A stretch of DNA of 64,000 bases, taken from contig NZ_CP030265.1 in the NCBI RefSeq assembly GCF_008843145.1, positions 3,024,001 through 3,088,000 of the forward strand, given 5' to 3'. This DNA comes from Skermanella pratensis. Lineage in GTDB: Bacteria; Pseudomonadota; Alphaproteobacteria; Azospirillales; Azospirillaceae. Numbering within the stretch: position 1 is the first letter of the stretch; every line of letters begins with the position of its first letter. A program made the translations under genes and the position numbers. A model generated the notes under the pieces. The model did not search any database, was not told the origin of the DNA, and saw only the letters and a program-made list of their open reading frames with translations. Positions 1 to 64,000 of the stretch are shown here, piece after piece.

Positions 1-160
1 CGACTGTGGTCCGCCCCTCGACCACCACGTGGGAATGCAGGCGGACTCCATCCTCCAACACCACGTCGGCGCCGACCACGCAAAAGGGGCCGATCACCAC
101 GGACGAACCGATACGGGCCGCCGGATCGACAATCGCCGTTGGATGGATGCTCTCGCTCAT
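1..160 (-). CDS. lpxA: UDP-N-acetylglucosamine acyltransferase LpxA (N-terminal fragment)
   Basis: The first 53 codons of a gene that runs off the left edge of the window. The ATG is at 160 and the product begins [18 protein letters not shown], the usual start of LpxA, followed by hexapeptide-repeat sequence of the left-handed beta-helix ([16 protein letters not shown]). LpxA moves a 3-hydroxyacyl chain from ACP onto UDP-GlcNAc, the first step of lipid A synthesis in the cytoplasm. It lies 13 bases after the fabZ stop, and the lpxD-fabZ-lpxA order is the classical one, so the genes are almost certainly co-transcribed. The catalytic His lies outside the window. Confidence 0.93.
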
Positions 161-173
161 GGCAGGGGGTCGC

Positions 174-671
174 TCACTCATCCAGGATCATCGCGGCGAA
201 GGTCGCCTCCGAACAGAGGACGCCGTTCACCTTGGCTTCGCCTTTGAATTTCCAGACGTTGCGCCGGTGCTGGAGCTTGGTCACATGGATGTGGACGGTA
301 TCGCCAGGGGTGATCGGCTTGCGGAAGCGCGCGTCGTCTATCGACATGAAGTAGACCAGCTTGCCTTCGGCGTCCGCCCCGAGAGTATGCACCACGAGAA
401 CACCGGCTGTCTGAGCCATCGCCTCGACGATGAGGACGCCCGGCATCACCGGCCGCTGCGGGAAATGGCCCTGGAAGAAGTGCTCGTTGATCGTGACGTT
501 CTTGACCCCCACGGCGCTGACATTGGCGACGACGTTGGTGACACGGTCGATCATCAGCATGGGATAGCGGTGCGGGATCATTTCCATGACCCGCAGGATG
601 TCTATATCGATGCCGTGCTGCTCTTCGCTGCCCTGATGGTCGGTCGCCTGGGTGGCGGAAGTTACTTCCAT
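174..671 (-). CDS. fabZ: 3-hydroxyacyl-ACP dehydratase FabZ
   Basis: 165 residues. FabZ dehydrates (3R)-hydroxyacyl-ACP in fatty-acid elongation and competes with LpxA/LpxD for hydroxymyristoyl-ACP. The hot-dog fold signature is present: [12 protein letters not shown] at about 33-44 and [16 protein letters not shown] with the catalytic His69, then IVEAMAQ with the catalytic Glu83. The first 20 residues are a poorly conserved leader; a later start cannot be excluded, but the ATG at 671 is the obvious one. Its ATG follows the lpxD stop after one base, so translational coupling in the lpxD-fabZ-lpxA series is likely. Confidence 0.96.
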
Positions 672-672
672 G

Positions 673-1710
673 TCATTCTTCCTTGAGGCGGGTAGATTTC
701 CCGCGGGTCAGGTTCGCCAAAACCGCGACCTGACGCAACCATTGCTTCATGGGAACCGACGGGACTCCTCCAACCTCGCCACCGGGTGGAATGTCACGCA
801 TCACACCGGCCTTGGCGGCGATCCGCGCGCCCGCGCCGATCTTGAGGTGCCCGGCCAAGCCGGCCTGTGCCGCCAGCACCACATGATGATCGAGCTGCGT
901 GCTGCCCGAGATACCGGACTGCGCGACGATCACGCACCCCGGCCCCATGGCCACGTTGTGCCCGATCTGGACCAGATTATCAATCATCGACCCGCGCCCG
1001 ATCACCGTATCGGGTCCGGCTCCCCGGTCGATCGTCGAGTTGGTTCCGACCTCCACGTCATCCTCGACGATGACGCGGCCAAGCTGCGGAACTCGGACAT
1101 ATCCGGTGGGATCCATGGCGAAGCCGAAACCGTCGGTGCCGATCCGGGCGCCGGGATAGATGTTGACCCGGCTGCCGACAAGGCAATGGCTCAGAGACGC
1201 GCAGGCTCCAATGATGGTGTCGTCGCCGACTTCCACCCGGTCACCGATCACCGCGTTCGGCGCGATCCGGCAGCGGGCGCCGATACGGACGCCGGCGCCG
1301 ATGACCGCTCCCGGACCGACCTCCGTCCCCTCTCCGATCTCGGCAGTCGGATCGACGACGGCATGGGGCGATACTCCGGCTCTGGGGGCGGGAACCGGGT
1401 AGAAGGCTTGCGCGATCAGCGCATAGCCCCGGTAAGGTTTCGGCGTGACGAGGAGCGCCATTCCCGGCGGGGCTTTCGAAACCAGGTCGGGATGGACGAT
1501 GCAGGCACCTGCACCGCTCGCCTCGAAAGATCCGACATATTTCTTGTTGTCCAGGAAGCTGACGTCCCCGGGACCGGCGGTATCCAGCGGGGCGACGTCG
1601 GTGAACTCGGCTGCGGGATCGGCTCCAGGCGCCAGTTCAGCCCCGGCAATGCTGGCCAGCCTTTCCAATGTGAAGGGGCCTGCGACGGTAAAGAATCGAG
1701 GGTCCGGCAT
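673..1710 (-). CDS. lpxD: UDP-3-O-(3-hydroxyacyl)glucosamine N-acyltransferase LpxD
   Basis: 345 residues, normal length. LpxD adds the second 3-hydroxyacyl chain to UDP-3-O-acyl-glucosamine, the third step of lipid A synthesis. An N-terminal uridine-binding domain covers about 1-105. It is followed by a long run of hexapeptide repeats of the form [IV]GxxxxI at about 115-290. The catalytic histidine of the family is seen in NLVQIGHNV (His251). The C-terminal helix ends at TRLKEE. It sits 62 bases downstream of skp and one base before fabZ, in the same envelope operon. Confidence 0.97.
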
Positions 1711-1772
1711 GGCTCCGTTCTTCGTTGGGTTCCGATCGGTTGCTTGTTCCCAAATCGGCCCGGTAGGTCAAG

Positions 1773-2351
1773 TCAACTCTTGGGTACGGTGACCGCCACC
1801 GTAGGCAGCTTCTTGTTCAGACGGTCGAGCACCGATCCGGTCAGGTCAAGCGACTTCTCGGCGATGACGACCTGCTGCTTGGCAAGCACGAGGCTGGCCT
1901 TCTGCTCACCCGCGACTTCCGCAACCACCTCCAGCATGGTTTCGTGCAGCTTCTTCATGGATTCGTTGAAGGCTTGGTCCAGTACGCGCTTCCGCGTCTG
2001 GACCGACCGCTGGACATCGGCAACCTGTTGCTCGAATTCCCGGCGCTTCTGCTCGAACGCCTCCGGAGCCAGGGTGGAGCGCTGCCGGCCCAGTTCCTGT
2101 TCCGCGGCGCGGAGGTTCTCCTCCTGCTTCGAGATTTCCCGCTGATAGGTCTGGCGCTGTGCGTCGAGCTGTTTCTGTATGCTCTGCGCGGCAGCCGACA
2201 CCTGCATGATCTGCTGGACGTCGACCACCGCCACTGTCGTCGCGGGAAGCTGCTGCGCAGCCGCTTGGCGCGGCAGGCCGACCGTGATGACGGCCAGGGC
2301 CAAGCCGGCGGCGATCAGAGCCTTTCTGGCGGCGCTCAGGTCACGTACCAT
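1773..2351 (-). CDS. skp: OmpH/Skp-family periplasmic chaperone
   Basis: 192 residues. A signal peptide is clear: positively charged start, hydrophobic stretch ALIAAGLALAVITVGL, and AAA-Q near residue 33. The mature part begins with AVVDVQQIM, typical of the OmpH/Skp family, followed by a long charged coiled coil (about 55-130) rich in Glu, Gln and Arg that forms the tentacles. Skp holds unfolded outer-membrane proteins in the periplasm and hands them to BamA. The gene lies two bases after the bamA stop and just before lpxD, the conserved bamA-skp-lpxD arrangement. Confidence 0.93.
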   Translation of the reverse strand: MVRDLSAARKALIAAGLALAVITVGLPRQAAAQQLPATTVAVVDVQQIMQVSAAAQSIQKQLDAQRQTYQREISKQEENLRAAEQELGRQRSTLAPEAFEQKRREFEQQVADVQRSVQTRKRVLDQAFNESMKKLHETMLEVVAEVAGEQKASLVLAKQQVVIAEKSLDLTGSVLDRLNKKLPTVAVTVPKS

Positions 2352-2353
2352 GC

Positions 2354-4690
2354 CTAGAACCTGGTGCCGAAGCTGAAGCGGAACTGCTCCTTCTTGTCAT
2401 AGTCTTCCTTCACGATCGGGAAGGCTAGATCGACGCGGATCGGCCCGAGCGGCGACCGCCAGGAAATGCCGGCGCCAATCGAAAGCCGTATTGCATCATC
2501 TTCGACCAGACGCTCAAGTCTGTTTGTGGCTGGGTTGATCTGCGCGGTCGCATCGACATCACCAAGAGTACCAAAATCGGTGAAGGTGTGACCGGTGACG
2601 CCGAACTCGTCAGGCAGGCCGATCGGGAAGGCCAATTCGACGCTTCCGCGAGCGAACCGGTTGCCGCCGAGGCTGTCGTCGCTATCCAACTCGCGCGGGC
2701 CGATACCGGCCGGAGCGAAGCCGCGCAGGCTGTCGCCGCCGATGAAGAACCGGTCGGAAATCGCAACGTCCTCCCCGATCCCCACGATGAACCCGACCTC
2801 ACCCAGGAAGCTGAGGACCGTTCCTTCGGTAACCGGGAAATAGACGCCGGCTCCCAGCCGGTTCCGCGAGAACTGGGCATCGCCTCCCAGGCCCGCGACC
2901 TCGTTGTTGAGGCGGATGAAGTAACCGTCGGTCGGGTTGATCCGGCTGTCGCGCGCGTCGTACAGCAGTTCCTGCCCGACCAGCGAGACGATGCGGGTTC
3001 CCTCCTGCTCGCGGATGAAGCGGGAGGCGTCGGACGCGACGTTCTCGATTTCGGTCTGTTGCAGGGTGTAGTTCAATCGCTGGCGCAGGCGCTCGGTCAG
3101 CGGATAGCCGAGCCGGAAGCCGATGCCGGTGTTGGCCTCGTCGTAGGAGCTTTCATCCTGGTTGTCGCGGGTGATGCGGAACAGGTCGATACCCGCGGCG
3201 AGATCGCGCTCCAGGAAGTAAGGTTCGGTGAAACTCAGGTCGAATTCCTGGGTCCGCCCTGACACTGTCGCGGCGAAACGCAGATCCTGACCGCGGCCGA
3301 GCAGGTTGCGTTCCCGGATGCCGAAATTGGCGAGCGGGCCGTCGATGGTGGAGAAGCCGGCGCCGATCTCGATCTCGCCGGTCGATTGCTCCTGGACGTC
3401 GACCTGGATGACGGACCGGTCGGGCTGGACGCCTTCCGCGGTCGATATGCTCACCCGCTCGAAGAACCCCAGGTCGCGGATGCGGCGCTCCGATCGCCTC
3501 AGTTTCGAGGTATTGAACGGATCCCCTTCGACCAGCAGCATTTCGCGCCGGATCACCCGGTCGAGCGTGCGGACGTTTCCGGTGATGTCGATCCGGTCGA
3601 CGAAGACGCGCGGGCCTTCCCCGATCTCGTAGATGACATCGATCGTCCGGGTCTCGCGGTTGCGGACGATCCGGGGCTGGATGTCCACGAAGGCATACTG
3701 GAGGTCGCCGACTGCGTTGGTCAGGTTGGCGATCGAGGTTTCGACCTCCTCGGCGTTGTACCAATCGCCGTCGACCGTGGTCAGCCGGTCGCGCAGGCTC
3801 TCGGCGTCAAGGTCTCGCAGTTCGGTCTCCAACCCGATCTTGCCGAACTTGTAGCGCTCTCCCTCCTCGACCGTGAAGGTGATGAAGAAGCCGTCGCGGT
3901 CGGGAGTCAGTTCAGCTACGGCCGAGACCACCCGGAAATCGGCATAGCCGCGCGACAGATAGAATCGGCGCAACCGGTCGCGGTCGAAGGTCAGGCGGTC
4001 GGGATCGTAGGTATCGTCGGTGGTCAGGAACCGGTACCAGCGCGACTCGCGGGTCTGGATCTCCTCCCGCAGCCGGCTGTCGCTGAACATCTCGTTGCCG
4101 ATGAAGTTGATCCGCCGAACCCCCGTGCGGGCACCCTCGTCGATCTCGAACACCAGATCGACGCGGTTCTGGTCCAGTTGGATGACCTTCGGCTCCACGG
4201 TCGCGGCGAACCGTCCGCTCCGCCGGTAGATCTCGAGCAGGCGCTGGACGTCGTTTTGCACCCGCGTCCGGGTATAGACGACGCGGGGCCGGAGCTGGAC
4301 CTCGCGCTCCAGGTCGGCGTCTTCGATCCGCTGGTTACCCTCGAAGGCGATCCGGTTGATGATCGGGTTCTCGACCACGTTCACCACCAGGGTATTGCCC
4401 TCGCGCCGAAGGGTGACGTCGGCGAACAGGCCGGTGGCGAACAAGGCCTTCAGCGAGTCGTCGATCCGTGACGGATTGAACGGATCGCCGGGACGGACCA
4501 CCAGATAAGACCGTACCGTCGTCGGCTCGATTCGCTGGGTGCCTTCGACCCGGATGTCCGAAATGGTACCGCCGGAGAAATTGGCCTGCGCCACCGTGGT
4601 CGGCAGCCCCTGGGCCAGTGCGATGGTCGACGTAGCCGTCGTCGTGCACGCAGCCAGCACGCAGGCTGCCAAAAACCTGTTCAGCCCCAA
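2354..4690 (-). CDS. bamA: Outer membrane protein assembly factor BamA
   Basis: About 778 residues if translation begins at the TTG at 4690. That start is chosen because a GGGGG Shine-Dalgarno lies six bases upstream and because it gives a compact signal peptide (GLNRFLAACVLAACTTTAT, cut after ALAQ). The frame stays open to a GTG at 4753 inside rseP. Five POTRA domains fill roughly residues 40-410, starting with ISDIRVEGTQRIEPTTVRSYL. The 16-strand barrel follows and ends in FRFSFGTRF with the terminal Phe used as assembly signal. BamA inserts beta-barrel proteins into the outer membrane. It follows rseP and precedes skp. Confidence 0.95.
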   Translation of the reverse strand: MGLNRFLAACVLAACTTTATSTIALAQGLPTTVAQANFSGGTISDIRVEGTQRIEPTTVRSYLVVRPGDPFNPSRIDDSLKALFATGLFADVTLRREGNTLVVNVVENPIINRIAFEGNQRIEDADLEREVQLRPRVVYTRTRVQNDVQRLLEIYRRSGRFAATVEPKVIQLDQNRVDLVFEIDEGARTGVRRINFIGNEMFSDSRLREEIQTRESRWYRFLTTDDTYDPDRLTFDRDRLRRFYLSRGYADFRVVSAVAELTPDRDGFFITFTVEEGERYKFGKIGLETELRDLDAESLRDRLTTVDGDWYNAEEVETSIANLTNAVGDLQYAFVDIQPRIVRNRETRTIDVIYEIGEGPRVFVDRIDITGNVRTLDRVIRREMLLVEGDPFNTSKLRRSERRIRDLGFFERVSISTAEGVQPDRSVIQVDVQEQSTGEIEIGAGFSTIDGPLANFGIRERNLLGRGQDLRFAATVSGRTQEFDLSFTEPYFLERDLAAGIDLFRITRDNQDESSYDEANTGIGFRLGYPLTERLRQRLNYTLQQTEIENVASDASRFIREQEGTRIVSLVGQELLYDARDSRINPTDGYFIRLNNEVAGLGGDAQFSRNRLGAGVYFPVTEGTVLSFLGEVGFIVGIGEDVAISDRFFIGGDSLRGFAPAGIGPRELDSDDSLGGNRFARGSVELAFPIGLPDEFGVTGHTFTDFGTLGDVDATAQINPATNRLERLVEDDAIRLSIGAGISWRSPLGPIRVDLAFPIVKEDYDKKEQFRFSFGTRF

Positions 4691-4718
4691 CTGAAACCCC
4701 CAATAACTTCCTATCCCG

Positions 4719-5852
4719 TCAGGAAACCAAGTCACGGAAGAAGTCGACCACACGCAGGTGCACCAAGTCGTTCCAGGTCGCGAAGACCATCAAGGTGAGC
4801 ACCAGGGCCAAACCAATCCGAAAGCCATATTCCTGAGCCCTGTCGCCGAGCGGCTTACCACGGATCGCCTCAACGGCATAGAACAACAAGTGGCCGCCGT
4901 CCAACATCGGAATGGGAAAAAGGTTAATGAGGCCGAGATTGACCGAGAGGATCGCCATGAACCAGACCAGCGCCACGACGCCGCTCTGAGCCACCTCGCC
5001 GGACATCTGCGCGATGCGCAGCGGGCCGCCCAGCTCCTCGGTCCCGCGCGAGCCGGAGATCATCTGGCCGACGGCGCCCAGAGTGCCCACGGTCAGGTTG
5101 ACGGTCTCCCGCCCGGCCTGCCAGAGGGCTGTCAGCGGGTCATGCCTGCGGTATTCCATGCCGGCCCGGCCGATCCCGAGCAGGCCGATGGAGTGGGTAT
5201 TGCCCATCCGGTCGGTGATCTGGGTCACCTCGGGCGTGACGGACATCGGTACGCGACTACCGTCGCGCTCGACCACCAGCGCCAGGGGAGTTCCCTGATT
5301 GAACCGGACGATCTGCTGGACTTCCTCGAAACGCTCGATCGGCTGGCCGTCGATCTCCACGATGACGTCGCCCGGCAGGATGCCCGCCCGGGCGGCGGCA
5401 CTCTGCTCCTGCACAGTCCCGATGTCCGGCGGCGTGTAGGGCTGTCCGTAGAGCGAGAACAGCAGCGTCAGGCCGATGATGGCGAACAGGAAATTGGCGA
5501 TCGGACCGGCCGCCACGATGGCGGCGCGCTGCCCCAGCCGCTTGTGGAAGAAGGATAACTCGCGCTCCTGCGGGGTCATGGTCCGGACCGCGCCGCTTGG
5601 CGTGCTGGCCGCGTCGGCGTCCCCGAACATCTTGACGTAGCCGCCGAGCGGAATCGCGCTGAACTTCCACCGGGTGCCTGCGCGATCCGTACGGCCGAAC
5701 AGTTCCGGACCGAACCCGATCGAGAAGGTCTCGATGCGCACGCCATTGCGGCGGGCGACCCAGTAATGGCCAAGCTCGTGAACGAACACGAGCACGGTCA
5801 GCACGACCAGGAAGGGGATGACGTAGGTCCACAGACCGGTGAGGAATTCCAT
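4719..5852 (-). CDS. rseP: Site-2 zinc metalloprotease RseP
   Basis: 377 residues, with about four membrane segments. The zinc site HExxH lies in the first helix (VHELGHYW, His25, Glu26, His29) and the second motif, NLFPIPMLDGGHLL with LDG at 317-319, is in the third. A single PDZ domain is present around 150-215 (AGILPGDVIVEIDGQPI), where E. coli RseP has two. The family cleaves transmembrane anti-sigma factors and leftover signal peptides inside the inner membrane. It lies between dxr and bamA, overlapping or abutting the bamA start, as in most Alphaproteobacteria. Confidence 0.95.
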   Translation of the reverse strand: MEFLTGLWTYVIPFLVVLTVLVFVHELGHYWVARRNGVRIETFSIGFGPELFGRTDRAGTRWKFSAIPLGGYVKMFGDADAASTPSGAVRTMTPQERELSFFHKRLGQRAAIVAAGPIANFLFAIIGLTLLFSLYGQPYTPPDIGTVQEQSAAARAGILPGDVIVEIDGQPIERFEEVQQIVRFNQGTPLALVVERDGSRVPMSVTPEVTQITDRMGNTHSIGLLGIGRAGMEYRRHDPLTALWQAGRETVNLTVGTLGAVGQMISGSRGTEELGGPLRIAQMSGEVAQSGVVALVWFMAILSVNLGLINLFPIPMLDGGHLLFYAVEAIRGKPLGDRAQEYGFRIGLALVLTLMVFATWNDLVHLRVVDFFRDLVS

Positions 5853-5882
5853 TGGTTCTCCCGCCGCCCGCGGCTCAGGGGT

Positions 5883-7082
5883 TCATTCGCTGCAACGGGC
5901 CAAGTTTTCGCTCGCTTCACGGCGAGCTTCCGCGTCGATGTGGCGCACATCGTCCAGATGATCAAGGCGGGAATGTGGCAGCCGCTCCAGCGTCTGCTCG
6001 ACCACGCGCTCGATGTCCAGGAATCCGATGCGCCTTTCCAGGAATCCCTGGACTGCCACTTCGTTCGCCGCGTTCAAAATTGTAGGAGCGCCTCCGCCGC
6101 TTTGCAAGGCATGGCGGGCGAGGCGCAGCGCCGGGAAGCGCTGAGGATCCGGCGCCTCGAACGTCAGCGTTCCGGCGCTGATCAGGTCCAGCGGGGCGGC
6201 CGGCGTGGGGATACGCTCCGGCCAGCCCAAGGCGAATGCGATAGGCGTCCGCATGTCGGGCGTTCCGAGTTGGGCAAGCACCGAGCCATCGACATATTCC
6301 ACCATGCTGTGGATCACCGACTGGGGATGAACGACCACGTCGATGCGTTCCTCGGGCATGGCGAACAGGAAATGCGCCTCGATGATCTCCAGCCCCTTGT
6401 TCATCATCGTGGCACTGTCGACCGAGATCTTGGCGCCCATCCGCCAAGTCGGGTGGGCGCACGCCTGCTCCGGCCCGGCTTCGGCCATCTGGGACCTGGA
6501 GGACTGGCGGAATGGTCCGCCCGACGCGGTCAGCAGCAGGCGCCGGATCGAGTCGCGCCGATCGGGATCGAACACCTGGAAGATCGCGTTGTGCTCGCTG
6601 TCGACCGGCAGCAGCGTGGCGCCGCAGTCCCGCACCAGGTCCATCATCAGCGGCCCGGCGCAGACCAGGCACTCCTTGTTGGCGAAGGCGACGATGGCGC
6701 CGCGCCGGGCGGCGGCCAGCGTCGATTCCAGCCCGGCGGCACCGACGATCGCGGCCATGACCCAGTCGGCCGGGCGTTGGGCCGCTTCGACCACCGCCTC
6801 GGGCCCGGCGGCAACCTCGATCCCGCTGCCGGCCAGCGCGTCGCGCAGGGCCTGATAACCCGCGGGATCGGCGATCACCACCAGCGCCGGGCGCAGCGCC
6901 CTGGCCTGCTCGACCAGATGGGCGACATTGCGGCCGGCGGTCAGCGCCTCGACCGTGTAGGCTCCCGGATCGCGGGAGATCAGATCGACCGTATTGCGGC
7001 CGACCGAGCCGGTCGATCCGAGGATCGTGACGCGCCGGGGAGATCCGGTCCGCTCCGACGTGCGCGCGCCTGCTACCACCAT
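5883..7082 (-). CDS. dxr: 1-deoxy-D-xylulose 5-phosphate reductoisomerase
   Basis: 399 residues. Dxr makes 2-C-methyl-D-erythritol 4-phosphate from DXP with NADPH, the committed step of the MEP isoprenoid pathway. The NADPH-binding loop is [14 protein letters not shown] at about 18-31, the metal ligands are in [13 protein letters not shown] (Asp161, Glu163), and the phosphate and flexible-loop region SSRSQM follows. The first 15 residues look like a leader. The start overlaps the cdsA stop by ten bases, indicating coupling. The product feeds uppS, two genes upstream. Confidence 0.96.
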
Positions 7083-7933
7083 GCGAGAGCTTTCCCCAAA
7101 GTCGCGTGGAACAGCGCGAAGACCGGCGCTGCGACAATAAGTCCGTCCACGCGGTCGAGCAGACCGCCATGGCCGGGAATGAGACGCCCGCTGTCCTTGA
7201 CGTCGAAACGGCGCTTGATGCCCGACTCGAACAGATCGCCGATCTGGCCGACCACGGCGAGCACCATGCCCAGCACGGCCGCCAGCCAGGGCCGCTCGGC
7301 GTCGAACGCGACGGCGACGCCGGCGCCGAACGCCGCGGCGCTCAGCATGCCGCCGATCAGCCCGGCCCAGGTCTTCTTGGGGCTGATACGGGGGGCCAGC
7401 TTCGGTCCGCCGATGCTCTTGCCGGCGGCATAGGCGCCGATGTCAGTCGCCCAGATGCAGAACAGAAGATAGATCAGCAGCCCCAGCCCGTCCTCCGGAT
7501 GGCCCCGGACCCAGATCAGGGAGACGCTGCCGAAGACGATGTAGGGAATGCCGAAGGAGAAGAGCCAGCGGTGGTCCGAATGGGACATCCAGGCATAACC
7601 CAGAAGCGCCACCGTAAGGATAGCCGCCAGGAGGAGCGACAGCGCCGCCCCCATGATGAAGTCCGCGATCAGGACCGCCGCCACCGCCGCCACCGGCAGC
7701 GAAGCGACCCACCTGGAGCGGTCCGGCTCGACGAGCCGGGTCCACTCCGCAACCGCCAGGACTGCGAAGGTCAGGATCAGGACTTCGAAGACCCAGCCGC
7801 CGAGATAGACCGCCAGAAGAACGACGGGTCCGAGAACCAGAGCCGAGATGATCCTGGTACGCAGGTTTCCCGTTCTACCGAGTCCCGACTGCGCCGTAGC
7901 GCCTGTCGCGCTGGTTGAATTCTCGGATTGCAT
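7073..7933 (-). CDS. cdsA: Phosphatidate cytidylyltransferase CdsA
   Basis: 286 residues with about seven or eight hydrophobic segments from residue 27 onward. CdsA makes CDP-diacylglycerol from phosphatidate and CTP in the inner membrane. The family signature is in the C-terminal third: [12 protein letters not shown], then [18 protein letters not shown] and [14 protein letters not shown]. With the ATG at 7933 the gene overlaps the uppS end by 59 bases, which is long. Translation may start at a later codon nearer to [12 protein letters not shown], but no clearly better ribosome site was found. Same operon as uppS and dxr. Confidence 0.94.
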
Positions 7934-8606
7934 CTTCCAGATCGCGCTTCGTGAAATCGGGCCACAGCGTATCGACGAAGACCAGTTCGGTATAGGCCAA
8001 TTGCCACAGCAGGAAATTGCTGATCCGCTGCTCGCCGCTGGTACGCAGCAACAGGTCGGGATCGGGAATGTCCCGGGTCAGGAGACGGCCCGAGAAGGAC
8101 TCCTCGGTCACGTCCTCGGGGTTGAGCCTCCCCTCCAGGGCATCCCTGACCATCTGCCGGGCGGCATTCGCGATCTCCTGCCGGGCGCCGTAGCTGAGCG
8201 CGATAGTCAGGTTCAGCTCGCCGTTCCCGCGGGTCAGTTCCTCCGCGTTCTGGATCATGGTGACGATGTCGCCGGACAGACGGGAACGGTCGCCGATCAC
8301 CCGCAGCCGGACGCCGTTCTTGTGGAGTTCGGCGATTTCGCTGCGCAGGTAGAACCGGAGGAGTTGCATGAGGTCGAACACCTCGCCCTCCGGCCGCCGC
8401 CAGTTCTCCGACGAGAATCCGAACATGGTGAGGTAGGGGATGCCCAATTCGCGGGCAGCCTCCACGGTTCGCCTTACGGCTTCGATGCCTTTGCGATGCC
8501 CTGCGGTCCGCGGCAGGCCGCGGGCTTTCGCCCAGCGGCCGTTACCGTCCATGATGATCGCTACGTGCTGCGGCAAGGTGCCCGTCGTGGTCAAAGTCCC
8601 CTGCAT
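7875..8606 (-). CDS. uppS: Undecaprenyl pyrophosphate synthase
   Basis: 243 residues. This cis-prenyltransferase adds eight isopentenyl units to farnesyl-PP to make the C55 carrier used for peptidoglycan and LPS. The N-terminal signature VAIIMDGNGRWAKARG includes the catalytic Asp20 and the pyrophosphate-binding residues. GHRKGIEAVRRTV and the C-terminal block DLLLRTSGEQRISNFLLWQ are also typical. It starts five bases after frr ends. The frr-uppS-cdsA-dxr order is conserved across Alphaproteobacteria. Confidence 0.97.
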   Translation of the reverse strand: MQGTLTTTGTLPQHVAIIMDGNGRWAKARGLPRTAGHRKGIEAVRRTVEAARELGIPYLTMFGFSSENWRRPEGEVFDLMQLLRFYLRSEIAELHKNGVRLRVIGDRSRLSGDIVTMIQNAEELTRGNGELNLTIALSYGARQEIANAARQMVRDALEGRLNPEDVTEESFSGRLLTRDIPDPDLLLRTSGEQRISNFLLWQLAYTELVFVDTLWPDFTKRDLEDAIREFNQRDRRYGAVGTR

Positions 8607-8611
8607 CGAGG

Positions 8612-9169
8612 TCAGACCTGCATGATCTCTTTTTCCTTGGCCGCGAGCGCTTCGTCGATCTTCTTGATGTGGGCGTCGGTCATGGACTGGACCTCGTCGG
8701 CCCAGGTTTTGTGTTCATCCTGGCTGATGTCGCCGCCTTTTTCCATGCGCTTCAGCATGTCCATTCCGTCCCGGCGCACATTGCGAACGGCGACACGGGC
8801 CTGCTCGGCGTAGCGCGAAGCGACCTTGGACAGTTCGGCCCGGCGCTCCTGGTTCAAGTCGGGTATCGGCACGCGCACGTTCTGGCCATCGGTCTGAGGG
8901 TTCAGCCCGAGGCCGCCGTCGCGGATCGCCTTCTCGACGGCCTTGACCATGCCGCGGTCCCAGACCTGCACCGTGATCAGCCGCGCTTCGGGCACGCTGA
9001 TGGTACCGACCTGGTTGAGAGGCATCTGCTGGCCATAGGCCTCGACGGTGATCGGTTCAAGCAGACTGGCGGAGGCGCGGCCAGTGCGCAGCCCGCCGAA
9101 TTCCTTGCGCAGCGACTCCAGGGCGCCGTCCATGCGGCGGCTGAGCGAGTCAATATCAGGGTCGGCCAC
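8612..9169 (-). CDS. frr: Ribosome recycling factor
   Basis: 185 residues, exactly the usual length. RRF splits post-termination ribosomes together with EF-G. The sequence shows the three-helix bundle and the conserved blocks [43 protein letters not shown] and [12 protein letters not shown]. The start codon is GTG at 9169, six bases after the pyrH stop, so coupling with pyrH is expected, as in most Proteobacteria. Confidence 0.97.
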
Positions 9170-9175
9170 GGTAGT

Positions 9176-9901
9176 TCAGCCCTCTTCCGTGATGATCGTG
9201 AACTTGCCGCGCCCCGCCATGACTTCGGCAAAGGCACCGGCCGTGTGGATCGAGAACACTAGGATGGGTATTTTATTCTCGCGCGCCAGCGAAATGGCCG
9301 AGGCGTCCATCACCTGGAGATCCTTCGCCAGAACCTCAAGGTGGGTCAACGTCTCGAAGCGCTGAGCCGACGGGTCCTTGTTGGGATCGGCGGAGTAGAC
9401 GCCATCCACTTTGGTGCCCTTCAGGAGCGCGTCGCAGCCCATTTCGGACGCGCGGAGCGCCGCTGCGGTATCGGTCGTGAAGAACGGGTTACCCGTTCCG
9501 GCACCGAAGATCACGACCCGCCCCTTCTCCATGTGGCGCACGGCGCGGCGCCGGATATAAGGTTCGCAGACGCTGGCCATGGGGATGGCGGACTGCACCC
9601 GGGTCTGAACGCCCCTGCGCTCCAGCGCGCTCTGCATCGCCAGCGCGTTGATCACCGTCGCGAGCATGCCCATGTAATCGGCCGTCGCCCGCTCCATCCC
9701 CGTCGCTGCGCCCGAGACGCCGCGGAAGATGTTGCCGCCGCCGATCACCAGGCAGACCTCGACGCCCATGCCGACGACGGATTTCACCTCATCGGCGACC
9801 CGATCGACGATTTCGGGGTCCAGCCCGTATTCCCGATTGCCCATCAGCGCCTCGCCGGAGATCTTCAGCAGGACGCGACCATACCGGGCGTTGGTGGGCA
9901 T
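9176..9901 (-). CDS. pyrH: UMP kinase PyrH
   Basis: 241 residues from the ATG at 9901. Upstream in-frame starts exist at 9910, 9922 and 9925 (TTG). The 9901 start is preferred because GGAGGGGGCG lies directly before it and the protein then begins [20 protein letters not shown], the family start. PyrH phosphorylates UMP to UDP. Motifs seen are KISGEALMG, the glycine-rich [27 protein letters not shown] and [13 protein letters not shown]. It follows tsf by about 100 bases and precedes frr. Confidence 0.95.
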
Positions 9902-10005
9902 CGCCCCCTCCATCGCAGTCATCAAAAGTAATCCCTAAGCCAGCGATCGTGCGAGCCGGCGGCCGCCTCGGGGGCGACCGCCAATAGCTTCAGCGACAGA
10001 CAGTC

Positions 10006-10938
10006 TCAGCGGCCGACGTTCGCCTGGGCGGCAACCTCGGCGGCAAAATCGGACTGCTCCTTCTCGATGCCCTCGCCCAGAACGAACCGGGTGAAGCCCA
10101 CGACCTTGATCGGGGCGCCGATCTCCTTGGCGACCGTATCGACGACCTTGCGGACCTTGTTTTCGCCGTCGATGACGTAGACCTGCTCCAGAAGGACCAC
10201 TTCCTCGTAGTATTTGCGCAGCCGACCCTCGACCATCTTGGCGATGATGTCTTCCGGCTTGCCGCTGGCGCGCGCCTGATCGGCCAGAACGCTCCGCTCA
10301 CGCTCCAGGGAACTGGCGTCGACATCCTCGATGTTGACCGCTTCCGGACGGGCGGCGGCGATGTGCATGGCGATCTGCTTGCCGAGTTCCAGCAGGCGGG
10401 CACGGTCACCGGTGGACTCCAGGCCGACCAGCACGCCGATCTTGCCCAGGTTCGGAGCCAGCGCGTTGTGGACGTAACTGGCGACGGCGCCCTGGCCGAC
10501 AGCGATCCGCGAAACGCGGCGCAGGTTCATGTTCTCGCCGATCGTCGCCACCATGTTGGTGACCTCGTCCGCGACGTTGCGGTCGGTGCCGGGGAAAGCC
10601 TGCTGCTGCAGCGACTCGATCGTGCCGTCACCCTCGAGCGCCAACTGCGCGACCTGGTTCGCGAAGGCCTGGAACCGGTCGTTGCGGGCGACGAAGTCGG
10701 TCTCGGAATTGACTTCGACCGCGGCGCCGACGGTGTCGGCGGTGGCGACCGCGACCAGACCCTCGGCGGCCACCCGGCCGGCCTTCTTGGCGGCGGCGGC
10801 GAGGCCCTTCTTGCGCAGCCAGTCGACGGCGCCTTCAAGGTCGCCCGACGTCTCGGTCAGCGCCTTCTTGCAGTCCATCATGCCGGCGCCGGTCTTTTCG
10901 CGCAATTCCTTGACGAGCGAGGCTGTGATTTCGGCCAT
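10006..10938 (-). CDS. tsf: Translation elongation factor Ts
   Basis: 310 residues. EF-Ts exchanges GDP for GTP on EF-Tu. The N-terminal UBA-like domain contains [19 protein letters not shown] (about 10-28). The core TDFVARND motif, which contacts EF-Tu, is at about 80-87. Later blocks include [13 protein letters not shown] and the C-terminal module [14 protein letters not shown]. It lies downstream of rpsB, separated by a hairpin that may attenuate transcription. Confidence 0.97.
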
Positions 10939-10971
10939 CTTGGACCTCTTCCTGAATGATCGTAGTCAGTA

Positions 10972-11016
10972 GATAAAAATAAGGGCAACCGGACGCATCC
11001 AAGCGCCCGGTTGCCC
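10972..11016 (-). terminator. Intrinsic terminator or attenuator between rpsB and tsf
   Basis: On the minus strand a 10-bp perfect stem (GGGCAACCGG / CCGGTTGCCC, arms 11007-11016 and 10983-10992) encloses a 14-base loop. It is followed directly by TTATTTTTATC. This is the standard form of a Rho-independent terminator. It lies 11 bases after the rpsB stop and about 35 bases before the tsf ATG, so it would set the ratio of S2 to EF-Ts message. Confidence 0.8.
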
Positions 11017-11027
11017 GATCTGACGGA

Positions 11028-11855
11028 TCAGGCCTGGGCGCCTTCCGAGACCGCGGCTTCGCCCTCGGTGCCTTCGGTGGCCTCGGCGACGACGACATCC
11101 TCGTCCGCCGGCAGTTCTTCCTCGACGCCTTCGGCCTGCTCGCCGACATCGATGCCCGAGGCGATCATCTCGGCCTGGAGGCCGTCGAGAACCGCACCGG
11201 AAACCAGCTCGCAATAGGTATCGATCGCGCGCAGCGCATCGTCGTTGCCCGGGATCGGGAAGGCGACGCCGTCGGGATCGGAGTTGCTGTCGATCACCGC
11301 GACGACCGGAATACCGAGCTTGTTGGCTTCCTGGACCGCGATCGACTCTTTATTGGTGTCGATGATGAACAGGATGTCCGGCAGGCCGCCCATTTCCTTG
11401 ATGCCGCCGAGCGCCCGTTCCAGCTTGTCACGTTCGCGGGTGAGCTGGAGGGTTTCCTTCTTGGTCAAGCCGATATTGGTGTCCTGAAGGCGCTCCTCCA
11501 TCTCGCGGAGACGCTTGATCGACTGGGAGATGGTCTTCCAGTTCGTCAGCATGCCGCCGAGCCAGCGGTGGTTGACATAGTACTGGCCGCAGCGCGAAGC
11601 CGAGTCGGCGACCTTCTCCTGAGCCTGGCGCTTGGTGCCGACGAACAGCACGCGTCCGCCGCCCGCCACCACGTCGCGGACCGCAGTCATTGCGCGGTGC
11701 AGCATGGGAACGGTCTGCTCGAGATCAATGATGTGGACGCCGTTGCGCACGCCGAAAATGTACGGCTGCATCTTCGGGTTCCAGCGGCGGGTGTGGTGGC
11801 CGAAATGGACGCCGGCTTCCAGGAGCTGGCGCATGGTGAATGAAGGCATCGGCAT
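11028..11855 (-). CDS. rpsB: 30S ribosomal protein S2
   Basis: 275 residues from the ATG at 11855. That start is preferred over an upstream frame opening at 11900 because AAAGGA precedes it and the product then begins [20 protein letters not shown], as in other S2 proteins. The core S2 blocks [43 protein letters not shown] and [25 protein letters not shown] are complete. After about residue 235 there is an acidic Glu/Ala-rich tail of roughly 40 residues, a feature of some alphaproteobacterial S2. First gene of the rpsB-tsf series. Confidence 0.97.
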
Positions 11856-11978
11856 GGAAAACAGTCCTTTTCCGGTTGCTCCGCCGCGGGCGTGGTTCAC
11901 CAGATGTGAACACCGGAGCGGGCCGCCGGCCTATGAGCCGATGGACCGCAAGCCCGCGTGAGGTTTTGCGACGGGCGA

Positions 11979-12007
11979 TAGATAGCCCGGCGCCCTGCGT
12001 TTGGCAA
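11979..12007 (-). promoter_or_regulatory. Candidate sigma-70 promoter of rpsB
   Basis: The minus strand shows TTGCCA (12002-12007), a 17-base spacer, and TATCTA (11979-11984). That predicts transcription starting near 11972 and an untranslated leader of about 115 bases before the rpsB ATG. It lies in the gap between dnaE and rpsB. No known S2 leader fold was recognised. Confidence 0.55.
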
Positions 12008-12050
12008 CCATATCCGCATGCATCGCGCGGCGCGCGCCCGGGGGCAACGC

Positions 12051-15545
<3,495 letters not shown>

Positions 15546-15609
15546 CGGGTGCTGTACTCGGGAGCGGGAGCGGGAGAGCGTTCTGCGCCCAGCATGACAA
15601 GCCGGAGCC

Positions 15610-15642
15610 CCGGCGTCATGCGCAAGTTTCGCTTGACGCCGG
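15610..15642. repeat. Inverted repeat upstream of dnaE
   Basis: CCGGCGTCA and TGACGCCGG pair as a perfect 9-bp stem, extended by GCG/CGC after one mismatch, with a short loop. It lies 65-97 bases upstream of the dnaE ATG and 125 bases after the hydrolase stop. There is no T-tract on either side, so it is a weak terminator candidate; an operator or mRNA leader hairpin is equally possible. Confidence 0.45.
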
Positions 15643-15766
15643 GTGCCGGCCGGCCCGGCGGAGGGAAACCGGAGCGGAAGTGACCGTCGGGCAACAGGCG
15701 ACCTACCGGTTATTCGTTGGGTATCGGAACACCGAGGGCCGTTGAACAGGAGCCTCCACCGCTCCG

Positions 15767-16627
15767 TCAGGCGTCCAAGCTGGCCTTCAGGAAATCGATC
15801 GTCCTGGTCCAGGCCAGCTGCGCGGCCGCCGCATCGTAACGCGCCGGAGCCGTGTCGTTGTTAAAGGCGTGGTTGGCGCCCTGGTACATGTGCAAGGTGT
15901 AGTCGACATCGGCCTTCTTCAGAGCCGCCTCGAAGGCCGGCACGCTCTCGTTGATGCGATCGTCCAGGCCGGCATAGTTGAGCAGCAGCTTGGCGCGGAT
16001 GTTCGGCACCGCGTCAAGCGGCGGGGTCCGGCCGTAAAAGACCACCGAAGCATCGAGATCCGGCGACGCCGTCGCCAGCGTGCCCGCCATGCCGCCGCCC
16101 CAGCAGAAGCCCATGGCGCCGACCTTGCCGGTCGACTCGGCATGGCCTTGGAGAAAGGCGACGGTTCGGACCAGATCATCCAGGGTCTGCTTGCCGTCGA
16201 GCCGGCCGATGAGCGTGCGGGCCTGATCCTCGTCCGCCGGCGTTCCCCCCAGCGGACTCAGCATGTCCGGACCCAGCGCCAGGAAGCCTTCCAGGGCCAC
16301 CCGGCGGACCACGTCCTCGATATGCGGGTTCAGGCCGCGGTTCTCGTGGATGACGATCACCGCCGGCAGCTTGCCGGCACCCTTCGGCTTCGCCAGATAG
16401 CCCTTGAGGTCGCCGGACGAACCCGGCCACGTGATGCGGGAGGTTTCCAGCCGCGCGTCGGTCGGGGGCACGACCTGCGCCAGGGCATAGTTGCTTTCCA
16501 GCAGGGGAAGCAGCGCCGCGGCGGCGGCGGCGCTGCCGGCCAGGGCGGTCAGCCGGCTGATGAAAATCCGCCGGTCCAGCGGGGCGTGGGTGTATTCATC
16601 GTAAAGCTCGATGATCTTGCGATCCAT
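15767..16627 (-). CDS. Dienelactone hydrolase family protein with Tat-type signal
   Basis: 286 residues from the ATG at 16627, which has GGAGGG upstream. An alpha/beta hydrolase of the dienelactone hydrolase family: the nucleophile elbow is MGFCWGGG with Cys in place of Ser, and the acid and histidine lie in YAGLDDRIN and GANHAFNND. The N-terminus has DRRIFISRLTAL followed by a long Ala/Leu stretch ending ALAQ, a twin-arginine export signal, so the enzyme should act in the periplasm. The natural substrate cannot be told from sequence. It sits alone between lolD and dnaE, a cargo gene in an otherwise conserved block. Confidence 0.88.
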   Translation of the reverse strand: MDRKIIELYDEYTHAPLDRRIFISRLTALAGSAAAAAALLPLLESNYALAQVVPPTDARLETSRITWPGSSGDLKGYLAKPKGAGKLPAVIVIHENRGLNPHIEDVVRRVALEGFLALGPDMLSPLGGTPADEDQARTLIGRLDGKQTLDDLVRTVAFLQGHAESTGKVGAMGFCWGGGMAGTLATASPDLDASVVFYGRTPPLDAVPNIRAKLLLNYAGLDDRINESVPAFEAALKKADVDYTLHMYQGANHAFNNDTAPARYDAAAAQLAWTRTIDFLKASLDA

Positions 16628-16692
16628 GGCGCAACCCTCCTCTCTTGGTCCGGGGCATCGCCGTCCGCCCCGGACACAAGCTAGGCCATCGC

Positions 16693-17394
16693 TCAATGCT
16701 GGACCAGCACACCGTCCTTCAGTTCGAGCACCCGGTCCATGCGGGCCGCCAGATCCAGGTTATGGGTCGCCACCAGCGCTCCGAAATCACCGCCGCGGAC
16801 CAGATTGGCCAGCACGGCGAACACGTCCTCCGCCGTCTTGTGGTCCAGATTGCCGGTCGGCTCGTCCGCGATCAGCAGCTTCGGACGATTGGCCAGGGCT
16901 CGGGCGATCGCGACTCGCTGCTGCTCGCCGCCCGAAAGACGTGCCGGCCGGTGGCCGGCCCGCGCGGCGAGCCCGACCAGATCCAACAGCTCCATGGCCC
17001 GCTTCCGCGCCACGGATTTCGAGATGCCTGAGATCATCTGCGGCAGCACGATGTTCTCCAGGGCGCTGAACTCCGGCAGCAAGTGGTGGAATTGGTAGAC
17101 GAACCCGATGGACTGGCGGCGCAACGCCGTCCGGTCGGCGTCGGACAGCGTATTGGCCAGCTTGCCCGCGATGCGGATCTCGCCGCCGTCGGCCTGCTCC
17201 AGCAGCCCGGCTATATGGAGCAGAGTCGACTTGCCGGCTCCCGATGGACCGACCAGGGCCACCAACTCGCCGCCGGCGACCTGGAGGGACGCACCGCGCA
17301 GTACGTTGAGCGGCTGCCCCGCCTGCTTGAAGGTCCGGACGACCCCGTCGATCCGGATCATGGGCTCGGCCGGTAGGTTCCTCGTCTCATTCAT
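16693..17394 (-). CDS. lolD: Lipoprotein-releasing ABC transporter ATPase LolD
   Basis: 233 residues. LolD powers extraction of outer-membrane lipoproteins from the inner membrane, passing them to LolA. Walker A is GPSGAGKST (about 50-58), the Q-loop region is VYQFHHLLPEFSALEN, the LolD-type signature is LSGGEQQRVAIARAL, and Walker B is LLIADEPTGNLD. It overlaps the end of lolC by eight bases, so the two are translated together. Confidence 0.95.
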   Translation of the reverse strand: MNETRNLPAEPMIRIDGVVRTFKQAGQPLNVLRGASLQVAGGELVALVGPSGAGKSTLLHIAGLLEQADGGEIRIAGKLANTLSDADRTALRRQSIGFVYQFHHLLPEFSALENIVLPQMISGISKSVARKRAMELLDLVGLAARAGHRPARLSGGEQQRVAIARALANRPKLLIADEPTGNLDHKTAEDVFAVLANLVRGGDFGALVATHNLDLAARMDRVLELKDGVLVQH

Positions 17395-18631
17395 AACGGA
17401 GCGCCTCGACCGGATCGAGCTTGGCTGCCCGCCACGCCGGGTAGATGGTGGCGCCGAACGACAGCCCCAGCGCCATCAGGACGACCCGGGTTACCTCGGA
17501 CCAGTCGATCTCCGCCGGCAGTTGGGTCAGGAAATAGATCTCCGCCGAGAACAGCTCGGTGCCCAGGAGGTTCTGGAGCACCTGCCGGATCGATTCGATG
17601 TTGTCGGCGAAGGCGACCCCCAGGACGAGGCCGAATACCGTGCCGATCACGCCGATGCTGGCGCCGGCCAGGAAGAAGATGCGCAGGATCATGCCCCGGG
17701 TTGCGCCCATGGTGCGCAGGATCGCGATGTCCCTGCCCTTGTCCTTCACCAGCATGATCATGCTGGAGATGATGTTGAACGCGGCGACCAGGATGATCAG
17801 CGTCAGAATCAGGAACATCACATTCCGTTCGACCTGAAGGGCGTTGAAGAAGCTGGCGTTGGACTGCTGCCAGTCGACCAGCCGGGCCCGGCCGCCCAGC
17901 ACCTCCTGTACCGGGCCGCGGTACTCCCAGATCAATCTGGGCTGCTCGACCATCAGCTCCAGCGTCGTCACCGCGTCGGGCACCCGGAAAAAGACCTGGG
18001 CCGCCGGCAGAGGCATGAAGATGAAGTTGTTGTCGTACTCGAACATCCCGACATCGAAGATGGCGCCGATCGTGTAGGCCCTCATGCGCGGCACCGTCCC
18101 GAAGGCGCTGGTATTGCCTTGCGGGCTGATCAGCGTCAGCTGGTCGCCGACCGCAAGCCCGAGCCGCTGCGCCATCCGGATGCCGATCGCCACGTTCTCG
18201 TTTTCGAAACGGTCCAGCGATCCCCGCACGATATGGTTGGAGACCGTTGGCCGGACCCGGAAATCCTCGGGCGCTATGCCGCGGACGATGGCCCCGGACG
18301 ACACGCCCCGCACGGTGACCAGCGCCTGCGCCTCGACCGTCGGCGTCACGGAGGTGACTCCGGGCACCTGACGAAGCCGATCGGCAAGCGGCTGGTAATC
18401 GGGCAGCGGACCCTGGATCGCGTAGACGTTCATGTGGCCGTTGAGGCCGAGCACCCGGCCCAGCAGTTCCGACCGGAAGCCGTTCATCACCGCCATCACG
18501 ATGATCAGCGTCGCGACGCCGAGCCCGATGCCCAGCAGCGAGAAGCCGGCGATCACCGAGATGAAGCCTTCCTGCCGCCGCGCGCGGAGATACCGCATCG
18601 CGACCATGCGTTCGAAAGCGCCGAAGATCAT
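17387..18631 (-). CDS. lolC: Lipoprotein-releasing ABC transporter permease LolC/LolE
   Basis: 414 residues, the membrane partner of LolD. One membrane helix near the N-terminus (VIAGFSLLGIGLGVATLIIVM), a MacB-like periplasmic domain (about 55-260), then three C-terminal helices (FLILTLIILVAAFNIISSM, GASIGVIGTVFGLVLGVAF, VTRVVLMALGLSFGATIY). The conserved cytoplasmic loop KDKGRDIAILRTMGATRGMI contacts LolD. Many Alphaproteobacteria have a single LolC/E-type gene here; whether a second permease exists elsewhere cannot be seen. It follows proS. Confidence 0.93.
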   Translation of the reverse strand: MIFGAFERMVAMRYLRARRQEGFISVIAGFSLLGIGLGVATLIIVMAVMNGFRSELLGRVLGLNGHMNVYAIQGPLPDYQPLADRLRQVPGVTSVTPTVEAQALVTVRGVSSGAIVRGIAPEDFRVRPTVSNHIVRGSLDRFENENVAIGIRMAQRLGLAVGDQLTLISPQGNTSAFGTVPRMRAYTIGAIFDVGMFEYDNNFIFMPLPAAQVFFRVPDAVTTLELMVEQPRLIWEYRGPVQEVLGGRARLVDWQQSNASFFNALQVERNVMFLILTLIILVAAFNIISSMIMLVKDKGRDIAILRTMGATRGMILRIFFLAGASIGVIGTVFGLVLGVAFADNIESIRQVLQNLLGTELFSAEIYFLTQLPAEIDWSEVTRVVLMALGLSFGATIYPAWRAAKLDPVEALRYE

Positions 18632-18674
18632 GCCTGTAAGGCCTTTTTGGACTGATGAGCGATGCGTGCCGGTC

Positions 18675-19988
18675 TCAAGCGGTCAGCTTGGCGAGGGCGG
18701 CCTCGCGCGACAGTTCCTCGCGCTCGCCGGTGGCGCGACGCTTCAGCTCGACGACGCCGCTCTTCAGCCCCCGGGGACCGACGGTCAGCTGCCACGGAAT
18801 GCCGATCAGGTCCATGTCGGCGAATTTGCCGCCGGCCCGCTCGTTGCGGTCGTCGTAGATCACCTCGACCCCCGCGGCACTCAGGTCGCGATACAGCTCG
18901 TCGCAGACCCGGTCGCACTCGGCGTCGCCGGTCTTCAGGTTTATCAGGCCGACCTTGAAGGGTGCCACGCTGTCCGGCCAGATGATGCCGGATTCGTCAT
19001 GGCTCGCCTCGATGATCGCGCCGACCAGCCGCGACACCCCGATGCCGTACGACCCCATTTCCAGGGTAACCTGCTCGCCGTTCGGCCCGGCGACCACGGC
19101 GCCCAGCGGAGCCGAGTACTTGGTGCCGAAATAGAAGATGTGGCCGACCTCGATCCCGCGGGCGTTCACCAGTTCCTCCGGCGGCAGCGGCGAGGTGGCG
19201 GGATCGTGCTTCTCGTCGGTGGCCGCATAGATGCTGGTGTACTTCTCGAAGAACGGCCCGAGGTCGTCGTCGAATCCGGGCGCGCTGGACAGGACGTCCA
19301 GGTCCAGCCACTCCTTGTCGCAGAACACCCCGCTCTCGCCGGTTTCCGCCAGGATGATGAACTCGTGGCTGAGATCGCCGCCGATGGGACCGGTATCGGC
19401 CTGCATCGGGATCGCCTTCATGCCGAGCCGGGCGAAGGTCCGCAGATAGGCCAGGAACATCTTCTGGTACGAGCGGCGGGCGCCGGCCTGGTCCAGGTCG
19501 AAGGAATAGGCATCCTTCATCAGGAACTCGCGCCCGCGCATCACGCCGAATCGGGGCCGGATCTCGTCCCGGAATTTCCACTGGATATGGTAGAGGTTGC
19601 GCGGCAGGTCGCGGTAGCTCTTGACCGCCGACCGGAAGATGTCGGTGATCATCTCCTCGTTGGTCGGGCCGAACAGCATCTCTCGCTCGTGCCGGTCACG
19701 GATGCGAAGCATCTCCTTGCCGTAGTCGTCGTACCGGCCGCTTTCCTTCCACAGCTCGGCCGGCTGGATCGTCGGCATCAGCAGTTCCTGCGCGCCTGCG
19801 GCATCCTGCTCCTCGCGCACGATCTGCTCGATCTTCTTCAGCACACGGAATCCCAACGGCAGCCAGGCATAGATGCCGGCGCTGGTCTGCCGGATCATGC
19901 CGGCTCGCAGCATCAGCCGGTGCGAGACGATCTGCGCCTCGTTGGGGTTTTCCTTCAGGGTGGGCAGGAAATAGGCGGACAACCGCAT
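18675..19988 (-). CDS. proS: Prolyl-tRNA synthetase (short alphaproteobacterial type)
   Basis: 437 residues from the ATG at 19988 (product begins [19 protein letters not shown]). The frame is open further upstream to 20117, but that part is not family-like. A class II synthetase: motif 1 around [20 protein letters not shown], motif 2 [21 protein letters not shown], motif 3 [11 protein letters not shown]. It lacks the roughly 180-residue editing insertion of the E. coli enzyme, as is normal for the alphaproteobacterial form. It is followed by lolC after about 43 bases. Confidence 0.95.
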
Positions 19989-20087
19989 TCGAATTCTCAC
20001 GGAGCTCGGGGACGACCGGCCCATGGCCAGTCCGATCGGAGCGGACTGTAGGGAATAGCGCTGGACAAGTCCATGATGGCAAGTCCA

Positions 20088-20116
20088 TGCCGGGGGCGCG
20101 TCGCACGCCCCCGGCA
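20088..20116 (-). terminator. Hairpin downstream of the BMP-family gene
   Basis: A GC-rich perfect stem of about 10 bp (GCCGGGGGCG / CGCCCCCGGC) with a short loop, beginning a few bases after the stop of the binding-protein gene. No strong T-tract follows, only TGGACTTG, so termination may be weak or Rho-assisted. A 10-bp direct repeat, CAAGTCCATG, lies beside it at 20066-20075 and 20080-20089. Confidence 0.45.
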
Positions 20117-20124
20117 CGCGCCGC

Positions 20125-21216
20125 TTACTTGGGCAGGGTCCCCTGGACCCCCTCGACGTAATAGGCCATCGACAGGATCTCCGGGTCGGTGGCGGTCTTG
20201 CCCTCGGCGATCACGACCTTGCCGGACTGGTCCTTGATCGGGCCGGTGAAGGGATGCAGGGCGCCCGACTTGATATCCTCGATCGCTTTGTTTCCCAGGG
20301 CCTTGACCTCGGCCGGGACGGCGTCGTTGAACGGCGGCAGGAGGACAGTCCCGGTGGCAAGGCCGCCCCAGTAATCCTCCGACTTCCAGGTGCCGTCGAG
20401 AACGGCCTGGACCCGCTGCTGGTAATAGGGATTCCAGTCGTCGACGATCGAGGTCAGGTGCGCCTTGGGGCCGAACCGGCTCATGTCGGACGACTGGCCG
20501 AAGGCGTAGATGCCGCGGGCCTCGGCTTCCTGGATCGGCGCCGGGCTGTCGGTGTGCTGGGCCAGGATGTCGGCGCCCTGGTCGATCAGCGCCTTGGCGG
20601 CGGCCGCCTCCTTGCCCGGATCGTACCAGCTGTTGACCCAGACCACCCGCACTTGAGCCTGGGGATTGACGCTGCGCAGCGCCAGGGTGAAGGCGTTGAT
20701 GCCGCTGACCACCTCGGGAATCGGGAAGGACCCGATATAGCCGATGATGTTCGACTTGGTCATCTTGCCCGCGAGCAGGCCGCAGACGGTGCGGCCCTCG
20801 TAGAAACGGCCGGAATATGTCGCCACGTTGGTGGCGCGCTTGTATCCCGTCGCGTGCTCGAACTTCACCTTGGGAAAGCGCTGCGCGACCTTCAGCGTGG
20901 GGTTCATGAAGCCGAACGACGTCGTGAAGATCAATCCGGCGCCGCCGGCCGCCAACTGGTTGATCACGCGCTCGGTGTCGGGACCCTCGGCAACGTTCTC
21001 CACATAGGTGGTCTCGATGCGATCACCGAAATGCTCGGCGATGTGGCGGCGTCCAAGGTCGTGCTGGTAGCTGTAGCCGTGATCCGAAATCGGGCCGACA
21101 TAGACGAAGCCGACCTTCAGCTTGTCCGCGGCGAACGCGCGACCAACCATCGGACCGGCACTGATGGCTGCGGCGGTCCCGGCCACCGAAAGACCGAACT
21201 GGCGTCTGTTGAGCAT
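20125..21216 (-). CDS. BMP-family ABC transporter substrate-binding protein
   Basis: 363 residues from the ATG at 21216, with GGAGGGAAC ideally placed upstream. A twin-arginine-like signal ([17 protein letters not shown]) ends near AFAA. The mature protein has the Bmp/PnrA fold, beginning [24 protein letters not shown], with the later block [20 protein letters not shown]. Family members bind nucleosides or purines, and some bind other small ligands. No ATPase or permease gene lies next to it, so the rest of the transporter must be elsewhere. It has its own leader and a hairpin after the stop, suggesting a one-gene unit. Confidence 0.9.
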
Positions 21217-21599
21217 GTTTCTTGTTCCCTCCGAGAGAGTTGGTTCAAGTGACGGGACAGGCGGGAAGCCGACCGCAGGCACCCCGGCGCAGGATGAAGA
21301 CCCGCAGGCTGGCTTGGAAGCCGGGATTTTGCTGAAAGACCTTACGCATTTCCAGGCAGGTGTACTGTTGCCCATGACGCGAGACGCCCTGCCTTTAGAA
21401 GCCGCGTGTGACCGGATGCCTTTGTACCAATTCGGCGGTATCGGCACCAACCATTTTGCCCGATCCACCCAGCATGGTAGGCGGGTTCCGCCTATTTGAT
21501 CGGACCGAACCGCAATCTGTTCACTACCAGAGCAAAGAGTCATCATTTGGGCAGAAAATGAGTGACGGCGACGCAAGCATGGCGTAAGGTTTCGCCCAC
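21217..21599 (-). other. Long leader/promoter region of the BMP-family gene
   Basis: 383 bases without a credible gene. A possible promoter on the minus strand is TTGGTG (21445-21450), 18 bases, TACAAA (21421-21426), which would give an untranslated leader of about 200 bases. Between these boxes is a near-palindrome GGTGCCGATACC. No riboswitch class was recognised. The Shine-Dalgarno at the end is GGAGGGAAC. Confidence 0.4.
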
Positions 21600-21697
21600 A
21601 AAAAGAAAAGGGCCGCGCTGTCACCGCAGCGCGGCCTGAAGTTAGGGAGGAATCGCCACCAGGCGTCGGTAAGAGGGATAAACCCTCTCAGCGATAA
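21600..21697 (-). ncRNA. Candidate small regulatory RNA with an exposed anti-Shine-Dalgarno motif
   Basis: Read on the minus strand: a -10 box TACAAT (21703-21708), then a predicted start near 21697. Stem-loop 1 follows (AGAGGG / CCCTCT, 21672-21688), then stem-loop 2 (CGCC / GGCG, 21654-21665). Next comes an unpaired stretch ATTCCTCCCTAAC (21641-21653), and finally a perfect 10-bp terminator stem (21611-21636) followed by CTTTTCTTTTT. The layout, about 98 bases with two hairpins, a CCUCC-containing single strand and an intrinsic terminator, is that of alphaproteobacterial trans-acting small RNAs that block ribosome binding. No -35 box is convincing. Identification is from structure alone. 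Confidence 0.6.
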
Positions 21698-21721
21698 AAA
21701 TTATTGTATGAGGCACTGAGC

Positions 21722-21757
21722 AAGGCAAGCCACAAAATGGAGCTTGCCTTTTCTTTT
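21722..21757 (+). terminator. Plus-strand intrinsic terminator with no obvious gene
   Basis: A perfect 9-bp stem AAGGCAAGC / GCTTGCCTT (21722-21730 and 21742-21750) with an 11-base loop is followed by TTCTTTT on the plus strand. On the minus strand no T-tract follows. No plus-strand gene precedes it within several kilobases, so an unrecognised plus-strand transcript may end here. Confidence 0.5.
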
Positions 21758-21828
21758 GCTCATTTTCTTGCTCTTTTGCTTATGGTTCGTGCAAATGAGC
21801 GAGTTTCATCCAGTGATTTGCCTGTTTT

Positions 21829-22398
21829 TTAATCTCGGAATCCGATGAACCCCGCCCTCTCCGCCCGAATCCACGGCGGATCGAGCGATTCTATGTGCTG
21901 ATGCACCGGGCAGCCTGAATGATGGGCACCGGGCAGGTACCCGAGGCTCATCAGGAACTCGTTCACGATTTCCCCGCCGGTGAAGCGGAACTGGCTCTTG
22001 AACAGCTTTACCCAGCCGGCGTTGTCCAGGGGATGGTGGTGATCCAGCCAGCCGACGAATCCGCCATGGGTGCCGCGCAACGCCCGCACCCGGCGCGCGT
22101 TCTCGATCACGGCATCGATCTTGAGCCGGTTGCGGATGATGCCGGCGTCGCCCAGCAGGCGCGCCCGGTCTTCCTCGCCGTAGGCGGCGATCCGGTCGAC
22201 GTCGTAGTTCTCGAACGCGGCGGCGAAGGCTTCGCGCTTCTTCAGGATGGTCAGCCAGGACAGCCCGGCCTGGTTGATCTCCAGGACGAGCCGTTCGAAC
22301 AGGACACGCTCGTCGTCGGAGGGAAACCCGTACTCGGTATCGTGGTAGGGTCCGTGCCACGGATGCCCGGGTGCCGCTTCGCAATAGGACAAACCCAT
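21829..22398 (-). CDS. tag: DNA-3-methyladenine glycosylase I
   Basis: 189 residues. Tag excises 3-methyladenine from alkylated DNA. The sequence matches the family along its length: YCEAAPGHPWHGPYHDTEYG at the start, LFERLVLEINQAGLSWLTILKKREAF with the catalytic-pocket Glu, the helical block DRARLLGDAGIIRNRLKIDAVIENA, and the zinc-binding C-terminal region with HHSGCPVHQH. It starts about 25 bases after the DUF1467 gene ends and may share its transcript. The terminator of the small RNA downstream would also stop it. Confidence 0.95.
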   Translation of the reverse strand: MGLSYCEAAPGHPWHGPYHDTEYGFPSDDERVLFERLVLEINQAGLSWLTILKKREAFAAAFENYDVDRIAAYGEEDRARLLGDAGIIRNRLKIDAVIENARRVRALRGTHGGFVGWLDHHHPLDNAGWVKLFKSQFRFTGGEIVNEFLMSLGYLPGAHHSGCPVHQHIESLDPPWIRAERAGFIGFRD

Positions 22399-22422
22399 GG
22401 TGCGACGGAACTCCCGCTGAAG

Positions 22423-22656
22423 TCATGTCCGGAACGAGATCAGCCCGGACGTGACGATGAGATAGATGATCAGCCAGACGACCGCCGCGACCACGGTGGT
22501 GACCAGGAACTTCAAGCCGATGCGGGGCTTGGCCGGCGCGCCGGAAGCCATGCCGGGTTCCGGCTCCTCCGGCGCGTGGGAGCCCCAGGGAAGCACTGCG
22601 AAGAGGACTGTCCACCAGACGACGAAATAGACGGCGATGCCGGTTACCCACCCCAT
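22423..22656 (-). CDS. DUF1467 family small membrane protein
   Basis: 77 residues with two membrane helices (VTGIAVYFVVWWTVLFAVLP and VTTVVAAVVWLIIYLIVTSG) joined by a Pro/Glu-rich cytoplasmic or periplasmic loop. This matches the DUF1467 family, which in Alphaproteobacteria regularly follows the methylmalonyl-CoA epimerase gene. Function is unknown. It begins three bases after the mce stop. Confidence 0.85.
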   Translation of the reverse strand: MGWVTGIAVYFVVWWTVLFAVLPWGSHAPEEPEPGMASGAPAKPRIGLKFLVTTVVAAVVWLIIYLIVTSGLISFRT

Positions 22657-22659
22657 CGA

Positions 22660-23064
22660 TCAGGCCTGCTCCAACTCGACCAACGTGCCCAGGAAGTCCT
22701 TGGGATGGAGGAACAGCACGGGCTTGTCGTGGGCACCGATCTTCGGCTCACCGTCGCCCAGGACGCGGGCGCCGTCGGCCTTGAGCTTGTCTCGGGCGGC
22801 CAGGATGTCCGGCACCTCGTAGCAAACGTGATGGATGCCGCCCGATGGGTTTCCGGCCAGGAACTTGGCGATCGGGCTGGAGTCCCCCAGCGGGTACAGC
22901 AGTTCGATCTTGGTGTTGGACAGTTCGACGAACACCACCGTCACCCCATGGGCCGGCTGGTCGACGGGGGTGGAGACGGTGGCTCCGAGGGTGTCGCGGT
23001 AGAGGGCCGCGGCCTTCTCCAGGTCGGGCACGACGATAGCCACGTGGTTCAGTTTGCCGATCAT
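22660..23064 (-). CDS. mce: Methylmalonyl-CoA epimerase
   Basis: 134 residues of the VOC (glyoxalase/bleomycin resistance) fold. It interconverts (2S)- and (2R)-methylmalonyl-CoA in propionate metabolism. Metal ligands are in LNHVAIVVPDLEKA (His), GIHHVCYEV (His) and the final LVELEQ (Glu). HPKDFLGTLVELEQ is characteristic of this subfamily. The gene lies between rnj and the DUF1467 gene, a conserved placement, 67 bases after rnj. Confidence 0.93.
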   Translation of the reverse strand: MIGKLNHVAIVVPDLEKAAALYRDTLGATVSTPVDQPAHGVTVVFVELSNTKIELLYPLGDSSPIAKFLAGNPSGGIHHVCYEVPDILAARDKLKADGARVLGDGEPKIGAHDKPVLFLHPKDFLGTLVELEQA

Positions 23065-23131
23065 GGTTCCCCCTTTGTCTTTCTGACTTGGTCCGTTGAA
23101 GGCGGCGCCGGCCGGCGCGCCATCCCCATTC

Positions 23132-24838
23132 CTATAGCCGAACCAGATGGACTTCGGTGAGCGGCTTTTTGCCCTGGCTCGCGTTGAGGCTCCGCCGGAC
23201 GGCGATGCGGGTCGCTTGGCGCACCGCCTCGTCGTCGAGCCGAGCCTGATGGGACAACTCCTCCAAGGCCTTCCGCACCGCGAAACCGACTTCGGTCAGG
23301 ATCTCGCCGGCCTCGGGTCCTTCGAGCAGGCCCATGACGGCGACCTGGGGATGGGTGACCAGTTCACCTTCGGAATCCATGACCAGGGTGGCGACGGCGG
23401 CGCCGTTGTACATCATGCGGTGCCGGCCCCGCATGACCCCGGCGTCCAGCGGCACGATCCGCTTGCCGTCCAGTGCCAGCCGCCCATGCTGGACCTGCCC
23501 CACCACCTCCGCGGGGCCGGGAGCCAGCCGGATGATCGAGCCGTTCTCCGGAATGATCGTGTCGGGCACCTGGCAGGCGCGTGCCAGCCGGGCGTGCTCC
23601 GTCTGGTGGCGGATCTCGCCGTGGATCGGGACCGCCACCTTAGGGCGCACCCACTGGTACATGCGGACCAGTTCGTCCTGGGCCGGGTGTCCGGATACAT
23701 GGACGAATTCGGTATCGGCGGTGATCACCTCCACACCCTGCCCGATCAGCATGTTCTGCACCCGGCCGATCGCCCGCTCGTTGCCCGGGATCTCGCGCGA
23801 CGAGAAAATGACGGTGTCGCCGGTCTCCAGGACGATCTCGGGATGGTCGTCCGCGGCGATCCTGGACAGCGCGGAACGCGGCTCCCCCTGGCTGCCAGTG
23901 CAGACCAGCACCGTCTTCTCGCGCGGCAGGAAGCCGGCATCGCGCTCGCTGAGGAACGGCGGCACGTCTTTCAGGTAACCGTTGGCCCGCGCGGCCTCGT
24001 TGATCCGCCAGAGGGATCGCCCGACCAGGGCCACGTCCCGTTCGGTCGCGGCGGCCGCCGCCGCTATGCTCTCCAGCCTTGCCACATTTGTCGCGAAGCA
24101 ACTGATCGCGATCCTGTTCCGAAGCCGGCCGAACAGGTTGACCAGACTGTCGCGGACGGCGGCTTCCGATCCGGAGGTCCCCGGCACCATGGCGTTGGTG
24201 CTGTCGCACACCATCGCCAGCACGCCCTCGCCGCCCAACCGCATCAGGGCCGCCTCGTCCGTGGGCGTGCCGACGACAGGATCGGGGTCAAGCTTCCAGT
24301 CGCCGGTGTGCAGCACGGTGCCGAGGGGCGTGCGCAACACCAGGGCGTTGGGCTCCGGCACGGAGTGGGTGACGGTGATCAGTTCCACGTCGAACGGCCC
24401 TGCCGAGAATCTTCCCGACAGAGGCACCTCGACGATTTCCACCTTGCCGGCCAAGTTGCGCTCCAGCAGCTTGGCCCGCAGGACCGACGCGGTGAAGGGC
24501 GTCGCGTAGACCGGACAGCGAAGCTCCGGCCATAGGTACTGGACCGCCCCCAGGTGGTCTTCGTGGGCGTGGGTCAGGACGATGCCCACAAGGTCCTCCC
24601 GGCGGTCCCTGATGAAGGTCGGGTCGGGCATGATCACGTCGACGCCCGGCATCGTCTCGTCGCCGAACGAGATCCCCAGATCCACCATCAGCCATTTCCC
24701 GGCATGACCGTACAGGTTGAGGTTCATGCCGATCTCGCCGGACCCACCCAGAGGCAGGAAGTAGATCGCGTCTGAACCGGGCCTATCGGAGTCGAAGGAA
24801 CTGGAAGCGACGGGTTGGGGATCAGGGGATGATGTCAT
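23132..24838 (-). CDS. rnj: Ribonuclease J
   Basis: 568 residues from the ATG at 24838, which overlaps the coaX stop in an ATGA arrangement. The same frame is open far upstream, but that part lies over coaX and is not RNase J-like. The metallo-beta-lactamase motif is LTHAHEDHLGAVQYL. The start FLPLGGSGEIGMNLNLYG, the beta-CASP region with FVHVSGHPAQDEL, and the C-terminal dimer domain are all present. RNase J is a 5'-3' exo- and endoribonuclease for mRNA decay and rRNA maturation. The coaX-rnj pairing is typical of this group. Confidence 0.95.
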   Translation of the reverse strand: MTSSPDPQPVASSSFDSDRPGSDAIYFLPLGGSGEIGMNLNLYGHAGKWLMVDLGISFGDETMPGVDVIMPDPTFIRDRREDLVGIVLTHAHEDHLGAVQYLWPELRCPVYATPFTASVLRAKLLERNLAGKVEIVEVPLSGRFSAGPFDVELITVTHSVPEPNALVLRTPLGTVLHTGDWKLDPDPVVGTPTDEAALMRLGGEGVLAMVCDSTNAMVPGTSGSEAAVRDSLVNLFGRLRNRIAISCFATNVARLESIAAAAAATERDVALVGRSLWRINEAARANGYLKDVPPFLSERDAGFLPREKTVLVCTGSQGEPRSALSRIAADDHPEIVLETGDTVIFSSREIPGNERAIGRVQNMLIGQGVEVITADTEFVHVSGHPAQDELVRMYQWVRPKVAVPIHGEIRHQTEHARLARACQVPDTIIPENGSIIRLAPGPAEVVGQVQHGRLALDGKRIVPLDAGVMRGRHRMMYNGAAVATLVMDSEGELVTHPQVAVMGLLEGPEAGEILTEVGFAVRKALEELSHQARLDDEAVRQATRIAVRRSLNASQGKKPLTEVHLVRL

Positions 24839-25620
24839 GTAGCCATGTTGCGTTGGTGGACCAGCAGGAGACCGCGGAGGGTCAATTCGTTGTCGATGTG
24901 GTGAATCATCGAGGTAGCTTCGGCGAACTGCGCGCCCAGCCCCCCGGTGACGATCACGGTCACCGGCGGATCGCCGGTCGGCGACAGCTCGGCCTGGATC
25001 CGGGTCAGCAATCCCTCGATCATGCTGAGGTAACCCCAGAACATGCCGGATTGCATCGCCCCGACAGTGCCTTTGCCGATGACCGTCGCCGGTCGGACGA
25101 TATCCACCTTCGGAAGCTGGGCTGCGACCCGGTGCAAGGCGTCGAGTGCCAGGCTCGGCCCCGGCGCGATGACGCCGCCGCAGAAGCCGCCCTCCGCGTC
25201 CACGATGTCGAACGTGGTCCCGGTCCCGATATCCACCACGACCAGGGGTGACGGATATGTGGCGACCGCCGCGATGGCGTTCAGCAACCGGTCGGCGCCG
25301 GCCTCGCGCGGGTTGTCGATCCTGATCTCGATGCCGAGCCGTACCCCCGGCTCCCCGATCCGCATGGGCTCTACGCCGAAATGGTCGCGGCACAGGCGCT
25401 GGAGATTGAATGTCGCGGCGGGGACCACGCTGCCGAGGATAGCGGCGTCCACTTCCTCGCGCTTCAATCCTTTCATGGCCATCAGGCTGGTCAGCCAGAC
25501 CGCATACTCGTCGGCGGTGCGCCGGCCATCGGTCGCGATCCGCCACTGCCCCTGCTTGCGATCGCCGTCGAAGATGGCAAAAACCACATTCGTGTTGCCG
25601 GCATCGATCGCAAGCAGCAT
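24835..25620 (-). CDS. coaX: Type III pantothenate kinase
   Basis: 261 residues. CoaX phosphorylates pantothenate, the first step of coenzyme A synthesis, and is insensitive to CoA feedback. ASKHA-fold motifs: phosphate-1 loop LLAIDAGNTNVVFAIFD at the start, GADRLLNAIAA, LVVVDIGTGTTFD, and GGVIAPGPSLALDAL. It begins one base after the birA stop and overlaps rnj by four bases, so birA-coaX-rnj are translationally coupled. Confidence 0.96.
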   Translation of the reverse strand: MLLAIDAGNTNVVFAIFDGDRKQGQWRIATDGRRTADEYAVWLTSLMAMKGLKREEVDAAILGSVVPAATFNLQRLCRDHFGVEPMRIGEPGVRLGIEIRIDNPREAGADRLLNAIAAVATYPSPLVVVDIGTGTTFDIVDAEGGFCGGVIAPGPSLALDALHRVAAQLPKVDIVRPATVIGKGTVGAMQSGMFWGYLSMIEGLLTRIQAELSPTGDPPVTVIVTGGLGAQFAEATSMIHHIDNELTLRGLLLVHQRNMAT

Positions 25621-25621
25621 G

Positions 25622-26431
25622 TCAGGTTGCCTCGCCCGAACCCGGTGAGACAAGTCCCGGGAAGAAGACGTCCCCGGCGGTGATCCGGCGGCGCTCGCCG
25701 GTATCCAGGTCCAGCAGCAGGGCACCGTCCTCATCCAGATCCGCGAAGACGCCGTTGAGCGTGCAGTCGGACAGTCGGACGACGATCGGACCGCCGATGC
25801 CACGGGCCAGTTGAAGCCAGCCTTGGCGAACGGGGGAGAAGCCCTGCGCCTTCCATACGTCGTACCAGGTGGAGAATGCCTGGACGAAACGGACCAGGAC
25901 CGGAGCGGGGTCGTCAGCCCTGCTGCCTTCGTTGCGCAGGGACGTGGCAGGAAATTCGGAGTCGGGCGGATAGTGCTGGACATTGATGCCGACGCCGACG
26001 ACGAGCCACTCGATGTTACCGGCATCGTCGGTTTCCGACTCCAGCAGAATGCCCGCCGCTTTCCGGTCGTCCAGCAGAACGTCGTTCGGCCACTTGCACT
26101 GGCATATGCCTTCGGGAAGCAGCGGCTGGAGCGCATCCGCAAGTGCCCCGGCCGTCACGAACGACAACTGCGCCGCCGAAGCCGGCGTGCAACCAGGACG
26201 AAGGACGAGACTGGCATAGAGGTTACCCTCCGGCGAGATCCAGGGCCTGCCCCGGCGTCCGCGCCCCTCGGTCTGCCGCAAAGCCCAAACGAGTGTGCCG
26301 TGGGCGGCACCCTCGTCACGGGCAAGTCGCTTCGCCGCGTCGTTGGTGCTGCCCAGGCTGTCGTAAGCCACCAGCCTGTAGGCCGGCGGAAGGCCGGGCA
26401 GCACCCGGTTCACAGGTACCGGCTTGCTCAT
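25622..26431 (-). CDS. birA: Biotin-[acetyl-CoA-carboxylase] ligase BirA
   Basis: 269 residues. It attaches biotin to the carboxyl-carrier protein. The catalytic domain shows [15 protein letters not shown], the biotinyl-AMP loop [22 protein letters not shown], and [20 protein letters not shown] with the catalytic Lys. The N-terminal DNA-binding domain of E. coli BirA is absent, so this is the non-repressor form. Its ATG overlaps the position where nuoN would stop if the nuoN frameshift is corrected (ATGA overlap), which places birA as the tail of the nuo operon. Confidence 0.95.
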
Positions 26432-27884
26432 CCCGCGAACAGCGACGCCGCTGCGGCCGCCGCGCCGTCCAGCAGGGGTGCCGGGAAGAAGAAGAACAGC
26501 AAGGTGAACAGGCTGGTCCCGCGATGACCAGGGTCATCTCGCTGCTGATGTTCCGGTCGAGCGGCTCCACCGGCTCATCGAAGTACATGACCTTGATGAT
26601 GCGCAGGTAATAGAACGCGCCCACCACGCTCGCCAGCACGCCGAGCACAGCCAGCGAATAGAGGTGCGCCTGGATCGCTGCCTGGAAGACGAACAGCTTG
26701 GCGAAGAAGCCCGCAGCCGGCGGAATGCCGGCCATCGAGAACATGAATATCAGCATGGCGAGCGCCAGCATCGGGTGGGTCTTGGACAGCCCCGCCAGAT
26801 CGCTGATCTCCTCGACCATCCGGCCGTTCTGACGCATGCACAGGATGACGCCGAACGTGCCGATGTTCATGAAGATGTAGATCGCCATGTAGAACATCAC
26901 GCCCCGCACGCCCAGTTCGGTACCGGCAGCGAGGCCGACCAGGGCGAACCCGATATGGCCGATCGAGCTGTATGCCATCAGGCGCTTGATGTTGGTCTGG
27001 CCGATCGCGGCGAACGATCCCAGCACCATGGAGGCCAGCGCGGTGAAGTAGATGATCTGACGCCACTGGTCGACCATTGCGCCGAACGGCTCGATCAGCA
27101 GGCGTACGAACAGCGCGATGGCCGCCACCTTGGGCGCCACGGCGAAGAAGGCCGTCACCGGGGTCGGCGCGCCTTCGTAGACGTCAGGCGTCCACATGTG
27201 GAACGGTACCGCCGAGATCTTGAAGGCGAGACCCGCCGCCACGAAGGTCAGCCCAACGATCAGCCCGACCGAGGCATGCCCGGTCTGCTGGGCATGGCTG
27301 GCGAATAGCTGGGCCAGGGTGGTGAAGTTGGTCGTGCCGGCAAAGCCGTAAATCAGGGAGGCGCCGTACAGAAGCATCCCCGACGACAGGGCGCCGAGCA
27401 CGAAATACTTCAGCCCCGCCTCGCTCGACTTCGCGAAATCGCGCCGGAAGGCCGCGATCACGTAGAGCGCCAAGCTCTGCAGCTCCAGGCCGATATAGAG
27501 GGAGATGAGGTCGTTGGCCGACACCATCATCAACATACCGACGGTGGCGAGCAGCATGAGCACCGGGAACTCGATCCGCTTCATCTGCTCCCGTTCGATA
27601 TAGTTGATCGAGACGAGAACGGACAGGGCGGATCCGATCAGCACCAGCACCTTCATGAAACCGCCGAAGCTGTCCATGATGAAGAGATCGCTGAAGGTGA
27701 TCTCGCGAGTACCCGGGCCGGACAGTACCAGGACTGCGGCGACGAGCAGGACACCGACCGTCAGGTAGGAGATCAGCCGCGTGCTGCCGTCGCCCCGGAA
27801 GACGCCCAGCATGAGCAGGGCCATGGCCGACAAGGCCATGAAGATCTCCGGCAGGGCCGGCATCAGATCGGGAAATTCGGTCAT
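26428..27884 (-). CDS. nuoN: NADH-quinone oxidoreductase subunit N, frameshifted near its end
   Basis: NuoN is an antiporter-like membrane subunit of complex I. The frame from the ATG at 27884 is normal for about 454 codons, up to [12 protein letters not shown], with the conserved proton-path helices (for example [16 protein letters not shown]). At about 26515-26522 one base appears to be missing. In the given sequence translation shifts and runs out of frame to 26316, inside birA. Restoring one base gives [18 protein letters not shown], a last membrane helix, and a stop at 26428 overlapping the birA ATG (485 residues, usual length). Sequencing error is the likeliest cause. Confidence 0.9.
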
Positions 27885-27902
27885 TTTGCTTGTTCCCCCG
27901 CC

Positions 27903-29417
27903 TTATCGTACCGCAACGGCAGTACCGGCGCCGTCGGTCAGAGCGGTTTGGTAGTTCGTGATCAGCGCCTCGACCGACACCGACATGACGTTCAGGAAGC
28001 TCGACGGATAGATTCCCATCCACAGGACCAGCACGACCAGCGGAGCGAAGATCGCCATCTCGCGCGGGCTGAGGTCCAGCATGCCCTTGACGTCGTCCCG
28101 GGTGATCTTGCCGAAGATGATGCGGCGGTAAAGCCACAGCATGTAGGCGGCACCCAGGATAATGCCGATGGTCGCCAGGAATGCGACCCAGGTATTGTCC
28201 TGGAACGCGCCGACCAGGATCAGGAACTCGCCGACGAATCCGCTGGTGCCGGGCAGTCCGACGGAAGCCAGCATCATCAGCATGAATACCACCGCGTATT
28301 TCGGCATGTTGTGGACGAGGCCGCCGTAACGCGCAATCTCACGGGTGTGCAGCCGGTCATAGACCACGCCGACGCAGAGGAAGAGAGCGCCGGACACGAT
28401 GCCGTGGCTGAGCATCTGGAACAGCGACCCTTCCACGCCCTGCTGGGTCATGGTGAACATGCCGATCGTGACGAAGCCCATGTGGGCGATCGATGAGTAG
28501 GCGATCAGCTTCTTCATGTCCTCCTGCGCCAGCGCCACCAGGGAGGTATAGATGATCGCCACGACGCTCAGGGTGTAGATCAGCGGCGTGAAGTACTCGG
28601 TCGCCTCGGGCAGGATCGGGATCGAGAAGCGGAGAAAGCCGTATCCGCCCATCTTCAGCAGCACGCCGGCCAGGATGACGGAGCCGGCGGTCGGCGCCTC
28701 CACGTGGGCGTCGGGCAGCCAAGTGTGGACCGGCCACATCGGCACCTTGACCGCGAATGAGGCGAACAGCGCCAGCCACAGCCACAGCTGCATGGTGCGG
28801 GGGAAGTCGGTCTGCATCAGCGTCGGCAGGTCCGTGGTGCCTGCCACGTAATACATGGCCAGGATCGCCAGCAGCATCAGCACCGAGCCGAGCAGCGTGT
28901 AGAGGAAGAACTTGAACGCCGCGTACACGCGCCGCGCACCGCCCCAGACACCGATGATAAGGAACATCGGGATCAGCACGCCCTCGAAGAACATGTAGAA
29001 GAGGATGAAGTCCAGCGCGCAGAACATACCGACCATCAGGGTCTCAAGGACCAGGAAGGCGATCATGTATTCCTTGACGCGGGTCTTCACCGACTCCCAA
29101 CTCGACAGGATGCAGAGCGGCGTCAGGAAGGTGGAAAGCAGGACGAACAGCACCGAGATGCCGTCCACGCCCATGTGGTAGTAGACGTTGAACGCCGGGA
29201 TCCACTCGACGCGCTCCACCATCTGGAACGCGGCGGAGGAACTGTCGAAGTTCAACCAGATGAACACCGACAGCACGAAGGTGATCAGCGAGGTCCACAG
29301 CGCCACGTTACGGGCGTTGCGTGCCACAACATCGGGTTCGCCGCGGATCAGGAGGATGAACGCGGCACCGACGAGCGGCAGGAATGTCGTCAGCGACAGG
29401 ATGGGCCAGCCAGCCAT
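27903..29417 (-). CDS. nuoM: NADH-quinone oxidoreductase subunit M
   Basis: 504 residues, about 14 membrane helices. An antiporter-like proton-pumping subunit of complex I. Conserved features: [13 protein letters not shown] with the essential helix-5 Glu nearby, [18 protein letters not shown], the discontinuous helix [18 protein letters not shown], and [16 protein letters not shown]. It sits 21 bases downstream of nuoL and 18 bases before nuoN. Confidence 0.97.
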
Positions 29418-29438
29418 GATCAGTCTTGCCTCGCCGTA

Positions 29439-31364
29439 TCAACCGAAAAAGTAGAACCAGCCGACCAGCAGCACCACGCCGATCACCATCGCGAAAGCGT
29501 AGTGATAGACATAACCGGACTGCAGGCGGGCGGCGCGGAGTGCGACGTCGCGGGTGGCGGCGGCGACGCCGTCGGGGCCGACGCCGTCGATGATGGCGCC
29601 GTCACCGGACTTCCACAGGCCATAACCCAGGAACTTGGCCGGCTGGACGAATACCCTGTCGTACAGTTCGTCGAACATCCACTTGCGGTAAACGAACCGG
29701 TAGACCGCGCCGAGCTTGGATGAGACCAGCGACGGCAGGTGTGGCATGAACATGTAGAAGAGGTACGCCAACGCGATGCCGATCACGCCGGCTACGAACG
29801 GAGCCAGAGGCACCCACCCGGGGACGTGGTGCGCCGCCTCGACGGTGTCATGCTCTTGCAGGACGAAGATGGCGTTGCCCCAGAACTCCGCCCTGCCCTC
29901 GCCGACGAACCAGTCGTAGGCCACGACGCCGGAGAACAGCGCGCCGATCGCCAGGACGCCCAGGGGGATCGTCATGATGAGCGGGCTTTCGTGGACATGG
30001 GCCATGACCCGATCGTTGGCCTGCGGCCGCCCGTGGAACGTCATGATGATCAGGCGCCAGGAATAGAACGCCGTCATGAGTGCCGCGGCGATGCCGAGCC
30101 AGAAGGCATAGGTGCCGACCCCGGAGTGGGCAGCATAAGCCGCCTCCAGGATCATGTCCTTGGAGTAGTAGCCGGCGAAGAACGGGATGCCGGCGAGCGC
30201 CAGGCTGCCGATCCACATCATCGCATAGGTCACCGGGATCAGCCGCCAGATGCCGCCCATCTTCCGCATGTCCTGCTCGTCCGACATGGCGTGAATCACC
30301 GAGCCGGCGCCGAGGAACAGGAGGGCCTTGAAGAAGGCGTGGGTCATCAGGTGGAACATGGCGGCGCTGTAGGCGGAAACGCCGAGCGCGAAGAACATGT
30401 AGCCGAGCTGGCTCATGGTCGAATAGGCGATGACCCGCTTGATGTCGAACTGGGTCAGACCGATCGTCGCTGCGACGAAGGCGGTCGAGGCGCCGACTAT
30501 GGCGATCACGTTGAGCGCGATCGGGGCGTACTCGAAGATCGGCGACAGGCGGGCGACCATGAAGACGCCGGCGGTGACCATGGTCGCGGCGTGGATCAGC
30601 GCCGACACCGGGGTCGGGCCTTCCATGGCGTCCGGCAGCCAGGTGTGCAGGCCGAGCTGCGCCGACTTGCCCATGGCGCCCATGAAGAGCAGCAGGCAGG
30701 CGACGGTCAGAGCGTCCAGGTCGAAACCCAGGAAGTTGATGGAATGGCCGGCCATCTGCGGCGCCGCGGCGAACACGGTGTCGAAATGGACGGAGCCGAA
30801 CAGGAAGAAGATCGCCATGATGCCGAGTGCGAAACCGAAGTCGCCGACCCGGTTGACGATGAACGCCTTCATGGACGCCGCGTTGGCGCTCGGCTTCTCG
30901 TACCAGAAATTGATCAGCAGGTAGGACGCCAGGCCGACGCCTTCCCAGCCGAAATACATCTGCACGAAATTGTCGGCCGTCACCAGCATCAGCATAAAGA
31001 AGGTGAACAGGCTGAGATAGGCCATGAACCGCGGCTTGTGGTGGTCGTGGCTCATGTACCCGATCGAGTAGACATGGACCATCGACGACACGACATTGAC
31101 CACGATCAGCATGACGGCGGTCAGCGTATCGAACTTGAGCGCCCACGAAACCTCGAAGGTGCCGCTGTCGATCCAGGTCATCAGCTCGATGGTGCGGGCG
31201 TTGCCGTTCAGGGCGACATCGACGAACAGCCAGATGGAGATGAGTGCCGAGACGCAGACCGCGCCCACGGTAACGATCTGGGATCCCCGGTCGCCGATGA
31301 AGCGCCCGAAGAATCCCGCGATGAAGGCCGCCAGGAGCGGCAGGAAAATCGCTGCAACTTCCAT
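29439..31364 (-). CDS. nuoL: NADH-quinone oxidoreductase subunit L
   Basis: 641 residues. The distal proton-pumping subunit, with about 14 antiporter-like helices and a C-terminal tail that includes the long lateral helix and a final membrane anchor ([20 protein letters not shown]). Motifs: [25 protein letters not shown], the discontinuous helix [24 protein letters not shown] with the key Lys/Glu environment, and [16 protein letters not shown]. Eleven bases after nuoK. Confidence 0.97.
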
Positions 31365-31374
31365 GATCGCCGTC

Positions 31375-31683
31375 TCAGCCCTTCATCATGTTGATGTCGT
31401 CCACGGCGATGGTGCCGCGGTTGCGGAAGTAGACGACCAGGATAGCTAGACCGATCGCGGCCTCGGCCGCGGCGACGGTCAGGATGAACATCGCGAAGAC
31501 CTGGCCGACCAGGTCATTGAGGAAGACCGAGAACGACACCAGATTGATGTTGACGGCCAACAGGATCAGCTCGATCGACATCAGGATGATGATCACGTTC
31601 TTGCGGTTCAGGAATATCCCGAAAACGCCGAGCGTGAACACGATTGACGCGACGGTGAGGTAGTGGGCGAGACCGATTTCCAT
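31375..31683 (-). CDS. nuoK: NADH-quinone oxidoreductase subunit K
   Basis: 102 residues with three membrane helices, the usual size. NuoK belongs to the central proton channel of complex I; the conserved Glu residues in helices 2 and 3 are seen in [17 protein letters not shown] and [18 protein letters not shown]. Its ATG is directly adjacent to the nuoJ stop, with no gap. Confidence 0.97.
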
Positions 31684-32298
31684 TCAGACACCTCCCCGGG
31701 TCGGGACTTTCCGGATCGCGACCACTTCTTCGCGACGGCGGCTCACCTGGGTGCTGATGTTCTGACGGCGCACGCCCTCGCGCTGCCGCAGGGTCAGCAC
31801 GATGGCGCCGATCATCGCGATCAGCAGGATCAGGCCGGCCGCCTGGAACAGATAGGCATAGTGGGTGTAGATCAGCAGACCCAGCGCGTGGGTGTTGGTG
31901 ACCTGGTCGGGAGCCGGCATCGGCGCCGCCGAAACGGCGGCCAGGTCCGGCGCGATCACCCAGGTGCCCAGCACCAGGGCAAGTTCGACCAGCAGAACCA
32001 GACCTACGGTGATGCCGATCGGCAGGTACTGGAGCGCACCCGACCGCAGTTCGCGGAAATTGATGTCCAGCATCATGACCACGAACAGGAAGAGCACTGC
32101 CACGGCGCCGACATAGACGATCACCAGGATCATCGCCACGAACTCCGCGCCGATCAGCACGAAGAGCCCCGCGGCGTTGAAGAAGGCGAGGATCAGGAAG
32201 AGCACCGAGTGCACCGGGTTGCGGGCCGCGATCACCATGACGGCCGATGCCACCAGGATCGCGGCGAAAAGGTAGAATGCCAGGCTCTGCACGATCAT
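31684..32298 (-). CDS. nuoJ: NADH-quinone oxidoreductase subunit J
   Basis: 204 residues with five membrane helices. NuoJ helps form the quinone-coupling part of the membrane arm; helix 3 with its pi-bulge is in GAEFVAMILVIVYVGAVAVLFLFVVMML. The C-terminal part (GVRRQNISTQVSRRREEVV) is cytoplasmic. A gap of about 138 bases separates it from nuoI, the largest gap inside the nuo operon. That gap shows no gene and no clear terminator. Confidence 0.96.
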   Translation of the reverse strand: MIVQSLAFYLFAAILVASAVMVIAARNPVHSVLFLILAFFNAAGLFVLIGAEFVAMILVIVYVGAVAVLFLFVVMMLDINFRELRSGALQYLPIGITVGLVLLVELALVLGTWVIAPDLAAVSAAPMPAPDQVTNTHALGLLIYTHYAYLFQAAGLILLIAMIGAIVLTLRQREGVRRQNISTQVSRRREEVVAIRKVPTRGGV

Positions 32299-32436
32299 GG
32301 CGTTCCCCGCCTCTTAAGATGAGGGAAGGTGTCTGTGCTCACTTCCGGAGTCCCTTTGTCGGGTTCTTGCAGTGTCTTACGGACCGTTCGGGGACCTGCC
32401 GCGGACGCGGCTCAGACCCCACACGGATTAAGGGTT

Positions 32437-32925
32437 TTAGCGATAGGGAGCGTCGACCGCAACGTTCGCGGCGAGCTGGGCCTCCCAGCGGTCGCCGTTC
32501 TCGAGCAGCTTTTCCTTATTGTAGAAGAGCTCCTCACGGGTTTCCGTGGAGAACTCGAAATTCGGTCCCTCGACGATCGCGTCCACCGGGCAGGCTTCTT
32601 GGCACAGGCCGCAATAGATGCACTTCGTCATGTCGATGTCGTAGCGGGTCGTCCGGCGGCTGCCGTCGTCACGGGGTTCGGCCTCGATCGTGATGGCCAG
32701 GGCCGGGCAGACGGCTTCGCACAGCTTGCAGGCGATGCAGCGCTCTTCCCCATTGGGATAGCGGCGCAGCGCGTGCTCGCCCCGGAACCGCGGGCTGATG
32801 GGACCCTTCTCGAAAGGGTAGTTCAAGGTCACCCGCGGCCGGAACATATAGCTGAAAGTCAGGCCCAGTCCGGACAGCAGTTCCGTCAGGAAAAAGCCCC
32901 GCGCAGTGCGATCCAGGAATGCCAT
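32437..32925 (-). CDS. nuoI: NADH-quinone oxidoreductase subunit I
   Basis: 162 residues from the ATG at 32925, preceded by AGGAG. The frame is open to 32988, but that part is not family-like. NuoI carries clusters N6a and N6b: [12 protein letters not shown] and [12 protein letters not shown], each followed by a further Cys of the partner cluster. The N-terminal helix [19 protein letters not shown] lies along the membrane. It lies 70 bases after nuoH. Confidence 0.97.
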
Positions 32926-32995
32926 GTCTTCAGTTCTCCTGTCGTGCTCGCCCGGGATCGGAAGATCCGGCGGCGCGCACGAGATCATGCAAGGG

Positions 32996-34003
32996 TTAGG
33001 GCAGCCAGTCGAAGGCGACGAGAACGCCCGCGGTCAGGATCACCCAGAACAGCGAGAAGGGCAGAAACACCTTCCAGCCCAGCCGCATCAGCTGGTCGTA
33101 ACGGTAGCGCGGCACGGTGGCACGGACCCAGAGGAAGACGAACAGCACGAAAGCGATCTTCAGCGCGAACCAGATCGGTCCGGGGATCCAGTTGAGCGGA
33201 GGGATGTCCAGAGGAGGCAGCCAGCCGCCGAGGAACAGGATCGACGTCATCGCGCTCATGAGGATCATGTTCGCGTATTCGCCCAGGAAGAACAGGGCGA
33301 AGGTCATCGCCGAATACTCGACGTTGTACCCGCCTACCAGTTCCGACTCGCCTTCCGGCAGGTCGAACGGCGCCCGGTTCGTCTCGGCCAGCGCCGATAT
33401 GAAGAACACGACGAACATCGGCAGCAACGGGATCGCGAACCACACCGTCTTCTGCGCCATGACCACATCGGTCAGGTTCAGCGATCCGACGCAGAGCAGC
33501 ACCGTGATGATCACGAAGCCGATCGACACCTCGTAGGACACCATCTGCGCCGCCGAGCGGAGTCCGCCGAGGAATGCGTATTTCGAGTTGGATGCCCAGC
33601 CGGCCATGATGATGCCGTAGACCCCCAGCGACGAGATCGCGAACAGGTACAGCACGCCGACATTGATGTTCGCCAAGACCATGCCCGCATCGAACGGGAT
33701 CACGGCCCAGGCGATCAGGCTAAGCAGGAAGGTCAGCATCGGCGCGAAGACGAACACCACCCGGTTGGCGCCCGCCGGTATGACCGTTTCCTTGCCGAAC
33801 AGCTTCAGCCCGTCGGCGAGCGGCTGGAACAGGCCGAACGGACCGACCATGTTCGGTCCCTGGCGCAGCTGCATGGCGGCCAGGACCTTGCGCTCGGCAT
33901 AGGTCAGGTAGGCGACGCCGAGCAGTAGCGGGATAATGATGGCGACGATCTGGAGGACGATGATGATCGTCGGCCAGGCATAGCCGGTCCAAAGTTCAGC
34001 CAT
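32996..34003 (-). CDS. nuoH: NADH-quinone oxidoreductase subunit H
   Basis: 335 residues, eight membrane helices. NuoH forms the quinone chamber with NuoB and NuoD and starts the proton path. Conserved acidic loops are seen: [23 protein letters not shown] in the first loop, [24 protein letters not shown], and [25 protein letters not shown] in the third. It overlaps the end of nuoG by eight bases. Confidence 0.97.
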
Positions 34004-36059
34004 GGGTGCCGGTCCTCTCGTTCCCAGCCAGCACGAACGTCTCGGTGCACTTGGCCATGGTGGCGGAAGCGCGGCTGATGGGGTCGGTCATGTAGTAGTT
34101 TTCGATCGGGCAGCGGAACGGTGCCGCATCGACCGGACCGGGCTGGCCGAACGGTCCCCATTCGGCCACTGCCATCCCTTCGATGGTGCGGAACGTCGGG
34201 CTGGTCTCGGCAAGCCGCTTCCGGACCTGGGCGAGGCTGTCATACGGCAGCCTGACCCCGAGTTGATCGCCCAACGCGCGCAGGATCTTCCAGTCCTCCC
34301 GGGCCTCGCCGAGCGGGAAAACCGCCATGCGGGCCATCTGGACCCGGCCCTCGGTATTGACGTAAAGGCCGTTCTTCTCCGTGTAGGCGGCACCCGGCAG
34401 GATAACGTCGGCGCGGTGGGCGCCCCGGTCGCCGTGATGCCCCTGGTAGATCACGAAGGCGTTACCCAGCCTCGCGGTGTCGATCTCGTCGGCACCCAGC
34501 AGGTAGACCACGTCGATCTGACCGGCGGTCGCCGCCTCCAGGATGTCGGCGGTGCCCTTGCCGCCCTGTCCCGGCAGGAAACCCATTTCCAGGCCACCGA
34601 CCCGTGCTGCCGCGGTGTGCAACACGTTGAAGCCGTTCCAGCCGTCCTGGATCATGTTGTTGGCTTCGGCGACCTGGCGAGCCAGTGCCTGGATCGCCGG
34701 ACCGTCGGCGCGCCGCAGCGCGCCAGTGCCCAGGATCAGCATGGGACGCTTGGCGTTCTTCAGGACCTCGCAGAACTCGTGCCGCCCCTCGGCGATCTCC
34801 TGCAGGGTCTGAGGACCGGCGCCAAGGTAGGCGTAAGGATATGTCAGGTCGCGCTGCTCGCCGACCACGCCGACCTTCAGGCCGCCCATCAGGTAGCGCT
34901 TGCGGATCCGCGCGTTGACCATCGGCCCTTCCCAGCGGGGATACGTCCCGATCAACAGGATCGCGTCGGCCTTCTCGATTCCGGCGATGGTCGTGTTGAA
35001 CAGGTAGCCCGCACGTGCCGAGGTGTCGAACGCGGCGCCGTCCTGGCGGCAATCCATGTTCGCGGAACCGAGCGCTTCGACCAGATCCTTCAGGGCAATC
35101 ATCGACTCGGCGTCGCACAGGTCACCGGCCAAGGCAGCGATCCGCTCCCCTGGAACACCTTTGACGCGCTCCGCAACGGCGGCGAAGGCCTCGGCCCAGG
35201 TCGCCGGCTGCAGCTTTCCGTCACGACGGACATAGGGCCGGTCCAGGCGCTGACGCTTGAGGCCGTCGTAATGGAAGCGGCTCTTGTCGGCCAGCCACTC
35301 CTCATTGACGTCCTCGTTCAGGCGCGGGGTCAACCGCATCACCTCGGGACCGCGGGTATCGACACGGGTGTTGCTGCCGACCGCGTCCATGACGTCGATG
35401 GTCTCGGTCTTGCGCAGTTCCCAGGGACGGGTGGTGAAGGCGTAGGGCTTGGAGGTCAGCGCGCCGACGGGGCAGACATCGATCAGGTTGCCGGACAGCT
35501 CCGAAGAGATGGCTTGCTCGATATAAGTGCCGACTTCCATGTGCTCGCCGCGACCGGTGGCGCCCAGCTCGGGCACGCCGGCGATCTCGTCCGCGAAGCG
35601 GATGCAGCGGGTACAATGGATGCACCGGGTCATGATCGTCTTGATCAGCGGCCCGAGATACTTGTCCTTGACCGCTCGCTTGTTCTCCTGGAACCGCGAA
35701 CGGTCGAAGCCGTAGCCCATTGCCTGATCCTGCAGGTCGCACTCGCCGCCCTGGTCGCAGATCGGGCAATCCAGCGGATGGTTGATCAGCAGGAATTCCA
35801 TGACGCCCTTGCGCGCCTTGTGGACCAGCTCGGTATTGGTCTTGATGACCATGCCCTCGCCGCACGGCATGGCGCAGGACGCGACCGGCTTGGGCGCCTT
35901 CTCCATCTCGACCAGGCACATGCGGCAATTGGCCGGCACCGACAGCCGTTCATGGTAGCAGAAGCGCGGGATTTCGATGCCGATCTGCTCGCAGGCCTGC
36001 AGCACGGAAGTACCCGGCTCGACCTCGACCTCGATCCCGTCAATCGTTAGTTTGGGCAT
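33996..36059 (-). CDS. nuoG: NADH-quinone oxidoreductase subunit G
   Basis: 687 residues. The N-terminal ferredoxin-like part binds [2Fe-2S] N1b ([15 protein letters not shown] and CAMPCGEG). Cluster N5, with a His ligand, is in [19 protein letters not shown], and N4 uses [10 protein letters not shown] and [15 protein letters not shown]. The rest resembles a molybdopterin oxidoreductase but has no cofactor function. The extra N7 cluster Cys motif found in some bacteria was not noticed. It follows nuoF by 33 bases. Confidence 0.97.
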
Positions 36060-36092
36060 AGTGATGTCTCGTCGCTACGTTCGGCTGCCGGT

Positions 36093-37385
<1,293 letters not shown>

Positions 37386-37391
37386 GACCCC

Positions 37392-38042
37392 TCAGTCATC
37401 GCCGTGGGTGGAATCTGCGGCCGTCGCCGATGTCGCCTGAGGCACCCTGCCCTTCAGCGTCGTCGGTCCGCCGGCCGGGCTGGAAGTCTGACGACCGGAA
37501 ACCGGCCCGGGTACGGGCCGTTCGCCGCGCTTCAGGGCGTCGAGCAGCGCTTCCGTGCTGGCGGCGTCCAGATCCTCATAATAATCGTCGTTGACCTGGA
37601 CCATCGGTGCATTCACGCAGGCACCCAGGCACTCCACCTCGATGACGGTGAACTGACCGTCCGGTGTCGTCTCTCCCAACTCGATGCCCAGTTTGCGCTC
37701 GCACGCTTTCACGACATCGTCCGACCCTCGCAGCCAGCACGGCGTGGTGGTGCAAATCTGCACGAAGTGCTTACCGACAGGCTTCAAATTGTACATCGTG
37801 TAGAAGGTGGCCACCTCGTACACCCGGATGCGCGGCATGCTCAGCATCTCGGCGACGTAGTCCATGGCTGCGCGCGGCAGCCAATTGTCGTTCTGGCGCT
37901 GTGCCAGGTCGAGCAGAGGCATCACCGCGCTGGCCTGCTTGCCGGGCGGATACTTCGCGATGATGTGCTTGGCGCGTTCGAGGTTCTCCGCGGTGAAGGC
38001 GAAATCCTGCGGCCCTGCGGGCGCCGTTCCGTTTGCGCTCAT
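37392..38042 (-). CDS. nuoE: NADH-quinone oxidoreductase subunit E
   Basis: 216 residues from the ATG at 38042, which overlaps the nuoD stop (ATGA). A thioredoxin-like [2Fe-2S] subunit binding cluster N1a: [10 protein letters not shown] and [15 protein letters not shown] supply the four Cys. The N-terminal helical domain ([23 protein letters not shown]) docks on NuoF. After about residue 165 comes a Pro/Ser/Thr-rich tail of some 45 residues ([19 protein letters not shown]) that looks disordered and is not part of the core fold. Confidence 0.96.
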
Positions 38043-39235
38043 CGATCGATTTCTCCGAACACGACATCCATGGATCCGATGATCGCCACCGTATCCGCCA
38101 GCATGTGGCCCTTCGACATGAAGTCGAGGCCCTGGAGGTGGGCGAAGCCGGGCGCGCGGATCTTGCAGCGGTATGGCTTGTTTGTTCCGTCGGACACCAG
38201 ATAAACCCCGAACTCTCCCTTGGGCGCCTCGACTGCGGTGTAAGTCTCGCCGGCGGGCACGTGGTAGCCCTCGGTATAGAGCTTGAAGTGATGGATGAGG
38301 GCTTCCATCGACCGCTTCATTTCGCCGCGGCGCGGCGGAGAGATCTTGTGGTCCTGCACCTTCACCGGACCGTCCGGCAGCTTTTCGAGGCACTGACGCA
38401 TGATCTTGTTCGACTCGCGCATCTCCTCCATCCGGACGAGATAGCGGGCATAGCAGTCGCCGGTCAGGCCAACCGGGATGTCGAAGTCCACTTGGTCATA
38501 GACGTCGTAGGGCTGCGCCTTGCGCAGGTCCCAGGCGACGTTCGAAGCGCGCAGCATCGGGCCGGTGAAGCCCCAGTCCAGCGCTTCCTGCTCGCTGACG
38601 ATGCCGATGTCGACAGTTCGCTGCTTAAAGATCCGGTTCTCCGACAGCAGGCCTTCCAGATCGTCCATGAACTTCGGGAAACGCTCGGTATATTCCCAGA
38701 TGTCTTCGGCCAAACCGGCAGGCATGTCGAAGGCGACCCCTCCCGGGCGGAAGTAGTTGGCGTGGAGCCGGGCGCCGCTCACCCGCTCGTAGAACTCCAT
38801 CAGCTTTTCGCGCTCTTCGAAGCCCCAGAGGGACGGCGTGATGGCACCGACGTCGAGCGCATAGGTGGTGATGTTGAGCAAGTGGTTCAGAATGCGGGTG
38901 ATCTCGCTGAACATCACCCGGATGTACTGGGCGCGCGGCGGAGGCGTTATGCGAAGCAGCTTCTCGACGCCCAGGGCGAACGCATGCTCCTGACACATGG
39001 GCGAGACGTAGTCCAGGCGGTCGAAATAGGGCGTTGCCTGAAGATAGGTCTTGTACTCGATCAGCTTTTCCGTACCGCGGTGAAGCAGCCCGATATGAGG
39101 ATCGGCACGCTCGACGACTTCTCCATCCATTTCCAGCACGAGGCGCAGCACCCCGTGGGCCGCAGGGTGCTGCGGCCCGAAATTCATGGTGAACGGCTTG
39201 ATCTTCGACTCGGCGGTGTTGGTCGCGGTAGCCAT
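38039..39235 (-). CDS. nuoD: NADH-quinone oxidoreductase subunit D
   Basis: 398 residues from the ATG at 39235. The frame is open to 39322 within nuoC, but the product from 39235 begins [20 protein letters not shown], as expected. NuoD is the 49-kDa subunit that lines the quinone pocket: [21 protein letters not shown] has the conserved His, and [13 protein letters not shown] and [11 protein letters not shown] follow. The ends [17 protein letters not shown] and DVVFGEIDR are typical. Its ATG overlaps the nuoC stop by one base (TAATG). Confidence 0.97.
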
Positions 39236-39876
39236 TACTTGTTGCTCCCCGGCTGAGTAGCCCCCGTGGGCGCCTCGGCCTTCTCGTCGCCCGGCAGCAT
39301 GACGTTGGTCATGCCCTCCCACGGGCTGAGGAAATCGAAGGATCGGAAATCCTGGGTCAGTTTGACCGGTTCGTAGATGACCCGCTTCTGCTCGTCGTCA
39401 TAGCGCAGCTCCACATAGCCGGTCAGCGGAAAATCCTTGCGCAGCGGATGCCCCTCGAACCCATAGTCCGTGAGGATCCGCCGCAGGTCGGGATGATCCG
39501 AAAAGAAAATGCCATAAAGGTCCCACGCTTCGCGTTCGAACCAGGGGGCCGCGCTGAACACCTCCGAGATGGACGGAACCGGCGTGTCCTCGTCGGTCGT
39601 CAATTTCACCCGGATGCGAAAATTGTGCTTCAGGCTGAGCAGATTGTAGACCACCTCGAAACGTTCTTCGCGCGAGGGATAATCCGCCCCGCAAAGGTCG
39701 ATCAGCTGCTTGAACTGGCAGCTGGTGTCGTCGCGCAGGAACGTCATGACGCGCACGATCGACTGGCGTTGCACCTTGATGATCAGTTCGCCCAGCTCGA
39801 TGCCGGCGGACAGTACGCTGTCCGCCAGGCGCGCCTGGAGGTGATCGCTCAGTTCCTGAAGCGCTTGGTCGCTCAT
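39235..39876 (-). CDS. nuoC: NADH-quinone oxidoreductase subunit C
   Basis: 213 residues, a separate NuoC rather than a NuoCD fusion. This 30-kDa subunit stabilises the quinone module and has the signature [21 protein letters not shown] and the block [38 protein letters not shown]. About 40 C-terminal residues ([20 protein letters not shown]) form a mobile tail. Eighteen bases after nuoB. Confidence 0.97.
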
Positions 39877-39894
39877 GATCCGGGACTGCCTTTA

Positions 39895-40512
39895 TTAACG
39901 CGCGATGCGGTTGCCGCGCTTGATCTTCTTCTGGAGTTGCAGAATCCCATAGACCAGGGCTTCCGCAGTCGGCGGACAACCGGGAACGTAGATATCGACC
40001 GGAACGATCCGGTCGCAGCCGCGCACCACCGAGTACGAGTAATGGTAGTACCCGCCGCCGTTGGCGCACGACCCCATCGAGATCACCCACCGGGGCTCCG
40101 CCATCTGGTCATAGACCTTGCGCAGCGCCGGCGCCATCTTGTTGCACAGGGTGCCGGCGACGATCATCACGTCGCTCTGGCGCGGGCTGGGTCGCGGGAT
40201 GACGCCGAATCGGTCGAGATCGTAGCGGCTCATGTAGGCGTGGATCATCTCCACGGCGCAACAGGCCAGACCGAAGGTCATGGGCCACAACGAACCGGTG
40301 CGCGCCCAGTCGAGCAACGCGTCGAACTTGGCGACGATGAAGCCCTTGTCCTGCAATTCGTCCGTGACGGTCTTGAGATACGCGTCCTGGTCGGCCCCCG
40401 GCGCCACGGGCGCTCCGCGGCCCGGCAGGATCAGGCCCTGGGACGGCTGCCCAAGACCGGGTTGACCCAAGATGGTCTGGCCGGCGGACGGCTGGTTGGA
40501 AGTCACTCCCAT
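39895..40512 (-). CDS. nuoB: NADH-quinone oxidoreductase subunit B
   Basis: 205 residues from the ATG at 40512, chosen because AAGGAG lies about seven bases upstream. An alternative ATG at 40533 would lengthen the overlap with nuoA. NuoB holds cluster N2, the last iron-sulfur cluster before quinone: the Cys ligands lie in [23 protein letters not shown] and [11 protein letters not shown]. About 45 N-terminal residues rich in Gly, Gln and Pro ([20 protein letters not shown]) precede the conserved core and are longer than usual. Confidence 0.96.
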
Positions 40513-40871
40513 TCCAGCGCTCCTTTCTTCCATTCATAGATGAAGCCGATGGTCAGTACGCCAAGGAACACGATCATCGACCAGAATCCGAAAAGCCCGA
40601 TGTCACCAAGAGATATGGCCCATGGGAACAAAAACGCAACTTCCAGGTCGAAGATGATGAACAGAATGGCGACCAGATAGAACCGCACATCGAACTTGCT
40701 GCGGGCGTCATCAAAAGGTTCAAATCCGCATTCGTAGGCGGAGACCTTCTCGCTGTCCGGCTTCTGGGAGGCGACCAGGAAGGAGGCACCGACGGCGGCA
40801 CCTGCGATGACCACCGCAATCCCGAGGAAGATCAGAATTGGCAGATATTCGACGACCAAAGGATTGGCCAT
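40503..40871 (-). CDS. nuoA: NADH-quinone oxidoreductase subunit A
   Basis: 122 residues from the ATG at 40871, which has GAGGAG upstream. Three membrane helices with the conserved [23 protein letters not shown] loop that contributes to the quinone cavity. First gene of a 14-gene nuoA-N operon on the minus strand. The 226-base region upstream, up to tRNA-Asp, probably contains the operon promoter; TATATT at 40985-40990 could be a -10 box, but no good -35 box pairs with it. Confidence 0.96.
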
Positions 40872-41097
40872 AACGCTCCTCGCAGTGGACTGCCTTTCAG
40901 CGTGGCGAGCCCGGCGCATAACGGCCGACTCGGAGCCAGCATGGCAGCTTTTCAATTGATTACCCGACCCGTCGGGCAGGGGCGAATATAGGCTGAAAGG
41001 GAGACCAAGGAAAGACAATTAGGCGAAATTCCGCACGCGCAAAACGCGTCGCAGCTCTCGCTGAACGATTGATACTGCTTAGATTCTTTAGGGAAAA

Positions 41098-41174
<77 letters not shown>

Positions 41175-41188
41175 GTCGTGGTGGGCGC

Positions 41189-41217
41189 TAATTACGACAC
41201 CACCCCGGCCCTGTCAA
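41189..41217 (-). promoter_or_regulatory. Promoter of tRNA-Asp
   Basis: A consensus -35 TTGACA (41212-41217), a 17-base spacer and TAATTA (41189-41194) on the minus strand. It ends 15 bases before the mature tRNA 5' end, so the precursor leader would be very short. Confidence 0.7.
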
Positions 41218-41382
41218 TGACTGAACGCCATCATTCCGTCATTCACGTCCAGAAAGGTCTGGTTCGAACGAGAGGTTTTTCCGACTCACAGGCGCGATGT
41301 GCAACGGGTGCGCCATTTGACCGCACCCCGCTAACGGACCTGTCTTGCCGCACAACCGGCCCAAATATGAAAAGAGAAGGAA

Positions 41383-41457
41383 TGGTGGGCGATGACGGGT
41401 TCGAACCGCCGACCCTCTCGGTGTAAACGAGACGCTCTACCGCTGAGCTAATCGCCC
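41383..41457 (-). tRNA. tRNA-Val (anticodon TAC)
   Basis: 75 bases including an encoded CCA. Acceptor stem GGGCGAT / ATCGCCC, D arm TAGCTCAGCGGTAGAG, anticodon stem-loop CTCGTTTACACCGAG with anticodon TAC, T arm GGCGGTTCGAACCCGTC, discriminator A. It lies downstream of hup and upstream of tRNA-Asp. Confidence 0.97.
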
Positions 41458-41490
41458 TTCCGACCGGCGGTTGCCCTGCCGGATGCCGTT

Positions 41491-41519
41491 CTTCTAGCAA
41501 CTGGCGCCCAAACACACAA
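41491..41519 (-). promoter_or_regulatory. Candidate promoter of tRNA-Val
   Basis: TTGTGT (41514-41519), 17 bases, TAGAAG (41491-41496) on the minus strand. The -35 box overlaps the U-tract side of the hup terminator, so termination of hup and initiation of the tRNA would occur in the same few bases. Confidence 0.4.
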
Positions 41520-41549
41520 GCCCGCGACCGGTGATGCGGTCGCGGGCTT
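41510..41549 (-). terminator. Terminator of hup
   Basis: A 13-bp perfect stem AAGCCCGCGACCG / CGGTCGCGGGCTT with a six-base loop (41518-41549), followed on the minus strand by GTGTGTTTGG. The tract is T-rich rather than pure T. It lies about 60 bases after the hup stop. Confidence 0.7.
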
Positions 41550-41610
41550 GTGCCGTTCTGGACTGGTCCTGGCGGAGATGTTCGCTGTCAGGCGTCCCGC
41601 CGGGAACGCC

Positions 41611-41883
41611 TCAGTTGAGGGCGTCCTTCAGGGTCTTGCCGGGCTTGAACTTCGGCTGTTTGGAAGCGGGAATGTCGATCTTCTCGCCGGTACGCGGGTT
41701 GCGCCCTTCGGATGCCGCCCGTTCGGAAACCGCGAAGGTCCCGAAGCCGACGAGTCGCACTTCCTCGCCCTTCTTGAGAGTGGTGATGATGCCATCGAAA
41801 ACGGCGTCGACGGCCTTGGTGGCGTCGGCCTTGGACAGGCTGGCGGCGTCCGCCACGAGCGCGACGAGATCGTTTTTGTTCAC
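41611..41883 (-). CDS. hup: DNA-binding protein HU
   Basis: 90 residues from a GTG at 41883; GGGGG lies upstream. The same frame opens at 41916 but the extra residues are not HU-like. The sequence is a standard HU: NKNDLVALVADAASLSKADATKAVDAVFD, the core VRLVGFGTFAVSERAA, and the DNA-binding arm GRNPRTGEKIDIPASKQPKFKPGK. HU bends and compacts DNA as a dimer. It follows lon, which matches the conserved lon-hup pairing. Confidence 0.96.
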   Translation of the reverse strand: MNKNDLVALVADAASLSKADATKAVDAVFDGIITTLKKGEEVRLVGFGTFAVSERAASEGRNPRTGEKIDIPASKQPKFKPGKTLKDALN

Positions 41884-41968
41884 TGGTGAGCCCCCCGTTG
41901 AAAACCGCCTAAACAAAGCATTGAACCCCCCGGCTCAACCCTCGCGCGGAAAAATGTCTGCTGGGTCT

Positions 41969-41994
41969 GCCGCGGCCCTCGGGAGAGCCGCGGC
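41969..41994 (-). terminator. Hairpin between lon and hup
   Basis: GCCGCGG and CCGCGGC (41969-41975 and 41988-41994) pair around a 12-base loop that can pair further (CTC/GAG). No T-tract follows closely on the minus strand; ATTTTT begins about 15 bases later. Possibly a weak lon terminator or mRNA 3' end structure. Confidence 0.35.
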
Positions 41995-42026
41995 GCAGGG
42001 AATTTAGGCGGTTTCCGGGGCCGATC

Positions 42027-44435
42027 TCAATGCCGAATTACTTCCTCGCGATCGGTATCACCCCCCGGAGGGGTTACCTGGGCCTCCTCCGACGGTTCGC
42101 TCCACTCGATCGGCACGAGCGGCTGGGTCAAGGCATGCTGGAGCACCTCGTCGCCCATGGAAACCGGGATGATCCGCAGGCCCTTCTTCACGTTGTCGGG
42201 GATTTCCGCGAGGTCCTTCTCGTTGTCCTTGGGAATCAGGACGGTCTTGAGGCCGCCGCGCAGTGCCGCCAGAAGCTTCTCCTTCAGGCCGCCGATCGGC
42301 AGCACCCGGCCCCGCAGGGTGATCTCGCCGGTCATGGCGACATCCTTACGGACGGGAATGCCGGTCAGCACCGACACGATCGAGGTCACCATGGCGACGC
42401 CGGCGGACGGCCCGTCCTTCGGAGTCGCACCCTCCGGCACGTGGACGTGGATATCCTTCTTGCCGAACAGGTCGGGCCTGATGCCGAACACGGCGGCTCG
42501 CGACTTGACGTAGCTCTCGGCCGCCTGGACCGACTCCTTCATCACGTCGCCCAGCTTGCCGGTGGTCGTCACCTTGCCCTTGCCGGGCAGCATGACCGCT
42601 TCGATCGACAGCAGCTCACCACCGACTTCGGTCCAGGCCAAGCCCGTGGTGACGCCAACCAGATCCTCCAGCTCAGCCTCGCCGTAGCGGAACTTGCGCA
42701 CGCCGGCATACTTGTCGAGGTTGCGTCGGTTGACCTGGATCTTGTCGAGACCCTTCATCAGGATCTCCTTGATCGCCTTCCGGGCCAGGTTTGCGATTTC
42801 GCGCTCCAGGCTGCGGACGCCGGCCTCCCGCGTGTAGTAGCGGATCAGGTCGCGCAGCGCGTCGTCGGAGACCGTGAACTCGCCCTTCTTCAGGCCATGC
42901 GACTTGAGCTGCTTGTCCAGCAGGTGACGCTTGGCGATCTCGACCTTCTCGTCCTCGGTGTAGCCGGCGACGCGGATGATCTCCATGCGGTCCAGCAGCG
43001 GCTGCGGCATGCGCAGCGTATTGGCCGTGCAGACGAACATCACGTCGGACAGGTCGTAATCGACCTCCAGGTAGTGGTCGGCGAAAGTGCCGTTCTGCTC
43101 CGGGTCGAGCACTTCGAGAAGGGCCGAAGACGGGTCGCCGCGCCAGTCGGAGCCCAGCTTGTCGACCTCGTCCAGCAGGAACAGCGGGTTGGAGGACTTG
43201 GCCTTCTTCATGCCCTGGATGACCTTGCCGGGCATCGAGCCGATATAGGTTCGCCGGTGGCCGCGGACCTCGGCCTCGTCACGAACGCCGCCCAGCGACA
43301 TGCGGACGAAGTTGCGGCCGGTCGCCTTGGCGATCGACTTGCCGAGCGAAGTCTTGCCGACGCCGGGCGGACCGACCAGGCACAGAATCGGACCCTTCAC
43401 CTTGGTCATGCGCTGCTGGACGGCAAGGTATTCGAGGATGCGCTCCTTGACCTTCTCCAAGCCGAAATGGTCGGCGTTCAGCACGCTCTCGGCCAGCTTG
43501 ATGTCGCGCTTGATCTTCGTCCGCTTCTTCCACGGGATGCTGACGATCCAGTCCAGGTAGTTGCGCACGACGGTCGCTTCGGCCGACATCGGGCTCATGG
43601 ACCGCAGCTTTTTCAGCTCGGCCAGCGCCTTCTCGCGCGCGTCCTTGGACAGGCGGGTCTTGTTAATCCGGTCTTCCAGTTCCGCGACCTCGTCGCGGCC
43701 GTCCTCCGACTCGCCCAGCTCCTTCTGGATGGCCTTGAGCTGCTCGTTCAGGTAATACTCGCGCTGGGTCTTCTCCATCTGCCGCTTGACGCGGTTCCGG
43801 ATGCGCTTCTCGACCTGAAGGACGCCGATCTCCCCCTCCATGAAGGCATAGACCCGCTCCAGCCGCTCGCCGACAGTGGCGGTCTCCAGCAACTGCTGCT
43901 TCTCGGGGATCTTCAGCGCCAGATGCGAGGCGACCGTATCGGCCAGCTTGCCGGCCTCGTCGATCTGGTTGATCGAGACCAGGACCTCGGGCGGGATCTT
44001 TTTGTTGAGCTTGATGTACTGCTCGAACTGCGAGACGACGGCGCGGGACAGGGCCTCGAGCTCCTGGGCTTCTCCGGCCTTCTCGTCGATCAGTTCGGCA
44101 TGGGCCTGGAAGAAATCGTCGTTCTCGGAAAATTTGGTGATCGACGCCCGCTGACCGCCCTCGACCAGCACCTTGACGGTGCCGTCCGGCAGCTTCAGCA
44201 GTTGGAGCACAGTACCGACGGTACCGACGGAGTAGATGTCCGCCGGGGAAGGATCGTCCTGGGCCGCGTTCTTCTGGGTGACCAGCAGGATCTGCTTGTC
44301 GTCCTTCATCACGTCTTCCAGCGCCCGCACGGACTTCTCGCGCCCTACGAACAGCGGCACGATCATGTGCGGAAAGACGACGATGTCCCTCAGCGGCAGG
44401 ACCGGGTACAAAGCTCCACGGGGGATTTCAAACAT
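42027..44435 (-). CDS. lon: ATP-dependent protease Lon
   Basis: 802 residues. N-terminal substrate-binding LAN domain ([23 protein letters not shown]), a coiled coil near 190-250, AAA+ module with Walker [14 protein letters not shown] and Walker [12 protein letters not shown], then the Ser-Lys protease domain with [11 protein letters not shown] (nucleophile Ser) and the Lys in [14 protein letters not shown]. Lon degrades misfolded and regulatory proteins. Upstream is a possible heat-shock promoter; clpX is the preceding gene. Confidence 0.97.
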
Positions 44436-44529
44436 ATGGTGCGCCTCTCGTGTGAAGGCCGTCAGCCCGATATGGGCCTGAAAGGAGTCTCACCCCTTGT
44501 GGGCGTAAGGACAGGTGGCGGCTTGGTCC

Positions 44530-44560
44530 TAACGTGGTCCAGGCCGGCCGCCCCTTCAAG
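44530..44560 (-). promoter_or_regulatory. Possible RpoH (sigma-32) promoter of lon
   Basis: On the minus strand CTTGAA (44555-44560) is separated by 17 bases from CCACGTTA (44530-44537). CTTGAA with a spacer of about 17 is the alphaproteobacterial heat-shock -35 pattern; the -10 match is only partial. Predicted start would be near 44525, about 90 bases before the lon ATG. Confidence 0.35.
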
Positions 44561-44592
44561 GTCTTGACGCCTCGGAGGAGCGGCATAGGAAC

Positions 44593-45858
44593 TCACGCTC
44601 CGGGCGCCAGATCACCGCGCCGGTCGGAATAGATGTAGAGGGGCTTGGACCGCCCCTCGACAACTTCCTTGTTGATCATGATCTCCTCCACGCCCTGGAG
44701 CCCGGGCAACTCGAACATCGGATCCAGCAGGATGCCTTCCATGATCGACCGCAGTCCGCGGGCGCCGGTCTTGCGCGCGATGGCCTTGTTGGCGATCCCC
44801 TTCAGCGCCTCCTCGGCGAACTCCAATCGGACATCCTCCATCTCGAACAGTCTCTGATACTGCTTCACCAGGGCGTTCTTCGGCTTGGTCAGGATCTCCA
44901 TCAACGCCGCCTCGTCCAGGTCGGACAGGGTGGCGACCACCGGCAGCCGGCCGACGAACTCGGGGATCAGGCCGAACTTCAGCAGGTCTTCCGGCTCCAC
45001 ATCGCGCAGGATGGCGCCGGTCTGGCGCTCGTCCGGTCCCCGCACGTCGGCTCCGAAGCCGATCGAGGTGCCGCGGCCTCGCTGGGCGATGATCTTCTCG
45101 AGCCCGGCGAAGGCGCCGCCGCAGATGAACAGGATGTTGGTGGTGTCGACCTGCAGGAATTCCTGCTGGGGATGCTTCCGTCCGCCCTGGGGCGGGACGG
45201 AGGCGACCGTCCCTTCCATGATCTTCAGCAAGGCCTGCTGCACGCCCTCGCCGGAGACGTCGCGGGTGATCGACGGATTGTCGGACTTGCGGCTGATCTT
45301 GTCGACCTCGTCGATATAGACGATGCCGCGCTGGGCACGCTCGACATTGTAATCGGCCGCCTGAAGCAGTTTCAGGATGATGTTCTCGACGTCCTCGCCG
45401 ACATATCCCGCCTCGGTCAGGGTCGTGGCGTCCGCCATGGTGAACGGCACGTCGATGATTCGTGCCAGCGTCTGCGCCAGCAACGTTTTGCCGCACCCGG
45501 TCGGGCCGATCAGGAGGATGTTGGATTTCGCCAGTTCGACGTCGTTGTGCTTTGTACCGTGGGCGAGTCGCTTGTAATGGTTGTGGACAGCGACCGAAAG
45601 AACCCTTTTGGCGTGATCCTGGCCGATCACATAGTCGTCCAGCACGGCATGTATGTCGCGCGGAGTCGGCACCCCGTCACGGGACTTCACCAGCGTCGTC
45701 TTGTTCTCTTCGCGGATGATGTCCATGCATAGTTCGACGCATTCATCGCAGATGAACACCGTCGGGCCGGCAATCAGCTTGCGCACCTCATGCTGGCTCT
45801 TCCCGCAGAAGGAGCAGTAGAGGGTATTCTTCGAATCGCCGCCGGTGGACTTGGTCAT
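44593..45858 (-). CDS. clpX: ATP-dependent Clp protease ATP-binding subunit ClpX
   Basis: 421 residues. The N-terminal zinc domain uses [13 protein letters not shown] and [10 protein letters not shown] (four Cys). The AAA+ domain has Walker [19 protein letters not shown], Walker [12 protein letters not shown], and the pore loop. The IGF-type ClpP-docking loop is IGFGADVRG. ClpX unfolds substrates and feeds ClpP. It lies about 200 bases after clpP and 157 before lon. Confidence 0.98.
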
Positions 45859-45970
45859 ATGGGCTCCGTCACAGCACCGAGTGGCGTTCGGTCCGGCGAC
45901 CCGTTGGTACAGCTTGGGCGTACAACCGTTCCAAACGCCTTTCAGAAACAGGGTGTCCCGGGAAAACCCG

Positions 45971-45999
45971 GCGGCAAGACCAAGCGTTGACCTTGCCGC
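45971..45999 (-). repeat. Hairpin between clpP and clpX
   Basis: GCGGCAAG and CTTGCCGC form an 8-bp perfect stem with a 13-base loop. It lies roughly midway between the clpP stop and the clpX start. Without a T-tract it may be a processing or stability element of a clpP-clpX message. Confidence 0.35.
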
Positions 46000-46059
46000 A
46001 CTGGAACAATCCTATTCAACAACACGCAATACGGGGCGATCAATATCTAGTTGGTGCGA

Positions 46060-46695
46060 TCAAGTCGCCTGCGTATCGCCCACGCCCGCCGGACGGCTTG
46101 CCACCACCTCGTCGATCAGGCCGAAGCTCTTGGCCTCCTCAGGCGACATGAACTTGTCGCGCTCCATCGCCGCCTCGATCACGTCCAGAGACTGGCCGCT
46201 GTGCTTGGCATAGATGTCGTTGAGGCGCGACCGCAGCTTCAGGATCTCCTGGGCCTGGATCTCGATGTCGGCCGCCTGGCCCTGGGCACCGCCGGAGGGC
46301 TGGTGGACCATGATCCTGCTGTTCGGCAGCGAGAACCGCTTGCCCGGCGCACCTGCGGTCAGCAGCAGCGAGCCCATGCTGGCGGCCTGGCCGATGCAGA
46401 CGGTCGAGACCGGCGGCCGGATGTACTGCATGGTGTCGTAGATCGCCAGACCGGAGGTCACGTACCCGCCCGGCGAGTTGATGTAGAAGGAGATATCCTT
46501 GGTCGGGTTCTCCGACTCCAGGAACAGGAGCTGCGCGCAGATCAGGCTGGCAACGCCGTCGTTGACCGGGCCGATCAGGAAGATGATACGCTCCTTCAAA
46601 AGGCGCGAATAGATGTCGAACGCGCGCTCGCCGCGATTGGTCTGTTCGATGACCATCGGGACCAGAGCGTTCATCCGCGGCTCGAAATCGTTCAT
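46060..46695 (-). CDS. clpP: ATP-dependent Clp protease proteolytic subunit ClpP
   Basis: 211 residues. Serine protease of the crotonase-like Clp fold forming a tetradecamer. Catalytic triad: Ser106 in [12 protein letters not shown], His131 in [10 protein letters not shown], and Asp180 in [11 protein letters not shown]. The N-terminal pore segment [20 protein letters not shown] is intact. It lies between tig and clpX, the canonical arrangement. Confidence 0.98.
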
Positions 46696-46772
46696 TCTTT
46701 TCGACTCTCCCGTTTCCCTGCCTCGCGCGGCCCGAGGGCTCGGACACGCAGCCAGGGCTTTGATCCCTGATG

Positions 46773-46802
46773 ACGGCCCGCCGGCTGAGGCCGCCGGGCC
46801 GT
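46773..46802 (-). terminator. Hairpin downstream of tig
   Basis: ACGGCCCG and CGGGCCGT pair around a centre that can pair again (CGGC/GCCG), 75 bases after the tig stop. No T-tract follows on the minus strand, so it is a weak or Rho-assisted terminator at best. Confidence 0.4.
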
Positions 46803-46876
46803 CCGTCCCACCGATTCCGTCCCGCGGGCCGGTCGCCCGGACCCGAGTCGCCGAGCGCGGTCCGCCGAGAGCCCGA

Positions 46877-48220
46877 TCAGGCCGCGGCGGTATCCTCGGA
46901 CTCGTCCGGATCGCGCACCAGTTCCTCGACCGAGACGGTCTTCTCGTTCACCTTAGCGAGTTCGAGGATGAAGTCGATGACCTTGTCCTCGAACAGCGGC
47001 GCGCGAAGGTTGTCGATCGCCCGCGGATTGCTGCGGAAGAACTCGAACACCTCGCGCTCTTGCCCCGGATAGCGCTGGGCCTCGGTGATGAGGGCCCGGT
47101 TCAGCTCGTCCTGGGTCACCTGGATATTGTTGCGGCGACCGACTTCGGAAAGGAGCAGGCCGAGCCGGACGCGCCGTTCGGCGATGCCCCGGTACTCCGT
47201 CTTCAGCTCTTCCTCGCTCTTGCCGGCCTCTTCGGCGTCGGCGCCGCCGCGCTTAAGCTCCTCCTGGAGTCGGTTCCAGATCGTCTCGAACTCGATGTCG
47301 ACCATGCCGGCCGGGACCTCGAAGCTGTGTGTATCCGCCAGCTTGTCGAGCAAGGTGCGCTTCACCTTGGAGCGCGAGATGCCGGAGTAGTCCTGGCCGA
47401 TGCGGTCCTTGATCATCTGCTTCAAGGCGGCCAGATCGTCGGCGCCGAACTTCTTGGCGAACTCGTCGTCGATCGTGGCCGGTGCCGGCTCCCGGATCTC
47501 CTTGACGTCCACCTCGAACACGGCTTCCTTGCCCTGGAGCTCGGCCGCGGCGTAGTTCTCGGGGAAGGTCACGGTCACGGTGCGGTGATCGCCCGGCTTC
47601 GAACCGACGAGCTGCTCCTCGAAGGTCCCGACGAAGCTGTTGGAGCCGAGTTCCAGCCGGTGATCCTTGGCGTCCATGCCGGGCTTCGCCTCGCCGTCGA
47701 CGATGCCGGCGAAGTCGATCACCAGGATGTCGCCGTTGCGGGCCGGACGGTCCTCGGTCACGGGCTGCGAATCACGGCTGCTCTTGGCCAGCCGCTCCAG
47801 CGTCTCGTCGACTTGGCGGTCGTCCACCTCGGCGACGACCCGCTCCAGCTCGATCGTGGAGAAGTCCACCGGCTCGATGTCCGGCAGCAGTTCCACCGCC
47901 ATGTCGTATTCCAGGTTCCCGCCTTCCGCGAACGAGGTCACCTGGATCTTCGGCTGGAGCGCCGGACGCAGGCCGCGCTCGTCGATCGCCTGCTGCGAGC
48001 TGTCACTGACCGCCGCTTCCAGGACTTCGCCCATGACCGACTGAGCATAGCGCTGCTTCACGATGGGCATCGGGACCTTGCCCGGGCGGAAACCCGGTAT
48101 CCGAAGCGTCTTGCCCAGCTCCTGGAGCCGGCTGTTGACCTTCGTCTCGATCTCCTGGGCGGGAATGACGACCTTGTATTCACGCTTGAGGCCGTCGGCG
48201 CTCGTCTCGGTAATCTGCAT
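46877..48220 (-). CDS. tig: Trigger factor
   Basis: 447 residues. Ribosome-associated chaperone and peptidyl-prolyl isomerase. The N-terminal ribosome-binding domain includes the signature loop [17 protein letters not shown] at about 44-60. A FKBP-type PPIase domain lies around 165-245 ([16 protein letters not shown] and [21 protein letters not shown]). The rest forms the helical arms. It lies upstream of clpP, 77 bases downstream of tRNA-Leu. Confidence 0.97.
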
Positions 48221-48296
48221 TGGACTGGAAGCCTGTTTCGTTGGCGACCGGTGCTCGCCGGTCGCGGCTTGAGAACCTCGGGTACGGCTGGCCTGA

Positions 48297-48381
48297 TGGT
48301 GCGGGCGAAGGGACTCGAACCCCCACGACTTGCGTCACCGGAACCTAAATCCGGCGCGTCTACCAATTCCGCCACGCCCGC
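48297..48381 (-). tRNA. tRNA-Leu (anticodon TAG)
   Basis: 85 bases including an encoded CCA, with a long variable arm as expected for a class II tRNA. Acceptor stem GCGGGCG / CGCCCGC, D arm GGCGGAATTGGTAGACGC, anticodon stem-loop CGGATTTAGGTTCCG with anticodon TAG, variable arm TGACGCAAGTCGT, T arm GGGGGTTCGAGTCCC. Confidence 0.97.
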
Positions 48382-48431
48382 ACAGGCAGCCCCGCGCAGG
48401 CGAAATGGGACACCCGCCCGCCGGGTTTGCC

Positions 48432-48440
48432 TCTATAGCA
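48432..48440 (-). promoter_or_regulatory. Possible extended -10 of tRNA-Leu
   Basis: On the minus strand TGCTATAGA looks like an extended -10 element (TGnTATAnT form), about 50 bases upstream of the tRNA. No convincing -35 box is seen; TGTTTG at 17 bases is poor. Confidence 0.3.
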
Positions 48441-48544
48441 CACCGATTTCGGGACAAACAGGCTAAGATTTCCGCAGGAACGAAAGGGCCTCGCACAGGA
48501 AGGCGGCGAGCGCCGCGCCGCCGCCCCGGACGCCCCGGAGACCG

Positions 48545-48781
48545 TCACGCCAGCACGCGCTCGTTGAACAGTTCGGAGAAGGAACTGACGGCCAGGGTGC
48601 GCAGCTCGTCCGCCGTATCGACGCGCTCGTAATGAACGCTGAAACGGACATGGGGTATTCCGACGCTGTCCTTGGAAACCGCCAGCACGCGCGCGGTCTC
48701 GACCGTCTTGCCGGGGGTGGTCCGCCGGAACACCGACCCTTCGATAATGTCTACCGGAGCCTTCCGCCGTCTCAAGAACAT
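48545..48781 (-). CDS. Small protein of unknown function (78 residues)
   Basis: A compact 78-residue frame (begins MFLRRRKAPVDIIEGSVFRR, ends LFNERVLA), with no signal peptide or membrane segment. The pattern of alternating hydrophobic residues in ETARVLAVSKDSVGIPHVRFSVHYER suggests a small beta-rich fold. It was judged real because it fills its gap cleanly, has a reasonable composition and a GGGACGG site upstream of the ATG, and is not a shadow of another gene. I do not recognise a named family. It lies between the malonyl-CoA decarboxylase gene and tRNA-Leu, with an AT-rich promoter region. Confidence 0.65.
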   Translation of the reverse strand: MFLRRRKAPVDIIEGSVFRRTTPGKTVETARVLAVSKDSVGIPHVRFSVHYERVDTADELRTLAVSSFSELFNERVLA

Positions 48782-48818
48782 GGGTTCCGTCCCGCTCTAT
48801 CCTGGTTAATGTCGACAC

Positions 48819-48892
48819 CGTAAAGACTAGAGACCCCCTCTTTATGAAGAGTTAAAGCAACATACATCATATTTTAGACAATTATAGCAACA
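48819..48892. repeat. AT-rich gap with a direct repeat
   Basis: This gap, between the malonyl-CoA decarboxylase stop and the promoter side of the 78-residue gene, is strikingly AT-rich against a GC-rich background. It carries AGCAACAT twice, at 48856-48863 and 48886-48893, exactly 30 bases (about three helical turns) apart, each followed by an ATCAT-type sequence. It could be a regulator site for the small gene. Confidence 0.45.
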
Positions 48893-50365
48893 TCATCCAG
48901 TACTCCTGAGATGCGCACGCACATATGAGGAAACGTTGATATTCCCGTCACCAGTGTACGCTTCATGGTTCGATTCGATATCGGCCAGCTTGTAGCGGTA
49001 ATTGATCATCATGCCGGCGGATTGGCGAAGTCCGTTGTCCGACGTGTCGCCCAGCCAGTTAAGCCGTTCCATCCGCGCGCCGTTCGACAGGTGGAAGTGG
49101 GCGACCGGGTCCCGTGCCCGCCTGCCCGCCTTCGCCTCGACCAAGTACGTGGCGCACAGCCGCATCAGGATCGGCCTGACCACTTTCACGATCGCGTCGT
49201 CGCGGTACCAACCGGGGCGGTCCAGCACCGCAGCGAGCCCGGCAGCCGCGTCCGGCGGAACGATCTCCGGATCCGCGAACAGGTCGGCGATCCGCACCCT
49301 TTCCGCCGTGGTCAGGATGTCGCCATCTTCGCTTGCCGCCGCCGCCGCCATCTCGGCGTCGAGCCAGCGCCGGAAGCCGGGGATCGGCGACAGGGTCGCG
49401 AAGTATTTCAGCTTGGGGAACTCGGCGGTCAGGCTGTCGACGACGCGCTTGATGAGGAAATTGCCGAAGCTGATCCCCGCCAGCCCCTTCTGGGCGTTCG
49501 AGATCGAATAGAAGATGGCGGTATCCGCCGTCTGCGGGTCCTGGACCGGCGCCGCCTCGTCTAGAAGCGTCTGGACGTTGTCCGACATGCCGCTGACCAG
49601 CGCGACCTCGACGAAGATCAGCGGCTCGTCGGGCATGCGGGGGTGGAAGAAGGCGAAGCAGCGGCGGTCGGAGTCGAGACGGTCCTTCAGGTCCTGCCAT
49701 CCCCTGATGGCGTGCACCGCCTCGTAGGCGATCAGCTTCTCCAGCAGTGCCGCCGGACTGTCCCAGGTGATTCGCCGCAGTTCCAGGAAGCCGACGTCGA
49801 ACCAGTTCTTGAGCAGCGTCTTGAGGTCGGCTTCCAGGGCGGCCATCAGGGGATCGTCCGGCGCCCACTCCAGGAGCTGGGCGCGCATGTCCACGAGGAA
49901 CTTCACCCCTTCCGGCAGGCCGTTGAACTGGGTCAGCAACCGCATCCGCCCCGGCTCCAAGGCCTCGCGGAGCTTCCGTTCCGCCTTGCCGCGGAGCACG
50001 GGGTCCGATGCCTTGTGGAACGCGTCCACCGCCTGGTCGACGGTGGCCCGGTCCACGTCGAAGTCGCGGGACAGGATGGTCAGGAAGTTGCGCCGTCCCG
50101 TGGAGTCGAGGCTGAGATAGGTGCGCCCCAGTTCCGCTGCCCGGGCGCGGGCCGAAACTTCGCCGCCCCGTCCCGCCAGGCAGGCCTGCATCTGGACTCG
50201 CAGGCGATCCGCGTCCTCCCGCGGCAGGTGGGGACGCGGCATCGCGCCGACCGCCTCCCGCGAGAAGGCGGCGATGTCGCGCCAGGCGGAGCGCAGGTTC
50301 TCGATGGTGCGGTCGAACAGCGAGGGGGACGGCTGCTCTTCGAGGGGCGTCGGAAGCTGGGTCAT
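48893..50365 (-). CDS. Malonyl-CoA decarboxylase
   Basis: 490 residues. Converts malonyl-CoA to acetyl-CoA and CO2. The N-terminal helical domain covers about 1-190, starting after a 20-residue leader. The C-terminal acetyltransferase-like domain includes RRITWDSPAALLEKLIAYEAVHAIRGW, CFAFFHPRMPDEPLIFVEVAL and the active-site region DPVAHFHLSNGARMERLNWL with the catalytic His. SDNGLRQSAGMMINYRY and NHEAYTGDGNINVSS close the protein. No mat-type malonate transporter or malonyl-CoA synthetase lies beside it, so it may act on malonyl-CoA from fatty-acid metabolism. Confidence 0.92.
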   Translation of the reverse strand: MTQLPTPLEEQPSPSLFDRTIENLRSAWRDIAAFSREAVGAMPRPHLPREDADRLRVQMQACLAGRGGEVSARARAAELGRTYLSLDSTGRRNFLTILSRDFDVDRATVDQAVDAFHKASDPVLRGKAERKLREALEPGRMRLLTQFNGLPEGVKFLVDMRAQLLEWAPDDPLMAALEADLKTLLKNWFDVGFLELRRITWDSPAALLEKLIAYEAVHAIRGWQDLKDRLDSDRRCFAFFHPRMPDEPLIFVEVALVSGMSDNVQTLLDEAAPVQDPQTADTAIFYSISNAQKGLAGISFGNFLIKRVVDSLTAEFPKLKYFATLSPIPGFRRWLDAEMAAAAASEDGDILTTAERVRIADLFADPEIVPPDAAAGLAAVLDRPGWYRDDAIVKVVRPILMRLCATYLVEAKAGRRARDPVAHFHLSNGARMERLNWLGDTSDNGLRQSAGMMINYRYKLADIESNHEAYTGDGNINVSSYVRAHLRSTG

Positions 50366-50440
50366 GCCCGCGATTTTGGTGGAATCGCAGCAGGCCGATC
50401 AAGGGCAAAGCCATCGTGCAGGTCAACCTTCACGCAAGCT

Positions 50441-52764
<2,324 letters not shown>

Positions 52765-53100
52765 CGCGCCTCGACGGCCCCTGACCGCTTCACTCCATTC
52801 GGACGGCTCCCGGCGATTCGCGCGCAGTGCGGAAAGCCACCGCGCGGAAAGCCGCGGCGGCCGGTCCCGGATAAGACCTTGGCGCCGGCCGGATCAGGCC
52901 GCGCGTCCGGCTCCATAAGATCGCGGGCGAAGCCGGCCGGACAGCCACATTGCCGCAATTCCGCTGGCGGGCAAGCTGTGGATTGTGCGTCCGGAAAGGT
53001 CGTGACATAACAACGCCCGCGCGCGTCACCAAAATCGGTTTCTCCGTGCCTTCCTCGGCGGGAGCGAACCAGCGTCAACCATAGAAACGGATCCCGAGGC
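52765..53100 (+). promoter_or_regulatory. glnB-glnA intergenic region with candidate glnA promoter
   Basis: 336 bases without a credible gene. TTGTGC (52983-52988), 17 bases, CATAAC (53006-53011) could be a sigma-70 promoter for glnA alone, starting near 53018. GCGGAAAGCC occurs twice with a 14-base period around 52828-52851, and several GC-rich inverted repeats (for example GTCCGGC with GCCGGCCGGAC) may act as a glnB 3' end. No second sigma-54 element was found. Confidence 0.4.
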
Positions 53101-54510
53101 ATGTCTGACATCAGCAAGGTCTTCGACCTGATCAAGGAACACGACGTCAAGTACGTCGACCTTCGCTTCACCGACCCGCGCGGCAAGCTGCAGCACACCG
53201 CGCAGCACGTCTCCACGATGAACGAAGAAGCCTTCACTGACGGCATCATGTTCGACGGTTCATCGATTGCGGGCTGGAAGGCGATCAACGAGTCCGACAT
53301 GACCCTGATGCCGGACGCGACGACCGCGGTGATGGACCCGTTCGCGGCGCAGCCGATGCTGAACATCTTCTGCGACGTGTACGAACCCTCCAGCGGCCAG
53401 CCCTACAACCGCGACCCGCGCTCGATCGCCAAGGCGGCCCAGGCGCACATGGAATCGGCCGGCATCGGCGACACCGCCTATTTCGGTCCGGAAGCCGAGT
53501 TCTTCGTGTTCGACGACGTCCGCTACGAAGTCTCGATGAACCAGTGCTTCTACAAGATCGACAGCGAGGAAGGCCCTTACATCACCGGCAAGGAACTGCC
53601 GGACGGCAACCTGGGCCACCGCCCGACCGTCAAGGGCGGCTACTTCCCGGTTCCGCCGGTCGACTCGGGGCAGGACCTGCGCGCCGAGATGCTGACCGTG
53701 CTGGGCGAGATGGGCGTCGAGATCGAGAAGCACCACCATGAGGTGGCCGCTTCCCAGCACGAGCTCGGCATCAAGTTCGATACGCTCGTCAAGACCGCCG
53801 ACAACATGCAGCAGTTCAAGTATGTCGTGCACAACGTCGCGGCCGCCTACGGCAAGACCGCCACGTTCATGCCGAAGCCGGTCTACGGCGACAACGGCTC
53901 GGGCATGCATTGCCACCAGTCAATCTGGAAGGACGGCCAGCCGATCTTCGCCGGCTCCGGCTACGCCGACCTGTCGGACATGGCCCTGTACTATATCGGC
54001 GGCATCATCAAGCACGCCCGCGCGCTGAACGCCTTCACCAACCCGTCGACCAACAGCTACAAGCGTCTGGTCCCGGGCTACGAGGCTCCGGTTCTGCTGG
54101 CCTACTCGGCCCGCAACCGTTCGGCGTCCTGCCGGATCCCCTATGTCGCGAGCCCCAAGGGCAAGCGCGTCGAGGTCCGGTTCCCCGACCCGTCGGCCAA
54201 CCCGTACCTGGCCTTCGCCGCCATGCTGATGGCCGGCCTGGACGGCATCCAGAACAAGATCCATCCGGGCGACGCGATGGACAAGAACCTCTACGACCTG
54301 CCCCCGGAAGAGCTGGCCGCGGTCCCGACCGTGTGCGGCTCGCTCCGTCAGGCGCTCGACAGCCTGGAAGCCGACCACGAGTTCCTGACCAAGGGCGACG
54401 TCTTCGCCCCGGACATGATCGCGGCCTACATCGAGCTGAAGCGCGAAGAGCAGATGGCCTTCGAGACCTCGCCGCACCCGATCGAGTACAAGATGTACTA
54501 CTCGGTCTGA
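53101..54510 (+). CDS. glnA: Glutamine synthetase type I
   Basis: 469 residues. Makes glutamine from glutamate, ammonia and ATP as a dodecamer. Signatures: [17 protein letters not shown] (the latch and first half of the active site), [12 protein letters not shown] with metal ligands, [39 protein letters not shown] and [11 protein letters not shown]-type region. The adenylylation tyrosine is in [10 protein letters not shown], at 398. It lies 336 bases after glnB and ends in a strong terminator. Confidence 0.98.
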
Positions 54511-54545
54511 TCGGACCGGTTCGAAGTTCAGGTTCCGACCGAAAG

Positions 54546-54582
54546 GCGGGGCGGCGGTTCATCCGCCGCCCCGCTCTTTTTT
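54546..54582 (+). terminator. Terminator of glnA
   Basis: A perfect 12-bp GC stem GCGGGGCGGCGG / CCGCCGCCCCGC with a five-base loop, followed by TCTTTTTT. It starts 36 bases after the glnA stop and separates the nitrogen genes from the tungstate-type cluster. Confidence 0.92.
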
Positions 54583-54751
54583 GTCGGCGTCCAGCGTACA
54601 TGCCCCAAAATCCGCCCACCGGCATGATCACCGCGCTGGTCGCGAACGGCACAGCCAAGACCCCCGGCCACATCGTCCTGCCCAAAATTTGAGCACTAAA
54701 GATACGCCCCCAAGAAGCTCCGGGAGACCGCGCCGATTTCTGCCTGAGTCC

Positions 54752-54824
54752 TGCATCGTTGCACTTCGTATGGAAATCTTGCAGGTTTATGCATGTTCTT
54801 GCATATGATGCGGGAAGACGTGCA
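54752..54824 (+). promoter_or_regulatory. Helically phased TGCA array over the promoter of the tungstate-type ABC genes
   Basis: TGCA occurs at 54752, 54760, 54780, 54790, 54800 and 54821. The middle three are exactly ten bases apart, with 54760 two turns and 54821 about two turns away, so most lie on one DNA face. The local pattern is like TTGCATGTT. They overlap a likely promoter: TATGAT at 54804-54809, with TTGCAG at 54779-54784 as a possible -35 box (19-base spacer). The regulator gene two genes downstream is the natural candidate to bind here. The 54583-54751 part of the gap holds nothing recognisable. Confidence 0.5.
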
Positions 54825-54867
54825 GCCGATCACCGTCTCCTGCGACCCTTCAGTTTCAGGAAGCCGG

Positions 54868-55593
54868 ATGCGCGACGAACCCACCAGCCTGCCGCTTCGC
54901 CTGACGGGCGTCCGGTATGCCGTCGGCGGAACGGTTCTGATCCCGGGCCTGGACCTGACCCTGGACGGGTACGGCCCGACGGCCATCCTCGGCCCCAACG
55001 GCGCCGGCAAAAGCCTGACACTGCGCCTCTGCCATGGACTGATTCGACCGACCGCCGGCACGGTGGAGTGGCTCGGTCCCGGTGCCGCCGCGGGACGCAG
55101 GCGCGACGCCCTGGTGTTCCAGAGGCCCGTGATGCTGCGACGGTCCGCGTTCGGCAACCTCGTCCATGCGCTTGCCCTTTCCGGCCTCGGATATAAGGTC
55201 CGCCGCGAAGCGGCCCGCGCGGCGCTCGACCGCTTCGGGCTGGGAGCGCTGGCGGATCGGCCCGCCCGGGTCCTGTCGGGCGGCGAGCAGCAGCGGCTGG
55301 CATTGGCGCGCGCCTGGTCCTTGAAGCCCGAGGTGCTCTTCCTCGACGAGCCGACGGCCAACCTGGATCCCACGGCGACCCGCGCCGTCGAATCCATGGT
55401 CGAAGAGTTCGTGCGTGACGGCATCAAGATCGTCATGACCACCCACGACCTCGGACAGGCGCGGCGCCTGGCATGGGAGATCATCTTCCTCGATCGCGGC
55501 CGGCTGATCGAACAGACCCCGGCGGCATCTTTCTTCGACCAACCGCGGACCCAAGAAGCCGCAGCCTTCCTGAGAGGAGACCTCCTATGCTGA
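54868..55593 (+). CDS. tupC: Tungstate-type ABC transporter ATP-binding protein
   Basis: 241 residues from the ATG at 54868, which has AGGAAG upstream. The frame opens at 54793 inside the TGCA array, but that N-terminus is not family-like. ABC motifs: Walker A LGPNGAGKS (41-49), signature LSGGEQQRLALARAW, Walker B VLFLDEPTANLD, and the switch His in MTTHDLGQARRL. The partner binding protein, overlapping by seven bases, indicates tungstate or molybdate uptake. No permease gene accompanies it, which is unusual. The symbol rests on the neighbour. Confidence 0.85.
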   Translation: MRDEPTSLPLRLTGVRYAVGGTVLIPGLDLTLDGYGPTAILGPNGAGKSLTLRLCHGLIRPTAGTVEWLGPGAAAGRRRDALVFQRPVMLRRSAFGNLVHALALSGLGYKVRREAARAALDRFGLGALADRPARVLSGGEQQRLALARAWSLKPEVLFLDEPTANLDPTATRAVESMVEEFVRDGIKIVMTTHDLGQARRLAWEIIFLDRGRLIEQTPAASFFDQPRTQEAAAFLRGDLLC

Positions 55594-56435
55594 TCACCCT
55601 GACGCGGCGGCGCCTGTTCGGCACCCTGGCGGCCGCAGGCCTGTGGGTGACCGCAGGCCTGCCCGCCCTCGCGCAGGACCGGTTCGTCACGGTCGCGTCG
55701 ACCACTTCGACCGAGCAGTCCGGTCTGTTCGGCCATATCCTGCCGCTCTTCAAGGCCAAGACCGGCATCGACGTCCGCGTTGTGGCCCAAGGCACCGGCC
55801 AGGCGCTGGAGACCGGCCGCCGGGGCGACGCCGATGTCCTGTTCGTGCATGACACCGAGGCGGAGGAGAAGTTCGTCGCCGACGGTTTCGCCAGGAAGCG
55901 TACCGACGTGATGTACAACGATTTCGTCGTCGTCGGCCCCGCTTCCGACCCCGCAAGGGTCAAGGGCATGAAGGACGTCGCGTCGGCCCTGAAGAAGATC
56001 GCCGGCGCGGAGGCCCCGTTCGGGTCGCGCGGAGACGACAGCGGAACCCATAAGGCGGAGCAGCGGCTTTGGCAGGCCGCCGGAGTGGATACCGACGCGG
56101 CGTCGACCGGCTGGTACCGGTCGACCGGATCAGGCATGGGGCCGACGCTGAACACGAGCGCCGCGATGGATGCCTATACCCTCACCGACCGCGGAACCTG
56201 GCTCAATTTCAAGAACCGCGGCAACCTGACCATCCTGGTCGAAGGCGACAAGCGCCTGTTCAACCAGTACGGCGTCATGCTGGTCAATCCGGACAAGCAC
56301 CCGCATGTGAAGGCCCGGGATGGCGCCGAGTTCGTCACGTGGCTCACTTCGGCCGAGGGGCAGGACGCCATCGCGGGATACAGGATCAACGGCGAGCAGC
56401 TTTTCTTCCCCAACTCCGACGGGCCGGCAAGCTGA
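55587..56435 (+). CDS. tupA: Tungstate-type ABC transporter substrate-binding protein (TupA-like)
   Basis: 282 residues. The signal is of twin-arginine type (TLTRRRLFGTLAAAGLW, cleaved after ALAQ). The mature start VTVASTTSTEQSGLFGHILP carries the TTST-x-x-SGL oxyanion-binding signature of TupA proteins. GSRGDDSGTHKAE and TDRGTWLNF are also typical. The family binds tungstate with very high affinity, so this periplasmic protein probably supplies W or Mo for formate dehydrogenase-type enzymes. It overlaps the ATPase gene and is followed by the regulator after about 100 bases. Confidence 0.88.
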   Translation: MLITLTRRRLFGTLAAAGLWVTAGLPALAQDRFVTVASTTSTEQSGLFGHILPLFKAKTGIDVRVVAQGTGQALETGRRGDADVLFVHDTEAEEKFVADGFARKRTDVMYNDFVVVGPASDPARVKGMKDVASALKKIAGAEAPFGSRGDDSGTHKAEQRLWQAAGVDTDAASTGWYRSTGSGMGPTLNTSAAMDAYTLTDRGTWLNFKNRGNLTILVEGDKRLFNQYGVMLVNPDKHPHVKARDGAEFVTWLTSAEGQDAIAGYRINGEQLFFPNSDGPAS

Positions 56436-56536
56436 TCGCGACCCGACATTCCTGGTATCGCCCGGCACGGCGGTTATAGTGGCCGTCGACGCAGGCGCGT
56501 CCGCGACCGATGCTCGATGCAGGAAGAGATCCGGGG

Positions 56537-57430
56537 ATGTCCGACCTGATGAACACCCAGGAGGTGGCTGCTTATCTCCGAATCAAGGAACGCAAGATCT
56601 ATGATCTGGTCCGGCAGTCCGCCATCCCCTGCACCCGCGTCGGCGGCAAGTGGCTTTTCCCCAAGGCGAAGATCGACCAATGGCTGAAGCTGGGCGAGCC
56701 GTCCGCCGCCGAACGCCATTCTCCCGTCGCCCGGTCCGCACCCCGCGTGATCGCCGGAAGCCATGATCCTTTTCTTGAATGGTGCGTCTCCACGTCCGGG
56801 TGCGGCCTGGCGCTGCTGACCGGCGGCAGCTTGGACGGGCTGGAGCGGCTGGCGGCCGGCCAAGCGGCCGCTTGCGGCATCCATATCCTCTCCCCCGATG
56901 ATGGCGATTACAACATGTCCGCGATCCGGCGGGTGCTTGGCGACCTCGATGTGGTGGCGATCGAGTGGGCATGGCGGGAGCAGGGCCTGGTGGTCGCTTC
57001 GGGCAACCCGCTCGGCCTGTCGAGGATCGAGGATCTCGCCACGGGGAAGCCCCGCGTCGCGGCACGTCCGCCCGCATCGGGCGCCCGTGTCCTGATGGAC
57101 CATCTGCTGGAACGCGCCGGAGTCAGCTGGAACGATCTTGCGGTCGCCGAGCATCCCGCGCGGAGCGAACTGGAGGTTGGCCTCGCGATCCTGGACGGCC
57201 GTGCCGATACCGGCATTGCCGTCCGCGCCGTAGCGCGGCAGCTCCGGCTGGATTTCGTGCCGCTGCACCGCGAGCGCTACGATCTCGTGATGCGCCGGCG
57301 GGACTATTTCGAACCCGAAATGCAGGCGCTGATCGCTTTCGCCCATACGGCCGAGGCGACTGCCAAGGCCCGGGATCTGCTCGGCTACGATATCTCGACT
57401 TTCGGCAAGATCTGGTACAACGCCCCCTGA
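56537..57430 (+). CDS. Transcriptional regulator: excisionase-like HTH plus binding-protein-like sensor domain
   Basis: 297 residues from the ATG at 56537. Residues 1-55 form a MerR/excisionase-type HTH (NTQEVAAYLRIKERKIYDLV, then GGKWLFPKAKIDQWL). Residues about 75-297 resemble a periplasmic-binding-protein fold used as a cytoplasmic ligand sensor (PBP-like domain): CGLALLTGGSLDGLERLAAGQA, ASGARVLMDHLLERAGVSW, LEVGLAILDGRADTGIAVRA. Such proteins commonly sit beside molybdate or tungstate uptake genes, which fits here. The ligand is inferred from context. A bidirectional hairpin follows. Confidence 0.85.
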   Translation: MSDLMNTQEVAAYLRIKERKIYDLVRQSAIPCTRVGGKWLFPKAKIDQWLKLGEPSAAERHSPVARSAPRVIAGSHDPFLEWCVSTSGCGLALLTGGSLDGLERLAAGQAAACGIHILSPDDGDYNMSAIRRVLGDLDVVAIEWAWREQGLVVASGNPLGLSRIEDLATGKPRVAARPPASGARVLMDHLLERAGVSWNDLAVAEHPARSELEVGLAILDGRADTGIAVRAVARQLRLDFVPLHRERYDLVMRRRDYFEPEMQALIAFAHTAEATAKARDLLGYDISTFGKIWYNAP

Positions 57431-57463
57431 AGGAGTCCTTCAAACCAACCCCTGAAACGAAAC

Positions 57464-57489
57464 AACGCCGCAGCGTATGCTGCGGCGTT
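57464..57489. terminator. Hairpin between the regulator gene and tRNA-Asn
   Basis: A perfect 11-bp stem AACGCCGCAGC / GCTGCGGCGTT with a four-base loop. On the minus strand it is followed by GTTTCGTTTC, so it should end the tRNA-Asn transcript. On the plus strand, without a T-tract, it may also protect the 3' end of the regulator message. Confidence 0.65.
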
Positions 57490-57513
57490 GCCGAAGGGCT
57501 ACCTTCCTTGACT

Positions 57514-57589
57514 TGGCTCCCGGTGCTGGACTCGAACCAGCGACAGGCGGATTAACAGTCCACTGCTCTACCAACTGAGCTAACCGGGA
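57514..57589 (-). tRNA. tRNA-Asn (anticodon GTT)
   Basis: 76 bases including an encoded CCA. Acceptor stem TCCCGGT / ACCGGGA, D arm TAGCTCAGTTGGTAGAG, anticodon loop GGACTGTTAATCC with anticodon GTT, T arm CGCTGGTTCGAGTCCAGC, discriminator G. Confidence 0.97.
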
Positions 57590-57601
57590 TCAGTGGGATG
57601 G

Positions 57602-57630
57602 TTTCTAGCAGCCGGATTCCGGGTCCGCAA
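57602..57630 (-). promoter_or_regulatory. Promoter of tRNA-Asn
   Basis: TTGCGG (57625-57630), a 17-base spacer and TAGAAA (57602-57607) on the minus strand, ending 12 bases before the tRNA. Confidence 0.5.
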
Positions 57631-57662
57631 GGGGAAATTCACGGAAAATCGACCCCATGGTT

Positions 57663-58123
57663 TCACTTGATCCCAACACTTCTCCGGATCGCCTGGATGT
57701 CCTGGTCGAGCTGCTGGAGAAAGCGCGAGCGGTCCTGTTTTCCCAACGGCGCCGGCCCGCCGGAGATCAGCCCGCTCTCGCGGAGATGCTGGCTCAGCTC
57801 GCGTCCGGCCAAAGCCTGCCGATGGTGGCGTCGGTGAAAGGCTTGCCGGTCGATCCGATCACCCGCGCGCCGTTCTTCAGGCAGCGGGATGCCAGCGGGA
57901 TGTCGGCGGTGACGACGATATCGCCCTCGCCGGCATGCTCGACGATCCAGTCGTCCGCGGCGTCGAAGGCGCCGCCGACCACCACCAGCCTGATCCGCTC
58001 GTCGAACGGCACCCGGAAAGGGCTGTTCGCCACCAGCGTGACCTTGAGCCGGTACCGTTCCGCGACCCGATAAATCTCGTCCTTCACCGGACAGGCATCG
58101 GCATCGACATAGATGTGGAGCAC
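57663..58123 (-). pseudogene. YaiI/YqxD family (DUF188) protein, frameshifted
   Basis: The ATG at 58123 gives [20 protein letters not shown] and continues with [18 protein letters not shown] and [13 protein letters not shown], the conserved PIN-like DUF188 fold. In the given sequence the frame stops after 109 residues at 57794. The missing C-terminus is in the next frame ([19 protein letters not shown], then KQDRSRFLQQLDQ) and stops at 57663. One base is therefore missing near 57813-57819; the repaired protein is 153 residues, the family norm. Sequencing error or a recent mutation are both possible. Confidence 0.85.
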
Positions 58124-58174
58124 GTTCCGACCCTTCTTTTCGAATGCTTAACCCGGCCTGTTCTATCACATGGC

Positions 58175-58465
58175 ATGGGATACGCGACGGGAAGACGGAT
58201 AGGCCGGGTGCCGGCCCTGGGTTTGGCGGCCCTTGCAGGAGCCGCGGCCGTATTTGCGCCGGCACCCCCCGCGGCGGCGAGCCAGGCCGAGGCGCGCTCC
58301 GTGGCGCTCGCGGCCAACTGCAAGCCGGGCAAGATCGAGCCGCTGCGCCAGATAGTCGGCGGAGCCGGGGAGACGGTCTTCAAGGTGTCCTGCACCGGCG
58401 GTAAGTCCAAGGACGCCTTCGTCCTCGTCCAGTGCCGGGTGCATCAATGCGTCCTGCTGCGATGA
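58175..58465 (+). CDS. Small exported protein of unknown function
   Basis: 96 residues from the ATG at 58175. Basic N-terminus (GRRIGRV), a hydrophobic Ala/Leu stretch (ALGLAALAGAAAVF) and AAA-S near residue 36 make a clear signal peptide. The mature part of about 60 residues has four Cys (49, 73, 87, 92), suggesting two disulfides in the periplasm: ANCKPGKIEPLRQIVGGAGE and VSCTGGKSKDAFVLVQCRVH. I do not recognise the family. The stop overlaps the next ATG (ATGA), so it forms a coupled pair with the lipoprotein gene. Confidence 0.7.
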   Translation: MGYATGRRIGRVPALGLAALAGAAAVFAPAPPAAASQAEARSVALAANCKPGKIEPLRQIVGGAGETVFKVSCTGGKSKDAFVLVQCRVHQCVLLR

Positions 58466-58869
58466 GAGGGTACCGCATCGCCGCGGCCGTACCCCGCGTC
58501 GTGGCGGCTCTCGCCACGGCCGGCCTTCTCGCCGGCTGCTCCATTCTGGAAGGCCCGGTCGGCGTCGCCACGACAGGCGCTTCGGCCGTGCTGCTGGTCA
58601 ATACCGGGAAGACGATCACCGACCATGCCGCCTCCTATGTCATGGACGAGGACTGCAGCCTGGTGAACTACGAGCGGACACGCCATTACTGCCGCCCGTA
58701 CCCCGAGGTGGTCACCCGCGTCGAACCGGAACTCTATTGCTACCGGACCCTCGCCCAGGTCGAGTGCCACACGAGGCCCGAGCCCTACGGCAACAAGGAA
58801 ACCCTGGTCGGCATCAGTCCGGCCTGGCCCCGCCAAGCCGAGCAGCAGCCGGCAAAGAAGCCGGAATAG
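58462..58869 (+). CDS. Predicted lipoprotein of unknown function
   Basis: 135 residues from the ATG at 58462, overlapping the preceding stop. A lipobox is clear: ALATAGLLAGCSILEG, with Cys at about 25 as the acylated residue. The mature part begins with a hydrophobic segment (PVGVATTGASAVLLVNTGKT), then a Cys-rich stretch (EDCSLVNYERTRHYC, LYCYRTLAQVECHT) with five Cys, and a Pro/Gln/Lys tail. Together with its coupled neighbour it looks like a disulfide-bonded envelope module. Function unknown. Confidence 0.72.
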   Translation: MRGYRIAAAVPRVVAALATAGLLAGCSILEGPVGVATTGASAVLLVNTGKTITDHAASYVMDEDCSLVNYERTRHYCRPYPEVVTRVEPELYCYRTLAQVECHTRPEPYGNKETLVGISPAWPRQAEQQPAKKPE

Positions 58870-58883
58870 GCTCTACCCCCGCA

Positions 58884-59390
58884 TCAGTTCTGGTGCTTGC
58901 GCGCGTAGAGGGCGGCGAGCGCCCGCATGGTCTGCTGGTGTTTCGCACCGGCCTTGGTCGGCGGGACCGGGTTGGTCGTCCCCAGCTTGAGCCCGCCCGC
59001 CGCCCGGGGAGGTGCCGAGGCGGCCGGGCGAGCCGGCGCCCCTTGCCCCATCATGGACAAGGCCTTGTCCAGCGCTTCCGGCGACAATTGCCGCGGCGCC
59101 GCCGGCCGGCCCACGGGCTTCTGGGCCACAGGCTTCTGGGCGGCGGGCTTCTGGGCCACGGGCTTCTGGACCGCCGGCTCAGGCGCGGGCACCGTCACGG
59201 ACGAACCAGGCCGGGTGACCCGTTCGACCGTTCCGGTCACGATGCCCTTGAGGTACGGCGTGACCAGCCCGCGCAGCAGCCGGTCATCGGCCTGGGCCCA
59301 GCCCAGCAGGATATCCTGGGCGCGGGCACGGCTGCCCTGCGAGGCGACCAGAGCCTCCCGGATCTTGGCATTGGTGTAGCTGTCGGACAT
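58884..59390 (-). CDS. Hypothetical protein with QKPVA-type repeats
   Basis: 168 residues. A predicted helical N-terminal part of about 55 residues (NAKIREALVASQGSRARAQD, then ILLGWAQADDRLLRGLVTPY) is followed by a low-complexity Pro/Ala/Lys linker containing four QKPxx units at about 74-93. A second short helical block follows (SPEALDKALSMMGQG) and a basic C-terminus ends ALAALYARKHQN. No signal peptide or membrane segment. It is convergent with the lipoprotein gene. Function and family not recognised. Confidence 0.65.
   Translation of the reverse strand: MSDSYTNAKIREALVASQGSRARAQDILLGWAQADDRLLRGLVTPYLKGIVTGTVERVTRPGSSVTVPAPEPAVQKPVAQKPAAQKPVAQKPVGRPAAPRQLSPEALDKALSMMGQGAPARPAASAPPRAAGGLKLGTTNPVPPTKAGAKHQQTMRALAALYARKHQN
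59116..59175 (-). repeat. Four tandem 15-bp repeats within the hypothetical gene
   Basis: GGCTTCTGGGCCACA-type units start at 59116, 59131, 59146 and 59161 with one to four mismatches. They encode the QKPVA/QKPAA pentapeptides of the linker. Copy number in such tracts can change by slippage. Confidence 0.8.
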
Positions 59391-59449
59391 GGCTCGCCAC
59401 CGGAATGGAACTCCGAGCCATAGTCTTTCGCGACGCGGTTAATAAAGCG

Positions 59450-60646
59450 TCACCGCCATCCCCAGAAATCCATGCCCTCGTCCATGTAGAACCGGCTGAG
59501 CACCATCTTGTGAACCTCCGACGCCCCGTCCACCAGCCGGGCCTGCCGGGCATAACGGTACATCCACTCCAGCGGGGTGTCCTTGGAATAGCCCTTGGCG
59601 CCGCACAGCTGGATCGCCGTGTCGACTGCCTTGTGCAGGGTCTCGCTGACCTGGATCTTGGCCATGGAAACCTCCTTCCGGGCGAAATCGCCCTGGTCGA
59701 GCTTCCACGCGGCCCGCATGGTCAGGAGGCGCCCCACCTCGATCGCCATGGCCGCCTCCCCCATCAGCCACTGGACGCCTTCGTGCTGGTGCAGCTTGGA
59801 GCCGAAGCTGTCGCGCTCCCGGACATAGGCCGCCGCGATCTCGGTCGCGCGCTTGGCCATGCCAAGCCAGCGCATGCAGTGGGTCAGGCGGGCGGTGCCG
59901 AGCCGGATCTGGGTCAGCTTCAACCCGTCGCCGATATTCATCAGCACGTTCTCAGGCGCGATCTCCAGCTTGTCGAAGCGCAGCTCGCAATGGCCGCCAT
60001 GCTCCTCCGGTCCCATGATCGGGATGCGGCGGACGATCTCCCAGCCGGGCTGGTCGGCATCGAACAGGAAGGCGCTCAGCCCTTTCCGGGAATCGTCGGA
60101 AGTCCGGGCGATCAGGATGAAGTGCCGGGCGACGCCCGCCCCCGTGATGTACCACTTGTGGCCGCTGACGACCCAGCGGTCGCCGCGCCACTCGGCCCGG
60201 GTCCTCATCGCCGAGGGATCGGAGCCGGCCCCCGGCATGGGCTCGGTCATCGCGAAGGCGGAACGTACCGTGCCGTCGACGATCGGCTGGAGCCAGCGCT
60301 CCTTCTGGGCTTCCGTCGCGACCTTCTCCAGCACGATCATGTTGCCGTCGTCGGGAGCGGCGGCGTTGAATGCGACCGGGCCGAAGATCGACCGGCCCAT
60401 CTCCTCGTACAGGGCCGCCATGCCGACGACGCCGAGGCCCAGGCCGCCCCGCGACTTGGGCATCTGCGGCGCCCACAATCCGGCCTCCTTCGCTTGGGCG
60501 CGCAGGCTGGCGAGGGGAGCGTCGGCGATGTTCTCGTGCTCGTCATAGTTCGCCGGATCGGCCTCGACCGGCAGGATGCGCTGGGCGACGAAGTCGCGCA
60601 CGCGGAGCCGATAATCCTCGACCTCGGGAGAGAGCGTGAAATCCAT
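59450..60646 (-). CDS. Acyl-CoA dehydrogenase
   Basis: 398 residues of the flavin acyl-CoA dehydrogenase fold. Conserved blocks: the N-terminal helices (SPEVEDYRLRVRDFVAQRIL), FAMTEPMPGAGSDPSAM (substrate/FAD), WVVSGHKWYITGAG, MGPEEHGGHCELRFDKLEI, and the C-terminal helical part AVDTAIQLCGAKGYSKDTP with VDGASEVHKMVLSRF. It resembles the ACAD10/11-like group with long-chain substrates, but substrate range cannot be fixed from sequence. The SDR gene 30 bases upstream suggests a shared fatty- or branched-acid pathway. Confidence 0.92.
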   Translation of the reverse strand: MDFTLSPEVEDYRLRVRDFVAQRILPVEADPANYDEHENIADAPLASLRAQAKEAGLWAPQMPKSRGGLGLGVVGMAALYEEMGRSIFGPVAFNAAAPDDGNMIVLEKVATEAQKERWLQPIVDGTVRSAFAMTEPMPGAGSDPSAMRTRAEWRGDRWVVSGHKWYITGAGVARHFILIARTSDDSRKGLSAFLFDADQPGWEIVRRIPIMGPEEHGGHCELRFDKLEIAPENVLMNIGDGLKLTQIRLGTARLTHCMRWLGMAKRATEIAAAYVRERDSFGSKLHQHEGVQWLMGEAAMAIEVGRLLTMRAAWKLDQGDFARKEVSMAKIQVSETLHKAVDTAIQLCGAKGYSKDTPLEWMYRYARQARLVDGASEVHKMVLSRFYMDEGMDFWGWR

Positions 60647-60676
60647 GGAGGTTCACCAGAACAGTTATTGAAACCC

Positions 60677-61441
60677 TTAGAGCGACCCGACCAGATGACC
60701 GCCGTCGACCGCAAGCACGCTGCCGGTCATATAGCGGCTGTCGTCGGAAGCCAGCAGCAGCAGCGGCCCGTCGAGGTCCGCCGCCTGACCGAGCCGCCGT
60801 TGCGGGATCCGCCGGATCAGCGCCTTGCCGGCATCGGTGTTGAAGAAGTCGCGGTTGATGTCGGTCTCGATATAGCCGGGCGCCAGCGCGTTGACACGGA
60901 TCTGGTAGCGCGCCAGTTCCAGGGCCAGCTGCTTCGTCAATTGGACCAGCGCCGCCTTGGACGTCGCATAGGCGGTGACCTGACCGCCCTGGCGCAACCC
61001 CAGGATCGACGCGATGTTGATGATGCTGCCGCCATGGCCGAGCCTTACCATGTGCCGCGCCACCTCGGTCGCGACCAGCCAGGCGCCCTTCAGGTTGGTG
61101 TCGACCACGCGGTCCCAGGACTCCTCGTCCTGGTCGAGTGCCGCGACGGTTTCGGTCACGCCGGAATTGTTCACCAGCACGGTGATCGGCCCCAATTCGG
61201 TTTCGGCCGCTTCCACCGCGGCATGCACCGATGCCGCATCGGTGACGTCCATGGGTACGGCGATGGCCCGCCCGTCGAAGCTCTCGATCTCCTGGGCGAC
61301 CGCTTTCAAGGCGTCCGGACGTCGTGCCGCCAGGGCGACCTTGGCGCCGGCGCGGGCCAGGGTGATGGCGAAGTGGCGCCCGAGTCCGCCGGATGCGCCG
61401 GTGACGAAGGCAATATGGCCGGAAAGGTCTGTGGTGTTCAT
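60677..61441 (-). CDS. Short-chain dehydrogenase/reductase
   Basis: 254 residues from the ATG at 61441 (MNTTDLSGHIAFVTGASGGL). Rossmann cofactor loop TGASGGLGRHFA, the NNSG motif in VLVNNSGVTETVAAL, and the catalytic Ser in NIASILGL with Tyr and Lys in TAYATSKAALV. The C-terminal MTGSVLAVDGGHLVGSL is typical of FabG-like enzymes. ARR after the second strand suggests NADP(H), not NAD. It precedes the acyl-CoA dehydrogenase gene and may act as a hydroxyacyl-CoA or sugar dehydrogenase in the same pathway. Confidence 0.92.
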   Translation of the reverse strand: MNTTDLSGHIAFVTGASGGLGRHFAITLARAGAKVALAARRPDALKAVAQEIESFDGRAIAVPMDVTDAASVHAAVEAAETELGPITVLVNNSGVTETVAALDQDEESWDRVVDTNLKGAWLVATEVARHMVRLGHGGSIINIASILGLRQGGQVTAYATSKAALVQLTKQLALELARYQIRVNALAPGYIETDINRDFFNTDAGKALIRRIPQRRLGQAADLDGPLLLLASDDSRYMTGSVLAVDGGHLVGSL

Positions 61442-61614
61442 GGTCTTCTTTGCCGATTTCTTTTCAAATGCCGACGGCGCCGGGAGCACGTGCGGGCATT
61501 TCGTTTGTTCTACTGGCGGAGACTCCCTCGATCCTCAGCCGGATGGTTGGACCTGAACTCCGAAAGGTCAAGCACCCTCGCAATTGGAACGCTTAAGAGA
61601 CTATAATCAGAACC

Positions 61615-62277
61615 ATGATAGTGGAGATATATTCCGACCTGATCTGTCCGTGGTGCTACATCGGCAAGCACAGGCTGGAGCTCGCGCTCGCGGAGCGCGC
61701 CAAGCTCCCGCTGGAGCGCCGCTGGCAGCCCTATGAGCTGAACCCGGACATGGCGCCGGCCGGGATCGACCGCGTTGCCTATCTCGCCGCGAAGTTCGGC
61801 GGCATCGAGCGGGCGCGGCAGGTCTATGGCGTGATCGAGGAGACCGCGGCGAAGGACGGCATCCCGATCCGGCTCGACCGCATCCGGCGCACGCCCAATA
61901 CGCTGGCGGCACACCGGCTGGTCCGGCTGGCCGGCCGCTCCGGCCTCGCCGACGTCATGACCGACCTCCTGTTCCAAGCCTACTTCATCGAGAGCCTGGA
62001 CATAGGCGACCGTGACGTCCTGCTCGCCAAGGCGGCGCAGGCCGGTCTCGACCCGGACCTCACACGCGACTACCTGGGGAGCAACCTAGACGTGGCGGCG
62101 ATCCGGGCAACTGAGTCTGTCGCCCGGCAACTGGGCATCCAGGCCGTCCCCTGCTTCATCTTCAACCGGCGCTATGCCCTTGCCGGCGCCCAGGAGCCGA
62201 CCGCCTTCATGCCTCTGCTCGACCTCGCGGCGGAGGAGGTCGAGACGGTCGCCCAGCAGGTCACCCCGCAGGCATAG
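61615..62277 (+). CDS. DsbA family (FrnE-like) oxidoreductase
   Basis: 220 residues, no signal peptide, so cytoplasmic. The thioredoxin-fold active site is SDLICPWCYIGKHRLELAL, with CxxC at residues 11-14. The cis-Pro region is LGIQAVPCFIFNRRYALAGA, with a Cys directly after the cis-Pro. The long helical insertion between them (about 60-150) is typical of the FrnE/2-hydroxychromene-isomerase group. Role unknown; often linked to redox stress. The ATG at 61615 starts the family match exactly. It converges with mfd. Confidence 0.9.
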   Translation: MIVEIYSDLICPWCYIGKHRLELALAERAKLPLERRWQPYELNPDMAPAGIDRVAYLAAKFGGIERARQVYGVIEETAAKDGIPIRLDRIRRTPNTLAAHRLVRLAGRSGLADVMTDLLFQAYFIESLDIGDRDVLLAKAAQAGLDPDLTRDYLGSNLDVAAIRATESVARQLGIQAVPCFIFNRRYALAGAQEPTAFMPLLDLAAEEVETVAQQVTPQA

Positions 62278-62289
62278 GGCGGGCGGCCG

Positions 62290-64000
62290 TCACGCGGCCA
62301 GCTTGGCGAGGTCCTGCATCAGCCGCTGTACGCCCTTGACCCGGGTCGCCGTGTCGTCCCACGTGCGGGTAAAGACCAGCTTGTGGTCGGGTCGCAGCTT
62401 CATGGTCGCGGCCTGCTTACCGATGAAGATCACGAGCTGGTCGGGCCGGGCGAAGCTGTTGTTGTGGAAAGACAGGACGGCACCCTTGGGCCCGGCGTCG
62501 ACCCGTTCGACCCCGGCGGTACGGCAGAGCTGCTTGATCGTCATGACGTTCAGCAGGTTCTCCACCTCGGGCGGCAGCGGTCCGAACCGGTCGATCAGTT
62601 CCGCAGCGAAGCTGTCGATCTCGCCCCGGTCCACCAGTTCCGAAATCCGGCGGTACAGCCCCAAACGTACGTTCAGGTCGGCGATATAGGCTTCCGGGAT
62701 CAGAACCGGCATGCCCAGGTTGATCGTCGGAGTCCAGGTATCCTCGGAATCCGCCACGGCGCCGGCGCCGCTCCGGGCGGTCGCGACCGCCTCCTCCAGC
62801 ATGTGCTGGTACAGCTCGACGCCGACCTCCTTTATATGACCCGACTGCTCCTCACCCAGCAGGTTGCCGGCGCCGCGGATGTCCATGTCGTGGCTGGCGA
62901 GCTGGAACCCGGCACCCAGGCTGTCCAACGTCTCGATCACATGCAGCCGCTGGATCGCGGTGGCGGACAGGACGGTCCGGGGCGCATAGGTCAGGTAGGC
63001 GTATCCCCGAACCTTCGCCCGGCCGATCCGGCCGCGCAGCTGGTAGAGCTGGGCCAGGCCGAACAGGTCGGAACGGTGGATGATCATCGTGTTGGCATTG
63101 GGCACGTCCAGGCCCGATTCGACGATGTTGGTCGCCAGCAGCACGTTGAACTGCCCGTCGTCGAAGGCGGTCATGACCTCCTCCAACTGGGTCGCCGCCA
63201 TCTGGCCGTGGGCGATGACCACCTTGACTTCCGGCACCAGTTCCTGGAGCCGCTCGTAGACCCGCGGCAGGTCCTCCAGCCGGGGGCAGACGTAATAGGT
63301 CTGGCCGCCGCGGTAATGCTCGCGCAGGATCGCCTCCCGGATCACCACCGGGTCGTAGGGCAGCACGAAGGTCCGCACCGCCAGCCGATCCACCGGCGGC
63401 GTGGCGATCAGGCTCAGCTCGCGCACGCCGGCCAGGGCCATCTGCAGGGTTCGCGGGATCGGGGTCGCGGTCAGGGTCAGCACATGGACGTCGGCGCGGA
63501 GCTGCTTCAGCCGCTCCTTCTGCTTGACGCCGAAATGCTGCTCCTCGTCCACGATCACCATGCCGAGATCCTTGAACTGCACCGTCTTGGACAGCAGCGC
63601 ATGGGTCCCGATAACGATATCGATCGTTCCGGCGGCGAGACCTTCCTTGACCAGCTTCTGTTCCTTCGCCGGCACCAGCCGCGAGAGCTGGCCGATCCGG
63701 ACCGGCAGGCCGGCGAACCGCTTCTCGAAGGTGCGCGCGTGCTGCCGGGCCAGCAGCGTCGTCGGCACCACGACCGCGACCTGCATGCCGGACAGGGCGG
63801 CGATGAAGGCTGCGCGCAGCGCCACCTCGGTCTTGCCGAAGCCGACATCGCCGCACACCAGCCTGTCCATCGGGCGGCCGGACTGGAGGTCCTCCAAGAC
63901 CTCCTCGATGGCGCGGAGTTGGTCTTCCGTCTCCGGATAGGGGAACCGTGCGGCGAACTCGGCATAGATCCCGTCCGGCGCCGAAACGGGTGTTCCCCGG
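62290..64000 (-). CDS. mfd: Transcription-repair coupling factor Mfd (C-terminal part)
   Basis: About 569 codons, open to the right edge of the window; the N-terminal half (UvrB-like and RNA-polymerase-interacting domains) lies outside. Visible are the RecG-like translocase modules: FPYPETEDQLRAIEEVLEDL, Walker A CGDVGFGKTEVALRA, DEEQ box VIVDEEQHFGVKQKERLK, motif III LTATPIPRTLQMAL, and QLRGRIGRAKVRGYAYLTY. The D7 TRCF domain (NLGMPVLIPEAYIADLNVRLG) is complete. Mfd removes stalled RNA polymerase and recruits UvrA. Confidence 0.96.
   Translation of the reverse strand, partial: RGTPVSAPDGIYAEFAARFPYPETEDQLRAIEEVLEDLQSGRPMDRLVCGDVGFGKTEVALRAAFIAALSGMQVAVVVPTTLLARQHARTFEKRFAGLPVRIGQLSRLVPAKEQKLVKEGLAAGTIDIVIGTHALLSKTVQFKDLGMVIVDEEQHFGVKQKERLKQLRADVHVLTLTATPIPRTLQMALAGVRELSLIATPPVDRLAVRTFVLPYDPVVIREAILREHYRGGQTYYVCPRLEDLPRVYERLQELVPEVKVVIAHGQMAATQLEEVMTAFDDGQFNVLLATNIVESGLDVPNANTMIIHRSDLFGLAQLYQLRGRIGRAKVRGYAYLTYAPRTVLSATAIQRLHVIETLDSLGAGFQLASHDMDIRGAGNLLGEEQSGHIKEVGVELYQHMLEEAVATARSGAGAVADSEDTWTPTINLGMPVLIPEAYIADLNVRLGLYRRISELVDRGEIDSFAAELIDRFGPLPPEVENLLNVMTIKQLCRTAGVERVDAGPKGAVLSFHNNSFARPDQLVIFIGKQAATMKLRPDHKLVFTRTWDDTATRVKGVQRLMQDLAKLAA

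Follow-up and report, generated by a model that had tools for sequence, protein, structure and literature searches.

A predicted two-RNA locus in Skermanella: an alphaR8-like anti-Shine-Dalgarno small RNA and its putative antisense partner

What appears to be new at the locus described here is a conserved antisense unit lying opposite an alphaR8-like small RNA. Within the window (the whole 64,000-nucleotide stretch of Skermanella pratensis DNA that was analysed), both strands carry promoter and terminator patterns around one overlapping stretch, the plus-strand promoter pattern being weak in Skermanella. We propose that the locus would make two overlapping RNAs, an alphaR8-like one from the minus strand and its full complement from the plus strand, and we assign a probability of about 0.6 to the whole statement, i.e. 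an alphaR8-like repressor together with a cis antisense antagonist. That both RNAs are produced, what Hfq and RNase III would do, which way the regulation would run and which messages would be hit are all inferred. If the proposal is true, a conserved antisense RNA would equip the widespread alphaR8 family with an intrinsic off switch, and might account for the control of ten or more similar anti-Shine-Dalgarno RNAs in one genome.

Structure and conservation of the minus-strand small RNA

The minus-strand features and their neighbouring genes are as follows.

21604..21695, minus strand: alphaR8-like small RNA, about 92 nt (fold, RF00519 match, orthologues and covariation; start placed from the promoter)
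21700..21728, minus strand: small RNA promoter, TTGCCT, 17 nt, AATAAT (pattern kept in orthologues)
21671..21689, minus strand: hairpin 1, 5' arm purine-rich, 3' arm pyrimidine-rich (fold and paired changes)
21654..21665, minus strand: hairpin 2, CGCC-UGGU-GGCG, near-invariant (fold, orthologues, covariation)
21644..21653, minus strand: exposed anti-Shine-Dalgarno core AUUCCUCCCU (unpaired probability, conservation)
21604..21636, minus strand: intrinsic terminator, stem 21636-21611 and T-rich tail (terminator scan, paired changes)
21829..22398, minus strand: tag, methyladenine glycosylase, the usual upstream neighbour (Pfam PF03352, Adenine_glyco)
20125..21216, minus strand: BMP/PnrA-type binding protein, neighbour in Skermanella and candidate target at most (Pfam PF02608, Bmp)

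The initial annotation had described hairpins, an unpaired motif and a terminator on the minus strand, and all of these were recovered at about the same coordinates by sequence, fold and terminator scan. The predicted fold consists of two hairpins, then an unpaired stretch with AUUCCUCCCUAAC, then the terminator, at -44.3 kcal/mol against a shuffle mean of -28.74 (sd 3.13; z -4.97; 0 of 200 shuffles as low). The scanned terminator (21636-21611) has a 10-bp stem with nine G-C pairs and the tail CTTTTCTTTT, and each of the ten bases of the core AUUCCUCCCU is predicted to be unpaired with a probability of at least 0.99. A promoter does precede the RNA, as had been claimed, but the TACAAT box first proposed as its -10 element is misplaced: it leaves a spacer of 14 nt, and a relative (locus L003 of genome G001) lacks its first T. 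The best -10 element is AATAAT, 3 nt further on, with TTGCCT 17 nt upstream (21728-21700), together matching 9 of 12 consensus positions, a score for which 0.5 sites are expected in shuffles of the same 1.6-kb region. The pattern TTG[CT]-N-.A...T is found in 66 of 68 distinct orthologues (shuffle mean 7.1). The RNA lies outside genes, between the end of tag (21829) and the ATG of the BMP gene (21216), and the 499-codon GTG frame that overlaps it is only an upstream extension of the BMP frame. With structure, promoter and core all conserved, the earlier description of a trans-acting type of small RNA with an exposed CU-rich anti-Shine-Dalgarno motif is supported, and a small RNA at 21604-21695 on the minus strand is almost certainly real.

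The hairpins and the CCUCC segment are kept in relatives. BLAST with a 101-base query gave matches in 34 of 59 genomes, the own genome included, and TTCCTCCCT stands at the expected place in all 30 loci fetched, from 30 genomes; of the remaining four genomes with a match, G019, G023 and G031 have it where an RF00519 sibling lies, and G018 is the fourth, with a match that has no assigned place. An exact 20-mer of the window type occurs in 61 stretches of another genome collection, mostly from Azospirillum, Niveispirillum, Nitrospirillum and Skermanella, and also from Oceanibaculum and unnamed groups; columns within the 20-mer are invariant by construction among these 61. With a covariance model built from 41 window-type sequences, 84 window-type loci scored at least 62.5 bits, many of them having been in the model or resembling its members, and all sibling matches scored at most 41.6 bits. 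In a class-wide even sample of 289 genomes, 55 match the model at E 1e-6, of which 19, spread over ten families, score at least 60 bits, the next score being 52.1.

Across 60 distinct rows, all six modelled pairs of hairpin 1 have changed on both sides (76.7% of cells paired), as have six of the ten terminator pairs; hairpin 2 shows hardly any variation. All five covariation measures exceeded 500 of 500 shuffles as well as slid controls, in an alignment fitted to the tested structure, which favours it. RNAalifold, applied to the same alignment, recovered hairpin 2 and the terminator and did not predict hairpin 1. G-U outnumber A-C combinations in the terminator (57 vs 3) and in hairpin 2 (7 vs 0), so that the minus-strand fold is the maintained one; for hairpin 1 the counts (44 vs 34) leave the strand undecided. 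In five Azospirillum loci (L017, L021, L075, L096, L123) hairpin 1 has a further UUCCUCCCU in its 3' arm, where it pairs with a GAGGGAGG arm of the same RNA, a possible hidden second anti-Shine-Dalgarno sequence. Hairpin 1 was also considered as a possible self-sponge; the predicted fold in the window is dominated by the local hairpin.

An alphaR8-like branch with many siblings

The nearest known family is alphaR8 (MmgR, SisA). The Rfam model RF00519 (suhB, described as MmgR) matches the small RNA at 35.6 bits, short of its cut-off of 41 bits (E 6.4e-6 for the 331 bases searched), and two of its orthologues, in G012 and G033, reach 41.5 bits. As described in PMC12559287, alphaR8 RNAs have a core, UUUCCUCCCU, which is stated to be present in every member, with a weak hairpin before it and a terminator after it, occur in several copies per genome and act in an anti-Shine-Dalgarno mode; in Caulobacter crescentus, SisA-D are sponged by CrfA, whose G/A-rich sequence pairs with the alphaR8 core. 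In Sinorhizobium, MmgR restricts the storage of polyhydroxybutyrate, and two reviews (PMC8401924, PMC7143759) know of no direct target for it.

The small RNA has the same layout, a weak hairpin 5' of the core and a Rho-independent terminator 3' of it, and it shares with MmgR of Sinorhizobium meliloti and SisA-D the hairpin, the exposed CU-rich core, the terminator and the presence of several copies per genome. It differs from them in its core, AUUCCUCCCU, which agrees with UUUCCUCCCU at nine of ten positions, in the extra covarying hairpin 1, in its own tag-linked locus and sub-threshold Rfam score, and in the antisense unit on the other strand. On account of the core and the Rfam score we call it an alphaR8-like sister branch rather than a member. 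Over 77 distinct loci, the changed core position is A in 75 and U in two (L150 and L151), which come from other families, have the same neighbour genes and carry UUUCCUCCCU; the switch to A may have happened inside the window-type branch, where AUUCCUCCCU sits inside a near-invariant CGCCUGGUGGCGAUUCCUCCCUAAACU. On sequence comparison the small RNA is a divergent alphaR8 relative with a subfamily of its own, mostly behind tag, in ten families of the class-wide sample, and that it would work as an alphaR8-like anti-Shine-Dalgarno repressor is highly probable. The comparison with AbcR made in the initial annotation proved unneeded: Rfam gives seven matches at E values up to 10, and no AbcR is among their names, the comparison with AbcR being one of names only.

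Usually, alphaR8 RNAs adjoin an N-formylglutamate amidohydrolase gene. Four such genes are present in the genome, none less than 200 kb from the small RNA, and the shortest distance from one of them to any RF00519 match is about 10 kb. At E <= 1, RF00519 has 12 matches in the own genome: six over the cut-off, that of the window, three others with E <0.001, and two weaker. A weaker match at 1517311 (21.7 bits) carries GCGUUUCCUCCCU and the match at 3490543 (30.2 bits) is without CCUCCC, and we therefore count about nine siblings (L031-L038 and L069), which have UUCCUCCCU in common. At E 0.001, Skermanella genomes, including this one, hold 10 to 14 matches each, and other genera of the family 2 to 11 (Nitrospirillum 2 or 3).

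Three genomes from a single family each have three alphaR8-like matches one after another inside about 620 bases:

G195:C4:3801093-3801709: triple alphaR8-like array
G067:C7:54434-55052: triple alphaR8-like array
G292:C1:743771-744388: triple alphaR8-like array

A Niveispirillum record (L076:3777-3869) has an alphaR8-like match of 41.6 bits about 1.2 kb upstream of the window-type RNA. Literature searches on mmgR in Rhodospirillales found no papers, searches by sequence strings or by alphaR8 found nothing beyond the alphaR8 papers already named, and an Azospirillum brasilense RNA-seq paper (PMC7685610) is without suhB or mmgR in the passages searched, the four core strings being absent from its main text.

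Promoter and terminator patterns on the opposite strand

The plus strand carries three features, which together would delimit the antisense RNA.

21562..21590, plus strand: antisense promoter, GTGACG, 17 nt, TAAGGT, 7/12 to consensus (pattern; found at loci of other families too)
21598..21757, plus strand: putative antisense RNA, about 160 nt, spanning the whole small RNA (promoter and terminator patterns; fold z -5.48)
21722..21757, plus strand: antisense terminator, AAGGCAAGCC...GGAGCTTGCCTT and T-rich tail (dyad patterns in orthologues)

The antisense promoter, of the sigma70 type, is placed just past the small RNA terminator, and the antisense terminator just upstream of the small RNA start, where one of its arms also serves the small RNA as its -35 region. 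In many orthologues outside Azospirillum the plus strand reads [A/G]TGAC, a 17-nt spacer, then TATACT or similar (TATACT/TATAGT), and upstream of the small RNA start lies a dyad, GGCAAG...CTTGCC, with an inner stem that varies and still pairs and a T-rich tail on the plus strand. A plain 9-of-12 rule detects the promoter in 22 of the 68 distinct orthologues (shuffle mean 1.5; at most 6 in any of 50 shuffle rounds), and a fitted pattern detects it in 33 (shuffle mean 0.24; flank windows 0/267); for the terminator, a plain stem-and-T rule gives 30 of 68 (shuffle mean 2.5) and a fitted pattern 35 (shuffle mean 0.1). Under the fitted patterns, drawn up after the sequences had been viewed, 30 orthologues have both elements, 30 neither, three the promoter only and five the dyad only; under looser patterns, relaxed again for this count, 77 distinct loci divide into 40 with both, 32 with neither, four with the promoter only and one with the terminator only. 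The class-wide search yielded 16 loci, five of which repeat earlier ones by score. Among the eleven new loci, unseen when the patterns were first noticed, eight have the promoter (in L150 farther from the small RNA than in the others) and six the dyad, with one further variant dyad. In a tree built from 60 of the 77 loci, both elements are missing throughout a supported group of 27 rows, all Azospirillum except one record titled Roseomonas. The elements change only four and five times on this tree, with one independent pair on well-supported branches, and their linkage is thus not proven statistically.

Weakness of the antisense promoter in Skermanella, where it is kept in 5/5 genomes with scores of 7 or 8 of 12, below the plain rule, bears on a rather unlikely yet serious alternative: that only the small RNA exists, the dyad being an operator or UP-element region and TGAC-N17-TATACT being silent or serving something else. 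A dyad arm does overlap the -35 box, with an A-tract before it, and wobble counts in the dyad (G-U 16, A-C 11) do not settle the folding strand. Such a reading sits poorly with an inner dyad that varies in sequence and length yet pairs, with the T-rich side on the plus strand as in a terminator; with a promoter motif of near-constant 17-nt spacer and place; with the lack of any plus-strand gene between the motif and the dyad; and with the way promoter and terminator go together. The promoter pattern is absent from 8/8 own-genome siblings tested. We consider it likely that an antisense RNA is made in at least most of the lineages keeping the elements.

In the two-RNA proposal, the unpaired AUUCCUCCCU of the small RNA would cover Shine-Dalgarno sequences, probably with the aid of Hfq, lowering the translation of a set of messages. 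Binding of the antisense RNA would mark the duplex for RNase III, opposing transcription from the antisense promoter would also lower small RNA synthesis, and the small RNA would act only when its own promoter outweighs that of the antisense. The antisense copy of the core is predicted to be partly exposed (0.38 to 0.97 unpaired), and a 20-nt duplex of core and antisense to have -37.3 kcal/mol; the same antisense segment with eight siblings has predicted values of -22.6 to -27.6 kcal/mol. The prediction is directly testable as two RNA sizes and two start sites, and Azospirillum is a natural group in which no antisense RNA is expected.

Trans-acting small RNAs with a cis-encoded antagonist are described for E. 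coli (PMC6610125) and Campylobacter (PMC8687705). PMC6610125 reports that SdsR and RyeA of E. coli, two small RNAs from opposite strands, undergo mutual degradation and transcriptional interference. They resemble the present pair in coming from opposite strands of one locus; the RNAs themselves are unrelated, and the pair here is a predicted one. CJnc190/CJnc180 of Campylobacter jejuni, as presented in PMC8687705, offers a model for an antisense RNA that removes or blocks a small RNA, in an unrelated sequence and lineage. Both systems suggest by analogy that the antisense RNA here would eliminate the small RNA or block it. CrfA of Caulobacter, the sponge of SisA-D, is likewise a G/A-rich RNA pairing with the alphaR8 core, but is encoded elsewhere in its genome, whereas the RNA here would be an exact complement in cis. 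The word 'antisense' occurs in PMC12559287 in the reference list only, and a search for literature on antisense and small RNA in Skermanella found none. The antisense RNA would also carry AGGGAGGAA, complementary to the UUCCUCCCU common to the eight own-genome siblings tested, and one switchable RNA would thereby release the whole alphaR8 regulon; by analogy, it is conceivable, if doubtful, that the antisense RNA is such a general sponge, ancient in this part of the class, with a loss in Azospirillum.

Candidate targets and gene neighbourhood

The initial annotation had tied the small RNA to the adjacent BMP gene. The seven pairs that it counted with GGAGGGA before the BMP start are present, one of them being G-U, and several of the strongest pairings in a sample of 360 genes, crudely called in the window and 20 further stretches, are with transport genes (among them two DctP binding proteins, a glutamate symporter and a permease). 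Silencing of the adjacent BMP gene by an AbcR-like RNA is nevertheless very unlikely: the ribosome site of BMP pairs with the small RNA at -11.4 kcal/mol, a value equalled or beaten by 105/360 genes (10/50 in the window), and BMP does not adjoin the RNA outside Skermanella, save in one opposite-strand case. BMP is the neighbour in 5/30 fetched loci, all Skermanella, and in the other collection stands at the same place and strand in 2/61 loci, both Skermanella, the third match being on the opposite strand; on these counts, the gene is a newcomer beside the small RNA. BMP is therefore unsupported as a special target. Its site pairs better with the sibling core GUUUCCUCCCUAGACUCA (-16.3 kcal/mol, as strong in only 25/360), which makes a sibling the likelier BMP partner.

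Searching the own genome for the complement of the extended core with <=2 mismatches gave seven matches, against four for a reversed-pattern control; three of the seven are antisense sides of the small RNA and of two siblings, and of the other four only L159 precedes a start codon, that of a livH-type permease (13/15). Since the extended matches are not above the control, target candidates are leads, and the livH-type permease is put forward as a lead only. The permease site recurs in G001 and G002, and a search with the livH-type protein at E 1e-100 gave no match in G003 and G004. Two own-genome copies of the permease (L189, 4785221-4786105; L203, 3251888-3252772) encode identical proteins and have different upstream regions, the AGGGAGGAACCG site standing upstream of only one. 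In 20 relatives, the extended-complement search returned only antisense sides of the small RNA and AGGGAGGAAACG sites; those compared (e.g. in G007 and G009) are siblings, and we assume the same of the rest.

The gene tag lies upstream on the same strand in 20/30 fetched loci and in 44/61 of the other collection (57 with room), so one might see in the unit merely a tag 3' untranslated region with its terminator, a most improbable reading given a near-invariant CGCCUGGUGGCGAUUCCUCCCUAAACU that far exceeds terminator needs, a unit kept without an adjoining tag by tblastn (e.g. L074, L094, L125), a promoter pattern of its own and homology to alphaR8 RNAs. A 3'-derived form of tag might exist in addition to the small RNA from its own promoter. 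Downstream, proS is found in 27/61 loci (49 with room), and Pfam confirmed a tRNA-synthetase domain besides Bmp and Adenine_glyco. Two records with the RNA have unexpected titles, one of Roseomonas genomospecies 6 (L119), which groups inside Azospirillum on the tree, and one of Anaerolineae (L117), which carries this alphaproteobacterial RNA; both are probably mislabelled or contaminated.
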